Below are positions 1 through 64,000 of a stretch of 64,000 nt of DNA, one piece after another. Every line of letters begins with the position of its first letter. Positions within the stretch are counted from its first letter, which is position 1. Below the pieces are notes generated by a model. It was not told the origin of the DNA. It was given only the letters and a program-made list of their open reading frames with translations, and searched no databases. A program made the position numbers and the translations under genes. The stretch is from Spiroplasma kunkelii CR2-3x (GTDB lineage Bacteria; Bacillota_I; Bacilli_A; Mycoplasmatales; Mycoplasmataceae). Location: the NCBI RefSeq assembly GCF_001274875.1, contig NZ_CP010899.1:1240001-1304000 (forward strand), in the 5' to 3' direction.

Positions 1-1394
1 TCATAAATAACTACTGTTGTTTGATGGTCAGAAAAGAAACTACGGTAATCTAAATTACAAGTCCCAATCACAGCAATATCATCATCAAAAATAGCAATTT
101 TATTATGACTAAAAGTATTATTCATTTCATAAATTTTAACACCACTAGCAAATAAAGGTTTACAGTAACTTTTTGTTATATCTAAAACAAAAATTTTATC
201 AGTCAAACCTGGAATTGTCAAACGAACATCAACTCCAGCACGTGCTGCAAGAATTAAAGCTTGAATAAGATCATCTGGTGGAATAAAATAAGGGGTTGAT
301 AATCAAACTCGTTTACTAGCTTTGTTAATTAATGAAATATATAGGTCTTTGGTAATTGAATGATCAATGCTAGGGCTATGATTAACAATTTGTAAATGTG
401 ATTTACCCTTTATATTGTATTGTTTTGGTGCTAAAATGGCTGGTTCTAAATCTGTGATTATTTCATGACGTTTAGTTGCAAAAAATCAGTCATCAGCAAA
501 AATTACTTCCAAACCTCGAACCGCTTCACCTTCAATTCGTACTTGTGTATCATGAAAAATTCCAAACTTTCATGATTTATCAACATATAAATCGGTTAAA
601 TTAATTCCACCTGTATAACCAATTAAACCATCAATAATAACATCTTTACGATGATTACGATAATTGGCATTCCCACTAATAAAAGGTGTAATAATTGGTA
701 AATATTTATGAACTCGAACACCAGCTTTAATTAATTTTTTAATACTTTTTTTACTAATTTTAAAGTAACTACCAACATGGTCATAAATCATATAAACCCG
801 AACACCAGCTGCAATTCGCTCTTTTAAAACTGCTAAAAAAGATTCAAATAGTTCACCATCAGCAACAATAAAATAAGTTAATAAAATATATTGTTGTGCT
901 TGTTGTAAATCTGTTAATAATGCTTTAAAAACACGTGTACCATTTGTAATTATTTTAATTTTATTATTTTGGTATAGTGGCTTATTCGCATGCCGCATTA
1001 ATAATTCAATAACATTCCCAAATTTTTGATTAGGAGCAGTATATTTTATTAAACATGTCTTATTTTTTTTACAATAAGTATCATATTCTAATTTATTTAA
1101 ATGATTGTACAATAATGATTTTTTATTTGAATAATGATATTTTCGACCAAAAAAAACATATGAACATAGACCAATAAATGGCACAAAATTAATAAAAATA
1201 ATTCAAGAAAATTTAACTTCATAACGTCGTTTGGAAAAAAAGAAAAAGAATGAGAAAATTAAATCAATAATAATAATTCCTAAAAAAATATATAAGAATT
1301 TAACATTGAAAATAATAAAGACAACAAGTAACCCCATAATCGCCATACCAAATAAAAAAATCATTGATAAAATAATTTTTAATCAATTTTTCAT
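1..1394 (-). CDS. cls: Cardiolipin synthase (phospholipase D family), C-terminus beyond window
   Basis: Makes cardiolipin from phosphatidylglycerol at the membrane. About 464 residues are visible and the 3' end runs off the window start. The N-terminus holds two hydrophobic segments (residues ~5-30 and ~33-60), then a soluble region with the first HKD motif (HRKDVIID followed by GYTGGINL) and, near the visible end, the second (SHNKIAIFD...IGTCN). TGA codons are read as Trp. The start at 1394 is chosen because GGGGAAG lies just upstream and the two-helix N-terminus is typical of bacterial Cls. The product is firm; only the truncation limits it. Confidence 0.93.
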
Positions 1395-1448
1395 TATTCT
1401 TCCCCTTTATTACACAATATTACTACTTTTATTATACCAATAATTTAT

Positions 1449-1480
1449 AAAGAGTTATAAAAATTATTTATAACTCTTTA
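1449..1480 (-). terminator. Hairpin terminator below tRNA-Ser
   Basis: A perfect AAAGAGTTATAA / TTATAACTCTTT hairpin lies between the tRNA and cls. On the minus strand it follows the tRNA 3' end. It could also separate the cls transcript. Confidence 0.6.
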
Positions 1481-1508
1481 TTACTTTTTTCGTTAAATGT
1501 AAATTAAA

Positions 1509-1599
1509 TGGCGGAACAGGAGAGACTCGAACTCTCGCGCCGGTTACCCGACCTAACACCTTAGCAGGGTGCCCTCTTCACCAACTTGAGTACTGTTCC
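1509..1599 (-). tRNA. tRNA-Ser (anticodon GCU)
   Basis: A class II tRNA: acceptor GGAACAG pairs with CTGTTCC, the anticodon loop CTGCTAA gives GCU, there is a long variable arm, the T-loop is TTCGAGT, and CCA is encoded. The family and anticodon are clear from the fold. A decayed prophage lies on its 5' side. Confidence 0.95.
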
Positions 1600-1672
1600 G
1601 TGGTGATACCTTATATATTATACAAAAGATATCATTTTAAACAAGAGAAAAAGATTATTTTTTTTTGTAGAA

Positions 1673-1692
1673 ACCATATACATTTAAGACCA
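1673..1692 (+). repeat. Left arm of 20-bp inverted repeat flanking a prophage remnant
   Basis: The sequence accatatacatttaagacca is repeated exactly, inverted, at 6043-6062. Between the arms lie only decayed phage-like genes, so the arms may mark element ends. No known attachment sequence was recognised. Confidence 0.6.
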
Positions 1693-1740
1693 GTTCTATA
1701 GTCAGATTAAATATAGCGCTTTTTTATTAATTTTCAAATA

Positions 1741-2260
1741 AATTAAATCTAAAAAATAATTTTAATCCTAATAAAAATGAATCTGGTATACATGGTATTA
1801 ATAATTCAGAAATATTTTTTTTACTGTTATTAACAACTAATTTATTAATATATAATAATATTTTTTCAGATATAGTATGTAATTGTTTCTTAATAGGATC
1901 AATTAATTTATTAACTAATTTTTCTAATCAATAAAATGGATTATTTTTTTTAACTGAATTAATTATTTTTCTTCATCTTAATAAAATTTTCAATTAAACT
2001 TTTTTGAAATTTATAACTCAATCGATACTAATTAATTTTTAAAATTGTTTCATTAGCAATTTTTGTTTTATCTAAATCTGATAAAATCACAACTGAATCA
2101 ATATCATTTAGATTTGAAAATTCATCTAATGAAATATTACTTATTTTTTTAAATATGAATCATATTTTTTGCATCCAAATTATTATATTTAGGAATTAAA
2201 TTTTTATCTATTTTAAATAATATTTTTTCAATTTTTAATAAACTGCAAATTGTAAATACC
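1741..2260 (-). pseudogene. Decayed phage-like gene
   Basis: Coding-like stretches on the minus strand (e.g. DSVVILSDLDKTKIANETIL, then NNPFYWLEKLVNKLIDPIK) are broken by several TAA/TAG codons and frameshifts. I do not recognise the family. It lies downstream of the capsid-like remnant, so it was probably a structural or connector gene. Confidence 0.45.
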
Positions 2261-2267
2261 AACCGAT

Positions 2268-2299
2268 AAAAAGTTAACTATTAATTTAGTTAACTTTTT
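2268..2299. terminator. Bidirectional hairpin
   Basis: Perfect hairpin AAAAAGTTAACT / AGTTAACTTTTT with an 8-nt loop and T-runs on both sides. It sits exactly at the end of the capsid-like pseudogene. Confidence 0.6.
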
Positions 2300-3005
2300 A
2301 AAGTTAATAATTGTAAATCAACAGCTACTACCCACGCAAATGCTTGCGGTAAAACAGGTAAAAATTGAAATACTAGTTTTCCAATTGATGCTTAAACAAA
2401 ATTAAATCCTAATGCACTTTTAATAGTCGCAGAAGTTCCTTCAATTGAAGTTTGAGTAAATTGAATTTTAACATTAACCATAGCAGTTACAGCTACATGA
2501 TCAATAAAAATAATCATATCTTCTAAATGAACATCGTTATCTTCTACTAATAATTCTAAACGTTTTAATTCATCAACAAAATTTTCTTTTGTAATTTTAA
2601 CATAATTTGGTACTAAATTTTTAACTCCGGATGCAATTTTTGATAAAACATATATATTAAAAATTTTATCTTTTTGAGAATCAGTTATTTTTATTATTCC
2701 CGGCTCAATTATCAGCTAATTTATCAACTTTGCTGATACTAATAATAAACAGTAAAATTTTGAGTTAATTGTACTTTTTTGAAATCTTCCCTTACATACT
2801 TTTCATTAAATCCTTTAACTGGATCTCAATCATTTTGTGTTTGAGATTAGTTCATAATAGGTAAAAATACTTCTGCTTTAAATGCACAAAAATCTTGTTA
2901 CAATTGATTTGAAAATAAAGCAGCAATTTTAGAATCACCATACAAATTTGTTAATCTTCAATTATTTTGAAAAAAAGTTTGTATTGTATTAAATGTAACT
3001 GCCAT
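2290..3005 (-). pseudogene. Phage capsid-like gene, broken
   Basis: It opens MAVTFNTIQTFFQ after a GGAGG site and continues with regions such as KIASGVKNLVPNYVKITKEN and VHLEDMIIFIDHVAVTAMV. At least four in-frame stops and one or more frameshifts interrupt it. Order (acidic scaffold-like gene immediately upstream) and length suggest a major capsid protein; that is inference, because no diagnostic motif exists. It belongs to the remnant between the 20-bp inverted repeats. Confidence 0.45.
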
Positions 3006-3007
3006 GA

Positions 3008-3394
3008 CTAACCTCCAGTATTTTTTTTACTTTGTGGATAAAATCCCATTGATGCATTTTCTGTTTCATTATCTGTTTCATTATTAGAACTATTTTGTTC
3101 AGATTCATTGATTTCTATAACTGCTCCTGTTCATAAAGTTCTTTTTACTTGTTCTTTTAAAATATCCAATTATTTCTCTAAATAATCAATTCTTTCTTTT
3201 TTTGCCTCTTCTAAAACAGCTTTTTCTGCAGCTTCTTCTTCAGCCTTTTTAGTTTCCTCTTCACTTTGTGTTGTTTTATATTCTTCAATGGCATTATTAA
3301 TTACTTCATCTAATTTAAAGTCTTCAATGACATAAGTACCATTCTCATTTTTAATTGGTTCACAATTTTCATCTAATTTTAAAATCTTTAACAT
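3008..3394 (-). pseudogene. Scaffold-like acidic coiled-coil protein, one nonsense codon
   Basis: The reading frame starts MLKILKLDEN after AGGAGGAAATTTAAC and is rich in Glu/Lys with a helical stretch (EEETKKAEEEAAEKAVLEEA), like phage scaffolding proteins. One in-frame TAA at 3170-3172 divides it; the frame then stays open to 3008, two bases before the capsid-like start. With that single change repaired it would be 128 residues. Confidence 0.5.
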
Positions 3395-3449
3395 GTTAAA
3401 TTTCCTCCTATCAGTAATTTATGCACTATTTTTTATTAAAATTCAAGTA

Positions 3450-3758
3450 TTATTTTTTTCGATATTTTTCTTTTAAAATTAAAATCAAAATATTATTTTT
3501 ATTCATTATATTAAAATTGTTTGTTATTATACTCTTAATACGAAAAAAATCATAAATATTAAATCGATTAAGTTTTTTCATTTCAACAGGATCATAACTT
3601 TTAATAAAACCATAACTTGAACCTCATCTAACTTGTAATGTTAAAGTTGAAATTTTGATACCATTATAATCTTCATCTTTTATTCTCTTATTATATACAG
3701 TAACAATACCATCAAAAATTGCTACTAATACTTTATTTTCAATATGTCTAACTCCCAT
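3450..3758 (-). CDS. Hypothetical protein of prophage remnant (102 aa)
   Basis: An intact frame starting MGVRHIENKVLVAIFDG after GGAGGAAATAAAAT. No motif or membrane segment was recognised. It sits between the RuvC-like and scaffold-like remnants, so it was probably a phage head or packaging accessory. It may simply not yet have collected a stop codon in an otherwise decayed region. Confidence 0.45.
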
Positions 3759-3765
3759 ATTTTAT

Positions 3766-4245
3766 TTCCTCCCAATTTCATAATTCACATTTCAACCTTC
3801 TTTCTTTTTCTAATAAATGTGCTTCCAAGATTGTTTGCGCATGTATTGCATGTTCACTTTTTGACCAAATTCCTTTAATAATTTTTTTACTATAATTTTA
3901 TATTTATCATTTGGCTTATGCAATCTAATTTTTGTATCATATATATAATAATTCCTATTAATTCTCTGGTAGCTTTAACTTCTTTCATTTTTTCAGGACC
4001 TTGATGCAAATTTTCAATTACAATGACTTCGATTAAAATAAAATTATTAACTTCTTAAAATTTTTAATTTCACTTTGTATTTTTAATACAGCTTCAACTG
4101 GATTATAAGATTTCAATTGTATATATTTACGTATAGGTCATTTGGTTTTATATATTTTTAAAAATATACCAGTAGTTCCTATTCCGGCTGGATCAATGCC
4201 AATTGATATTGGACTTCTTTTGTCATAAGTAACTAATTTATTCAT
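3766..4245 (-). pseudogene. RuvC/RNase H-fold nuclease-like remnant
   Basis: The N-terminal strand ISIGIDPAGIGTTGIF matches the first catalytic Asp strand of RuvC-like resolvases. VIVIENLHQGPEKMKEVKA would carry the second acidic residue and an HAIHAQTILEAHL stretch the distal helix. Frameshifts near 4030 and 3850 and stop codons break it. Family assignment to phage Holliday-junction resolvases is inference from this motif order; a terminase nuclease domain is the alternative. Confidence 0.45.
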
Positions 4246-4440
4246 TTTACCCCTCATTTCCATTTGTTACTCTTTTTGTAATTTCTTTTGTCATTTCTTT
4301 TGTAATTTTTATGTTTATCAAAAATATTGAATATTTTTTAAATCAAAAAAAATAACTTTACGTAGAAAAAGTCTACTATTATATAATAGTCTTGTATATA
4401 ATAGTCTTGTAGACATATTATTTATTAAATTCCCCCTCCT

Positions 4441-5106
4441 TTATAACGCTGATAAATCTTTCAATAATTGTTCTAAATCAACTTCATCATGTGGATCGGT
4501 GTTACTAATAGGGGTTTCTTGTTTCTTACTTTCCAGGACAATGTCCTGGTTTTTTTCTTGTTATTTTTCTTTAACAATTTTTGCTTTTAAATTATTTCAA
4601 CGTTCAAATTTTTTATTTTTTTCTTTAATTGATTTATCAAAAATTTTAATTAAGTTATTTTCATAAGATACTCAAATTTCATGATCATATAATTCTAAAT
4701 CAATTAAATCATGAAATAACATATAGCCTTTATATTTTTTATTTGACTCTTTTTTTACATTATCTTTTATATATCTAGTTCAATAACTCAATTGCGGAAT
4801 TATACCAATTAAAAATCAGTATTCTTTAAATTTATATTTAAAAACAAAACAAGAAGCTAATATAAATGAACTTTCAGGTGTATTAATTATATAACTAATT
4901 ACTTCATTGCCACATTTGTTATACGATTGAATTAATGTTTTATGTATTCGATAGTTTTAAATATTTTTCCTTTTATTATTTTGTTTATGCGGTTCATAAA
5001 AAATGCCATCTTCTTTTTTAGAAAATTCAGCAAGAAAATCGAACCCGGGTTCGTATTTTTGTTTTCGAGCATGACATCCTGCTTCACAGTTCAAAATTTC
5101 ACGCAT
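4441..5106 (-). pseudogene. Unrecognised phage gene with two nonsense codons
   Basis: The frame runs from MREILNCEAG (good AAGGAGAAAGTTT site) to DLSAL, 221 codons, in one frame but with two TAA codons (after RKNI and after VKEK). It is charged, Trp/Lys-rich and ends in an acidic tail. No domain was recognised. Its placement upstream of a RuvC-like gene would suit a replication or DNA-processing gene, but this is a guess. Confidence 0.45.
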
Positions 5107-5329
5107 AAACTTTCTCCTTTATGTTATTAAATAAATAAATTTTTCAATAATTATGTTGTACTTTTTTTAAATTTAATATGTGAAATATCTACTGCTCATC
5201 GCACAGCATATTGATGTATTTTTTTAATTTATTTTAGTTTTTTTTCATAGTTTCTTCATAATTTTTTTCCTAGCTTTTTATTTTATAATAAATAAATATT
5301 TTTTAAAATATACTATTCATCTTCTTATG

Positions 5330-5459
5330 ATCTAAACATTGCTTATTCACAACAAGCACCACATAATTACCACCACACTCGCTAATAAAAATCACAAGGT
5401 TCTAAATCATGTTCTATTGCAGTTTCTTCTGACCAATTTTTGCATTTTCACTTTGGCAT
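5330..5459 (-). pseudogene. Small Cys/Trp-rich phage peptide, broken
   Basis: Opens MPKWKCKNWSEETAIEHD after GGAGGAATAATT, then a TAG interrupts CDFY-RVWW and a second stop precedes LCGACCE. The spaced Cys residues suggest a small zinc-binding peptide. Function unknown. Confidence 0.35.
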
Positions 5460-5461
5460 AA

Positions 5462-5989
5462 TTATTCCTCCAAACTGTTATATTTATGTGCTTCATCTTC
5501 AACAATAGTATTTCCATCTCTTCAAGATTAATCTAACATATGTCCATGTATTCAAACTCTTCCACCATCAGGTAAATCACAACTATGATTAACTTCATAA
5601 AAATCACTTTTCTTTAGTCGATTATGACGATACATTTCTAATTTATCTCTGTCTGCTAACAAGATTCCATATTGTTTATATTTTTCAGCAAGTGCTTTAT
5701 CTAATAATTTTTTAATTTTATTTTGTAGTTCATATATTTGGTTATAAATCATTGTATAATTATTATCACTTATTCTTGAATCATTTAATCATCTATTAAA
5801 ATAATCAAATTTTTCATCTACTAATTTTTAATTATTTCCATTTTGGGCCTCTTTTAATTCTTCATAAATCATTTTTAATGTCTTATGTTCCATTTTGTTA
5901 GGTCATTTTTTGAAATCATCACCACAGATTTGTTTTACTTGTTCTATTTGTTTAACAATATTATTAATTTTTTCCATAATTTTTTCCAT
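5462..5989 (-). pseudogene. Unrecognised phage gene with two nonsense codons
   Basis: A single 176-codon frame from MEKIMEKINN to NSLEE, interrupted by TAA after NGNN and after GHMLD. The middle part (KKLLDKALAEKYKQYG) is helical. No family was recognised. The decay pattern, mainly nonsense changes in otherwise preserved frames, matches its neighbours and indicates the whole remnant was inactivated together. Confidence 0.45.
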
Positions 5990-6032
5990 ATATTAAATAC
6001 TCCTTTGCTTAAAATACCTTTTTAACGATAAA

Positions 6033-6046
6033 ACCACCTTAGTGGT
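6033..6046 (-). terminator. Short hairpin below ktrB
   Basis: ACCAC-taag-GTGGT followed by TTTTAT on the minus strand, about 50 bases after the ktrB stop. It partly overlaps the right arm of the 20-bp inverted repeat. Confidence 0.4.
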
Positions 6047-6062
6047 CTTAAATGTATATGGT
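6043..6062 (-). repeat. Right arm of 20-bp inverted repeat
   Basis: Exact reverse complement of 1673-1692. It sits between the remnant and the ktrB 3' end, making the remnant about 4.4 kb between arms. Confidence 0.6.
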
Positions 6063-6092
6063 ACCTCACAAAAACATTATTTTTTTTTCAAC

Positions 6093-7685
6093 CTATCCAA
6101 TTAAAATATTTTCTTCAACATAACTGTATTCTTTTTCAGCACTTCCACGAATTGAAACTAATAACGTTGAAGAAACTCCTAATTGCCCAATAAACATTAA
6201 TAGAATAAATATTAAAGTACTTAAAATACCAATGTTATATAGTTCGGTAAAATTTAAAGTACTTAATCCTGTTGTTCCAAATGCACTACAAATTGTAAAA
6301 AAAGTATTTAAAACATTAAGATGAGGATTTTCAGCACTAATACAGATAATGGCAATTGCAATTAAACCTCCTGAAATAACAGTAACTCCTAACGCTCGTT
6401 TTACTGTTTCATTTGGAATTTTCCGTTTAAAAGCATTAACACTATTATTATTCCGAATAATAGACCAAATTGTAATGATAATAACAGCTAAAGTTGTTGT
6501 TCGAATCCCCCCTGCGGTAGAAGAAGGCGCTGATCCAATAAACATCATAATTGACATCACTATTCGTGATCCTGGTAAAAAGTTACTCATTTCAACTGTT
6601 GAATAACCTGCATTTCTGGTTGACATTGTATTAAAGAAAATATTCATAAAACCATTTCAATTTGATTTTGAATTTCGTAAAATACTTTCCATATGCTGAG
6701 CAGTTTCAGGATGGATTGTATTAATATTCGTAAATTCAATTAATCAAACACTAAAAACACCAATAATTGATAAACCAATATAAGTAATTAAATTAATTTT
6801 AGTAAATAAGGTAAATTTAACATGTTCTTTTCGTTGTCATGCTACAAATTTTCGTTTTAAATCGTAAAAAGTTGGAAAACCTAAACCACCAATAATAAAT
6901 TGGAATAAAAACACAAATTGAATAAAATAATTAGTATTATAAGGCATTAATGATGAATTACCAATAATATCAAACCCAGCATTATTAATTGATGAAATTG
7001 AGTGGAAAACACCGCTTCATAAACTTCGTCAAAAATTATGATAAGTAACATTATCAATCATGAATTTTCCTTCTACTGATAATGGTGAAAAATAAAAATT
7101 ACAAAATAATAAAATTGCCCCAAAACATTCCAAAATAATTAAAAAAATAAAACTATTTTTAATTAAATCCATTGTATGTCCAAAGTTACTACTTCCTCGT
7201 TCACCTTGCACTAGCATTTTATCTTTAATTGAAATTCGACGCCCTAATCATACAAAAATCATAATTTTAAAAGTAGCAATTCCAAAACCACCTGTTTGAA
7301 TTAAAATTAAAATTACCAATTGTCCCCAAAAAGTATAATCCGCTGCAGGATTACTAATTGTAATTCCATTATCAGAAAAAGCACTAGCAGCAGTAAATAA
7401 ACCAATTAAATAATTTCACACAAAAGTAACTGAATGGTTTAAAATTTTACCTTTTCCATCAAGAATCATCCGTTCTCCGCCATGAACAAAACCTGGAATT
7501 GATAACAGTAGTCCGCCTAAAAAAACAATTAAAATATAAACTAAAAATAATCTTCCCGATATTTTTGAGAATGGTAACCAATAACGACGCCGTGTTAATG
7601 GTGCAGTTGGGTCATTATTACGTTGTTGTTTATTATCATTTTTTCTTTTAAAAATATTTTTGAAATATAATTGAAAAAAAACCAT
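6093..7685 (-). CDS. ktrB: Ktr/Trk potassium uptake channel subunit
   Basis: TrkH/KtrB superfamily K+ translocating subunit, 530 aa, polytopic. Repeated P-loop-like segments are visible, e.g. ASAFSDNGITISNP, SSINNAGFDIIGNSS, TMSTRNAGYSTVEM and SAFGTTGLSTLNF, each with the selectivity Gly context of this family. The N-terminus is a basic cytoplasmic stretch of about 45 residues. Start at 7685 has GAGGGA upstream. It is divergent from ktrA across a 103-bp intergenic region, so the pair encodes a complete channel plus gating ring although not co-transcribed. Several TGA(Trp) codons. Confidence 0.93.
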
Positions 7686-7756
7686 TTATGTCCCTCTTTC
7701 ATTAATATTATTATATACTACAAGTTAGTAATTATTGCTAATAATAAAAAAAATAG

Positions 7757-7762
7757 TATAAT
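7757..7762 (+). promoter_or_regulatory. -10 box of ktrA
   Basis: TATAAT lies 26 bases upstream of the ktrA start, followed by an AAGGGGG ribosome site. No clear -35 box is visible. Confidence 0.5.
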
Positions 7763-7788
7763 TAAAAGTGCAATAAGGGGGAAAAGAA

Positions 7789-8490
7789 ATGGCAAGAAGA
7801 AAAAGTTTTGCAATTATTGGACTAAATAATTTTGGACGTTCAATAATTGAAACACTAATTGCGCGAAAACAACACATTATGGTCTTTGATATTAACCAAA
7901 CTAAGGTTAATAATATTATTGCTAGTTATGAACAAGTTGATGGCGTAGCATTAGACGCAACAGTTAAAACAAATCTAATTGAGCAAGGACTAGACGAATA
8001 TGATACTGTCATTATCACAATCGCAAGTAATATTGAAGCTAGTATTTTAACAATTATTGGATTACAAGACCTTGGAATTACTAATATTATTGCGAAAGTA
8101 AAAGATATACGTCATGCACGAATTCTAAAAGCATTAGGAATTAATAATATTATCCAACCAGATACAATGGCTGGAAGTATTACGGCAACTAAAGCAATGT
8201 TTGATATTGAAATTGAAATGCAAACTGTTGATGAAAATTATGCATCATTAATTATTCAGGTGACTGATCCAAATATTGAAGGACAAACATTATCAGAATT
8301 ACGTTTTATTAATAATAAAGATTATAATATTGTTTATGTTAAACGTAAAGGCCGTGTTATTTTACCCGGAGATGTTGAAACAATTAAATTAGATGATGAA
8401 TTATTATTTATTGCTAAAATTAGTGCAATTAATGATTTAACAATTAAATTACAAAAAATTGATCAAGAATATGAAAAAGATGGTAAGTAA
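7789..8490 (+). CDS. ktrA: KtrA cytoplasmic gating subunit (RCK domain)
   Basis: Octameric RCK ring protein that gates KtrB in response to nucleotides. 233 aa: an RCK-N/TrkA-N Rossmann fold (residues ~5-125) with the dinucleotide motif IIGLNNFGRS and the acidic end of strand 2 (VFDIN), then an RCK-C domain (~140-225, e.g. EGQTLSELRF). Ribosome site AAGGGGG precedes the ATG. It lies directly divergent from ktrB. Length and domain order are normal. Confidence 0.94.
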   Translation: MARRKSFAIIGLNNFGRSIIETLIARKQHIMVFDINQTKVNNIIASYEQVDGVALDATVKTNLIEQGLDEYDTVIITIASNIEASILTIIGLQDLGITNIIAKVKDIRHARILKALGINNIIQPDTMAGSITATKAMFDIEIEMQTVDENYASLIIQVTDPNIEGQTLSELRFINNKDYNIVYVKRKGRVILPGDVETIKLDDELLFIAKISAINDLTIKLQKIDQEYEKDGK

Positions 8491-8500
8491 CCATCTTTTT
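8474..8500. terminator. Bidirectional terminator between ktrA and gatB
   Basis: Hairpin AAGATGGT / ACCATCTT followed by TTTTTT. It overlaps the ktrA stop region and ends the converging gatB transcript. Confidence 0.7.
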
Positions 8501-9942
8501 TATTTCCCTTGTTTCACTGTAATTAATTCAATAACTACTTGTTGGCCAATTTCTGGGGCAACTTGTCCTTTTGTTAATTTCATTAATTCACCCATAAAAA
8601 ACTTAATTACTCGTTCTGGCCGTTGCTCATATTGTTCTAGCATTGCTATATTAGCATTAAAAACTGGCTCAATAATTGTTTTAATTTCAACTGGATCAAT
8701 AATTTGTTTTAAACCTAATTCAGCAATAATTTTAGTTGGAGCACAATCTTCATTTAAAATTCGTTGTAACACTATTTTGGCTTGTTTATTTGAAATTATA
8801 TTTTTATTAATTAACATAATCATTTCAACTAAATTTTGTGGTGTTAATGATGTTTCACTTATTGTTAATCCTTTTTGATTTAAATAAGCACTAATATCAC
8901 CAATTAAATAATGAGCAATCATTTCATAATGTGGTGATAACTTAATTGTTGCTTCAAAAAAATTCATTAAGGCATAATCTTGTAAAATAATTTCAATATC
9001 AGCTGGTTTTAAATTTAATTTTAATAAATAACGTTTACGTTTGACAGCTGGTAATTCTGGCATATTTTTAAGAACTTTTGTCATTCAATTTGGATCTAAT
9101 TTAATTGGAAAAATATTTGGTTCAGAAAAATATTTATAATCAATAGCATCAGTTTTATGACGCATTAAAACCGTTGTTTTTGTTTTTTCATCAAATCGGC
9201 GTGTTTCTTGTTCAATTCTTTTTCCCATTAATAAAAGTTCACTTTGTCTTGTAATTTCATATTCAATTGCCTTTTCAACATTTGCAATTGAATTAAGATT
9301 TTTTAATTCAACCTTATAACCAAATGTTTTGACACCAATTGGACGTAACGAAATGTTAACATCACATCGTAATGAACCCTCATTCATTTTAGCATTACTA
9401 ACTTTTGTATAAACTAAAATTTCACGTAAAGCTTCTAAATATTGACGAACTTGAAACGCTGACCGTAATACAGGGCGAGTTACAATTTCAATTAAACCAA
9501 TTCCAGCACGATTATAGTCTAATAACGTTTGGTCTTCTTCATGCAACTGTTTAGCAGTATCTTCTTCAATATGCAGACGTTCAATTTCTACTTTAAAAGG
9601 TTTATTATTCTCATCAATAATAGTTAAATATCCATTTTGACCAATTGGATAATATTGCTGCGTAATTTGAAAACCTTTTGCTAAATCAGGGTAATAATAA
9701 TTTTTACGATCAAATTGAATGACTGGATCAATTGTCAAATTAAGTGCTTGGCAAGCAATTAACGCTAACTCAACTCCCTTTTTATTAACTGTTGGCATTA
9801 CTCCTGGATACCCAACATCCATTGGATTAACCATACTATTCGGTTTAGCCCCATAACTCACTGCGCCAGAAGAAAACATTTTTGTCTTTGTTTTTAATTC
9901 AACGTGATTTTCAATTCCAATTACTACCTCAAAATTAATCAT
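8500..9942 (-). CDS. gatB: Asp-tRNA(Asn)/Glu-tRNA(Gln) amidotransferase subunit B
   Basis: tRNA-binding/kinase subunit of GatCAB, which amidates misacylated Glu-tRNA(Gln) (and Asp-tRNA(Asn)). 480 aa with the family's N-terminal signature VVIGIENHVEL, the strand NPMDVGYPGVMPTVN, the GSLRCDVNIS motif and a C-terminal helical YqeY-like tail. The start at 9942 has AGAAAGGGGG at good spacing and overlaps the gatA stop by 8 bases, implying translational coupling. TGA encodes Trp between LDPN and MTKVL. Confidence 0.96.
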
Positions 9943-11410
9943 GATTTTTCCCCCTTTCTGGTACCACTTTATTTTTAATTCCAACAATCTCTTCAATTAA
10001 TAAACTAGCATTAAAGACCTTTTGGTCAGCAAAAGGAGCAGCATTAACATTTATTCCAATTGGCATTTTATCAACAAAAGCAAGCGGAACAGTTAATGAT
10101 GGATTACCCATTAAATTACCTAATACTAATAAATCATCAACATAATTTTCTAGTTCTGCCTCTGTTAAAATTTGATCTTTAATAGTAGTAATTTTTGGAG
10201 CAATCGCTGATGCAGCTGGTAATAATAAAAAGTCATATTTTGAAAAAACAGTAGTTAAAGCATTGACAATTAAGCGTCGTACTTGTTTTGCTTTTAAAAA
10301 TAATAATGTTTGGTTATTTTTTGTTAAAGTGTATGAACCAATAACATAACGACGTTTAACAACATGACCAAAACCATTAGTTCGTGAATTCATCATTACT
10401 TCTTGATAAGTGTCCCCATCAACTCGTGTTCCATAATTAATTCCATCCAACATTGAATGACTACTTACTGCTTCGGCAAAAGAAATCACCATATAAACTG
10501 GCATTAATGCTTTTAGTAAATCTTCTGGAAAATCAATTGCTGTAACACTAATCCCGCGGGCTGTTAATTCATCATATAAATGATCAAAATGAATTCTAAT
10601 TTCATTTGGAAGAATCATATGCGCATTTTTTAAATAAGCAAATTTTTGTTTTTTGATTTTTTCTGATGATAAATTTTTAAAATAACCTTGTTCCTTACTC
10701 TTTAATGAGGTTGCATCCTTGTGATCTTCTTGTGCTAAATAATCAAAAACAATTGCACTGTCTTCAACAGTTCTAGTAAAATATCCAACCGTATCTAATG
10801 ATGGCGCATAAGGAAAAACACCATACCGTGAAATTAAACCATAAGTTGGTTTAAAACCAACAACACCACAATAACCTGCTGGTTTTCGTACTGAATCACC
10901 TGTATCTGTTCCTAATGCAAATGGAACAACACCAGCTACAACTAAAGCTGCTGAGCCAGATGATGAACCACCAGTAATCCGACTTAAATCTCAAGGGTTT
11001 AAAACATCCCCTGTTAATGCATATAAACCATGCCCACCCATTCCTAACTCATCCAAAGCTGCTTTTCCTAATAAAATACTATTGTTTTCTTTCAAAATAT
11101 TAGTTACTGTTGATTCATAATTTGGAATAAAATTTTCTAAAATTTTTGAACTCGCCGTTGTCTTAATTCCTTTTGTTGCAAAATTATCTTTTGCAAAATA
11201 TGGTAAGGCAAATAAATAATTATTTTTAGGAACAACAAGGTGGTCTAATTTAGCTGCCAAAGCTGTGGCTTCTGTTTTTAATTCTGTGACTGTTGCATTT
11301 AAAACCTGATATTTGTCTAAATTAGTAAAAGCATTCTTAACTATTTGCGATGGAGTAATTTTTTTAGCAACTAAAAGATGATGTAATTCTTTGATTGAAT
11401 AAGCTGCCAT
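9935..11410 (-). CDS. gatA: GatCAB amidotransferase subunit A
   Basis: Amidase-signature subunit that releases ammonia from glutamine. 491 aa. Catalytic Lys context FAKDNFATKG and the Gly/Ser-rich GGSSSGSAA motif with the Ser nucleophile region are both visible. The start at 11410 follows the gatC stop by one base (TAG-A-ATG). The C-terminus overlaps gatB by 8 bases. Confidence 0.96.
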
Positions 11411-11411
11411 T

Positions 11412-11705
11412 CTATTTAACAACCTTATTAATTACAATATAATCATCTATTTTTTTTGGTGCTGCCGCTAAAATTTCAGCTTGCGGAGCAACATCAATCT
11501 CATCATCCTCACGCAAATAGTCAACTGTTAAATCAAATGGAAAATGCATTGAATGAACATTAGTTGTATCAATTTTTTGTACTAAATCCATTTGTTTTAA
11601 AATAACATCAAATTCTTGACTTAAATTAGTTAGTTCCTCATCTTGTAAATCTAGCATAATATCATGTACTAAAATTTGTAACACTTCTTTTCTAATTCGT
11701 GCCAT
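11412..11705 (-). CDS. gatC: GatCAB amidotransferase subunit C
   Basis: Small 97-aa belt subunit that holds GatA and GatB together. The N-terminal three-helix region and the C-terminal DLTVDYLREDDEIDV segment are typical. AAGGAGGGATAAG directly upstream of the ATG lies inside the last codons of ligA, so expression is tied to the ligA-gatCAB operon. Confidence 0.93.
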   Translation of the reverse strand: MARIRKEVLQILVHDIMLDLQDEELTNLSQEFDVILKQMDLVQKIDTTNVHSMHFPFDLTVDYLREDDEIDVAPQAEILAAAPKKIDDYIVINKVVK

Positions 11706-11706
11706 C

Positions 11707-13710
<2,004 letters not shown>

Positions 13711-13721
13711 AATATCCTCCT

Positions 13722-15347
13722 TTATTTTATTATTTTTAGGTTTTTTTTATGATGCGGGGAAATTGGTGGTTTTTTAAAATGCCATTTTTTAAACGGTTTA
13801 ATTTTCAATGCATAAATACTAATATTTAAGGCAACTAATAACGCAACAATAAAAACCGTATCATTGTTTAACAAAGCCTGTTCATTAAAAATTAAAATTA
13901 AAAAACGACCAACTAACGGATTAAAAAAAGTTACTGTTAAAATTGATAGCATATTAATTGGAGTTTTTGCAACAAAATTCGGAATTTGTTCAAAAAGGAA
14001 TAATCAAATTAAAGCTAAACCTAAAAAAACAAAAGAAATAATTAAAAATACAATATTTGTTCATGGTTTTCAACTCCCTAATTCTAACTGCACATATAAG
14101 GCTGATGCAATTGTTTCTAATGTTCAAAAATTTAAGTTATTTTCCCCCATTGCTAAAACAATAACTACTGAAATTAGAGTAAAAATAATTGGTACAACAA
14201 ATAATAATTTTTTTTGCCCTAGGTACATCATTACTTCAATATCATGTACTCGTGAATAATTGCGATATAACAAAAATGATAAAATTATCATTAACAAAAA
14301 TAATCCTAAAAAAATAAAAATTAGTAAAATATTTTTTATTTGTGCGTTGTAAAAGATAAAACATAATGTTGAAAATAAAGTAAACTTAACCATATCTTTT
14401 AAGAAATTAGTTTTATATTTTAACATACTAATTCATGTTGAAACATAAATAATAAATAACATAATATACGATGCATCTCATTCAAAGGTAATATAACTTG
14501 CAAAAATAATACCAATAATTCAAGGAATATTACGACTGCGGTATTCTTCATTTGTGTAAATTGTCATTAAAATAAAAGTGACAAAAAATAAACCAGTTAA
14601 CATATTCTGTTGATGCCATGAATCATATCCAAAATAATAAATTAATAATTTTGAGGCAGATAAAACAAGGAGTGATAAAGTACCAATTAAAAAACAATTA
14701 CTTTTTTTATTAGCAAAATTACTCAATAATGTTACAAAAATTGAAGCAAATAGCATTGCATCTAAAATATTTAATAAATTTCAAATAATATCACTTGGAT
14801 CAATTCCAGTCATTACAAATCAAACTGAAACATTTGTAAACCAAGATAATGTTGCTAAAGCTTTAGCATTAGCAATCGTAACATTTGGATTTAATTTAAA
14901 AATAATATTATTATCAACTGAAGCAAAAAAATAAAAACTTAAAATATAACTATTAGTAATGTTTGAACCTGAAGGAGCAATAAAATAATTTTTAGCATAA
15001 TATAATGCCATAAAAACACCAAATGCAACAAAAAAAATGGCGTGATTTCAATCTCATAAATTAATATTAAATCAATAACGAATAAATAATAACAAAAATA
15101 ATGAATATAAAATATTAATTGATAATAATGAATAAACTAAAATAATATAACGTAAATTAGGAATAAATTCTAATGGAATTAGCAAAAAAGAAATAACAGC
15201 AAAATAAAAGAAAAAACCCATAATCATCCCAAAATAAATATTTTTAGTTCGAATTTTTAAAAATTCGGCTAAAATTGCCCCTGTTGAAGAAAAGACTCAA
15301 TAATAATATAAGAAAAAAACAATCGCAATTAAAACTATTTTTACCAT
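13722..15347 (-). CDS. Large polytopic membrane protein of unknown function (541 aa)
   Basis: About 13-14 hydrophobic segments separated by short loops cover the whole length; the C-terminal tail is basic (HHKKNLKIIK). No transport signature was recognised. GAAAGAAGG precedes the ATG. Twelve bases separate its stop from the ligA start, so it could lead the ligA operon. Many TGA(Trp) codons. It is isolated from crr by a terminator. Confidence 0.75.
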
Positions 15348-15416
15348 TTGACCTTCTTTCCTTTCTTAACAATTATAGCAAAAACAGTATATAATATACT
15401 TTATAAACAAAAATAA

Positions 15417-15446
15417 AAGTGATTTCCATTTTATAAATCACTTATT
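15417..15446 (-). terminator. Terminator of crr
   Basis: AAGTGATTT / AAATCACTT hairpin followed by TTATTTTT on the minus strand, directly after crr. Confidence 0.75.
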
Positions 15447-15461
15447 AGTTAAAATTATTTC

Positions 15462-15944
15462 CTATTTAATAACAGCAATAATTTCTCCTTGTTTAACATT
15501 ACCTGTTTTAATAATATTAATTGTCTTACCGCTCATTGTTTCTGGTGTAAAAACAATTGGTGTATCTAAACTTGGTACATTTTCAGCTTTTAAAACTGCT
15601 AAATCAACATTACATAATAAATCCCCTTGTTTAACATTATCATCTTGTTTTACTTGAATATCGAATCCTTTTCCATTTAATGAAACTGTATCCATTCCGA
15701 TATGTAATAACATTTTAACACCATTATTACTTTTGATTCCATAAGCATGACCTGTCGGAAAAACGGTAATTAATTTCCCAGCAATTGGAGCAATAAAATT
15801 ACCAGCACTTGGTTTAATTGCTAAACCCTCACCTAGCATTTTTTGTGAAAATATTTCATCTTCAACTTTATCTAAAACAATAACTTGACCATCTACAGGG
15901 GCAATTATTTCAAGTTCTTTTGGTTTCTTACTAAATAATCCCAT
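15462..15944 (-). CDS. crr: PTS glucose-type EIIA component
   Basis: Accepts phosphate from HPr and passes it to sugar EIIB domains. 160 aa. The phosphorylated His lies in MLLHIGMDTV and the partner His in PTGHAYGIKS; LDTPIVFTPE is also typical. A start at 15944 (MGLFSKKP) is preferred over an upstream ATG at 15965 because AAAGGAGAAGAAAAG lies at correct spacing for it. It is transcribed in line with ptsI, with a 43-aa membrane peptide between. Confidence 0.94.
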   Translation of the reverse strand: MGLFSKKPKELEIIAPVDGQVIVLDKVEDEIFSQKMLGEGLAIKPSAGNFIAPIAGKLITVFPTGHAYGIKSNNGVKMLLHIGMDTVSLNGKGFDIQVKQDDNVKQGDLLCNVDLAVLKAENVPSLDTPIVFTPETMSGKTINIIKTGNVKQGEIIAVIK

Positions 15945-16144
15945 CTTTTCTTCTCCTTTTTTCATTAAGCAGACAACTTTGTCATCTATCTTTAGTATAC
16001 TATAAAATTATTAAATTTATGTGCTATTTTTAAAACAATGGGAAACCAACTAATTGTTTAACTAAAACCAAAATAGAACTAATTAAGTAAAAGAAACATA
16101 ATAAAAAATTAAATACTTATTTTTTTGAAAAGCAACCCGAATTG

Positions 16145-16276
16145 TTATCTTCTGTTTAATCGCTGTCTTCAATATCAAAATCCACTAATAATTGATAATG
16201 CCATAAAAATAACAACAAAAACAATTAAAACTGGTAATGGAAGGTCAATTATTACATACGTATTTAGATTTATCAT
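16145..16276 (-). CDS. Single-pass 43-aa membrane peptide
   Basis: MINLNTYVIIDLPLPVLIVF begins a peptide with one strong transmembrane helix (about residues 14-35) and a basic C-terminus WRQRLNRR. AGGTGATTTAA precedes the ATG, which supports translation. It lies between ptsI and crr on the same strand, so it may be co-transcribed with the PTS genes. Function unknown. Confidence 0.6.
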
Positions 16277-16333
16277 TTAAATCACCTATTTTAATAAAAA
16301 AATAACACTATATAATGCTGTTTTATCAAAATT

Positions 16334-18067
16334 TTAGACTTCTAAAGCATTTTTTGTTCTTTTTTTAATTAAAGCCAAAACTTCATCACCCGTTTGGCAT
16401 TCTAATGCTTCTGTTACTAATTGTTCCATTGCCGAAACTTTTAATTTGCTAATAATATGACGCACATTTAAAATACTTGTGGCAGACATTGAAAAGTAAT
16501 CTAATTTCATTCCCATTAAAAGCGGAATTGCTTGTTCCTCTCCAGCCATTTCACCACACATTCCAACCCATTTTCCTTCTTTATGGGCACCATCAATAAT
16601 TGTTTTAATTAAACGTAAAACAGATGGATTATATGGCTGGTATAAATATGCCACAAATTGGCTCATTCGATCAGCTGCCATTGTATATTGAATTAAATCA
16701 TTAGTTCCAATTGAAAAGAAATCAGCGTGTTTTGCAAACTGATCAGCTAACATTGCTGCTGCTGGAATTTCCATCATCATTCCAATTTCAATATTGTCTG
16801 CAACTTTATGTCCTTCTTTAAGTAAAATTGCTTTTTCTTCTAAAGTAATTTTTTTTGCAGTTTTAAATTCATCAACTGTCGCAATCATTGGAAACATAAT
16901 ACCAACTTTCCCATGCACACTAGCACGTAATAAAGCACGTAATTGTGTTCGAAAAACATCTGTTTTATCTAAACAAAGGCGAATCGCACGATATCCTAAA
17001 AATGGGTTCATTTCTTCTGGAAATTTAAAATATGATAATTTTTTATCACCACCAATATCCAATGTTCGAATAATCACTGGGCGCCCTTGCATTCCTTCCA
17101 AAACACCTTTATAAGCTTCATATTGCTCATCTTCAGTTGGGAAATGGTCATTATACATATATAAGAACTCACTTCTAAATAATCCAATTCCTTCCCCACC
17201 ATTATCCAAAACACCTTGAACATCTTTTGGTGCTCCAATATTTCCTTCTAAAAAAAATTTTTGATATCCATCTTTTGAAACTGTTGGTTTATCTTTAAAT
17301 GCTAATAGTTCTTGTTGCAATTGTAAAAATTTTTCTTTTTCTGTTGTCCAAGTTTTAATCTCCACCGATGTTGGATTTAAGATAACTTCTCCTGTTGTTC
17401 CATTAATCATAATTATTTCATGATGGTTTGCTTGTTTTGTAATTTCTTTTAATCCTAAGACAGCTGGAATTTCTAGACTACGGGCCATAATTGCAGCATG
17501 ACTAGTACGCCCCCCTATATCACAACTAAATCCTTTCACAAATTTAGGATTTAACTGCGCTGTTTGTGAAGGTGTTAAATCTTCAGCAACAATAATAACT
17601 TCTTCACTAATAGTTGCTAAATCTAAGACCGGAACATTTAAAATATACTTAATTAAACGATCAGTTACATCTTTAACATCAGCTGCACGCTCTTTAAAAT
17701 ATGGATCATCCATACTTGCAAACATTGTAATAAACTTTTGAGCAACAGTATGAATTGCATATGCTACATTATTGTTATTACTCTTAACGATATTTTTTGC
17801 TTCATCAATCATTGCTGGATCACACAAAATTTCCTTATGTGCTTCAAAAATTGCTGCTTTTTCCGCTCCTAATTTGTCTAAGGCAATCTTTTGTAGTTTT
17901 TCAATATCTGTGTTTGCCTTTTGCATTGCTGCTTCTAGTATTTTAATTTCTTTTACCGAATCAGAAACCGTATTATTCGAAATTTCATATTTTGGTTCTT
18001 CTAATTTAAAAACTTTGGCAATTGCAATTCCATTGCTGGCACCTATCCCGTGCAGTTTTTTTGACAT
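16334..18067 (-). CDS. ptsI: PTS enzyme I
   Basis: PEP:protein phosphotransferase, first step of the sugar PTS. 577 aa, the usual length. The phospho-His motif is GGRTSHAAIMARSLEIPA (around residue 190), the PEP-binding C-terminal barrel contains GIGLFRSEFL, DIGGDK and GTNDLIQY, and the catalytic Cys motif is GMCGEMA. GTGAGGA precedes the start. Likely followed by the 43-aa peptide and crr. Confidence 0.97.
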   Translation of the reverse strand: MSKKLHGIGASNGIAIAKVFKLEEPKYEISNNTVSDSVKEIKILEAAMQKANTDIEKLQKIALDKLGAEKAAIFEAHKEILCDPAMIDEAKNIVKSNNNNVAYAIHTVAQKFITMFASMDDPYFKERAADVKDVTDRLIKYILNVPVLDLATISEEVIIVAEDLTPSQTAQLNPKFVKGFSCDIGGRTSHAAIMARSLEIPAVLGLKEITKQANHHEIIMINGTTGEVILNPTSVEIKTWTTEKEKFLQLQQELLAFKDKPTVSKDGYQKFFLEGNIGAPKDVQGVLDNGGEGIGLFRSEFLYMYNDHFPTEDEQYEAYKGVLEGMQGRPVIIRTLDIGGDKKLSYFKFPEEMNPFLGYRAIRLCLDKTDVFRTQLRALLRASVHGKVGIMFPMIATVDEFKTAKKITLEEKAILLKEGHKVADNIEIGMMMEIPAAAMLADQFAKHADFFSIGTNDLIQYTMAADRMSQFVAYLYQPYNPSVLRLIKTIIDGAHKEGKWVGMCGEMAGEEQAIPLLMGMKLDYFSMSATSILNVRHIISKLKVSAMEQLVTEALECQTGDEVLALIKKRTKNALEV

Positions 18068-18517
18068 AATAAAAAATCCTCACTTCTCTTTTTACTAAAA
18101 CTATTTTTATTATATACCGAAAACTGGAAAATTGTTGCATTTTAACTAGACTTTTTGTTATAAAACATTATTTTCTGTAAAAAACAATAAATTTAAGTAA
18201 CTATTTTTTTATTTGGCATAGTGTAATCGAAGTGCAACAAATCAACTTTGAAAGGAGTTGATTTTTTATTTAAAAGAAAACATTATTTTATTTTGCGGTC
18301 GCTAGTAAAAAAGTATGGTAAAAATAATGTTATTAATACTGTATATACTGTAAAACTAAACGATAAAAATTTAATAAAATTATAACAAATTAAAAATAAA
18401 AATCAATAATTACAAAAAATAACAAAATAAAAATATTATTTTTAATATTTATTTTCAAAATTATAAAATTAAACATAACAAAAAAATAGATTTTATTAAT
18501 CATATGCAAACATTAAT
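18068..18517. other. 450-bp gene-free stretch with two hairpins
   Basis: No credible frame. A TATAAT on the minus strand at about 18110 is the probable -10 of ptsI. AATCAACT / AGTTGATT forms an 8-bp hairpin with a T-run (18240-18270). An 11-bp inverted repeat aacattatttt lies at 18279-18289 and 18321-18331. The rest is AT-rich sequence at the edge of the plectrovirus region. Confidence 0.5.
18240..18270 (+). terminator. Hairpin with T-run at edge of viral region
   Basis: Perfect 8-bp stem and 8-base loop followed by TTTTTTATT on the plus strand. No plus-strand gene precedes it, so it may be a viral transcription terminator left by rearrangement. Confidence 0.45.
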
Positions 18518-19504
18518 TTAATTTGAAAAAATTTTTTTAAAATATTGTCTTGATGTAAAATTTTCCAAACAAGGTCTAATTGTATTATTTAATATATCTA
18601 AAATAGGTTTTAATCTACTACGAATATTAATTAATGACTCATTTTTACCTAATCATCGCCTTATATCTCTATTTATTCTTTCTACTAATGCTTTCTGACG
18701 AGGTTTACCAGCATCACAAAAATAAACTCTTATTTTAAAATGTTTTTCTATTATTTTTCATCTATAAAATTCTTTTCCTCTATCGGTTAAAATACAACTA
18801 AATTTACTAATACCAATTTGGTTAATCATTTTCATTAAAATTGTTAATACAATACTTGCCTTTTTACTGAATAAAATATCATAAAAAATTATTTTAGAAT
18901 TACGATTCACTAAAACTAACAAATAAAAATTACCACAATCAATAGTATCCATTTCTCAAATTCCACTAAAATTTAAATCATCTCCATAATCATTTAAAAA
19001 ATGTTTATAATCTCTAATATTAAGCAATACACCACGATTATCATTTTTTTCACCATTTTTTGTTTTTATTTTTTTATTTTTAAAATATAACATTTATTTT
19101 TTTAAATTAAAATAACCTAATCTAATATATTTATACATTGTTTTAAAACATACACCAAATTTTACATTATATTGTAATTCATACGAAGTAATAATATTTT
19201 GTGGCGAACGACCAAAATTATTATATTCATTCGAAAAATGACTTAGTTCTTGTGAATTTAACATTAAATACTTACGACATTGTTTTTTATTTTTATCATG
19301 TATTTTTTGTGCTTTTGAAGCATTATAATCATTAATATTATCAAACATATTTAATTCTTCTCAAATTACAGAATAAGACCTATTCATTTGCTTAGCAATT
19401 TTTCTAATATTAATTGTTTCATTTTTCTTTTTAAATAATTCATTATCTTTTAATTTTTCTAAATTTACTCTTTCGTTAATATCTAATCTTTCATATTTTT
19501 TCAC
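18518..19504 (-). pseudogene. IS30-type transposase (plectrovirus ORF3-like), one nonsense codon
   Basis: IS30-like layout: an N-terminal HTH region (TINIRKIAKQMNRSYSVIWEE) and a C-terminal DDE integrase core with WEMDTID (first Asp), CILTDRGKEF (second Asp) and QKALVERINRDIRR (Glu), then the family ending NTIRPCLENFTSRQYF. A GTG start at 19504 follows AGGAGG. One in-frame TAA at 19094-19096 splits it; the frame is otherwise continuous (329 codons). SpV1-type plectroviruses are known to carry such a transposase gene. Confidence 0.75.
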
Positions 19505-19583
19505 AACTTACCTCCTAATTATATTAAAATATGTTATAATTTATATATTATAATTATAACATTTTAAATAAGGAGATAAAAAT

Positions 19584-20039
19584 ATGAAAAAATGACTTAG
19601 CATAATAGGAACAATCGGATTAACAGCAACAAGCACAACAAGTTTGATTGCTTGTAAAACACTTAAATCAAATAATAATAGTAAAAACGAGGGCAATAAA
19701 GCAGAAACTACACTAAAACCACAACAACCACCAAAAGATAGTAATTGAAAATTAATTCCTAGGGATAATGATGTTTTAGTACCACCCAAAGTAATTGTTT
19801 CTACTGATAAAAATAAATATGTAAAAGAAGATGATAGGAAATATATTGTAATTTATCCATATCTAATCCAACAATGAAACATAATTAAAACAGATACAAA
19901 AAATATTAATAATATCTTTGCATGAAGTTCCAAAGCAATAATTTATTATTGAGATGGTGATGGTGAACCTGAAACACCAACAATCAACGAAAACACCAGT
20001 GAAATTACTGATTGAAAAGAACAAAAAGGAACTGAATAA
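19584..20039 (+). CDS. Lipoprotein A carrying a plectrovirus ORF1 module
   Basis: 151 aa, start after AAGGAGATAAAAAT. Residues 1-24 are a lipoprotein signal peptide (MKKWLSIIGTIGLTATSTTS, then LIAC with the lipidated Cys), followed by an Asn/Lys/Pro-rich linker to residue ~52. Residues ~53-144 (NWKLIPRDND...EITDW) are a near-exact copy of a module inside the neighbouring viral ORF1: 19742-20017 aligns without gaps to the reverse complement of 21399-21674, 7 differences in 276 bases as I read them. The tail KEQKGTE is shared with lipoprotein B (26101-26526). It would be anchored on the outer face of the membrane. The gene converges on ORF1. Function inferred: attachment-domain decoy or module donor. 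Confidence 0.85.
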
Positions 20040-20052
20040 CAGTTCCTTTTTT
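20028..20052. terminator. Terminator between lipoprotein A and ORF1
   Basis: GGAACTG / CAGTTCC perfect stem followed by TTTTTTAT; it overlaps the lipoprotein stop codon and serves the convergent pair. Confidence 0.75.
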
Positions 20053-22093
20053 ATATTAATCGTACAAATTTCATAAAGATAATTAATAAAAAAATATTTG
20101 TTATTGTACTATACAATGCATGATTAAATTTTCATACCTCAAATATTTGACTAAAAAAACTATATACTGTCTCAAAAACCTTGCCAACACCACTCGCTAA
20201 CTCGTTAACTTGTTTAACTCCCGGAATAGTATTAACAATCCAAATCACCGCATTTTTAATATGAGCACCAAAATCTCATCAACCTTTAGGAGTTATATAT
20301 TGAACTTGTCATCATTGTTTATCAGGGAATAAACCACCACTATTTATCTCTTGTCAATTATAAATCCCAAAATTAAAATCATAATAACGGTACATATCAT
20401 TTTCTTTTTGTGCTTGCAATTCAAAAACATTATAACCAATTTTTTGTTCTTCAATTTTCTTATATTGCAAACCATATTTTGATTGTAAATCACCACCAAA
20501 AACATAACCAGAATTTAACTTAATATCATAATTATTAACAACCGAAAAATCATAATTAAAAACACTACCATAATTATTAATGGTATAAAACCGATTTTTA
20601 AATGCTGAATATAATTTAATATCTAATTGCTTATATTTATCTGAAAAATAAAAATATCGTGGATAAATTTTAAAACCATTATTTACTAATAAACCATATT
20701 TTTTATTATATCCTTGTACATAAGTATTATTTTCTAAATCAAAAATCGTTCGTAAATAATTAGTATAAAATTTCTGTGAAATCTTAAACATACTATTTAA
20801 TAATTTATCAAATTGTAATTTATCGTTAATATTTTCACTCAACAAAATATTATTAAAATTTTGCAATTTCAACGCAAAAAAGTTAACTAAAACAGTATCA
20901 TACTGTAAATTATTAATATATCCATTTTCAATAAACGAACTACGATTTTGGAACACTGGCACCAAAGCACTTGCAAAAAACGACTGTAAAAACTTAGATA
21001 AATCAAATTGACCGTTAAACTGTTGATAATATCTTAAATCTTTATTATTTAATGATGAATAAATTGAACTATTAAAATTAAAAACTTCACCCGTTACCGT
21101 TCGCATAAAACTAAAATTAAAACTTAAATCATCACTATTAACATTATTTAATTCCAAACTACCCGAAATAATTAAATTTGCTTCATCAACAGTCAAAATC
21201 ATCCGATAAATTGCTTTTTTAATATTTTTAACATATAATTCATCAACCGTCTCAAAATCATAAATTATCCACTTTGTTCCAACCTTATTCGGATTTTCAT
21301 AATCCGCACTACCACCTTGTTGAACTCTAATATTTTCTTGCAAAACAGCAGTTAAAGAATAATTAATAAATTCTTTTACGAAATTTTGTTGATAAGTATT
21401 TCAATCTGTAATTTCACCGGTGTTTTCGTTGATAGTTGGTGTTTCAGGTTGACCAACGCCATCTCAATAATAAATTATTGCTTTGGAACTTCATGCAAAG
21501 ATATTATTAATATTTTTTGTATCTGTTTTAATTATGTTTCATTGTTGGATTAGATATGGATAAATTACAATATATTTCCTATCATCTTCTTTTACATATT
21601 TATTTTTATCAGTAGAACCAATTACTTTGGGTGGTACTAAAACATCATTATCCCTAGGAATTAATTTTCAATTATCTTGTTTTAACTTAACTCTTGGATA
21701 ACGATTTTCTTTATAACGCCCAACATTGTCGACAATTTTTTTAGACACATCATACATATTATATTTTACGGCAAAAGCATAAATAAAATCAGTTAAATCA
21801 TTTAAAAAATTTTCCTTTTTAACATCATAAAATTTTTTAACCATATATGTATTTTTTCAACTATCTCACATTTGATAAAAACTAAAAAAAGATGAACTTG
21901 GTTTATCATAAACAAATCCCGTTGAATAACTATCTTGTAAAAAATCCAAATACCATTTATCATTAAACAATAATTTTTTTGATGTTTTTAAAGTTGGATT
22001 AATAAAATAATTTGTTTCAGACCAATTTTCAAAAAAACTGCTGCGTAAAAACATTGTATTAATAAAATCAGTTTCATTAATACCTTTCATCAA
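20051..22093 (-). CDS. Plectrovirus ORF1-like presumed attachment protein, 5' end removed by inversion
   Basis: 681 open codons (TGA=Trp). The N-terminus (signal peptide and first ~50 residues) is found inverted at 22466-22619. Visible parts: an N-terminal domain (ETDFINTMFLRSSFFENW), the variable module (residues ~140-232) shared with lipoprotein A, a long beta/aromatic-rich central part (YPRYFYFSDKYKQLDIKLYS), and a C-terminal membrane anchor with VKQVNELASGVGKVFETVYS and ITNIFLLIIFMKFVRLI. Architecture (secreted, C-anchored) matches minor attachment proteins of filamentous phages, hence the role; identity as SpV1 ORF1 is from family recall. Confidence 0.7.
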
Positions 22094-22218
22094 CTGTACG
22101 AAAAGGTATTAATGTTGGTAAAAATGTTTATCAGAATAGTAATAAGCAACAAGTTAAACGAGAAATTAAACGTCAAAATATTAGACAACAAGCAAAAATT
22201 AAAAGAGGTGTTAAATAA
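22093..22218 (+). pseudogene. C-terminal half of plectrovirus small basic membrane protein
   Basis: Reads TVRKGINVGKNVYQ to [11 protein letters not shown], highly basic, and ends TAATG overlapping the next start. Its N-terminal half is at 22620-22847 on the other strand. Probably a DNA-binding virion or assembly protein, from charge alone. Confidence 0.6.
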
Positions 22219-22454
22219 TGATTAAATTAGTTTTATTGGTGGCGGCAATCGCTATATTTGGAACTGGTTTTATTACTGTTATTATTAATCAATTTACATC
22301 AGCAAAAAATATTATTATGGATTTATATAATTCTGATACGTGGTTAATTTGATTATTTGGTAGAATGGCAGTTTTGTTTAGTCATCCGTTAATGTTAACA
22401 ATATCGAGTTTATATATTGTTGGGTTTATTGTTTCAAAAACATTGTATAGTTAG
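22218..22454 (+). CDS. Plectrovirus small membrane protein (78 aa)
   Basis: Two hydrophobic helices (about residues 3-22 and 47-75) around a short hydrophilic loop. The ATG overlaps the previous stop (TAATG). Size and hydrophobicity resemble filamentous virus coat or assembly proteins, but no family was recognised. It is intact but lies in the inverted segment and so is cut off from its operon promoter. Confidence 0.55.
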
Positions 22455-22465
22455 GAGTTAAGTTT

Positions 22466-22619
22466 ATGAAAAAATCGTTATCTTTATTTGCCATATTTAT
22501 TTTAAGTTTTTTAGGTTTGGTTATTCCATTTATTACTTTAACGGCGTTTAGACCGTTAAATGAGAAGTATTATACGCTTAAACAAGAGAATAGTACTGGT
22601 AATATACTTGCGAAACACC
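22466..22619 (+). pseudogene. N-terminal fragment of plectrovirus ORF1
   Basis: Starts after TAGGAGTTAAGTTT with a signal peptide (MKKSLSLFAIFILSFLGLVI), then RPLNEKYYTLKQENS up to the inversion breakpoint, after which the frame reads unrelated sequence and stops at 22627. It is the missing head of the ORF1 body at 20051-22093. Confidence 0.65.
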
Positions 22620-22847
22620 ACTATTAACTGTTAAACCTAAATTATTATATTGTGTTGATGTCCCGTGAATTGCATAAATCGATAACTTAATAACCATAAA
22701 AAAGATTAAAAAATAAGCAATCGACGTATTTGTCATCGGTAACTTTGTATTTCAAATTACATCAAAAATAAACAAAAATATATCAAAAACAAAACTAAAA
22801 ATCTTGTCTCAATTACTATTATTATTTTCAACTAATAAATTAATCAT
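22620..22847 (-). pseudogene. N-terminal half of plectrovirus small membrane protein
   Basis: Starts MINLLVENNNSNWDKIFSFV after AGGAAAG and holds two hydrophobic helices. It is cut at the inversion breakpoint (TVN-S). The rest is at 22093-22218 on plus. Its start overlaps the Zot-like gene's end by 8 bases, as in a compact phage operon. Confidence 0.6.
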
Positions 22848-23853
22848 CTTTCCTATTTCCTTTCTCTTTTTTAGGTTTTAAATTCTTTTTCAAAATATCA
22901 ATATCAAATAACTCCAATTGTTCTTTAACACTTAATTTTGTAATTTCCGACCAATAATATTCTTTTTTATTAACAATTTCATCATTTTTTAAATCACGCA
23001 CAAATTTTAATCATTGACTATCATATTTATTAGCAAATTCAAGTGGAATAATTATTTTAAAAAACCGAATCCCTAATCCAACATCCGACTTATGTTTTAC
23101 TCGTTTACCTTCTGCTGTTCGTTCTACTGATTTTGTTTTTCAAATTTCATAATCCGTTATATCTTGGAAAATTCCAATTCGCATAATAAAGAAACGATTA
23201 AAAAAATTAAATCCTTTTTTAGCAACATGTTTTTTCAATGAAATTGTAATAATAATTCCACTTGCTAACTGGCGAATATTATTTCAAATCATACCCTCAC
23301 GCTGAGCAGTAAACAACGCACGATTACCAAAATGTCTCGCTAAAACAATTCACGATATTTTACCACTATGAACTTTTTTCTCAACGTGAGGACTAGTTCC
23401 ATCAATATACAAATAACTTTCATCAAATAAAATAACACTATCATCGGGTGGGGCTGGTTTTGTTCGGTCAGTAAAATCTAAATTCTTAAATGTTAAAACT
23501 TTTACTTTATCATCTTCTAACGGATAATTACTATAAATTTCATCTGTCAATAATTTCATAGTTTGCGATAAATAAGTTAAAAGTAATGTTTTACCAGTTC
23601 CTAATTTACCAATAATTACCGGCAACGGATTATCTCAAATAAATTGAACTAACCGAAAAGAATTTAACTGATAAAAAATATTTTCTCACAATCATCACAC
23701 AAAATAAACACACTGCAAAGCAAACAACAATCAAAATACCAAACCAACACAATACCAAGAAATTATCCAAAATAATATATCAATTAAACTAAACAAAAGC
23801 ATTAAACCATTAATATAACAATAATTTTTAAAGAAAAATACAAACCTTTTCAT
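22840..23853 (-). CDS. Zot/pI-like morphogenesis ATPase of plectrovirus
   Basis: 337 aa. Two to three N-terminal hydrophobic helices (residues ~5-65), then a P-loop ATPase: Walker A GKLGTGKT (about residue 83) and Walker B DSVILFDES (about 130). This matches the Zot/pI family that drives filamentous phage extrusion. The basic C-terminus (KKNLKPKKEKGNRKDD) is cytosolic. Start overlaps the stop of the upstream gene by one base. The frame is intact. Confidence 0.8.
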
Positions 23854-24056
23854 TATTTAAAATACCCAACTATCTTAAAAACCATTCACATTAAAAACCA
23901 AGTTAAGAACAAAATAACAATTCAAATACCAACCATTAAAGTTAAATATTCATTTTGTGTTAAATTCCACATTGTAATACTTTCAACATTCGTTTTATCT
24001 ATAAACAAAAATATATGAATAAAAAACTCTTTTAATTTAATTCAATCATTTTGCAT
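23853..24056 (-). CDS. Plectrovirus small membrane protein (67 aa)
   Basis: One central-to-C-terminal helix (TLMVGIWIVILFLTWFLMWM) after a polar N-terminus. The stop overlaps the Zot-like start (TAATG). Family unrecognised; position between coat-like genes and the ATPase suggests assembly or virion role. Confidence 0.6.
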
Positions 24057-24058
24057 TT

Positions 24059-24208
24059 TTAAAAACTCCACATTTTTTGAATAAGTTTAAAAAACATTCC
24101 AAAAAACAAAACAATAAATAACACAAACGATATAACATATAAAAACTCAGGAGCATTAGAACCAATAATATAACTAACAAATTGAACTCAATAATCATAT
24201 AAATTCAT
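24059..24208 (-). CDS. Plectrovirus small membrane protein (49 aa)
   Basis: Single helix (EFLYVISFVLFIVLFFGMFF) with a short polar N-terminus and basic C-terminus, the plan of filamentous virus minor coat proteins. The ATG immediately follows the preceding gene's stop, indicating translational coupling. Role inferred from size only. Confidence 0.55.
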
Positions 24209-24667
24209 TTAACTTAAATCTTCCAAATCTTTAATTAATTGTTGCTCTTTTTCAACAGTTCAATTTATTAAATTATTATTGTTATTATTTGCTTTTACTT
24301 TTTTAGGTTCACTTGAAAATAACGATTCTTTCATTTTAGTAAAGTAATTTTGTTTATATTGATTATATAAATTGATTAATTCTGTTCCAGTTAGATATTT
24401 TCAAATATTTCGCTTTAAATTTTCATCATACTTTATAATAGGATAAGAATTATCATAAATCAAACCAATTGCTACTTGCTCTGAATGTTTTTCACTCGGA
24501 TAAATAAACTTATTACTCAACCAAAAACCAATATGGCGATTATGATTGGGTAAATTAATAAAACTTGCTTTATCTGTTGTAAAAGGGATAAATTCCTTAC
24601 TAATAAAATAATTTTCTATATTCTGATTTTTCTTAACAAAATTACCCAATTTTATCAACTCCTTCAA
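24209..24667 (-). CDS. Plectrovirus conserved soluble protein (152 aa)
   Basis: No membrane segment. Conserved core [19 protein letters not shown] ... KFIYPSEK ... [12 protein letters not shown], and a Lys-rich C-terminus with [16 protein letters not shown] second copy occurs at 61953-62393 with the core almost unchanged but a different N-terminus. It remained open in both places although neighbouring viral genes decayed. Possibly a replication or DNA-binding protein; no motif proves it. Confidence 0.65.
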
Positions 24668-24671
24668 TTTG

Positions 24672-24968
24672 TTAATATTGAATTAATTTTTCTTTTTCAA
24701 CATCAAATTCTACCTTAATTTCAAAAATATATTTTATATGCATAATAATCATAAAAATAAATGATATAAAAGCAAATACAGACATAATAATTTCAAAGAA
24801 TGGAAAATCTTTACCATAACTTAATATTGAAATATAAATAAAAAAACTTAAAATAAATAAATTAATAATATGTCCAAAAAAACAAATCAAATTTAATCAA
24901 AAAATATCATTAATAAAATTTTTCTTTAATTTTTTATATTCCTTAGTTGTTTTAAATTTCATATCCAT
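24672..24968 (-). CDS. Two-helix membrane protein of plectrovirus (98 aa)
   Basis: Basic N-terminus ([15 protein letters not shown]), two helices ([20 protein letters not shown] and [17 protein letters not shown]) and an acidic C-terminus. Start at 24968 has GGAGATTATATT. First gene downstream of the repeat-rich intergenic region, so probably first in the viral operon. Function unknown. Confidence 0.6.
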
Positions 24969-24994
24969 AATATAATCTCCTAACTAAATATTTG

Positions 24995-25140
24995 TTTAAT
25001 AAACAATGTTATAAATAATGTTCGTATAATGTTTATTTATTGTAATAAACACTGATTATTAACAATGTTATAAAAAATGTTAATATATTGTTTATTTAAT
25101 GTTTAATAAACACTGTTAATAAACATTGTTAAATATATAA
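24995..25140. repeat. Plectrovirus intergenic palindrome/iteron-like cluster
   Basis: Dense repeats of TTTAATAAACAATGTT-type units (gtttaataaac, aataaacattgtt, tgtttattta) in alternating orientation. The same kind of unit makes the 81-bp tandem repeat at 62558-62870. In both places the cluster precedes a TGGCACACT/AGTGTGCCA inverted pair. Confidence 0.6.
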
Positions 25141-25152
25141 AATAATAAAAAT

Positions 25153-25264
25153 TGGCACACTTAAAATAACTATTAAGAACTTTAATAGTAAATATAATAA
25201 GTTCATTTTTCTATTTAATAAATTCATTTTTTACATCAAATCACATATAAAAACTAGTGTGCCA
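25153..25264. repeat. TGGCACACT ... AGTGTGCCA inverted pair (origin-like)
   Basis: Two 9-bp arms 94 bases apart; the arms and part of the spacer recur at 62897-62993. Conservation of this otherwise non-coding block in two viral fragments suggests a structural replication or packaging signal of the single-stranded genome; that role is inference. Confidence 0.5.
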
Positions 25265-25293
25265 CAGTTAAAATATATGATAAATAATAAATA

Positions 25294-25542
25294 CTAAAAT
25301 CCTTTAACCATAAAACGGAAAAAGCTTAATACTTTAATAATCAAAAAAATTGCAAACTGAATTAAAATAATTCACGCATCGCCTAAAAAAACCATTATCT
25401 CAGGTAAAATATTTGTTATACCTTATTTAACTTTTCATAATGCACTAGTTAAACCAGTTCAAATACCAGTCATACCCTCAGTCATAGTTTTAGGTTTATT
25501 TGCTAAAAAATTAACTGCTGTTGTTAAATACATACCTAACAT
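25294..25542 (-). pseudogene. Plectrovirus coat protein gene with nonsense codon
   Basis: 82-codon frame starting MLGMYLTTAVNFLANKPKTM after AAAGGAGGATAAAAAATA, with a strongly hydrophobic C-terminal helix (DAWIILIQFAIFLIIKVLSF) and basic end RFMVKGF, as in filamentous virus major coat proteins. One TAA interrupts WKVK-GITN. Its strong ribosome site lies in the left arm of a 61-bp palindrome. Confidence 0.65.
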
Positions 25543-25685
25543 TATTTTTTATCCTCCTTTCTTTCAATTTCTTTTTTCTTTTCTTTCCTTGAATTTGTTT
25601 AATTTTTTGAAAAATTGATAAACCAATTCAAGGAAAGAAAAGAAAAAAGAAATTGAAAGAAAGGAGGATAAAAAATAATGTTAGG
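25535..25685. repeat. 61-bp perfect inverted repeat joining two viral fragments head to head
   Basis: 25535-25595 is the exact reverse complement of 25625-25685, with a 29-base spacer. Each arm contains a coat-gene ribosome site and its ATG, so two coat-gene 5' ends point away from each other. Left of it the coat gene continues; right of it the start is fused to an ORF1 remnant. Confidence 0.85.
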
Positions 25686-26087
25686 GATGTATCTAAAAAA
25701 ATGTCGACAATGTTGAGCGTTATAAGAATAATCGTTATCCAATAGTTAAGTTGAAGCAAGATGATTGAAAAAGTATAAGTGGTACATTTAACCAAGAATT
25801 TAATGTTCGTAATAATAAATGATATATAATGTCTGCAAAAAAAACCTAAAACAAATGATAATTTTATAATTATTAAATTTAAAAACAATTATATTGATAA
25901 ACCATTTGGTAATCCTGGTGTTAAACAAGTTAACAAATTAGCGAGCAATGTTGGTAAGGTTTTTGAAACATTATATAGTTTTTTTAGTCAAATATTTGAG
26001 GTATGAAAATTTAATACAGCATTGTATAGTACAATAACAAATATATTTTTATTAATTATTTTTATAAAATTTGTGCGATTAATATAA
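25678..26087 (+). pseudogene. ORF1 remnant B fused to coat gene start
   Basis: After MLGMY the sequence enters ORF1 at the VSKK-VDNVERYKNNRYP region, with frameshifts and a TAG. It then has a short divergent module (NNKWYIMSAKK, NDNFIIIKFKN) and, after an internal deletion, the ORF1 C-terminus (NPGVKQVNKLASNVGKVFET ... FIKFVRLI). The module differs from that of ORF1 A but resembles lipoprotein B next to it. Confidence 0.7.
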
Positions 26088-26115
26088 AAAGGAAATGTTA
26101 TTAAGTTCCTTTTTG
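26086..26115. terminator. Terminator between ORF1 remnant B and lipoprotein B
   Basis: AAAAAGGAA / TTCCTTTTT stem, same layout as between lipoprotein A and ORF1. Confidence 0.55.
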
Positions 26116-26526
26116 TTCTTTTCAATCTGTAATTTCACCGGTGTTTTCGTTGATTGTTAGTGTTTCAGGTTCATTATTTCCTTGTCATTGGTAAAACGAA
26201 TTAACAATATATCATACTCGATTAATTATATGATAAGGTGCTCCAACACTTCAAACTGATTTATCTTAAAAATTAAATTTTATAATAGAAAAATCATCAG
26301 TTTGTTGCTTTTTAACAATTGCAATATATCATTTATTATCTGGCAAAATATAACGAACACTTAATTTTAAATTACTATTTTCTGGTGGTTGTTGCGGATT
26401 ATATGATGGATCTGGTTGATTACTTGCCTCGTTTTCATTATTTTTTTCTTTATTACAACTGATTAATGTTGTTGTGCTTGTTGCGATTAATCCGATTGTT
26501 CCTATTATGCTAAGTTATTTTTTCAT
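26101..26526 (-). pseudogene. Lipoprotein B, decayed, with a different ORF1-type module
   Basis: 142 codons in one frame with two TAA codons: codon 4 (the TGA-Trp of the MKKW leader has become TAA) and one after IIKFNF. The leader (LSIIGTIGLIATSTTTLISC) and the tail (INENTGEITDWKEQKGT) match lipoprotein A, but the middle (LPDNKWYIAIVKKQQTDDFS) does not; it resembles ORF1 remnant B (NNKWYIMSAKK...NDNF). It converges on that ORF1 remnant exactly as lipoprotein A does on ORF1 A. Confidence 0.75.
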
Positions 26527-26645
26527 CTATATTGCTCTTTTTTATTGTTTTATATATAGTTGATTTTATTATATATCAATTATATATCAATTATTCGTAT
26601 TAAATATTAAAAATTTTATAAGTTAATGAAAGATATATAAATGTT

Positions 26646-27619
26646 ATGTATAGTCATTTAAGTTTTATGGATAAAGTTAAATTAGAACAATTATTATTAT
26701 CAAAAATGTTTTTAAAAAATAATGATAAGCAGAATATTTCTGTAATTGCTAAATGTTTGAATAGACATTGTAGTACTATTTTACGAGAAATTAAACGTTT
26801 TAAAACTATTGAAGAATATAGTCCTTATAAGTTAGATAAAATGTATTATGAGAAAAGAAAAAAGAATAATAAAAGATGTAATTTTACAGAAGAACAAATT
26901 AATTTTATTAAAATTAGACTTAATAAATATCGTGATTCTCCGAGAGAATTTTTTTATCGTTATTTTTTAAAATTTGGTGTTAAATTTCCGGTTTCTGTTA
27001 AAACATTGTATAAATGAATTTCTTTAGGTTTTTATGGATTTTTAAAACAAAATTTACGATATCGTGGTAAAAAATTTAAAACAAAAGGAAAAAAGATAAT
27101 AGTGGTCAATTAATTAATTTTAAGTCAATTTGAAACATTGAAAATAAATTTTCTAATGTTGGGTGATTTGAAATGGATACTGTTGTTGGTAAAAATCATC
27201 AATCTTCTTTTTTAGTTTTAGTAGAACAATCAAGTAGAAAATATTTTGCAATAAAATTAGAAAATCATACTGCTAATGAATTTTTTGAAAAGTTTAAAGA
27301 ATTAGTTAAAGTAAATAATTTAATGGGTAAAATAAAAGGAATAATAACTGATAGAGGAAGATAATTTTATAAATGAAGAGAATTATAAATATTCGCTGAA
27401 ACACAAGTTTATTTTTGTGATGCTGGTAAACCTCGCCAAAAATCTTTAATTGAATATATGAATAGTGAATTAAGACATTGATTTATTCCTGGAATTGATT
27501 TTAATAAAGTTAGTCAGAAACGATTAAATTGAGTAGTTAATGATGTAATTAATGAAAAAATACGGCCCTGTTTAAATTGAATAAGTGCAAAAGAAATGTT
27601 TTTACAGAATATTAAATAA
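26646..27619 (+). pseudogene. IS30-type transposase with A6G frameshift point and nonsense codon
   Basis: N-terminal HTH (NISVIAKCLNRHCSTILREI) and a DDE core: WFEMDTVVG, GIITDRG, QKSLIEYMN, ending EKIRPCLNWISAKEM. At about 27090 the frame must shift -1, exactly on A-AAA-AAG, a classic slippery heptamer; later a TAA replaces the codon after DRGR. So even with recoding it is now inactive. Only distant from the copy at 18518-19504. Confidence 0.7.
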
Positions 27620-28117
27620 ATTTATTAATTAAAATTTAATAAATTATTTTTTAGTGTGTTTAAATGTGGATAAAATAAAAGAAAAATTAAAATATTTTAA
27701 TTTTTTTTAAATTTATGGTTGATTTTTGTAATTTTTATTATATTATTTAATTAATAAAATCTCAACTTTTTTCCGACTACCAAAATATTTGAAAAATTGG
27801 ATAATATATCGTAATGCTAATATTGTACTTAAAAAAAATGCTGTAAATAAATAGTAACTAATAGTCAATAAATAAGAATAACATTAAAATTAAAATACTT
27901 ATATTAATAATAATTTGAATAAATTTGAATAATACGTCTATAACCATAAATTGAAGTTGTCATTATTTTCTTCTTGATATTTTTTTTAACTAGTGATATA
28001 TTGTAATATAATAATTTATATAAATAGCTTTTTATTAATTTAATTATAGCAAAAAAATACTTTAAAATTAATTATATAATCATAAATAAATTACTCTTTT
28101 TCTTAATAAAAAAAATT
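27620..28117. other. Gene-free AT-rich stretch
   Basis: About 500 bases between the IS30 remnant and the prs terminator. Short minus-strand coding-like traces (e.g. MTTSIYGYRRIIQIY) are broken by many stops. I see no intact gene or RNA. Confidence 0.4.
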
Positions 28118-28157
28118 ATAAAAAAGTTTGCATTGTTTAGTTAAAAAATGCAAACTT
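28118..28157 (-). terminator. Terminator of prs
   Basis: AAAGTTTGCAT / ATGCAAACTTT stem followed by TTTATAATTTTTTT on the minus strand, just after the prs stop. Confidence 0.8.
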
Positions 28158-28163
28158 TACCAA

Positions 28164-29183
28164 CTATTTTATTTTCTCAATTATTTTTTTTATTTGCTCA
28201 TTACATTTTGAATAAACATCTGATAAACTACGTTTTTCAATCATTGCTCTAATCATTTGTGAAATTAAATTAGCAATTGAAATGACTTTTAACCCGTCAA
28301 ATGATCTATCTTGATTAATATCAATTGTATTTGTAACAATAACCTTTTTAACTGTCCCATCATTAATAAGTTCTGTTAAACGCTCTTTTGCTGGGGGTGA
28401 AAATACTCCATGGCATGCTAATAAATAAACTACTTTTGCCCCATGCTGTTTTAGTGCTTTTGCTGCATTACAAATTGTGCCAGCTGTATCAATCATATCA
28501 TCAACAATAAAACAAATACGGTCTTTGACATTTCCTAAAATAAATTGAACTTCACTAACATTTGGTTTTGGACGGCGCTTATCAATTACTGCAATATTCC
28601 CAGCTAAATTTCCTAAACGATTAGCCACATCTCGTGCCCGTACTAATCCACCATAGTCTGGTGAAACAATTGTTATTTCTTCTTTAAGATGGTCTTCTTC
28701 AATTTTTCGAACAATTGTTCTTACTAATTCTTGTGTTGATCGTAAATCATCAACTGGAACATCAAAAAATCCCATTGATTGTGGTGAATGTAAATCAACA
28801 GTCATTACTCTTGTTGCCCCTGCAGTTGTTAACATATTTGCCACTAATTTACATGTAATTGGTTGGCGACCACGTGCTTTTCGATCTTGACGAGCATATC
28901 CAAAATAGGGAATGATCACATTAATGCTTTGTGCACTACCGCGTTTTAGAGCATCAATCGCAATTAATAATTCCATTAGATTTTCATTGACTGGCCAAGA
29001 TGTTGATTGAATAATATAAACATCTTTTCCCCGCACTGAATTCATTGCCCTTACCAAAATTTCACCATCAGCAAAACGAATAGTTTCCATTTCTTGTTTT
29101 GTTACACCTAAAATTTTACAAATTTCGTCTGCTAATTTTATTCCAGCAGATAGGCCATATATACTAAAACTTTTTTCTTCCAT
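28164..29183 (-). CDS. prs: Ribose-phosphate pyrophosphokinase
   Basis: Makes PRPP from ribose 5-phosphate and ATP for nucleotide synthesis. 339 aa. Flexible-loop and ATP region GYARQDRKARGRQPI, metal/phosphate motif MTVDLHSPQSMGFF, KRRPKP, and the PRPP-binding signature IVDDMIDTAGT are all present. GAGGAGG lies four bases before the ATG. Single-gene transcript, divergent from the Nfu-like gene. Confidence 0.97.
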   Translation of the reverse strand: MEEKSFSIYGLSAGIKLADEICKILGVTKQEMETIRFADGEILVRAMNSVRGKDVYIIQSTSWPVNENLMELLIAIDALKRGSAQSINVIIPYFGYARQDRKARGRQPITCKLVANMLTTAGATRVMTVDLHSPQSMGFFDVPVDDLRSTQELVRTIVRKIEEDHLKEEITIVSPDYGGLVRARDVANRLGNLAGNIAVIDKRRPKPNVSEVQFILGNVKDRICFIVDDMIDTAGTICNAAKALKQHGAKVVYLLACHGVFSPPAKERLTELINDGTVKKVIVTNTIDINQDRSFDGLKVISIANLISQMIRAMIEKRSLSDVYSKCNEQIKKIIEKIK

Positions 29184-29289
29184 TAGTCCTCCTCTAAAAA
29201 TTTAAACTCCAATAAAAATTCTAAATTCAATCCCTACCTATTATTATATACATATACATAATTAATTAAACTAACTTTGTTATAAAAAT

Positions 29290-29300
29290 GCTATAATTAA
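29290..29300 (+). promoter_or_regulatory. -10 region of nfu-like gene
   Basis: GCTATAATTAAATAG provides a TATAAT about 25 bases upstream of the ATG at 29319. Confidence 0.4.
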
Positions 29301-29318
29301 ATAGTGAAGGTGATTAGA

Positions 29319-29546
29319 ATGACACAAACAAATCAAGCAAAAGATATTATTGATAATCTTCGCCCTTATATTAACCAAGATGGCGGTGATATTGAATTTG
29401 TTGAAGTTAAAAATAATATTGTTTATGTTCGTTTGGCAGGAGCATGTGTTGGTTGCGGATTAATTGATTCAACAATTAAAGATGGTGTTGAACAAATTGT
29501 TAAACAAGAAATGCCTGATATTATTGCAGTAGAAGTTATTATGTAA
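29319..29546 (+). CDS. NifU C-terminal (Nfu) iron-sulfur carrier
   Basis: 75 aa: one Nfu domain with the paired cysteines in GACVGCGLIDSTIKDG that bridge a 4Fe-4S cluster for delivery to apoproteins. A start at 29319 (MTQTNQAKD) is preferred over the in-frame ATG at 29304 because AAGGTGATTAGA sits at ribosome-site spacing for it. The family is clear; cluster transfer partners are unknown here. Confidence 0.88.
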   Translation: MTQTNQAKDIIDNLRPYINQDGGDIEFVEVKNNIVYVRLAGACVGCGLIDSTIKDGVEQIVKQEMPDIIAVEVIM

Positions 29547-29571
29547 CTTCTTTTTTGTAAATATTTTTTTT

Positions 29572-30560
29572 AAAGAAATTTTTTAATCAATCTCATGGAT
29601 AACAACCATTCCAACTAATTCACTAAGATTATTTTCAAATTGGTTGCGATTATAATATTTACCACTAATAAATTTAATGCTAAAAAAACAACAACAATTA
29701 AAATAAAGCAGCTAATAACAAAACTTAAATATAAATATAAAATAACTTGCTTTAATTAATCTAAAAATAAATCATTTTTAATAAATTGTAAATTTCAATC
29801 TAAATTTAAATTACTAAAAATACCAACTTGATAATGGCCAAAATTCCGGATTAAGAATTATACAAGAAATGTTACTAAAGCATTTAATGCTGAAAAATAA
29901 CCCGTTACAGGTTGATTTTGAATACGATAATTCTACATCATTGTAATTGAAAATAAAATTCCAAACAAAAATATCATTGAAAAACCATTTAAAAATTGAC
30001 AAATTAATAAAACTTCCGGAATTGGAATTATAGCAACAAAAATAAAATATAGAATTCAAATTATTAATGCTAAAATGAATGAATTCTTAATTCCAATTTT
30101 TCTAATAAAAAAATAAATAGACATTGCTCCAATAATTTGTGCAAACCATCAAATTTCCTGAACTAAATGTAAATAATGTTCCACCATCATTTTACTGTGA
30201 TAACGTACTCAAGTTTCTTGTACTAAAATAATATTTAAAAAATCACCTTGACTTAATTCTCTTAAAATAGCAATAAAAAATAATAGACTAAGAATAACAA
30301 TAATTTTTCATCATGAAAATGTACTAAAATGTTTTAAAACTTTCGGAGAAAAAGCACCAATATTGTTTTTAATTTCCGGCATATAAAAATAAAAAGCAAA
30401 TGAAAAAAACTAACTTGGTTAAAAAAAGAATAAAATCTTTTTATCAATTAGTTTTTATTATTCAGCATTTTTGTTTTTGGTTAGCATTATCATGTTCACT
30501 AACTTTAAATTATAATTTTATCATTTTTTATTTTGCTAAAAATATTAATTCAATTACTCT
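29572..30560 (-). pseudogene. Multi-pass transporter-like gene, decayed
   Basis: Minus-strand frames give six or more hydrophobic helices (KIIVILSLLFFIAILRELS; FILALIIWILYFIFVAIIPI; VILYLYLSFVISCFILIVVV) with several TAA/TAG codons and at least one frameshift. The helix spacing resembles MFS-type permeases but no signature proves this. The N-terminus is eroded into 30400-30600. Confidence 0.5.
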
Positions 30561-30780
30561 TTTATTATTAGTTAGTACATCTTTATATTAGGAAATCTTT
30601 GGTCGTATAAATTATTATAGGGTATTTACTATATTTAAGAAATTATGAAATAAATAATCCATCTACTTAACTTAAAGATACCATGTTTAATTTTATTGTC
30701 AATAAATTTTTATATTTTTTTTAAATTTAATCACAACAAAAAATGCATTTTTATTAAAATTATTTAATTTAAAAATGAAA
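30561..30780. other. Gene-free stretch before ISLre2 element
   Basis: No gene seen. A short stretch (ttggtcgtataa...tagggtat) at about 30600-30640 resembles, inverted, the 3' end of the membrane protein gene at 63670-63720, on the other side of the prophage. Confidence 0.35.
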
Positions 30781-32103
30781 TTAATAAAGATATAAATTTT
30801 GTTGTTGAGTTTTATTAAAATTATTATATAAAATACTAATATTTTCTGGTGGTTGTTCTAATTGATTAAAAATATCAATTTTATTTGTATATTCCTGCAT
30901 AATAGCGTTCATTTTGTTTTTTAAGGTTTTTTCATTATAAGTTGCTTTTTTAACAAATCTTCCTTTAATATGTGATATATCGCCTTCAACATGACAACCA
31001 ATATTATTTCACAATGTCTGATTTTTAATACCCTCTTCATTATTTTTAATTAGTTTTTTTGTTTTATTAAAATAATCTAATTTAGATTCAGGAATAAATG
31101 GTTTGCTATCTTTTAAACACTGTAATAATTCCTCATATTTTCCATTATAAAAATAATCAACAGCTTTATTAAAAATTTCTTTAATTTCTGCGTTTTTTCT
31201 TTGAAAAGGAAATAACTTTTCAAATCTGCTTTTAAGATGAAATTTATCTATTGTATAATGAACTTTGTTATTAGGAAAGCGATCTGCAATATCTTTTTTA
31301 ACACCTTTAATTCAATTTGCTCCATCACCTAAAATCATAATTTCAGTATCATTTTGAATATTATAATTATTTATAATTAAAAGTATTAATTTAACAACAA
31401 AAGGTCTTAATTTTGTTTTTTTAGTAATATAATTTGGAATATTATCCATTTCATAAACGCCCAACTTATTTGCAATTACTGGTCTTTTTTCAGTTGATTT
31501 TATTTGATCATAGCCAGTATGAACGGTAGACAATAGGATGTGTTTTTTTATTTTTTCATTTTGGTTCCACATTTTTATATAAGTACCATCAATTTGAATA
31601 TATAAAGTATGAGGAACATTTATTTTAATATTTGTTTTATTAATATAATATTTGTCGTTTGTTGTTGCATTTTTTATAGTATTTGAAATTGACATTAAAC
31701 TGATTCCTGCTTTTTCTAATGTACCAGAAATGTCGCAATATTTTTTATCTTTACTCAAAAATGACAAAATTCTTTCTTTGACATCATTTCCCATTCTTTG
31801 TCATTTTTTAATTCCTAAAATTATATCTAAAATAAAAACATACTCTGTTTTTCCCGTCTTTGGATTAGTTCAACAATATCTTCTTCTTTTAAATTTTATT
31901 TTCCCCTTTAAAGTAATTAATGTTTTTGTTCTAATTTCTTTTACTCTAAAATCTTTAAAATTATCATCTTCTTGATAATTTTGAAAAATAAAATCGTCTC
32001 ATTTTTCTAATCTATATGCAATTTCTCTAATAGCATATTTTTCTAAATCGTTATATATTTCATTAAAAAAGTTTTTTCCATTAATAATAATATTAATATC
32101 CAT
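30781..32103 (-). CDS. ISLre2/UPF0236-type transposase, intact
   Basis: 440 aa, no stop or frameshift. A basic N-terminal region with a Cys/Arg stretch (KGKIKFKRRRYCWTNPKTGK) precedes a DDE-like core: YIQIDGTYIKMW (first Asp), EIMILGDGANWIKG (second Asp) and a distal acidic helix around CHVEGDISHIKGR. This order is that of the UPF0236/ISLre2 family. It lies immediately outside the prophage's terminal gene. Element ends were not identified. Confidence 0.8.
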
Positions 32104-32166
32104 TTTAAAGTTGTTTCCTTTCCTGATTTAAAAATAAATCATCACACACATTAAAATAAACACCTA

Positions 32167-32195
32167 AAAAAAGCAAGTTATTTTTAACTTGTTTT
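32167..32195. terminator. Hairpin upstream of ISLre2 transposase
   Basis: AAAAAGCAAGTTA / TAACTTGTTTTT hairpin with T-run; possibly insulates the element from outside transcription. Confidence 0.5.
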
Positions 32196-32285
32196 TCCAA
32201 TATTTAATTTTTTTAATATTATTTAATACAATTTTGATACTTTTTTGATAACAAACATATTATATATTAATTTAAAATAAAAAAA

Positions 32286-32304
32286 CAAGATTTTTAATCT
32301 TGAT
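32286..32304 (-). terminator. Terminator of last prophage minus-strand gene
   Basis: CAAGATT / AATCTTG hairpin overlapping the stop codon of the 145-aa gene, with T-rich sequence beyond. Confidence 0.55.
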
Positions 32305-32731
32305 TAATTTTTTTTTCAACATTAGTGAATACAATTTTGGTATTTAAATCTTTAAATTCAAAACTTACTTTATTTTCTTCTTCAATTTCTTCAATGTTAT
32401 TTGTTGTAGGAAAAATATTTATAATAGTATTAAAAAAATGTTCTTTGTCGTTTTTTAATTCTTTATAAACTCGATTAATTTTATTAATTTTATTTTTACT
32501 TAAAGAATCAAAATTAATTTCTTTTTTTAATTTGTCTTCTTCTCACAATATTTTTATAAATTTAACAGATATATCAATAAAGTCTTCATGTTCTTTTTTT
32601 ACTTCTTCAAAATTTAATTTTTTTATTATTTCTAAAAGGGCTAAACCCTTAACTGATAATATATAACTTTGTTTATAAAGTTGTAAATATTTGTCTATTT
32701 TTAAACTCAATGATGGTTTATTTTGAGACAT
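32294..32731 (-). CDS. Charged protein at prophage end (145 aa), unknown
   Basis: No membrane segment or known motif; Lys/Glu-rich helical protein (e.g. ALLEIIKKLNFEEVKKEHED). A GAAAGGAAAATAAAAT site precedes the ATG. It lies at the distal end of the prophage, beyond the lipoprotein gene, where temperate phages carry genes expressed in the prophage state. Function not inferable. Confidence 0.6.
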
Positions 32732-32911
32732 ATTTTATTTTCCTTTCTTAAAATTAAAATTGTTGTTTGATACTGTTAATATATTATCAAAATAAATATT
32801 ATTTTTGAATATTTTTATTTTAATTATATTTTTGATAAATAATCATTAAATTTGCTTAATTCATTATATAATTTTTATATAAATAAAATATCAAGAAAGG
32901 AGTAACTTTTT

Positions 32912-33409
32912 ATGAAAAAATGATTAAGTTTTTTAGGAGCAATTACATTACTAGGTACAAGCACAACAAGTCTAGTTGCTTGTAATACACCACAATATAG
33001 CGAAGATGAATTAACACAACTAAAACAAGCAAATCAAATATGTACAAATTGCCAAGAAATAAAAGAAAAATTAGAATGAATAGCACCACAAGAAAAACCA
33101 TTTAATACAGTTGATAATAAATATTATTTTGTGGTGTGACGTGATAGCAAAAATAGTAATTGAAATATTAATAAATTTAATAATAATAAAGAAATTATTT
33201 TAATAACTGGTGATATGAGATTACAAAAAACCAAATTTGGCAGTGAATATGACTTGACTATAAGAGTTCCAGAAATAAGAAATATGAGTGTTTGAAAAGA
33301 AGATGATAGAACTTATTTTAAAGCAGTTTATCGTTGAAATGGTGGCGAAGAAAATCTACCTGATTTAATAATTGATAATAATGGTAATGTAAAATTTAAT
33401 GGTGAATAA
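32912..33409 (+). CDS. Lipoprotein C carrying the prophage fibre protein module
   Basis: 165 aa, only plus-strand gene of the prophage, start after GAAAGGAGTAACTTTTT. Signal peptide (MKKWLSFLGAITLLGTSTTS, then LVAC) with lipidated Cys at residue 24, a helical linker with CTNC, then residues ~58-147 identical to part of the fibre protein at 33945-35561: 33084-33352 equals the reverse complement of 34104-34372 over 269 bases without a difference as I read it. The module contains two DNKYYFVVWR / DRTYFKAVYRW-type repeats. The last 18 residues (ENLPDLIIDNNGNVKFNG) differ. Expected outside the membrane; inferred decoy or donor, as for lipoprotein A. Confidence 0.87.
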
Positions 33410-33440
33410 AAAAGCAATTTTTATTAAATTGCTTTTTTTA
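33404..33440 (+). terminator. Terminator of lipoprotein C
   Basis: AAAAGCAATTT / AAATTGCTTTTTTT hairpin overlapping the stop codon. Confidence 0.8.
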
Positions 33441-33446
33441 ATTTAT

Positions 33447-33659
33447 TTAATTTTCTTTTTTATGATCTTTTTTAATTATTTCATTAATATTATCTTCTTT
33501 ATTTTCATCTAACAAAATACATTCTTTATTAATTTTTTCTTTTAATTTTAGCATTAGTTTATTAATTTCGGTGAATAAAATTGGTAATCCCATTGTTAAA
33601 CCGTGAACTATTCAATATGCTAATCGTAGAAAAAATAACTTAGTTTTTTTCTTTTTCAT
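33447..33659 (-). CDS. Small prophage membrane-associated protein (70 aa)
   Basis: Basic N-terminus (MKKKKTKLFF), one moderately hydrophobic segment (LAYWIVHGLTMGLPILFTEI) and a charged C-terminus. Its ATG lies inside the end of the holin-like gene (20-base overlap), so the two are coupled. May act with it as a two-part holin; this is inferred from layout only. Confidence 0.55.
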
Positions 33660-33921
33660 TTTTATTACCATCCTTGTTTTTTTGTCTGATATTTATTTTG
33701 TTGTTATTAGCTAATTTATTATTTATAATTGTAATAACATCTAATTTTGTATTAATATTATTAATTTCAATTTTAATATCGTTTATTTTTTCTTTTAATT
33801 CTTTGTTTTCATCTCTGATTTTTTGTTGTTTTTTGCTCAAAATAGTTGCAGTTATTCCGGTTGTTCCACCAGTAAAAAGTGATATAACCAAAACAATAAT
33901 TTCTAAAATAGTCTCATTCAT
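33640..33921 (-). CDS. Holin-like protein (93 aa)
   Basis: An N-terminal hydrophobic helix (ILEIIVLVISLFTGGTTGIT) followed by a long charged coiled coil (QQKIRDENKELKEKINDIKI...). This fits phage holins or hemolysin XhlA-like proteins. A holin position downstream of the tail fibre genes is normal. No endolysin follows, as expected in a host without peptidoglycan. Confidence 0.6.
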   Translation of the reverse strand: MNETILEIIVLVISLFTGGTTGITATILSKKQQKIRDENKELKEKINDIKIEINNINTKLDVITIINNKLANNNKINIRQKNKDGNKNEKEKN

Positions 33922-33944
33922 TTTTTATTCTCCTTATTATTAAA

Positions 33945-35561
33945 TTAATATTTATCAATTAGTACTCAATATCCAAATGCTCGCAAACCAATAGCAGCCG
34001 TTGTTACAATACCACGCTGTGCTTTTTCTCATGTTTTAAAATCTTTTCATACCCAAAACTTAATCATATCCCTTTCACCATCATATAATAATATTGGTGA
34101 TCATTCTTCGCCACCATTTCAACGATAAACTGCTTTAAAATAAGTTCTATCATCTTCTTTTCAAACACTCATATTTCTTATTTCTGGAACTCTTATAGTC
34201 AAGTCATATTCACTGCCAAATTTGGTTTTTTGTAATCTCATATCACCAGTTATTAAAATAATTTCTTTATTATTATTAAATTTATTAATATTTCAATTAC
34301 TATTTTTGCTATCACGTCACACCACAAAATAATATTTATTATCAACTGTATTAAATGGTTTTTCTTGTGGTGTCATTTCTTTTAATCTGCTTTTGACATA
34401 TTTGACACTACTTTCTATTTTGTAGGGCATTTCTCTTATTCTTTTGTCTAACTCTTTTGTTTTTTGATCCATTTTTTCCATTTCTGTGTTTCATTTTTTA
34501 TTGTGTTCTTCTATTTTTTCTCGGGCATATTCGCAAAAATTAATAAAATTGTTGGGGTTTTTGATTGATTGAAAACGAATGGGAACTCGTGCGGTATATT
34601 CTCAGTCAAAGGATTTTATTTTTTCGCCTTTTAAGGGTAAATTAAAACTAAGAATGGGAAATTCATAAATTCCATCTTTATGTCTTGTGTTTAAGTTATC
34701 TTGGATTAATCTTTCTTTGTCTGTTCATACAAAATATTCGCTAGCACATCTGTTTTGATAAATTGTTTGGTATTTAAAATCATTTACTTGATTAATGTTA
34801 TCGATTATGGCGGTTGCTATTATTTTTGAATTATCGTTTCAAAACATGACACTTTTGATGTTTTTTCAAGGTTTATTTTCTTCTTCGTTGGTTTTTTCGA
34901 AATAGAATTTATTGTCAATTTTGCTTGGTTCAACTTCGTCAATTTTAGTGTTAATGGGGCATTGTTCTAATAATTCTGTTAATTTTTCAATTTGTTCGCT
35001 TTTGTTTTCACCTAAACTTTTTATAAATTTTTTATTAATATATTGGTAGTTTTTATCTGAGTTGTCTATATCTGGGATTGGATACACTAATGGTGCTTTG
35101 GACATATCTATTTTAATTGTTAGAAATATTGTTTTTGTTGTTTCTGCTTGGTTTTTTGCATATGGAATTAAGTCGTTAATATCGTTTGTGGTGTTATTTT
35201 CTACTTTAATCATTCTTCCACAAATGCTTAAATAAAAAAATGGTATTTCTTTGTTTCCTTTTTTAGTTTTTATTTTTACTTGAATTCCATTGTCTTCATA
35301 TTTGAATTCTGCTTCCAAGTTTTCTTGTTCGCCAAATCCGTAAAATAAAAAACCTGTTGAATTATTATCACATAGTTTTAACATTTCTTCGTTGTAATTA
35401 TCGCTATTAGTTAATAAGTTTATAGCGTTTTTATTGCTTAATTCTTTATTGGCATAATAGGGGATTGTTTGATTTCTTAATAAAAAATCATAGTATATTG
35501 CTTGGTCATGGTCTGTTAAATAATCTTCTGTGTTGTCAAATGTTATAAATCTAAATGCCAT
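33945..35561 (-). CDS. Prophage fibre/receptor-binding protein with exchangeable C-terminal module
   Basis: 538 aa (TGA=Trp). N-terminal domain (MAFRFITFDNTEDYL...) probably docks on the baseplate. A middle coiled coil (residues ~370-415, KWNTEMEKMDQKTKELDKRI) leads into the module at ~397-486 that is duplicated in lipoprotein C, followed by a conserved-looking tail ending FGYWVLIDKY. Position after tail-tip genes and the coil-then-domain plan suggest a host-recognition fibre. Its start overlaps nothing and has AGAGAGG upstream. Function is inferred. Confidence 0.65.
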
Positions 35562-35576
35562 TTTTTACCTCTCTTT

Positions 35577-36179
35577 CTATAAATATTTTTTTTCTAATTT
35601 GTTGGATATTTTATCTCACTCAGTATGTAATGTATTGTTAGCAATCATTTTTTTAGTCATTGTTTTATCAATGTTGTTAAAATTATTTTTTAGTTCATTG
35701 TTTATTTTTTGTTGTGGTTTTAAGTCTTCTCAATATTTTTGATTTTCTTTTATATTGTAAATTGTGTTATTTTGTAATTGATAGGTGAATAATTCAATAT
35801 CATAGTTTCATTCTTCGTTTTTAATATCTTCTCATGATAAATTGCCTTCATTTAATAATTCGTTTGTTAGTGTTTTAATCTCATTCTTTTTTGTTCTTAA
35901 ATTAATATTAAAAATAATTTTTTTAACTACATATCCACTCGTTGCTTGTAATTCATATTCTGTGTCTTCTTCAATTTCAATAATTCGCCCATAAATTAAT
36001 ATATATGTTTGATTAAAAATAACTTTATTTCCAAGATGCCTTTTTATTAATTTTTTTGCCTCGTTTAAAAAAAGAACATTTTTTTCTTTAACAAAAAAAC
36101 GAGAAAAAAAATCTTGGATAATTCCATCATCACACGCTTCTACATTACAATTAGGAAATGTTTTTAAAACTATTGCCAT
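35577..36179 (-). CDS. Prophage baseplate/upper fibre protein (200 aa), tentative
   Basis: Starts MAIVLKTFPNCNVEACDDG, the first gene after promoter copy 3. Beta-rich N-terminal part and a helical C-terminal third (NNELKNNFNNIDKTM). It lies directly upstream of the fibre gene with 15 bases between, the place where baseplate adaptor or tail-fibre connector proteins are encoded. No motif was recognised. Confidence 0.55.
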
Positions 36180-36235
36180 AATTTAACCACCTTATTATTT
36201 TCATTATTATCTAACATAAAAAAACACCAACCTTA

Positions 36236-36328
36236 ACAATAACCAACCTTAACAATAATAATTAACCCCATCATTTATTGTCGTCGTGATGATACCGTCA
36301 TTAAAATTATTTGTCAAATAAACAAATA
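36236..36328 (-). promoter_or_regulatory. Prophage promoter element, copy 3 (fibre block)
   Basis: On minus: TTGACA (36312-36317), 17 bases, TATCAT (36289-36294), then a transcribed leader CACGACGACAATAAATGATG and a duplicated TTGTTAAGGTTGG. About 75 bases are shared almost exactly with copy 2 at 47320-47393. It follows a terminator and reads into the fibre genes. Confidence 0.75.
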
Positions 36329-36354
36329 AAAAAGAGATAATTAAATCTCTTTTT
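36328..36354 (-). terminator. Terminator after toxin-like gene
   Basis: AAAAAGAGAT / ATCTCTTTTT hairpin, the same stem type as at 37434 and 47654 in this prophage. It separates the TA-like pair from the fibre promoter. Confidence 0.7.
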
Positions 36355-36763
36355 CGATTTTTTTTAATTCTTCTTTTAAAAAGATATGATATATTTCTTG
36401 TATATGCGGAGAATTAAAACATTTTTCTAAAATTTCTTTACGATAAATATAATTTATCTTTGAACAATTTATTATTGTATATTTTTCTAATCTTCATTTT
36501 TCCATTTTTCTTATTTCAGTATCTTTTCTGTCTAATCTTGCATAACACTCTTTTTTTAATTTAGTATCTGGTGTAGGTGGAATTTTGATATAATTTTTTT
36601 CATTCTTATTAGGAATTTTCGTTGTTAATCTTATAAGATGATAGTAATATCCGTCAAAAAACAATGGAATTAAAAGTGATTTTTTGGGTTTACCATTTTT
36701 AATATCTAAAACATTATCAAAATTATCTATAAAAACAGAAACTAAATTATCATTATAATTCAT
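36341..36763 (-). CDS. Putative toxin partner of Panacea protein (140 aa)
   Basis: Compact beta-rich N-terminal half (PKKSLLIPLFFDGYYYHLIR) with a Lys/Arg-rich loop and helical C-terminus; it loosely resembles MazF/AbiQ-type endoRNase folds but no catalytic residue can be assigned. The key evidence is context: its ATG lies 11 bases inside the end of a Panacea/SocA-like antitoxin gene, and a terminator follows, making a closed two-gene unit. Toxicity is inferred. Confidence 0.5.
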
Positions 36764-37394
36764 AATTATTTTTACATTCTATTTTGTATAATTTTAATAT
36801 TTCTTCATAATCTTCATCTGTTTTTGGAATTCCTATTTCATAACTAAAATCAAAAAAAACGCTTTTTTTACTGTTTTCAACTGCTTTTTCTCATGCTTTT
36901 TCTCATGATTTCATTATTCTATGAGAATTATCGCTTAATAAATTTGTATTTTTAAACTTTAATATTCATTCTGATGCTTCTTTTAATATTTTTTTTTCAT
37001 TTTCAGAAAAATATTCTCAATTAAAATAATCTTCAAAATAAGTGGGTGATAAATTTTTAAAACTAAATAATATTTTATTTAAATCATTGTCTTTTTCTTT
37101 TTTTAATACACTATAAGTAAAGAATTGAAAAGTTCCATTTTCATTAATAAATTCTGATATTTTGTAAGGAACTGGCCCCCATTTTAGGGCTACAAAATTT
37201 AAAATAAAAAAATGACCTGAAAATTCTTTTGCAGCTTTTCATTCTAAAAAAGATAAAAATTTAAAAACATGCATTTTATAAATTTGTTTTTTATTTTGAA
37301 ATGCTGAATTTAGTAGAAACAATATTGCCATTTCTATTTTGTTTGCTTCTATTGGAGATATTTTTAAATATTTTGATAGCATACTTTCCTTCAT
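36753..37394 (-). CDS. Panacea/SocA-like (DUF4065) antitoxin-type protein
   Basis: 213 aa. The first ~75 residues carry the family pattern: a leading helix (IEANKIEMAILFLLNSA), KMHVFKFLSFLEW, and the signature FVALKWGPVPYKISEFI (compare A..GPV...Y..F). Panacea domains are known antitoxin modules paired with varied toxins. GGTGATTAAG precedes the ATG, and TATAAT at about 37420 lies just after the upstream RNA terminator. The C-terminal half is helical and may bind the neighbouring protein. Confidence 0.65.
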
Positions 37395-37433
37395 CTTAAT
37401 CACCACTTTTTATTTACTATTAAATTATACAAT

Positions 37434-37613
37434 AAAAAAGAGATAATTAAACCTCTTTTTTTGTCGGGCAGCTTGCCTGCTCTCTAAGAACACACCAGCA
37501 ACTTTTTTTCTAGAAGTATTTACCGACTAGACTCTGGCCGATTATCTCTTTTTTAGGTGGGGAAACAAACAATGCTCTTACCGATAGCGGACAAGTCCAT
37601 ACGGCCCACCTAT
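37434..37613 (-). ncRNA. Structured prophage RNA, about 180 nt
   Basis: Far more GC-rich than its surroundings, with no frame. On minus: overlapping TATAAT boxes (37615-37625), then an 8-bp stem TAGGTGGG (37605-37612) with CCCACCTA (37554-37561) enclosing a CCG/CGG and GGAC/GTCC stem. Then a 14-bp inverted repeat (37541-37554 with 37434-37447) encloses smaller stems including GCAG-gcaag-CTGC. It ends in a T-run terminator. Promoter, fold and terminator together support an independent RNA; no Rfam family was recognised. Confidence 0.65.
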
Positions 37614-37770
37614 AATTATATTATATACTATTTATCATTCATTTTAAGGGTGTTTAACTTCAAAAATATTTTTATCAAAATTTTTATTTAATTAGTTAAA
37701 TTATATAAAAATATATTTGTTTGTAAATAACTTTATTATGCGTTTTAAGGGGCATATTGGTTAATAAATA

Positions 37771-39222
37771 TTAAAACTTACTTCATAATCTTACTTGGCC
37801 AAATATTAGGGTAATTGTGTTTTTATTGCTTTCTAAAATTATTCCAGATAAAATGCTATTATATTCTTTATTGTTAAATAATAAGGTAAATTTATCTCTT
37901 AGTTGCAAATTGTTTAAATTTAAAATATTGTTATCTTTTGTAATATCAAATTTTATGAGATGTGAGTATTCGCTTAATTTAAATTCTTGATTACTAATAG
38001 TTATAATTTTTTCTATGGTAAAGTCTTTTTCTTCTAATTCATAAATTTTATTTTTAATTAAATTATTTTGTAAATTATTATTATTTATTTCATAAGAGAT
38101 TGTATTATTTTTTAATAAGCTTGATTTTATGTAATTGTTTGGGTTATTTTTTTGATAAAAATCAATTCTGTTGACCCTTTTTTGGTTTAATTCTTCAATT
38201 TCTATATTTGTAATACATTTAATATTATCTTTTACTTTATAAATATTTAATTTGATATCTTCTTGTCCATCTTTGCAAACATCACAATTTAAAATAAAAT
38301 TTTTTAAATCAATATTAAATTTTAAAAATATATTTGTTATTTTAAATATTTTGTTAATAAATTGGTAAAAATTAAATTCTATTTCTTCATTTTCTTCAAA
38401 AAATTTAGGGTTATTATTTTTTTCGTCATTAATTTTTTTATTAAGTTTAATAAAAGAAAGGTTTTTATTAAAAATTTCTTTTAAAGTAGAAAAAATATAT
38501 CAACTTTTATTTTTATATATATTGTAAATTTTAAAATCAAAAATAGATTCAATATTTTTAGTAGTAAAGGTATATAAATTTTCATCTTTATTTTTTTCAA
38601 TATGAGTAATAATTCCAATATATAATTGATTTTCGTTATTCAAAATACAAACAATGTCTTCAATTTCAACATTAAGATTATAATAATTATAAGCATTAAA
38701 AGTTGATAGTTGCGGGGTATAAATATCTAAAAATATTTTATAATTTTCAACAATACAATTATCTTTATAAAATAAAGATCTTTTTTCAAAATCAACTCCA
38801 AATATAATTAATTTAATTCTATTACCTTGATAAATATTTTTATCTTCTTTAATTTCAATTTTTAATAATTCATCCTTTGCTTTTTGTCTTGCTTTTTCTT
38901 CTGCTTCTTGTTGTGTTTTGTTAATTTCAAGCACAATATTAGATAATTCGTTAATATAATCAATCATTAATTTATAATCAGGAATTTTTAAGATTTTTGA
39001 TTTAAATTGTGGGCTTTCTTTCACAGCTTCATCAAAACTATTTTTTTCTTCATTAATTTCTTTTGTTAATTCTGATATTTCTTCTTTTAATTCTTGGATT
39101 TGTTTTAAAATTTCTGCATTTAAATTAGTATTTTTTAAGTTATTAATAATTTCTTTTTTATCTTCTCTAATTGCAATTATTTCGTCATTTCAATGTCTTT
39201 TGGTTGAACTTCCTACACCCAT
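37771..39222 (-). CDS. Tail-tip/baseplate hub protein (Gp37-like), 483 aa
   Basis: An N-terminal coiled coil (residues ~15-115), then a beta-rich region with VEIEDIVCILNNENQLYIGI and ITHIEKNKDENLYTFTTKNI, the pattern of siphovirus Gp37-like/tail-associated proteins (a strand carrying 'defines a coordinate, gives back a local result' repeats). Position right after the Dit-like gene fits. AAAGGAGAAATTAA precedes the start. No peptidase or lysozyme motif, consistent with a wall-less host. Confidence 0.6.
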
Positions 39223-39239
39223 TTAATTTCTCCTTTTTT

Positions 39240-40166
39240 CTAAATTAAAATATATTCTTCAAATTTTTTAATATTAATATTTCCAACTTGTTTGTCTTTT
39301 GAAAGATTAGAAGAATATAAAATATGATAGTTTCCTGGTGGAATTTGAATAAAATTAGTATATTTAAAATCTTGATATTGATATATGTTATATGATTTTT
39401 CGTTTTTTAAATCAACTTTTATGATGCTTTGACTTTTTATTCTACTATCTATTATTATTTTTTCATTTTCATTTATTTCAACATTAATTTTAAGTTCACT
39501 TATTATTTTACCATTAATATTTTCTAATTTTAAATATGGGTCTTTTGTGGGACCATTGATTGTTATTAAAGTATCTGATGTTAAATAACTATTATTACTA
39601 ATTTTAATTTTTTCATTGTATTGATTGGTATATTTAATGCGGTTTAATTTAAAATAATATTTGTTATTATGTTCATTGTATCTTTTTCCGCTTGTTTTAT
39701 TTGGTTTTATTTCAAATAATTTATCCTCTTCTTTTTTTCAGTTAGTTAATTGTTCTAAAATAAAATCAACCTCTAAATCATTATTATTATTCAATTCTGT
39801 TTTAATAATACTTTTAATAATTACCTCACAATAATATTCCAATTTTGTTTTTTCATTTATTCAAAAACTATAAAATAATAAAAAGGGGTATGATTTGTTA
39901 TCTAAATTAATATTTAATTTATTAATAAAATCATAAAATTTATCATAGGCGTTTGGGTTTATAAATAATAATTTAAAAATTATTTGGTTTAAAGAATGCT
40001 TAGTATTATTTAAAATAAAATTATTATCAATGTTTAAATAATTATTATCAAAATTAATATTTAATCCATTAAACGATAAAACAATAATATTATCTAAATC
40101 ACATAAATTAATTAAAGTATCTTGATTATTAGTAATTTTAAAAGTTCTAAATGGTAAATTATACAT
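39240..40166 (-). CDS. Distal tail (Dit-like) protein, 308 aa
   Basis: Starts MYNLPFRTFKITNN; beta-rich, with a C-terminal domain containing TLITINGPTKDPYLKLENIN and IKVDLKNEKSYNI followed by FIQIPPGNYHILYSS, typical of the galectin-like second half of siphovirus Dit/tail-component proteins. It sits between tape measure and tail-tip genes, as in other siphoviruses. Confidence 0.7.
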
Positions 40167-40176
40167 ATTTTTCTCC

Positions 40177-41724
40177 TTATACTCTATTATTTCATTGTCC
40201 TATGATTTCAATTATTTTTTCTGCTCGTTCTTTATCATTTTCTCCCTCAATAATAATTGTTGGTTTAAATTCATTTTTATTTTCAATTTTATTATAATTA
40301 TTAGTTTGGTTTTCTTGGTTAATGTTTTGAGGTGGTTTATTAAATTTATTATATAATCACACTCCTCCAGCAGCTAAGGCGGACAAACTAACTAAAATAC
40401 CATAAAGAACTGGGTGCTTTGCCATTCCTAACAAAAGTGTTTTTAATGAACTAATAGCATTTATGATTTTTCCAACTGTGTAAACAACAGCCCCCAAACT
40501 TGCTGATATTCCTAAAATAATAAAAATAGTTTTTTTGGTTGTATCATTAAACATATTAAAAAAATTTGTTATTCCTTTAATAATTGGTATTAAACTAACT
40601 TCTAAAAAAGAAACCAAAGACTCAAACACGGGTAATAGAGCGGATGCTAAATTCATTTTTGTAATATTAATAACATGTTTAAATTCATTTCATTTTTTAT
40701 TTAATAGTGTTGTTTTGTCAACATTTTCATTTGAAACAATACCTAAATCTTTAATGTTGCTTGTCATTTTTTTAATTTCTTCATCTGATAAGGCAAGCAT
40801 CGGAATAAGGTTTTTTCCTAACTTAGAACCAAAAATATCTATTATTAAATTATTTTTTTCAGTTTCATCACTTATTTGTTCTAACGATTTTTTTAATTCT
40901 AAAAAAATAGTTCCTGTATCTTTTAAAGATCCCTCATTATTTTTAATATTAATTCCTAATTTGTTAAAAGCTTCTGTTGTTTCATTTGCTATTCCGTAAG
41001 AAATAGCACTAATACCTTGTCGTAATTTTTTAAAACTTTTTTCTAATTCTTCGCTAGTAATTCCAGTTCTTTTTGCAATATAACGAAATATTTGTAAGTT
41101 TTCTGCTGTAATACCAATTTCTTTTGATGTTTTTTTAAGCTCACCAGCATATTTGGCGGTATCAACAGTTATTTTTGTTAAAATTCCTTTGATTGCTAAA
41201 ATGGGTATTGTAATATGTGTGCTTAATTTTTTTCCGATTTCTTGACACTTTGTTCCAAATTCTTCAAATTTTTTAAAGGGAATATTTTTTATTTCTTGTG
41301 TAGTATTTTTTAATTTCTCATTAAAGTTGTTTAGACTGCGATTAGATGCATCAATATTTATTTTTGTATATTCATATTCTTTATTTAATTTATTTTGTTT
41401 TTGGATTAATTTTTCTCTTTCGGCAGTATCGTTTGTTTTTGATAATGCTTCTTGAGTTTCTAAGATGGTTTTATTTAATTGATTATATTTTTCAATTAAA
41501 AGTTCTTTTTTTTCTGAAATATTATCAATGATATTTTTATATTCATTAAATTTTTCATTTAAAATATCAATTTCATCACCGTTTTTAAATTTTAAATTAT
41601 TATCAAAATTTTTTAATTTAGATCCTGATAGTTTTATGTTATCGGCTATTTTTTTAAAATTGTTATTTAATTCTAAAACATTACTATCAATAGTAATGCT
41701 CATTCCTTTAATTTCTTTTGCCAT
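40177..41724 (-). CDS. Tape measure protein (515 aa)
   Basis: N-terminal coiled coils (residues ~15-135), a TP901/TMP core (AGELKKTSKEIGITAENLQI, then FGSKLGKNLIPMLALSDEEI), two hydrophobic helices near the C-terminus (KTIFIILGISASLGAVVYTV; HPVLYGILVSLSALAAGGVW). This is standard for siphovirus tail-length rulers. At ~1.5 angstrom per residue it predicts a tail of about 75-80 nm. It follows the frameshifted chaperone gene. Confidence 0.85.
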
Positions 41725-41738
41725 AATTAACTATTCCT

Positions 41739-42244
41739 TTAAAAAAATTTATTAATATCTTGTTGTGTTGCCAATCTTTTATTTTGATTGTTATAAATTT
41801 CTATAATTTCTATTAATGTTTTTAATTTAATATATTTGCTGTCTATAATTGAAAAACCCAAATGACTTAGTCATAGTAATAAGTTAGGAGTAAATTTATT
41901 AAATTTATAATCTACTTTTTTGTTAATTCGCCGTATTCCTGTAAATTTTTATCATTAACGCTAGCACCTACAAATTCCATTATTAAGTTATTAATTTCAT
42001 TAACATTTTCGGTAATTTCTTTAAATGTAATTTTTTGACAAAATTCCTTAAAATCTTTAAATTGATTTTCATCAGCTGCTTTCGAAAAAGAAAATAATAA
42101 CTTTAAAATAAATGAAAATTCATATTTGTCTTTTTCTAATTTATTTAATAATTCCCCATATGAACCAAATAAATCCTCATAAATAATTAATGCATAAGTG
42201 CTTATATTAACTTTTAATTTTAAACTTTCTAAATATCTATTCAT
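41739..42244 (-). CDS. Tail assembly chaperone frameshift product (G-T type)
   Basis: Made by -1 slippage on A-AAA-AAG at 41915-41921, one codon before the stop of the 110-aa form. After the slip the frame reads VDYKFNKFTPNLLLWLSHLG to QQDINKFF, about 60 extra residues ending at 41739. Lambda G/GT and many siphoviruses do exactly this upstream of the tape measure gene. Heptamer and position are seen; efficiency is inferred. Confidence 0.8.
41912..42244 (-). CDS. Tail assembly chaperone, short form (110 aa)
   Basis: Zero-frame product ending ELTKK-stop. Helical, no membrane segment. Its ATG overlaps the stop of the major tail protein gene (coupled). The last two codons lie on the slippery heptamer that makes the longer form. 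Confidence 0.8.
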   Translation of the reverse strand: MNRYLESLKLKVNISTYALIIYEDLFGSYGELLNKLEKDKYEFSFILKLLFSFSKAADENQFKDFKEFCQKITFKEITENVNEINNLIMEFVGASVNDKNLQEYGELTKK

Positions 42245-42824
42245 TTCCGTTTTTATCTTCTTTTTCTAATTTTGGGACTTGGGAAAAGTAGTTATTATAA
42301 TTATTTTCATTAGCGTTTTTTGTTGTTTTAATTTTAATAACATTATCTTCAATTCGTGGTAAAGCGTTTAATTCAAAAGTATAAGTATCTGGGTTTACAT
42401 TTTCAGTTTGAGTGTTATGAGTTTGGTTAGGGCGTTTTAAATTAACTCTTAAAAGTCAAATTCTTTTTTCTTCTAAATCACCCTTGATTTCAAATCCCAA
42501 AGCAATTTCACTCTTTAAACTAGTTGATTTTTCAATATAATTACCATTTTTATCTCTTTCAATTCCTAAAATTTCTTTTTCAAAAGTATCAGATGGTTTT
42601 GCTATTGTTAAACTACCACTATAACCTTGAAAAGAATGTGAAATATAGTATGGTTTATTATCAGCATAAAAGGTGTTAGTGTTTTCGCTAACATTTAAAC
42701 TTAAATTTACTGCTCCTAATATTTTTAGTGGGATTCCATATTCTGTTTTATTTGTTATTTGATTGTATTTTAATTTTGCATAATGAACATTTTCCAGCCC
42801 AAATTCAATAATGTTGTTATTCAT
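42237..42824 (-). CDS. Major tail (tube) protein, 195 aa
   Basis: Pattern of the phi13/TP901 tail tube family: MNNNIIEFGLENVHYAKLKY ... GIPLKILGAVNLSLNVSE ... FYADNKPYYISHSFQGYSG ... GFEIKGDLEEKRIWLLRV. An AAGGAG site precedes the start. It is placed between tail completion genes and the chaperone, as expected. Confidence 0.85.
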
Positions 42825-42840
42825 TTGTTTTTTTCTCCTT

Positions 42841-43218
42841 TTATCTTTTTAGCAACAAAAATATTTCATAAATTACGATATATAAATTTTGTTCGTATAA
42901 ATAAAACTCTTGTGCTAATTGATAATTTATTTTTTTATTTATTAATTCATTTTCTAGTTTTTCAATTTCATTAAAATTAATTTCATTTTTAAAATTAAAG
43001 CAAATTTGGAATGTTTGTCTTATAAAATTATTAATATTATCTGATGAAAAAAAGATATTATCATTAATTCTATAAAAAGTTATATTATTTTCAATGTTAT
43101 TGAAATTATTTTCATTAAAATTAAAAAATGTATATTTAATTTTTTTATTTGGATAAAGTGTTTTTAATAATTCAATAATTAAATTAATGTTTTGTTGTCT
43201 TTTATTATTAATAATCAT
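42841..43218 (-). CDS. Tail completion/terminator-like protein (125 aa)
   Basis: Small alpha/beta protein (NINLIIELLKTLYPNKKIKY) ending YIVIYEIFLLLKR. No signature, but it is in the slot of the siphovirus tail terminator, directly before the tube protein and after the HK97 gp10-like gene. Role from gene order. Confidence 0.6.
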   Translation of the reverse strand: MIINNKRQQNINLIIELLKTLYPNKKIKYTFFNFNENNFNNIENNITFYRINDNIFFSSDNINNFIRQTFQICFNFKNEINFNEIEKLENELINKKINYQLAQEFYLYEQNLYIVIYEIFLLLKR

Positions 43219-43223
43219 CTTAA

Positions 43224-43622
43224 TTAATATTTTAAAATATTTTCTATTTTTTTAATATATTCATCAATATACTTATTATAAGCATTTCGTAAAAATGGGC
43301 GAGGATTAATTTTTTCATTATTTCAATGATTAATATATCCATATTCTAATAAGTGAATTATTTGATATTGTTTAGTAGCATAAATTACACCAATTATTTT
43401 ATCTTTGGTTAATTTTATTTTAAAAACAAAATAATTTTTTAAATGTTTTCTTTTTGTTAAATGTTTATTACTAATAGGGCAAGTGATTTTAATTTCTGCC
43501 AACATTTTTTCACCTACATTTTTAATTTCTGCTTTTATTTGTTCTTGAATATCATAAGTATATTGTTGGATTGAGTCTGCAACAAAATCAAATATATCAA
43601 CTACTGAATTACTTTTTTTCAT
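43224..43622 (-). CDS. HK97 gp10-like neck/tail component (132 aa)
   Basis: Helical N-terminus (VADSIQQYTYDIQEQIKAEI), then CPISNKHLTKRKHLKNYFVF and the family ending LLEYGYINHWNNEKINPRPF, where the G-x-x-N...I.PRPF-type motif is typical of gp10-family proteins. Follows the head-closure gene. Confidence 0.75.
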
Positions 43623-43633
43623 TTTTTAACACC

Positions 43634-43960
43634 TTATCTTAAACTTAAAAATAGTTCTAAAAATCCATCTTGTCTGTCATAAATTCTAATAATTTCATAT
43701 TCTTGTCAATTATTTTGATATTTATAATCAATTAAAATAAATTTTTCATTATTATACATATATTTATCAATAATTAATTTTATTTCTAATTTTATACCAG
43801 CCATTCTAGCTGTATAAAAATCACTGGCATAAATTGATTTAATATCACAAAATACTTGTTTTTTATTTTTAGTTATTTTTTTATGACTTAATGGGTTTTC
43901 GTCTTCTTCTTTATCAATTAGAAAAACATAATCATTCAATAAAATTAAATTATCTTTCAT
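43634..43960 (-). CDS. Head closure protein (SPP1 gp16-like), 108 aa
   Basis: Small beta-barrel-like sequence with KKQVFCDIKSIYASDFYTAR and KYMYNNEKFILIDYKYQ, followed by WQEYEIIRIYDRQDGF, the ending pattern of phage head-tail adaptor proteins. It overlaps the connector gene by 11 bases. Confidence 0.7.
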
Positions 43961-44318
43961 TTTTAATTTTCTCTAGTTTTTTAATATCTTTTAATTTCTT
44001 TTTTAATTCTGTGAGTTCTTTTTCCAATTGATATATAGTTGTTTGTGGATAATTAGCATATTTATACATTAATTGTTGAATATTATAGTTAAGAATAGTA
44101 TAAAATTTTTCTCCGATTAATTCTCGCCCTAAATTTTCCTTAACATAAATAGAAATAATATTTTTTATTTGTTCATCATTTTCTTCCTCAATAATTTTAA
44201 AAGGAAGACCAGAATTTATTAAAATATTTTTAGCAGATTGAATTAATGTTTTTATTTCTTCATCAAATGAATTATGTTGAAGTCGTAAACTTAATTTAAC
44301 AAAATTTAATAAATCCAT
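43950..44318 (-). CDS. Head-tail connector (gp6-like), 122 aa
   Basis: All-helical: MDLLNFVKLSLRLQHNSFDE, EEIKTLIQSAKNILINSGLP, then a helix through KENLGRELIGEKFYTILNYN. This is the gp6/gp15-like connector plan, with a long coiled C-terminus. It lies directly after the capsid gene. Confidence 0.75.
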   Translation of the reverse strand: MDLLNFVKLSLRLQHNSFDEEIKTLIQSAKNILINSGLPFKIIEEENDEQIKNIISIYVKENLGRELIGEKFYTILNYNIQQLMYKYANYPQTTIYQLEKELTELKKKLKDIKKLEKIKNER

Positions 44319-44341
44319 ATTTGTCCTCCTTTATTTTTAAA

Positions 44342-45586
44342 TTATTCAGGTTTAAAATTTACAAAAGCATTATGTTCAACAACTTTACCATCTAAAATGG
44401 CTGCTCCCACATATGTATGTAAAAGTTTTTTAATTCCGATATGTTCAGAATATCTTAGAGTTAAAGGTTCTTGGAAGTTTACATAATAAGTATTTAATTT
44501 TCCAAAACTAATGCAATTCGTTTTATTTGTTGTAGAAAATGTAGGATATGTGTCTGTTAAAACAACATCATAACCTAAGATTTTATTAGAAACTCCATCT
44601 GAACTTATATTGTGGTTTCAAATAGGGCGATCATTTTTATCTTTAATATTTTGGATAGTTCAGAATGTTTCGTTATTCATTACAAATTTAGCACCATTTG
44701 AATATCCTAATTTTAATGATTTAATCATTTCAATAATAGTATCGTAGTTTAATTCTTTAATTTTTACACTTTTAATTTTTGTATCGGATAATATTCCAGT
44801 TGGTTGACCTGTTCCAGTTCCAGTGGCGATTGATTGTTCAATTCCCTCTTTAATTCTGTTTGTAATTACTCTAATTACAAAAGCTTCAAAATCTTCAATT
44901 GTCATAAATTTTGTAGTTTCTGAAAATTCAAGCGAAGTGGCAATAATGTGACCATCAAAATGAATGCTATCTGTTCCTGTTTTTCCTTGTATTTCTTCAC
45001 CTTCTGTAACAAATTTAGCTGCCGTTGAACCTTTTTCATAGGCAATATCTAATTTTCCGCGATGTTCTAAAATAGTTATTTCATTAATTAAATTAGAAGT
45101 TAATTTAATTTCATTTAAGATATTTTTTCATATTGTAGTAGGTACAAGTGGGCTCGCATCTTCGTTTCCAGTTGGATTTGTTCCAACTTGTAAAAATTTT
45201 GCTTCTTGTGGTGTTAATTGTTGTCTTTGCATATTTTTTAATCATGCATTTTTATATTCTCTTGTATCTAAAATGTCTTTTTGATTATAGAAAGTTTTAA
45301 TTTCCATTTGTTCTGTTCCCCTTAATGTTTGTAAAATTGTGCTATTTCCGTTTTCAATATTTTTAATATTTTTTTCTAAATATTCATTTCTTATTTTTTG
45401 ATTTTCTGTAATTTCTTCATTTAATTTTTTAATTGCAGTTAATAACTCTTTTTGTTCTTGCAATTCTTTATTAGATAAATTATTTTTATTTAATTCCATA
45501 TTTTCTAATTGTTCTTTTTTTTCTTCTAATTCATTATTGGAATCAATAATTTTGTCATTTAATTCTTTTAAATTTACTTTTTCCAT
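44342..45586 (-). CDS. Major capsid protein (HK97 fold), internal start
   Basis: 414 aa if begun at the internal ATG at 45586, preceded by AAAGGAGAAAAAAAT inside the protease reading frame. N-terminal coil (residues ~5-110; delta/scaffold domain), then the fold: GTNPTGNEDASPLVPTTIWK, E-loop region GKTGTDSIHFDG, ATGTGTGQPTGILSD and a C-terminal P-domain ending AFVNFKPE. The length is typical of HK97-type capsids. Confidence 0.85.
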
Positions 45587-46117
45587 ATTTTTTTCTCCTT
45601 TGATATTTTTAATTTCTTGTATTTTACTCTGTGGATTTGCCCCTAATGGAACCAAAGAAATTTCGTCAACTTCAATTTGTTTTAAATAACGAACAACTTG
45701 GCCATTTATTTCTGTTGGTTCTGATTTTAAAATACGATAACCTATGCTTAACTGCATTGGTCTATTATCTTTTTGCATTTGTTTAGCAATTTCGTAAGTT
45801 TCTTTTCCGTAATTAGTATTAGTATATATTTTAATTTTTGCTCATAATCCGTCTTTGCGGTTTTCTAAATCTGCAACTCCTAAAATTTTTTCGTGATTAT
45901 GAGATAAAAATACTGGCACAGTTTTACCATTTTTTAAATCATTTTCAAAACTTTTATAGTCAGTAATGTCATTGTGATAATCAACTACATCATATTTATT
46001 TGCTATTCCGATAATTTCATTTGTGCTAAATTTATCTTCTTTTATTTCTTTAATTTTTTTTATATTAAAATCAATTTTTTTGGTAATTTCATTATTAATA
46101 ATTTTATTGTTGTCCAT
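44342..46117 (-). CDS. Prohead protease-major capsid fusion frame
   Basis: One uninterrupted 592-codon frame. Residues ~1-170 are an HK97-type U35 protease: GKTVPVFLSHNHEKILGVAD carries the catalytic His region and MQLSIGYRI the Ser, then EVDEISLVPLGANPQSKI. The frame then continues without a stop into a delta-domain-like coil and the HK97 capsid fold. Start at 46117 has GGAGAAAACA and overlaps the portal end. A strong internal ribosome site lets the capsid also be made alone (next entry). Confidence 0.8.
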
Positions 46118-47309
46118 TGTTTTCTCCATTTTTTTCATTATCTACTTTTCCATAATTTCAATTTAAAAAGGTATCTCCTCCCTCGTAGGGGTTTAAACCA
46201 AATAATAATTTTCTTATTTCATTTGGGTTTATTGCCCCAAGTTCAACGCCTTTTAAAGTGTTTGATAAGTTTAGTATTATTAATCTACTATCTAATACAA
46301 ACTCAAAATAATGCCCTAATTCTAATTCCTTTTTAGTAAAAATTTTAAAAGTAAATTCTTTTTCTAATTGTCTTAAAATTGGATGAATTACAGTAGATAA
46401 ATAACTTAAAAATTGTTCTGAATTATAAGTACCTTTAACAATCTCAGGTGCTATATTAAAAAATTTATAAATTAAATTTTCAGAATATTCATTTTGTTCT
46501 TTACTAAATTTTGATATATTACTATCAATTTTTTTAAAATCTTGCCCATATGATAAATATGCAACTCTTTTATTACTAAAATTAGTATTTTTAAAATTAA
46601 TATCTTCAACTGGTAAAACTGGCAACATTTGGGATCTCTCTTGGTTAAACTGTGTGGGAGCACCAGTTGGTCCCAATGGCATATTTGTAGTAATTATTCC
46701 CATTAAAGAATTTGTTTCTTTAAAATTGTTAATAATAGAGTTTGTCATTTCTTCTAATATTCTTTTACTTGGTTCAAGCGAATTATTGGGATTATCCCCT
46801 AAGAAATTTTTATTATAAAATTTTCGTAGATGAATTATTTGAGAATATGGTAATATCTCAAATGCATTATTATTTTGATAAAATCTTATAAATAATTCAT
46901 CATCCTTAGACAATAATTCAATACTACTGTATTCAATTGGAATTAAAGAAATAATTTTGTCATTAATATCTTTTTCAATTTTAATAAAAACATTCCCTTG
47001 CAAAAATAAATTAGTAATTATCTTATAATAAAAATCATAACTACTCATTAAATTGTTTGGTCTCAAATTAAATAAATAATCAAAATTAGATTTTTTTATT
47101 TTTTCATTTTGGCGATATGTATTAGCTGATACTTGTGCTATATCAGTAGCAATCCGATTAATTGTGCTTTTAACTACATCAATTTGATAATTATTCTGAA
47201 AATTAGTAAAAAAGTCTTTTCATTCAAACTTAACAATATCAACTTGAGAATTTTTAGGCGTTTTATTTAGATCATTATTATTTTCTTTATTTTTTTTATA
47301 TCAAAACAT
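46104..47309 (-). CDS. Portal protein (HK97/phage portal family), 401 aa
   Basis: INRIATDIAQVSANTYRQ, LMSSYDFYYKIITNLFLQGN and the Leu/Ile-rich crown region match the HK97 portal family; MPLGPTGAPTQFNQ is a flexible loop. Forms the dodecameric DNA channel. AAGGTTGGTGATT precedes the ATG, directly after promoter copy 2. The C-terminus overlaps the protease start by 14 bases. Confidence 0.88.
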
Positions 47310-47319
47310 AATCACCAAC

Positions 47320-47393
47320 CTTAACAATAATAATTAACCCCATCATTTATTGTCGTCGTGATGATACCGTCATTAAAATTATTTGTCAAATAA
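47320..47393 (-). promoter_or_regulatory. Prophage promoter element, copy 2 (head block)
   Basis: TTGACA (47384-47389), 17 bases, TATCAT (47361-47366), then a leader CACGACGACAATAAATGATG and TTGTTAAGGTTGG, which doubles as the portal ribosome site. Nearly identical to copy 3. Confidence 0.8.
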
Positions 47394-47559
47394 AAAAAAG
47401 ACAATATAAATTTTCTTTAAAATATAATATATATTAATAAAATTAATTTATAAGAAATAATTTATGTTATAATAAATAAAAATTTGTATATATAATAACA
47501 TATTTTTTTATTTTTCCTTTAATTTTTTTAATTTTATAAAAAAATGCTATAATTAAATA

Positions 47560-47683
47560 GCAAGTGATGTTGCGAGTTATTCTAGGTTCTACTTGCAAGT
47601 TTAAATAAAGAAAAGAAACCTTGCCAGTCAATAGTCTGTGCGATACTATAAATAAAAAAAGAGATATTAAATCTCTTTTTTTA
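47560..47683 (+). ncRNA. Structured prophage RNA, about 125 nt, opposite strand
   Basis: The plus strand reads TATAAT at 47548-47553, a GC-richer stretch without a frame, and a strong AAAAAGAGAT / ATCTCTTTTT terminator at 47654-47683. Possible stems: AGCAAGT with ACTTGC, GCAAG with CTTGC, and ATAGT-ctgtgcgat-ACTAT. The segment TTCTACTTGCAAGTTTAAAT followed by AA resembles the lower stem of some Cas9 tracrRNAs, but no nexus motif or repeat partner is visible. It runs antisense to the prophage genes, between TerL and portal. Confidence 0.55.
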
Positions 47684-47685
47684 TT
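47654..47685. terminator. Bidirectional terminator of terL and the plus-strand RNA
   Basis: AAAAAAAGAGAT / ATCTCTTTTTTT stem. The terL stop codon lies in the T-run. Confidence 0.8.
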
Positions 47686-49384
47686 TTTGAGAATATATTT
47701 TATATAATTCAATATAAATTCGGTCTTTGTTATCACGAAAGATTTTATAAGCAAATAAAAGGGCAATAAAACCGTCAATTCGTTTGTTTTTTGATCTTTT
47801 AATTGGCATCATATTTTCTTTTTCTTCATCAATAAGAACATCAACATTATTAAAATGTAATTTTAATAATGGGTTTTGATTAAAAACAAATTTATTGTCA
47901 TCAAATTCTAATTTAAGTGCTTTTATAATTGGACTAATTGTTCTTACTCCAAATCTAATTAAATTATTTATTAGATAAAACCCTGCATTATCTAAATGTT
48001 GTTTTAAAAGATAAGAGTTAAAAGTATCATATCCTATACCATAACAAATTAAATTATATTTTTTCATTATATTTATAATATAATTAACAATTTCACTAAT
48101 ATTGATTTCTTCTCCTTTGCATAATGTTAATATTCCTTGTTCTTGGTAAAGTTTATATGGTATTTTATCTTCTGTTGTTTTTTCAATTATTCTTGCTTCT
48201 GGCATAAAAAATTGTGATAATAATATAAATTCATTTGTGTCTAAATTTGGGATTAAAAATATAACTGCACTTAGATCGTTTGTTTTTGATAAATCAATTC
48301 CAATGGTGCAAATTCTATTTTTTATTAAGTATTCATCGGTATTAATAATTTTATTATTTTTAGTTTCTAAATCTAATCGACTAAAAAGGGCACTATCTAA
48401 ATTGCTCTTTAAATTACAATGTTTAATTAAAAAATTAGGTTGTTGAGTTGGTGTAATTAATGCTTCTTGTCATTCGGCTTTAAAATTATCAATATATTTA
48501 GAAATACCCAAATTTGGATTAGCTTTATAAAGATTGTTAAAATTTTTTCATTCATTTCTTTCATCAAGTTCATAAATTCAAGGTAAAAATTTATTATCTT
48601 TTATTGTATTTTTTAAAACTTTCTCAGCATACGAATATCTTTCATCAAAAATATTTTCTCTAATAGATCCATTGGTTGTTATTAATAACATTAAATAATC
48701 TTTTCTTTTTGCGGTTGCTGTTCGCATAACATCATAAATATCACGCTTTTCCATCATTGCTACTTCATCTAAAACAACAAAATAGGGGTTTAAACCATCT
48801 AATGTTTTTGTTTCTGATGATAGTGGTTGAAAAAAAGAATTATTATGTATAAACTCTATTTTATCTCGCTTAACTTTTAAAATTTTATTTAAGTTAGGAT
48901 TAATAAAAATCATTCGTCGCATTTCTTCATAAACTCTTTTTGCTTGATCTCGTTTGGTTGCAATAGAATAAAGTTCGGCATTTGCTTCATTATCTAAAAT
49001 TAGACTTTTTAAAGCGATTGCAGAAGCAAGGGCGGTTTTTCCATTTCCTCTTCCGACAATTAAGAGTGCTTCTTTAAATCTTCTTAAATTTGTTTTTTTA
49101 TTATAAAAACCATATAATGCTTCTAAAAATGCTTTTTGCCATAATTCTAATTTAAAATTTTGTTTATTATATTCTCCAGTTGTATGAAAACAAGATTTTT
49201 CAATAAAGCTAATTGTTTTATTTGCTTCTTTGTGATTAAAATAATAATCTTTATTTGATTTTAATTCTTTTACTAATGTGGAAACAATTTTTTTAATTTT
49301 TATTCCAACTTTGTTTTTATTAGAGTTTTTATTCATTCATTCATGATATAGTTCTAAATTTGTTTTTTCATTATTTGCTTGCAT
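47681..49384 (-). CDS. Terminase large subunit
   Basis: Packaging motor ATPase/nuclease, 567 aa. Walker A IVGRGNGKTA (about residue 110), Walker B FVVLDEVAMM (about 205), coupling motif LITTNGS, and nuclease acidic strands ICTIGIDLSKTNDLSAVIF and RIDGFIALLFA. This is the HK97/P27-type TerL order. Start at 49384 overlaps no gene but sits 2 bases after the TerS stop. Confidence 0.93.
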
Positions 49385-49386
49385 CC

Positions 49387-49890
49387 TTATTTTTCCTCTG
49401 AATTATCATACAAATTATTAAAATTAAAAGTATCGGAATTATCTTTTTGATTAGCTATTTTTATTCATTGTTCTATTATTTCATATCCAGCTTTATAATC
49501 TTTATATGCTTGACCATAAGAAATTAAAGCAGGGTGTCTTACTTCTTTTGGTTTTCCACGATTATTATCGGTTTCAGAAAATAATTTACCATCATTAATT
49601 AAAGTTTGGATTTCATTATTAATGTTATTTAAAGTTAATTTAAGGGTACAAAATTCTTCTAAAAAATCAAGTTTAATAATATCTAAAATAACATTTTTTT
49701 CTTTTAAAAATCGTTTATATTTATTAATTAATTTTTCTTTATCTTTTTCTCAATTTAAAAGGTTTTCGTGTTGGTTTAAGTTATTGTTTTCTTTTGTTAA
49801 AATGCTTTTATTTTTTGTCAAAAAAGGGGCATTTTTTGTTAATTTTTGGCTATTTTTTGCTTGTTTTTTGCTATCTTTTAACTCATTCAT
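49387..49890 (-). CDS. Terminase small subunit (P27-like), 167 aa
   Basis: A basic, Asn-rich N-terminus (~50 residues), then a helical domain (LDIIKLDFLEEFCTLKLTLN ... PALISYGQAYKDYKAGYEII) in which the ...NP..S....A...Y..- pattern of P27 TerS proteins is recognisable. It precedes TerL and follows promoter copy 1. Binds the packaging start site. Confidence 0.75.
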
Positions 49891-49899
49891 TTATAAAAA

Positions 49900-50070
49900 C
49901 TCCTTTATTTACGGGGTTTTTATTATTTTTAGTATAAAAGTGCGGTTTTTTTCAAAATTAAAAAAGTGTACACGGAACCCCACCACATCGGAACCCAAAA
50001 AGCCCTTATTTTAAAGGACTTATAGGGGGGGTATATAAGTAAAATAAAATTAATATTTATATAACTAATT
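49900..50070. other. Candidate cos/pac region
   Basis: An untranslated stretch upstream of TerS containing the only G/C islands around: gtgtacacggaacccc, cccaaaaagccc and atagggggggtata. Location beside the terminase genes and composition fit a cohesive-end site of a 3'-overhang packaging phage. No cut site can be placed from sequence alone. Confidence 0.4.
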
Positions 50071-50071
50071 A

Positions 50072-50110
50072 CACCGTGATGATACCGTCATTAAAATTAT
50101 TTGTCAAATA
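50072..50110 (-). promoter_or_regulatory. Prophage promoter element, copy 1 (packaging block)
   Basis: TTGACA (50102-50107), 17 bases, TATCAT (50079-50084). The 35-base core is identical to copies 2 and 3, but the conserved leader beyond CACGG is lost. Reads into TerS/TerL. Confidence 0.75.
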
Positions 50111-50372
50111 AAAAAATATAAATATTAATTTTAAAAAAAATAAATAGTTAATAATATATTCTATATATGAAAAATAAAAAACAACAAAAATTAAATAAAA
50201 TAAGTAATTCAATATATCTTGTAATTCTTAAACAAAAAAAGACACCCAACAAGCAAATACAAAAGATTATTTAATCTTTCACATAAACTTGTCAGATGCC
50301 TAGCATTCAAAACAATATTTTCTATAAAGTTTTACAATATAAGTATAACATTAATAGTTTTATTAAATACAA
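50111..50372. other. Gene-free stretch with AT hairpin
   Basis: About 260 bases beyond the restriction gene's stop. AAAGATTA / TAATCTTT-type hairpin near 50260-50280 and a nearby gacaag/cttgtt pair before a T-run probably terminate that gene. Confidence 0.4.
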
Positions 50373-53186
50373 TTATCAAATTTCAGTTAAAATTTCATTA
50401 ATTTTCTCTCAAAAAAAATTAATATCTTTTTTAAACTTATTAAGCAAATTAAATTCTTCATCTCATTTATATATAAGTTCTTTTTGAATTTCTAATGAAG
50501 GGCAAGGAATTTTAATCATTTTCATTTTTTCTGCATTTAAATTTGGTTGAGTTAAAACATCTTTTAATAATTCTACTTGAGTTCAATAATAATCTGTTTT
50601 TGTAAAATATATTAAGAACTTTGGCAATATTAAGTTTTTATTTAATATTAGTCTTACTAAATAAGAAGCAAAAACCATTCCTTCATATTTTTTACTAACA
50701 TAAAAACTTGTTCCTACAGATCCACTTCTAGTTACTAATATATCTTCGAAATTAACCTTATATTCTGAAATTTTATTCAATTTTTCATCGCCAATATATC
50801 TTATATCATTATTATCTAGTTCAAAAATATTAATAATATCAGTCGTTCTTATATATCTAATATTATCTTTTGACATTAAGCTATTATTTTCTGTTTTTGC
50901 AGTATAACCATATTGTGTATTGCATAATTCACCAATTAATTTAACACTTCAATCATTTTTTATAGGCAAATAAATTTTTTGTGATGAAATAATTTTTTTT
51001 AAGTTGTTAATTGATTCTAAATAAAAATCTAATTTACTAACAATCTCATTTTGTAATTTTATATCAGTTAAAGGTATCTTAATTTTACAAAAATCTTTAT
51101 AATTCAATGTTTGTCTAACAGTTCCAAAACAATAATGTAAAATTTGTTCTTTAACATTGTTAGATTGTAATAACCAATAAAAATATCGTGGGTTAATTAT
51201 TTTTTCATTTACTTTAAAAACAATGTACATTGGACTAACACATTTAATATCATTATCTAAATTTATTGCAATTGATCCTATGTTAATTCTTGCAGGATTA
51301 TATGCAAAACAGTTTGGCGGTACAAGTTTATAATGAGAAATGTCCTCTGAAGGAACTTGTTCTTTAAAATTATCTGATGATTTTATAAAACCATTTTTTG
51401 TGACGCTTCATACTATTTTAACTTGTTTTTCAATATTTTTTTCTTTTACTTCTTCTATAATATTTTTACATTCTATTATATTTGTACTTGTATTATAAGA
51501 AAATTCTATATACTGATTAGGAATACTAATAAAATCATTTTTTTTCAATTCATCCATGATTAATTTATTAAATCCCAAATGCATAAGATTATTTTCTTCA
51601 TAAGAATTATTATATGCCAAAAATATATCTAAATCATTATTACCAGTTACTATTTTTTTTCTTTTAGTATTTAATGTAAAACCATCATTTTTAACAGTAA
51701 AATATCAAACATAATCTTGATTTAGTTTTTGTTTTATATTCTTTAAAAATAAAATACTTGTTTTAACTTCTGTATATGGCTTAAAAGAACCCTGTGGTAA
51801 AGATACAATATTTTCAACATAAGAATTTTTGTAAATATATTCTCTTATTTTTTTATATTTTTTATCAAAAAGGATACCATCAGGAATAATAATTGCCATT
51901 CTTCCTCCAGGTTTAATAGATCTCAAACAATGCTCAATACATAAAAAATTGCCATTAGCACTACCTAAAGAATATAATCCACTATATTCATCAAAATTTC
52001 CTAAAGAAAAAGGCATATTTGTAATAACAATATCATATTTATTATCTATAGGATTTGCTAAACTATCTATTCTCTGAATATTATTATGTCCATCTCCCGT
52101 TAAAATCATATTCATCTTAGTAATACGGGCATTTGTTGTGATTTCACGACCATAAATTGTATTTTTTTTCAAAAAATCTAATGTTTCTTCATTTCTAGGC
52201 ATACGATTAAAAATATGTTTAAATGACTCTATTAACATTCCTCCAGTTCCGCAAAATGGGTCATAAATTGCTTCACCAAATTTTGGATTAATTAATTTAA
52301 CAAGAGTCTTAACTATATGTCTGGGTGTAAAATATTCTCCTAAGTCTTTATGTTGATTAGCTAAATAGGCTTTTAAAAAATATTCAAATGCATCTCCTTT
52401 TATATCCGAGTTAATATCAGATAAGGATAATTCATCTAAATTATTTATTATATTTTTTAAAACTTTTGGGTTTTTAATTTTCAAAGGTTGAAAAATATCT
52501 TCACCATATATTTTTTGAAAATGTTCTTTAATAACTACATTATTTACATATGCAATTAATTCGGTACCAGAAAAAGTTTTAAAAAAATCTCAACGATATT
52601 CAGGATCAATCCTTAATTTGTCATTATTATTTTCCCTAATGATTTCTTGTTCACTATATAACTTCAAAAATAAAATAGTACAAAATTCGCTAAATCTTTC
52701 AATACCAGCTTGTAACCCTTCTTTACGTAATTCCTTATTTGCTAATGAAAAAACATTAATTAATTCTTGTCGTGACTTAATTATTTTTTGGCTTATTGTA
52801 TATACTTCATTTGTATTTAAATATTTAAATGCTATTTGTTCAGTTATAAATTCTTCTACTTCATCACCATTTAAAAATAAAGGCTTATTAGTATCAATAT
52901 GTAAGGTTTTAATGATACTACCATCAGTTGCATATGCTATAGGAGCTCCAATTTTTAATGCATATTTTTTAGCTTGGTTTAAGGCAGAAATTAAATCTTT
53001 ACCCGGTCGTTTTGCTTCAATGATAATTAATGGTTTATTATTATTTTTGTCCATTAATACATAGTCTGGTCGCTTTCTTTCTAAACTTTTTTCAGCATGA
53101 ACATTTTTATTTGGCCCTGTTAAAACTCATTTTTTATTTTTAAGTGCCTCATCAATTTCCATTCTTATATCATATTCTGATAACAT
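50373..53186 (-). CDS. Fused restriction-methylation-specificity enzyme (type IIG/BcgI-like), 937 aa
   Basis: Single uninterrupted chain. Residues 40-60: PDYVL...LIIIEAKR, a PD-(D/E)XK nuclease core. Residues ~235-500: HsdM-like N6-adenine methylase with motif I DPFCGTGGM (~309) and motif IV NMPF (~390, where NPPF is usual). Residues ~520-937: two target recognition domains separated by helical spacers, like HsdS. No helicase domain, so not type I HsdR. Would both methylate and cut. It lies within the prophage between early genes and the packaging block, so it may defend the lysogen against other DNA. Confidence 0.82.
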
Positions 53187-53276
53187 AATTTTGCTTTCCT
53201 CCATAAAATACAATTAATTTTGAATATCTCATATCTTATTAAATTGTTTCTAAATATATAAACATTATATTCTATA

Positions 53277-53502
53277 TTAAAAGTTTATAATAACTTGAAT
53301 ACCTTCTTCAATTTCTGCTAACTTAAGTTTTAATTCTAATATTTTTTTTCTTTATCTAATAACTCTTGTTTTTGTTGAAAAGAACTTTGAGTATTTTCAT
53401 TAGAAAAACAAATTAAAATAATATTTTTTACCACTTTATTTATCTTTAATATTTGAATATAAAGACCATATTATTTTAATTTGTTTTTCTTTCATTGGCC
53501 AT
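53277..53502 (-). pseudogene. Small phage protein, frameshifted
   Basis: Frames from ATGs at 53502/53495 (KEKQIKIIWSLYSNIKDK) and later (CFSNENTQSSFQQKQELLDK, KLKLAEIEEGIQVIINF) look like one ~70-residue helical protein broken by a stop and frameshifts. Family unknown. Confidence 0.45.
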
Positions 53503-53547
53503 AATTTTTCTCCTTATTTTAATATTTATAAATTAATCTTATCATAC

Positions 53548-53700
53548 TTATTTTTTTATACATTTAAAATGACCATAATAAAGTAATTGATTTTGATTTT
53601 CATTAATTTTTATTAATCCTACTTGAGTAAAAATACATGGTATTTCATTATTACAAACAGAACAAATTTTATTATAGTATCCTATTATTAATTTATAATT
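53548..53700 (-). CDS. Small Cys/His zinc-finger-like protein, non-ATG start
   Basis: Open frame containing YYNKICSVCNNEIPCIFTQV and LLYYGHFKCIKK: CxxC...HxxC spacing of a treble-clef finger. No ATG, GTG or TTG fits; the frame begins near AUA/AUU codons 5-8 bases after the GGAG inside the end of the 99-aa gene, so an AUA or AUU start, or a decayed start, must be assumed. Confidence 0.4.
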   Translation of the reverse strand, partial: NYKLIIGYYNKICSVCNNEIPCIFTQVGLIKINENQNQLLYYGHFKCIKK

Positions 53701-53705
53701 ATTAA

Positions 53706-54005
53706 TTATTTTTTCTCCGTACTTAAAACTGTAATAAGCTTTATTTCTTTCATTTTCTTTTTTGGAGATACTGAAAAAATACTATTTTCATCATTGATTT
53801 TTTTTACAGGTATTACAATAGGTTCATTTTCTTTTTTGGATTTTTTTTCAAATGTATCAATTATATTGTGTATCATTTCCTTAGTTTCATTTGGAAAATT
53901 ACCTTTTATATATAGTTTATTAGTTATATTTCTTAAATTATCAAAGTCAGAATTAATTACATATTCCATTATTTGATCTGATATTTCTTTACTTACTTTT
54001 TTCAT
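53706..54005 (-). CDS. Hypothetical early prophage protein (99 aa)
   Basis: Helical N-terminal half (SKEISDQIMEYV, then NETKEMIHNIIDTFEKKSKK) and Lys-rich C-terminus. AAGGAGAAAATAAAA site upstream. It follows the C5 methylase by 17 bases in the same operon. Function unknown. Confidence 0.55.
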   Translation of the reverse strand: MKKVSKEISDQIMEYVINSDFDNLRNITNKLYIKGNFPNETKEMIHNIIDTFEKKSKKENEPIVIPVKKINDENSIFSVSPKKKMKEIKLITVLSTEKK

Positions 54006-54022
54006 TTTTATTTTCTCCTTTA

Positions 54023-55279
54023 TTAATTTTTATTTTTTGTTTTAAACATTTCTATAAAAATCTTTTCTAATACATCAATCACAATGCTATTACCAGCTTG
54101 TTTATAAAGTTGTGTTTCTGAAACAACTTTGCTTGCTTTATCAAAGTCTGTATTACTAAACCCCATTAATAATCAACACTCACGAGGCGTTAATATTCTT
54201 AAAAAGTATTCTTTTTCATCAATTAAAAAAGATAATATTTTATTAGTATATTGATTTTGTATTTTATTATCAATCATAATTTTATTGACATTACTTGCCG
54301 CGATTGTTCCCATATAATTATTTTCTGTTTTTCAAAACCGATTATATGATCCATTAATTAGCAAACCATCATTTGCTCTTGGTAAAACAATAAAATTACC
54401 ATAATCCTTAATTGGCAATGCAATTTGTGGTGGTCTTCCGTGTGCTGTTGTAATGGTTGGAATAAGATTATTTTTTGTTATGTCATTAAAAATATTAACT
54501 TGATTATAATTTCTCAGATTAATCATTAATTTTCCATCATTAAATTTTTTTATATCATTGGGAATTGCAATAATTCCTGCATTTTCTCATCGCATTTGTT
54601 TTGTTGTAGTTGTATAAGCACATTGTTGAATAATTTTAAGTTTATTGTTTTCAATTGCTTTTTTCATTGATTCTTGTCTAATAAAATATTTTTCATTTAC
54701 ATTGTTTTCTAAAATATCTTTTACTAAAAATTTTAAATGACAAGGTTGGGGATATTGAAATTTAAAATCTTGCTTTAATGTTGAAATCATAAATAATCGT
54801 TTTCTATTTTGGGGAATTCCATAATCCTTGGCATTCATTGTAAAATATTGGTTATGATATCCTAATTTATTAAGTTGATTTTGTAGATTTTGAAATCCAA
54901 CAAAAAACTTTTTACTTAATAAATTTGGCACATTTTCCATTAAAAGATATTGCGGTTTTATTGCCATTGTTTTTATTAAATCAACAACTTTGTAAGCTAA
55001 ACCACTTCGCTTACCGTTTAATCCTTGTCCATTATTATTGGCGTTTGATATGTCTTGGCATGGAAATGATCAAGTTATTAAATCAGCATATGGTAAAGTT
55101 TCTAATTTGGTAATATCACCTAAATTTGGAGTATCATAATCATTAAAAATTGTTCGATATGATTTTTCAGCATATTTATCATTTTCACAAATAGCAACTA
55201 TTTTATGGTTAATTTCAATATTTTCTAATGCTTTTCTTTGACTCCCAATCCCAGCAAATAATTCTATTATTTTAAGCAT
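54023..55279 (-). CDS. DNA (cytosine-5) methyltransferase
   Basis: 418 aa. All core motifs are in order: I ELFAGIGSQRKAL, IV SFPCQDIS with the catalytic Cys, VI LLMENV, VIII PQNRKRLFM, a variable target region, then IX/X RILTPRECWLLMGF and QAGNSIVIDVLE. A prophage methylase without a matching nuclease next to it, so probably protects phage DNA against host or competitor restriction. Sequence specificity cannot be read. Confidence 0.93.
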
Positions 55280-55291
55280 AATAACCTCTTT

Positions 55292-55645
55292 TTATTCTTC
55301 TTTATCGATTATTTTTACTTTGCCAGTTTTTTCGTCAATTATGACATTATCGCGGTAACCTTTTTCGGTTTTGTGTTCTTTATTGTGGCATTTCATACAT
55401 AATAGTTCTAAATTTTTTCAGGCAAAAAGTTTATCAATGTTTCAATTAATAAAATCTTGATCGGTAATATATTCTTTGTGGTGAACAATAACACCATTAA
55501 CTATATATCCTTTTTGATAACATCGTTCACATATTCCCATTTTGCTATTAAAATAATCGTTTCTTATTTTTACTCATTTTTTATTGCGATAAAATTTATG
55601 TCTAATTGGACGATTTTTATCATAATCTTTTCAATTATTTTTCAT
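55292..55645 (-). CDS. HNH endonuclease (117 aa)
   Basis: ICERCYQKG ... IVHHKEYI ... WKNLELLCMKCHNKEH: paired CxxC zinc ligands and the HH-N-H core. Such proteins often assist terminase in cos phages, but here the gene is in the early block beside RecT and the methylase. Fifth base after RecT's stop region begins its AAG-AAA spacer; ATG at 55645. Confidence 0.88.
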
Positions 55646-55649
55646 TTTC

Positions 55650-56504
55650 TTAATCAGAAAACATTTCATCAACAGTTTTAGCAATTTCTTCATCATCATT
55701 TATTTCATTAATGCTAAATTCTTGTTCTAAATTTAGATTTAATTCATCTTTTTTGTTATTTAATTCAATAACATTCTTATCTTCTTTATTTTTTATGTTA
55801 GGATTATCACTAAACTCTTTGCTGTTATTAATAATTATTGCTTGATCATGTTGATAGACTTCTTGCATTTCAACTGACATAATACCTCATTTTCTTAAAA
55901 GTTGGGTTAATACTGTTTTAAGTGCCATCCCCTCATAACTTCCAACCGTAAATTTTCCGTAAGTTTGATAATTCTTAGAATATGTTTTAAAATGATTTTC
56001 GCATTTTTCTTTACTTCAATATAAAGTTTTTTTATAACCATTTAGTAGTTTAAAAAATGCAACATATCCGATTGTTTCTTTTTTTGTTCGTTCATTTTCG
56101 TTGGTTATTCATTTAAAATTGTATTCTTGTTCTAATTCATCAAAATTTAATAATTCACCTTGTTTTACTTCTATTGCGTTTATTGTTAAATATTTTCCTG
56201 TTCGGATTGCTAACTGAATATAACCCTTATAACCAATTTGCAACTGTCCTTTTCCATTATATGGAACAATATAGGCATATCCTAAGTTAGGGTCTAACGG
56301 TAAATCTAATAACATTGCTTTTACACAAGCAGATAAAACACTCATTAAATTTATTTTTTCTTTATCAAATAAATTGGGATTATTATTATAAATTGTTAAG
56401 ATATTTTTACGAAATAAATTAATTTCTTTCTGATTTGTTAATTTTTCATTAATTCAATTATTAACTTTTGAATTATTTAATATTAATTCAATTTTATTAT
56501 TCAT
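55650..56504 (-). CDS. recT: RecT-family single-strand annealing protein
   Basis: 284 aa. The RecT core is evident: ACVKAMLLDLPLDPNLGYAY, IVPYNGKGQLQIGYKGYIQL, AIRTGKYLTINAIEV, and later KLLNGYKKTLYWSKEKCENH, EGMALKTVLTQLLRKWGIMS. Acidic C-terminal tail. Works with the exonuclease at 57398-58117 and SSB to promote phage recombination. Confidence 0.92.
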
Positions 56505-56639
56505 TTTATTTTTTCTCCTTTTTTATTTTTCACAAATAACACGAATAGCAATTATATTTATGTAATTTTGTAAAAAAGAATAATTTTATATTTTTACATT
56601 TTAAAAAATGATTACGATATAAAATGATTACGATATTTA

Positions 56640-56870
56640 TTACATTTTTTCATTATATTTTTTTCTTTCTAAAATTAGATCTAACTTATCATCTTTACAA
56701 ATAACTAAGTTATTTTCCCCATAATTTTTTTTAAAATATTCTCATTCCCAAGTTGAATTAATATTGACATCTTCAACATCAATACCAGTTATATATTCAC
56801 CAAAATAAGTTTTACATGGTCGTTTACCTTTTTCAGAACGATAACATAAAATATATTTATTAGTTTCCAT
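56640..56870 (-). CDS. Hypothetical phage protein (76 aa)
   Basis: Starts METNKYILCYRSEKGKRPCK, no motif. Start 56870 preferred because GAGATTAAAT precedes it; an ATG at 56882 overlaps the SSB end. Between SSB and RecT, so probably an accessory of replication or recombination. Confidence 0.55.
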
Positions 56871-56872
56871 AT

Positions 56873-57307
56873 TTAATCTCATAAAATAGCATCATCATTA
56901 TTTTCAAATGATTTATTTGATTCTATTTCTTCTAAACGAATATTTCTTGTTGCTGATTGGGTCTGATTTATTTTTGTGGGTGTTATGGGAGGTGTACTAT
57001 TTTTTAAATTATTATTAGTTTGTAAAAATTGACAACTATAAACTCTTACTGTTCACTGTATTTTATTTTCTTTGTCTTTAAAAGACTGTAAAATACCTGT
57101 AATTGCAATTTGACTACCTTTTTGACAATATTGTTGTAATACACTTGCTTGTTTATTTCAAACTTGACAAGGAATAAAATCAGTTTCTTTTTGAGTTGAA
57201 TGTGGTCTTGTTACTGCTAATTGAAACATGGCATATTCTTTACCACTTTGTGTTCTTTTAATTTCAATATCTTTTGTTGTTCTACCAATGGCAATAAATT
57301 GATTCAT
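56873..57307 (-). CDS. ssb: Single-stranded DNA-binding protein
   Basis: 144 aa: an OB fold (MNQFIAIGRTTKDIEIKRTQ, SGKEYAMFQLAVTR, FIPCQVWNKQASVLQQYCQK, GSQIAITGILQSF), then a Gln/Thr/Asn linker and the acidic-aromatic tip DDAILWD in place of the usual DDDIPF. AAAGGAATATTAGT upstream. Phage copy, acting with RecT. Confidence 0.9.
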
Positions 57308-57321
57308 ACTAATATTCCTTT

Positions 57322-57408
57322 CTAGTGTTTTGGTTTTTTATTTTCTTTGTTGCATTTAAAACAATAACCTCAATATTTTAATTTGGGACAATATTTTTTA
57401 ATTTTCAT
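57322..57408 (-). CDS. Zinc-ribbon-like 28-aa peptide
   Basis: MKIKKYCPKLKYWGYCFKCN then KENKKPKH: four Cys/basic residues of a tiny finger. A strong AAGGAGAAAAGAAACT lies inside the exonuclease's last codons, and its ATG overlaps them by 11 bases. Confidence 0.5.
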
Positions 57409-58117
57409 AGTTTCTTTTCTCCTTATTAGAATTATTTTTTAAAAATGTATGCATTATTTCTTGTCACTCTAACTTTAATTGATTGGTAATATTGAAACGA
57501 TTTATATTAACACCATTTTCGTTAATTATTCAAATTTCACCAATATTACTAGTAAAAATATTATTTTTTTCAAGTAAATAATTATATGCTGTAATTTGTA
57601 TTTTTGCTTTATTAATTTTTTCAGCATTAAAGTATTTTCAAGTTTTAAAATCAACAACAATAGCTTTGTTATTTTCATAATAAATTAAATCGGGAGTGCC
57701 ACACACTTTTCCGTCTGATAAGGGTATTTCAAACATAATAATTGATTTAATAAAATCGTTTTTTATTCTATTAAAAAAATTATAGAATAACTCAATTATT
57801 TTTAAACTTTCTTTTATTGTTGATATTTTTTTACTATTTTTAATAATTGTTTTATAATCTTTTCTATTTTCTGTTTGGAAAATTGCATCATATAAAATCC
57901 GTGAAATAAACTCATGAATAATTTTTCCTCTTTCTGTTGCTTTTTTAAAAAGTTCATTATTTTTCATTAATTTATCATATTGAATTTCAGTATTATTAAA
58001 ATAACTAATAATAGCGGTAATGCTGGGGAAAATAATATTATCTATAAAATAAGAATGGTTATCTTTTTCAAAATTTACATTATATTTTAATTTAATATTA
58101 TTACTAATAAATTGCAT
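57398..58117 (-). CDS. PD-(D/E)XK exonuclease of the recombination module (239 aa)
   Basis: N-terminal part FIDNIIFPSITAIISYFNN and GKIIHEFISRIL resemble RecB/Cas4-like nucleases; the core is CGTPDLIYYENNKAIVVDFK (D...DxK) followed by AKIQITAYNYLLEKNN (Q...Y of motif III). It probably makes the 3' single strands used by RecT. Confidence 0.78.
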
Positions 58118-58122
58118 TATCT

Positions 58123-58800
58123 TTAAAAATGATGTTTCTTTTCATATAATATTTCTAAACCATTAATATTTGGAATTTCATTATTATTTTCTTTAATTGC
58201 TTTTTTAATCGCTTCTTCATCAATAGTTTTAATAATAAATTTTTCTGGCACTTTTTCAATATCAATAATATTTATTTTTAAATCTCATCTTGTTTTTAAA
58301 CCTTTAACTTTTATGTCTTCTTTATTCAAAATTTCAGAAATTAAATTATTTTCTTTATTATTATTTAATTCTTTTAATTGATTTTCAGCCGCATTCATTC
58401 AATTAATTTGTTTAGTCAATATTTCAATTTGAATAACATCTGTTTCTAATTTTTCAAAAGATTTAGTAATGTATCTATACAAACTATCAATTATTTTAAG
58501 TTCTGATCGATTATTAACAATTGGAGTTATTATTTTTTTAATTGTAGATTTTAATAATATTTTTAATTCAGTACCATAATCTGCATCACTTTTGTTATTA
58601 ACTTGAAAATTGTTAATATTTTTAATTAAATTATTCAAATTTTTTAAATCATTATCAATATTTTTTAAAAATAGTAAATTATTTGCCACACATTTTTTTA
58701 ATGTTGAGATAATAAATTCATCTTTATTTTTAAAATCATCTAAATCTTTATTTGTTTTAATAATTTGATTTATTTGATTTTCGCTTTTTATTACATCCAT
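58123..58800 (-). CDS. Helical early protein near RecT/exonuclease (225 aa)
   Basis: Long Asn/Lys-rich helical protein (DLKNLNNLIKNINNFQVNNK) with a C-terminal globular part (RWDLKINIIDIEKVPEKFII). The position before the exonuclease is often taken by DUF1351-type or host-nuclease inhibitor genes; assignment is only by place and shape. Confidence 0.55.
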
Positions 58801-59156
58801 TATTTTTCCTCCTTACTAGGTAATTTGTCATATTTAGAACTATCTTTTAAATCAATTATCCTTTTTCACCCACAAATATTACATTTTTCATTTATATTTA
58901 CTTTTTTTATTTCTTTTTTTCTTTTTTTCATATTATCTATGATAAATAATTCATCTCCACAATTAATACAATAATCAAATGTTCTAAAATCTTCTTTATA
59001 TAATTGGCGTTGTTGTAAATCATATATTTCTAATACAAGTTTTTCTCACTCTTTATCTTTTTCAGCAAGTTCTTTTTTAAGTGTTTCATTTTCTGCTTTA
59101 AGTGCATCATTTTCTTCTTGTAATTTACCAAATTTAATTGATTCTGTTATATTCAT
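58800..59156 (-). CDS. Coiled-coil zinc-ribbon protein (118 aa)
   Basis: An N-terminal coil (GKLQEENDALKAENETLKKE), then CINCGDELF ... CNICGWKR, two CxxC pairs of a zinc ribbon. A GAGGAGG site precedes the ATG; the stop shares a base with the next start. Possibly a DNA-binding regulator; unproven. Confidence 0.65.
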
Positions 59157-59158
59157 TA

Positions 59159-59611
59159 TTAATCCTCCTCAATAGTTAATTGTTCTAATTGTTTTTTTGT
59201 GATTTTGATACCATATAAATCAGCACCTCGTAAATTAGCATCTTCTAAATCAACACACTCTAAATTAGCACCATATAAATCAGCACCTCGTAAATTAGCA
59301 CCATATAAATCAGCACCTCGTAAATCAGCATCTTCTAAATCAGCACCTCGTAAATCAGCACACTCTAAATTAGCATCTTTTAAATTAGCACCTCGTAAAT
59401 CAGCATCTTTTAAATCAGCACAGCGTAAATTAGCATCTTCTAAATCAGCACCTCGTAAATCAGCACACTCTAAATTAGCATCTTCTAAATAAACACACTC
59501 TAAATTAGCACCTTCTAAATCTAATCTTTCACTTTCTAAATATTTATTTATTTTTTCTTTTTCAACAGTAACTCCTGTTAAATCTTTAATCATATCTTTT
59601 AATGTTTTCAT
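59159..59611 (-). CDS. Pentapeptide repeat protein (150 aa)
   Basis: After an N-terminal helix (MKTLKDMIKDLTGV) come ~20 tandem A(D/N)LxG/E/D pentapeptides (e.g. ADLRGADLEDANLRCADLKD), giving a right-handed quadrilateral helix. The DNA repeats are almost identical 15-base units, so it can expand or contract. The fold mimics DNA in Qnr/MfpA proteins; in a phage early block it could shield DNA or titrate a DNA-binding host protein. Role inferred. Confidence 0.85.
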   Translation of the reverse strand: MKTLKDMIKDLTGVTVEKEKINKYLESERLDLEGANLECVYLEDANLECADLRGADLEDANLRCADLKDADLRGANLKDANLECADLRGADLEDADLRGADLYGANLRGADLYGANLECVDLEDANLRGADLYGIKITKKQLEQLTIEED

Positions 59612-59612
59612 A

Positions 59613-59750
59613 TTATAATTCCTCCAAATTCTTTTCCATAATTAATGTATCAATATAGTCATAAGCACTTTCTTCTGAATGACATTCTTCTAATGCTTCA
59701 TTAAATAAATCTTCTTTTGTGTAAACTTTGCCATCTTCATCTTTTCACAC
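59613..59750 (-). CDS. Small acidic protein, GTG start (45 aa)
   Basis: WKDEDGKVYTKEDLFNEALE then ECHSEESAYDYIDTLIMEKN: acidic, helical. No ATG fits; GTG at 59750 follows AAGGAAAATAAATAAT. The stop lies two bases from the pentapeptide start. Confidence 0.5.
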
Positions 59751-59751
59751 A

Positions 59752-60009
59752 TTATTTATTTTCCTTTAATATAAGTTCCAAGAATTCCAGTTCCTTTTTT
59801 CTATTTTTAATGTAATTATTTATTGATACAGTATTATCTCTTTCATCTATTGTGAATAAGTGTTCCATTTTTTTATTAAAAATCTTAATTGCATTATATC
59901 CACTATATATTCCAGTTCCACGGGAAATTTTATAGCAGTATTTATCATCTAATTTATTAATAATTTCTTTTTGAAATTCTGATAATTGTACATTTCTAAT
60001 TTCTTTCAT
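59752..60009 (-). CDS. Hypothetical early protein (85 aa)
   Basis: MKEIRNVQLSEFQKEIINKL; alpha/beta, no motif. ATG at 60009 preferred over one at 60033 because AAAGGAAATAAATAAT sits at ribosome-site spacing for it. Confidence 0.55.
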   Translation of the reverse strand: MKEIRNVQLSEFQKEIINKLDDKYCYKISRGTGIYSGYNAIKIFNKKMEHLFTIDERDNTVSINNYIKNRKKELEFLELILKENK

Positions 60010-60010
60010 A

Positions 60011-60175
60011 TTATTTATTTCCTTTTCATTCAATATCTTTTAAATCAATAATTGCCGTTGATAAGCCATAATTATTATTTTCAATTTTTTCTCGTACTTT
60101 TGCTTCTTCTAGTGTGTAATAAGCATAAGTAGTTAAATATTCATTTTTAATAATTAATAAGTATTTTTTAGTCAT
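60011..60175 (-). CDS. Hypothetical early protein (54 aa)
   Basis: MTKKYLLIIKNEYLTTYAYY; AAGAGGAATTAAATT site. The stop is one base from the next ATG, so translationally coupled. Function unknown. Confidence 0.55.
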
Positions 60176-60188
60176 AATTTAATTCCTC

Positions 60189-60305
60189 TTAATTTTGTTT
60201 ACCTAATGCTCAATGTTCATCAGTAATTTCATCTTTTGAAACTAGATAACTTCTAAGCATTAATTCATTTATTTTGTTAATAGTTTTTTTATTTAGCTTT
60301 TTCAT
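60189..60305 (-). CDS. Hypothetical early peptide (38 aa)
   Basis: MKKLNKKTINKINELMLRSY; strong AAGGAGGTAAAG site. Function unknown. Confidence 0.5.
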
Positions 60306-60315
60306 CTTTACCTCC

Positions 60316-60849
60316 TTAAAAATTTCCTTGGTTAATTTTTTTTATTATTTTGATACTTAATAAATAAAAAGTTGGTAAGCATATTGTGTTTACAATTAAA
60401 ACTCCGATTATTATTTGTTCTATATTTAAAATTCCAAGATTTAATCAAAAAAGTATAAAATCAATTGGAAAATAAATTAATAAATTTATTAATAATAGTA
60501 GGATAATTTTTCAGAAATTATGATATTTTATTAAATAAATAATCCTTAATAAAATTGCTAATAAACCAGTTCCTAAATTTCAACATAATGATCCTAGCGT
60601 AAAACCCCATAATGATAAATCAACTAATAAATGACCAACAAAACCAATAAATAAACAACAATATCAATTTAAAATAAAAGTACTAATAAAAACTGGAATT
60701 AAAAATAATGGAATTGATGTTCTTAAAATAATTTGTATTCGCATTACTTGGGATAATACAACCATCATCGCAATTAAAACTGCTATATAATTTATGTTTT
60801 TAATTAATAAAAAATAATTATTGTTTTTGCATTTTTTTATATTTAGCAT
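60316..60849 (-). CDS. ECF transporter S-component-like membrane protein (177 aa)
   Basis: Five to six hydrophobic helices. MMVVLSQVMRIQIILRTSIP near the N-terminus, with IPLFLIPVFISTFIL and GFVGHLLVDLSLWG, follows the layout of ECF S components (vitamin/cofactor binding), where an early Arg-rich turn and a GxxGhhxD-type segment are common. A transporter subunit would be unusual cargo for a phage early block. Start overlaps the previous gene by 32 bases. Substrate unknown. Confidence 0.55.
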
Positions 60850-61051
60850 AACTAAGGCCTAATTTTTTAGCTTGTCGTTTATCTTTTTGTTTTTGTTTAT
60901 ATTCTTCATCAATTAAATTAATGTTGTTTAATAATTCTGTTTTTTGTAAGTCAGACAAACCACAATTAGATAATGCAATTAAATAAAGTTTTTGTTTTTC
61001 TTGTTCTAATTCTATTTTTTCTAACTTAGCCAAAATTGAAGCAATATTCAT
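60818..61051 (-). CDS. Hypothetical coiled-coil early protein (77 aa)
   Basis: MNIASILAKLEKIELEQEKQ and a C-terminal basic helix KDKRQAKKLGLSYAKYKKMQ. AAAGGAAAGAAAAA upstream. Possibly nucleic-acid binding from charge; unproven. Confidence 0.55.
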   Translation of the reverse strand: MNIASILAKLEKIELEQEKQKLYLIALSNCGLSDLQKTELLNNINLIDEEYKQKQKDKRQAKKLGLSYAKYKKMQKQ

Positions 61052-61068
61052 TTTTTCTTTCCTTTCTC

Positions 61069-61800
61069 TTAAAATTCAAATTTAAACTGAATATCTTTTA
61101 ATCTTTTTTTAATTATTTTGTAATATTCATTATTTATTTCACAACCCAATCACTTTCGTTTTAACTGTTCACAAGCATACGCGGTTGTACCACTTCCTAA
61201 AAAACAATCTAAAATTAAATCATTTTCTTTACTATATTTACTAATTAATCGATTAAATATATATAATGGTTTTTCTGTTGGGTGTCTTGTTAATTTTTTT
61301 CCGATTGAATAATTAAAAATTGTTTTTTTACTTTCATAATCATTTTTATAATTCGGAATTCGATGTTTTTTAGAATAAATTATCATACAATATTCTTTAT
61401 CTTGATAAATATGATTATTAGTTGGCATTGGATTTGTTTTGTTTCAAAGGATAAAATCATAAAGCATATCTTTTTTACGAACTCAATCTAAATAATCTAT
61501 AATTTGTTGTCTATTCATTCAAATTAACATAAATTTATTTTTTGAAATTCGATAAAACTCATCTAAATAAGTATTTATATCAAATGAATTATGTAAATTA
61601 TTATCATAGATAGCATTAATATATTTATTTATGCTTTTGGTTATATTGCTTTTTTCATTTTTTTGTTCGTTTTCTCTTTTTGATAAATTATATAAATAGG
61701 GCGGATCAGTTAGTATTAAATCAACACTATCGTTTTCTAATGTCTTTATAAATTCCAAAGCATCTCCATTTATTAATTTTCCTAAATTTGTTTTAAACAT
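61069..61800 (-). CDS. DNA (adenine-N6/cytosine-N4) methyltransferase, DPPY class
   Basis: 243 aa: DLILTDPPYLYNL (motif IV) near residue 35, DEFYRISKNKFMLIW, TRHPTEKPLYIFNRLIS and, after it, DCFLGSGTTAYACEQL (motif I). The IV-before-I order marks the beta class. GGGTGAAAAA precedes ATG 61800. First recognised gene of the prophage early operon. Orphan enzyme, probably protective. Confidence 0.92.
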
Positions 61801-61952
61801 TTTTTCACCCTTTGCCTTTCGCTTCACTTTAAAGGTGATCGCAGGCACTATACTATTGTGTTTTAAAATATGTAGTGAGCTTTCTATGTTATGTCTATTT
61901 AATATATAATCTTAAAACTTTGTATATTATTTAAAACTTTTTTGGGAATATT
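61801..61952. other. Boundary/early promoter region of prophage
   Basis: No gene. tcactttaaaggtga (61814-61828) is an almost perfect palindrome just upstream of the first early gene and could be an operator. The switch from prophage to plectrovirus sequence is within this stretch. Confidence 0.35.
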
Positions 61953-62393
61953 TTAATTTAAACTTTTTAAGTCTTTAATTAATTGTTCTTTTTTTTCAAC
62001 ACTTAAATTTGTGAAATTATTTTTATTTGTTTTTACTTTTTTAGGTTCACTTGAAAATAATGCTTTTTTCATATTAGTAGAGTAATTTTGTTTATATTGA
62101 TTATATAAATTAATTAATTCCGTTCCAGTTAAACTCTTTCAAATATTACGCTTTAAATTTTCATCATATTTTACAATAGAATAATAATTATCATAAATCA
62201 AACCGATTGCTACTTGATTACAATTTTTTTCACTCGGATAAATAAACTTATTACTCAATCAAAAACCAATATGACGATTATGATTAGGTAAATTTATAAA
62301 TGAAGCTTTATCTGTTCTAAAAACTATAAATTCTCTTCGAATAAAGCAATTTTCTACGTTAATATTCTTCTTATAACTTGGTTTCTGATACAT
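61953..62393 (-). CDS. Plectrovirus conserved soluble protein, second copy (146 aa)
   Basis: Homologue of 24209-24667. The core [27 protein letters not shown] and [18 protein letters not shown] is kept; the N-terminus ([17 protein letters not shown]) and the Asn linker differ. Start overlaps the preceding zinc-peptide gene. Intact frame. Confidence 0.6.
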
Positions 62394-62535
62394 TACTCAA
62401 ATCAACTCGCTTTCGGTTACACTGCATTGAACAAACATTTAACTTAAAATACAAACTACCAACAATTTTTTTATTCAAAATAGAATGACAAATTTGACAT
62501 TTACGTTTTAAAAAAAATATTCAAATTCCTAACAT
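62371..62535 (-). CDS. Plectrovirus zinc-finger peptide (54 aa)
   Basis: [20 protein letters not shown] ... [11 protein letters not shown]...C...C of a small treble-clef or knuckle. AAAGGAGTGTGATTAATT upstream. It occupies the place of the 98-aa membrane gene in the first fragment. Confidence 0.6.
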
Positions 62536-62557
62536 AATTAATCACACTCCTTTTTTT

Positions 62558-62870
62558 AATAAACATTGTTATATTTAATGTTTATCTATTGTTTATTTAA
62601 TGTTTATATATTGTTTATCTATAGTTTATTTATTGTTTAATAAACATTGTTATATTTAATGTTTATCTATTGTTTATTTAATGTTTATATATTGTTTATC
62701 TATAGTTTATTTATTGTTTAATAAACATTGTTATATTTAATGTTTATCTATTGTTTATTTAATGTTTATATATTGTTTATCTATAGTTTATTTATTGTTT
62801 AATAAACATTGTTTTATTTAATGTTTATATATTGTTTATTTAATGTTTAATAAACATTGTTAATAAACAT
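62558..62870. repeat. 81-bp tandem repeat, three exact copies plus a partial
   Basis: Units begin at 62558, 62639, 62720 and 62801, each starting aataaacattgtt; the first three look identical and the fourth diverges after ~13 bases. Each unit is built of tgtttat-type and inverted aataaaca sub-repeats. No frame. Sits just upstream of viral genes, like 24995-25140. Confidence 0.9.
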
Positions 62871-62896
62871 TATTAAAAATATAAAATAGTAAAAAT

Positions 62897-62993
62897 TGGC
62901 ACACTTAAAAATACTATTAACAAGTTTAATAAAGGAAATATAAAATTAAAATTAATAAATCAAATTACATAACTAGTGTGCCACAGATAAGTT
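62897..62993. repeat. TGGCACACT ... AGTGTGCCA inverted pair, second copy
   Basis: Arms at 62897-62905 and 62985-62993. Same arms, similar spacing and neighbourhood as 25153-25264. Confidence 0.5.
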
Positions 62994-63014
62994 ATTCATC
63001 TTGTTATATTAAAA

Positions 63015-63260
63015 TTATTTAATTTTACTAAAAAAGATTTTTAAATACCCAGTCTCTCAATCAATATATATCTTTGAATTTTCTAAGCGTTCATAAAATA
63101 AAATTGCTTTTTTATTTGTATATTTAATTTGATTTAACAAACTCTTATGTTTTTCACAAGTTCATAAAAATTTATTTGTTTCAAATTTTTCAGTAATAAA
63201 TGATATTGCTTGAAAACAATTATTAACATCACATATTTTTTGTTGTTTAATAATTTTCAT
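63015..63260 (-). CDS. Plectrovirus hypothetical protein (81 aa)
   Basis: MKIIKQQKICDVNNCFQAIS ... FLWTCEKHKSLLNQIK: two Cys/His pairs suggest a finger. No strong ribosome site. In the first viral fragment this place is occupied by the coat gene. Function unknown. Confidence 0.45.
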
Positions 63261-63275
63261 TTTTATAAATTAAAT

Positions 63276-63392
63276 TTAATACTGAGTATAATAAACATCA
63301 TCAAATCATTCTGTTTTTTCGCGATGATTAACTTTATGAAACTGTTTTGGTATTCCACATTTACTGCATTTAATAACAATATTTTTTTCCAT
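63276..63392 (-). CDS. Zinc-ribbon-like peptide (38 aa)
   Basis: MEKNIVIKCSKCGIPKQFHK: CxxC knuckle. GGAGAAACTAAAA upstream. Fifteen bases before the 81-aa gene; probably one operon. Confidence 0.5.
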
Positions 63393-63669
63393 TTTTAGTT
63401 TCTCCAATCTAATATTTAACTATTGATTTATTAATATAACTAAGTGAAACAGAACAAGGACAACACCTTTACTAAGTTAGTGGACAAATTATTTATTAAT
63501 TTCTTAATTTAATATGGTTTTTTCAGAAAGGAAACAACTTTTTTATTATTTTAAAAATTATAAATATATAAAGATGTTGTCCTTGTTCTGAATCAATTAG
63601 TTATTTTAGGTTTTTTCAAATAAAAAAAACCATTTTTGTAAATGGTTTAATTATTCTTATTTAATTTCT
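63393..63669. other. Gene-free stretch with 16-bp inverted repeat
   Basis: cagaacaaggacaaca at 63450-63465 is repeated inverted at 63575-63590, enclosing ~109 bases without a gene. May be a small non-autonomous element or a long hairpin at the viral/chromosomal border. Confidence 0.45.
63624..63651 (-). terminator. Terminator of the membrane protein gene at the window end
   Basis: AAACCATTT / AAATGGTTT hairpin followed by TTTTTATTTG on minus. Confidence 0.75.
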
Positions 63670-64000
63670 TTATATATACCCTACTTTTTTTTTATGCGAC
63701 CAAATCTTTTTTATTTCAGCTTCATGCATTACAAGATTATTTCAAAGTCGGAAATTATGGTTTTGAATTTTATATTGCTTAATGTTTTTAGGAATTTTAT
63801 TAGTTTTTATTTTACCGCAAAATTGAATTAATATGATTGCACCAGTCATATTCGTTATTACAACAATTGGTAAATTTAAAGTTACTGTTGCAAAAGGATT
63901 AGTTCGATAAAAATAAATCTCATTAAAACTTAAATATCATAATGAATTTGTTGAAACACCAAAGCCAAAAGTAATCGTACAAATAATCGTATTGATGTTT
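63670..64000 (-). CDS. C-terminal part of a membrane protein (cut by window end)
   Basis: About 110 residues: a hydrophobic helix (LPIVVITNMTGAIILIQFCG) after a segment with an aromatic-rich loop, then a basic tail NIKQYKIQNHNFRLWNN and KKIWSHKKKVGYI. Chromosomal gene bordering the viral region. Family cannot be told from the fragment. Confidence 0.55.

What the first reader, a model, noticed from the sequence alone, without database searches (positions are those of the whole stretch)
19584..21674. Plectrovirus lipoprotein contains a near-exact copy of the viral attachment protein's module
19742-20017 (plus) aligns gap-free to the reverse complement of 21399-21674, with 7 differences in 276 bases by my reading (4 change an amino acid). 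It is in frame in both genes. In ORF1 it is an internal module of a presumed attachment protein; in the other gene it sits behind a lipoprotein signal peptide and linker. The fusion points are clean (…SNW at the start, EITDW at the end). A cell-surface copy of a viral attachment domain would occupy or mask the receptor, as truncated viral envelope proteins or expressed filamentous-phage pIII do.
Basis: partly seen in the sequence, partly recalled or inferred. Interest (0 to 1): 0.95.

Follow-up and report, generated by a model that had tools for sequence, protein, structure and literature searches.

The report
Viral attachment module mirrored on lipoprotein
Several unrelated kinds of viruses of the bacterium Spiroplasma each carry a small surface-lipoprotein gene holding a near-exact copy of the most variable part of that same virus's attachment protein, most likely so that an infected cell blocks re-infection by viruses of its own attachment type.

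Summary
Confirmed, and far more general than the finding says. The 276-bp inverted copy (7 differences, 4 amino-acid changes, in frame in both genes) is real. The lipoprotein (LP) is a viral gene, unannotated in free viruses SkV1-CR2-3x, SpV1-C74 and SpV1-R8A2B. In 55 readable non-duplicate plectrovirus copies the ORF1 module is hypervariable between copies, yet the LP beside it carries its own ORF1's module (mean identity 0.86 to own, 0.24 to others; 0 of 20,000 permutations). The window holds a second case in an unrelated tailed prophage: LP 32912-33409 and tail protein 33945-35561 share 269 identical bases. A third phage type does the same. One module is 92% identical in DNA between a plectrovirus and a tailed phage. 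Near-identity at silent sites shows repeated DNA copying between the two genes. Best explanation: superinfection exclusion, the LP displaying the attachment module on the wall-less cell and blocking receptors for viruses of that type. Function is inferred, not shown. Known functional relatives (MAV1 Vir, T5 Llp) are not copies of an attachment module. R8A2B and a few others are mismatched, and S. poulsonii phages have an LP without a matching tail module.

The parts
19584..20039 (+). Viral lipoprotein gene (LP), 151 aa, code 4; ribosome-binding-like AAGGAG at 19570-19575
19584..19655 (+). Lipoprotein leader ending in the lipobox Cys24
   Evidence: NF038029 above cut-off; leader pN/pS 0.33 across 46 unique LP leaders
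19656..19742 (+). Linker (KTLKSNNN..QQPPKDS)
19742..20017 (+). Module copy in LP
20023..20051 (.). Terminator-like hairpin between the two convergent genes
   Evidence: 12 pairs; 1 found, 0.1 expected
20051..22093 (-). ORF1, attachment (adhesion) protein body, PF12461; signal-peptide end detached in this copy
21399..21674 (-). Module copy in ORF1
32912..33409 (+). Second lipoprotein of the same kind, in a tailed prophage, 165 aa
33084..33352 (+). Module copy in the second lipoprotein, 100% identical to its partner copy
33945..35561 (-). 538-aa presumed receptor-binding tail protein of the tailed prophage (tail, tape measure, capsid, portal and terminase genes follow to about 49.4 kb)
34104..34372 (-). 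Module copy in the tail protein

Best explanation
The lipoprotein is a virus-encoded superinfection-exclusion protein that works by displaying the virus's own receptor-recognition module. Shown: the virus has a hypervariable module inside its attachment or tail protein; a convergent gene carries a lipoprotein leader, a linker and a near-exact copy of that same module; matching persists while modules are replaced and exchanged, even between plectroviruses and tailed phages; matching is produced by recent DNA copying. Inferred: the LP is expressed in carrier cells, is lipid-anchored on the outside of the wall-less cell, binds the same receptor as the attachment protein, and so blocks entry of virions with that module (and may keep the cell's own progeny from re-adsorbing). 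Because specificity sits in the module, the LP must be re-copied whenever the attachment protein changes module.
For: Matched pairs in 50 of 55 evaluable non-duplicate plectrovirus copies; own identity 0.859 against 0.237 to others, 0/20,000 permutations. LP leader in frame in 44 of 50 and under purifying selection, pN/pS 0.33. LP present in free virus genomes. Same layout in a tailed prophage in this window (269 bp, 100%), at 11 of 12 such loci, and at 17 of 19 loci of a third phage type. Divergent viruses exchange modules in both genes together (L083/L108, 96-97%), as do a plectrovirus and a tailed phage (L044/L134, 92%). ICTV labels gene 1 of relative SVTS2 the adhesion protein (PMC8295915). 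Precedent: MAV1 Vir, a surface lipoprotein of a mollicute phage, confers resistance to superinfection (PMC7466169). The two virus kinds assemble in different places, so the outer cell surface is the common site where such a protein could act.
Against: No expression, binding or infection data. R8A2B, an isolated virus, is mismatched, as are L074, L116 and L118; C74's LP is frameshifted. MaM-2019a phages have an LP but no matching module in the neighbouring tail protein, and solitary LP genes exist, so matching is not essential for the LP family to persist. Co-resident proviruses do not significantly avoid sharing modules. Matching at silent sites shows copying and cannot by itself prove selection for matching. 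No promoter signal above background.
Confidence: 0.7

Rival explanations
1. The second copy is a genetic element: an inverted-repeat cassette for inversion or gene conversion (phase or tropism variation of ORF1), or a DNA hairpin used in replication. The lipoprotein reading is secondary.
For: Near-perfect inverted repeats with silent-site identity. Recombination products exist: LP leader fused to ORF1 in L041 and L042, ORF1 front fused to the LP tail in L114. GenBank annotates only inverted repeats in C74 and SkV1.
Against: A cassette identical to the expressed copy offers no new variant. The copy is always read in frame behind a conserved lipoprotein leader under purifying selection. It also occurs in dsDNA tailed prophages with a different replication.
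Confidence: 0.13
2. The matched state is a by-product: LP is a surface lipoprotein with some other role (for example in host or insect interaction), and homologous modules are homogenised passively by recombination between inverted repeats.
For: Matching is by DNA copying. Solitary LP-family genes persist in chromosomes and on plasmids, and in phages without a matching tail module.
Against: Passive copying does not explain why unrelated viruses each place a module-bearing lipoprotein beside the attachment gene, nor why modules unrelated between copies are present in both genes of each virus.
Confidence: 0.12
3. The module binds itself: LP on the cell acts as a receptor or tether for virions with the same module.
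For: Matched copies on both partners are also what self-association would need.
Against: It would attract virions to already infected cells; no benefit is evident for temperate tailed phages, which show the same layout.
Confidence: 0.05

Closest known systems
Mycoplasma phage MAV1 Vir lipoprotein (PMC7466169, citing Clapper et al. 2004)
   Same: Mollicute phage; surface lipoprotein on the opposite strand to the structural genes; confers resistance to phage superinfection
   Different: Vir shares no module with MAV1 structural proteins and there is no inverted repeat
Phage T5 Llp (PMC9586334)
   Same: Small phage lipoprotein that stops the receptor being used by the phage's receptor-binding protein
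   Different: Periplasmic and allosteric on FhuA; described there as a separate lipoprotein, not as a copy of the receptor-binding protein; Gram-negative outer membrane
Filamentous-phage pIII-mediated immunity, and retroviral envelope-derived restriction
   Same: A cell-displayed copy of the attachment protein interferes with receptor use
   Different: Here a separate lipoprotein gene carries only the hypervariable module and is re-copied as the module changes
Inverted repeats annotated in SpV1-C74 (1668-1913/3300-3543) and SkV1-CR2-3x (4386-4676/6197-6487)
   Same: These are the same two module copies
   Different: No lipoprotein gene and no function are annotated there

Membership tests
Vespertiliovirus ORF1 family (PF12461) | Match over the curated cut-off | tested here: met
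   821.5 bits against 25, residues 4-680
Mollicute lipoproteins (NF038029) | Leader with lipobox Cys over the cut-off | tested here: met
   33.3 bits against 24
Phage superinfection-exclusion lipoproteins (functional class) | Encoded by the phage genome | tested here: met
   LP inside SkV1-CR2-3x, R8A2B and (frameshifted) C74 records
Phage superinfection-exclusion lipoproteins (functional class) | Expressed on the surface of carrier cells | not testable with these tools
   Leader only
Phage superinfection-exclusion lipoproteins (functional class) | Blocks adsorption or entry of the same phage | not testable with these tools
   No infection data; comparative evidence only
Receptor interference by a displayed attachment domain | Displayed protein is a copy of the attachment protein's module | tested here: met
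Receptor interference by a displayed attachment domain | The module binds the receptor | not testable with these tools
   Receptor unknown; no structural match
MAV1 Vir design | Tested whether MAV1 shows the same copied-module design (Vir sharing a module with a MAV1 structural protein) | tested here: not met
   No blastp match better than E 0.14 and no inverted repeat; so Vir is an analogue in function, not the same design
Invertible phase-variation cassette | Regular inversion producing alternative ORF1 forms | tested here: inconclusive
   A few fused or inverted products (L041, L042, L114), no systematic alternation

The most novel reading that the evidence does not exclude
A module-coded self-exclusion system shared by unrelated viruses of one host genus: hypervariable receptor modules circulate between ssDNA plectroviruses and dsDNA tailed phages, and a virus that takes up a module also copies it onto its lipoprotein, so that a carrier cell is closed to any virus, of any family, that uses that module; mismatched viruses such as R8A2B would be escapees.
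Probability: 0.35. Interest if true: 0.95.

Novelty: new variant of a known kind. Interest (0 to 1): 0.87.

Why it matters
Superinfection-exclusion lipoproteins are known, but one that is a continually refreshed copy of the virus's own hypervariable attachment module, in at least three virus types and with modules crossing between ssDNA and dsDNA viruses, was not found in the literature searched. It marks the likely receptor-recognition region of attachment proteins that have no known structure, and it predicts from sequence alone which virus should be excluded from which strain. It also offers a testable mechanism for resistance of Spiroplasma lines that carry viral DNA; such resistance was reported for SVTS2 (PMC8140453 citing Sha 1995), although SVTS2 itself lacks this LP.

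Tried and rejected
One-off fusion in a host lipoprotein: rejected, the LP is in free virus genomes and in dozens of virus copies. Module as a purely host domain: rejected as a full account, although solitary LP genes exist. LP kept by decayed proviruses as a host immunity archive: in the home genome LP is intact in roughly 16 of 27 and ORF1 in roughly 8 of 25 copies (hand count), no excess once gene length is considered, so not claimed. Avoidance of the same module type among proviruses of one genome: direction as predicted, not significant (P about 0.26-0.37; near-identical whole-virus duplicates were left out, which favours the prediction). AlphaFold model of LP (mean pLDDT 60) found nothing in the PDB and the ORF1 model was unusable. 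IMG/VR searches with ORF1 and the tail protein found nothing. Promoter scans of LP upstream regions were no better than shuffles. MAV1 Vir was tested for the same trick and lacks it. SVTS2 (Suturavirus) has no comparable inverted repeat or LP.

Full report
Observation. The inverted copy is as described: 276 bases, no gaps, 7 differences, 4 amino-acid changes, in frame in the lipoprotein (19584-20039) and in ORF1 (20051-22093, minus). ORF1 is PF12461, Spiroplasma phage ORF1-like; the ICTV profile labels gene 1 of the relative SVTS2 the adhesion protein (PMC8295915). The LP has a mollicute lipoprotein leader. The genes converge on a terminator-like hairpin. This copy of ORF1 is damaged: a segment of about 518 bp with ORF9 and the signal-peptide end is inverted.

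It is general. A search of the home genome with the 91-aa module gave hits that mostly fall in opposite-strand pairs about 1.5 kb apart. Reading them shows that plectrovirus copies have an LP leader just downstream of ORF1, and that the LP module matches that copy's own ORF1 module although modules of different copies are largely unrelated. The free viruses SkV1-CR2-3x, SpV1-C74 and SpV1-R8A2B also have the LP, unannotated; for the first two the GenBank records mark only repeat regions. One home-genome provirus is 99.97% identical to SkV1-CR2-3x over 3.6 kb, so a resident copy corresponds to a known virus; by inference the window is from S. kunkelii CR2-3x or a close relative. C74's LP is frameshifted.

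Genus-wide, 9 of 14 Spiroplasma genomes have ORF1. In the copies fetched, nearly all intact ones have an inverted repeat of about 150-310 bp, 93-100% identical, with the second copy behind a lipoprotein leader in most, including a clade whose ORF1 is only about 63% identical to the window's. Every LP module was scored against every ORF1: 55 non-duplicate evaluable copies, mean identity 0.859 to own and 0.237 to others, no permutation in 20,000 reaches this, 50 clearly matched. Clear mismatches are R8A2B, L074, L116 and L118; L131 is partial. R8A2B is telling: its LP module is the type of L115 and its ORF1 module the type of L128, both matched in those viruses, so it looks like a recombinant that changed its attachment module but not its LP.

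How matching is kept. Between the two copies the core differs at 0.9% of silent and 1.2% of replacement sites, but the last 22 codons differ at 19% and 10%, with mismatch rising towards the end. Silent-site identity means DNA copying between the genes, with tract ends in the conserved tail. Module exchange between divergent viruses has replaced both copies: L083 and L108 have 96-97% identical modules in both genes on backbones about 83% identical where alignable. The LP is constrained as a protein: leader pN/pS 0.33 over 46 unique leaders, leader in frame in 44 of 50 matched copies. L041, L042 and L114 show the fusions expected when such inverted repeats recombine.

A second virus in the same window. 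The only other inverted repeat with close-set arms in the 64 kb is 33084-33352/34104-34372, 269 bp and 100% identical. One copy is in another lipoprotein (32912-33409), the other in a 538-aa protein at the end of a tail cluster with minor tail, tape measure, neck, HK97-type capsid and protease, portal and terminase genes: a tailed prophage. Of 12 non-duplicate loci with this tail protein that were read, 11 are matched; the exception has a decayed tail gene. A third phage type, with an 806-aa partner and a weak terminase match, has the repeat at 17 of 19 loci, 13 of which were read as LP/partner pairs. Some of these loci were first picked because they had opposite-strand hits, so that fraction is biased upward. 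The plectrovirus copy L044 and the tailed prophage L134 share a module at 92% DNA identity in both copies: modules move between virus realms.

Limits. LP-family genes also occur without a matching partner: solitary ones in the home chromosome, some in remnants of the third phage type, relatives on S. citri plasmids, and in S. poulsonii phages MaM-2019a, where the neighbouring 1071-aa tail protein has no such module. SVTS2 has neither. Proviruses of one genome do not significantly avoid sharing modules. Structure predictions were uninformative.

Mechanism. A plectrovirus extrudes through the membrane of a living cell and a tailed phage assembles in the cytoplasm; the common place where a lipid-anchored copy of the attachment module could matter is the outer face of the wall-less cell. 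The simplest account is receptor occupancy: carrier cells show the module and block virions with the same module, and perhaps release their own progeny cleanly. This explains matching, re-copying after each module change, the separate convergent gene, and recurrence in unrelated viruses. Expression, surface location, receptor binding and exclusion are inferred, not shown.

Comparison. MAV1 Vir is a surface lipoprotein that confers resistance to superinfection in a mollicute (PMC7466169), but it shares no module with MAV1 structural proteins. T5 Llp blocks FhuA allosterically from the periplasm (PMC9586334). Literature searches found no description of this arrangement in Spiroplasma viruses, within the open-licence library searched. 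I rate it a new variant of superinfection-exclusion lipoproteins, with a real chance of being a new, module-coded system.

Noticed in passing
window 32912-35561: Second, 100% identical lipoprotein/attachment-module pair, in a tailed prophage spanning roughly 33.4-57 kb; the strongest support for generality.
   Followed up: yes
window 22086-22602: A segment of about 518 bp with ORF9 and the ORF1 signal-peptide end is inverted relative to other plectrovirus copies, so this ORF1 copy is disrupted.
   Followed up: partly
window 25908-26526: Remnant of a second plectrovirus copy: ORF1 C-terminal end and an LP with stop codons.
   Followed up: partly
L060 (SpV1-R8A2B, X51344): Isolated virus with mismatched modules: LP module of the L115 type, ORF1 module of the L128 type; a natural recombinant.
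   Followed up: partly
L158 8861-10056: Two tandem lipoproteins of the family with different modules, convergent with a 960-aa phage protein that has no such module.
   Followed up: partly
L155 9256-11853: Stand-alone ORF of about 300 aa with PF12461 C-terminal similarity next to a solitary LP; similar ORFs recur at several places in the home genome. Nature unknown.
   Followed up: no
L180, L181, L182 (Spiroplasma phage MaM-2019a): LP-family gene convergent with a 1071-aa protein next to the portal gene, with no matched module; its LP module recurs in five places in genome G008.
   Followed up: partly
L114 (G002:C1:1301441-1306459): 1463-bp perfect inverted duplication in which the ORF1 N-terminal part plus module is fused to the LP tail in place of the LP leader.
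   Followed up: no
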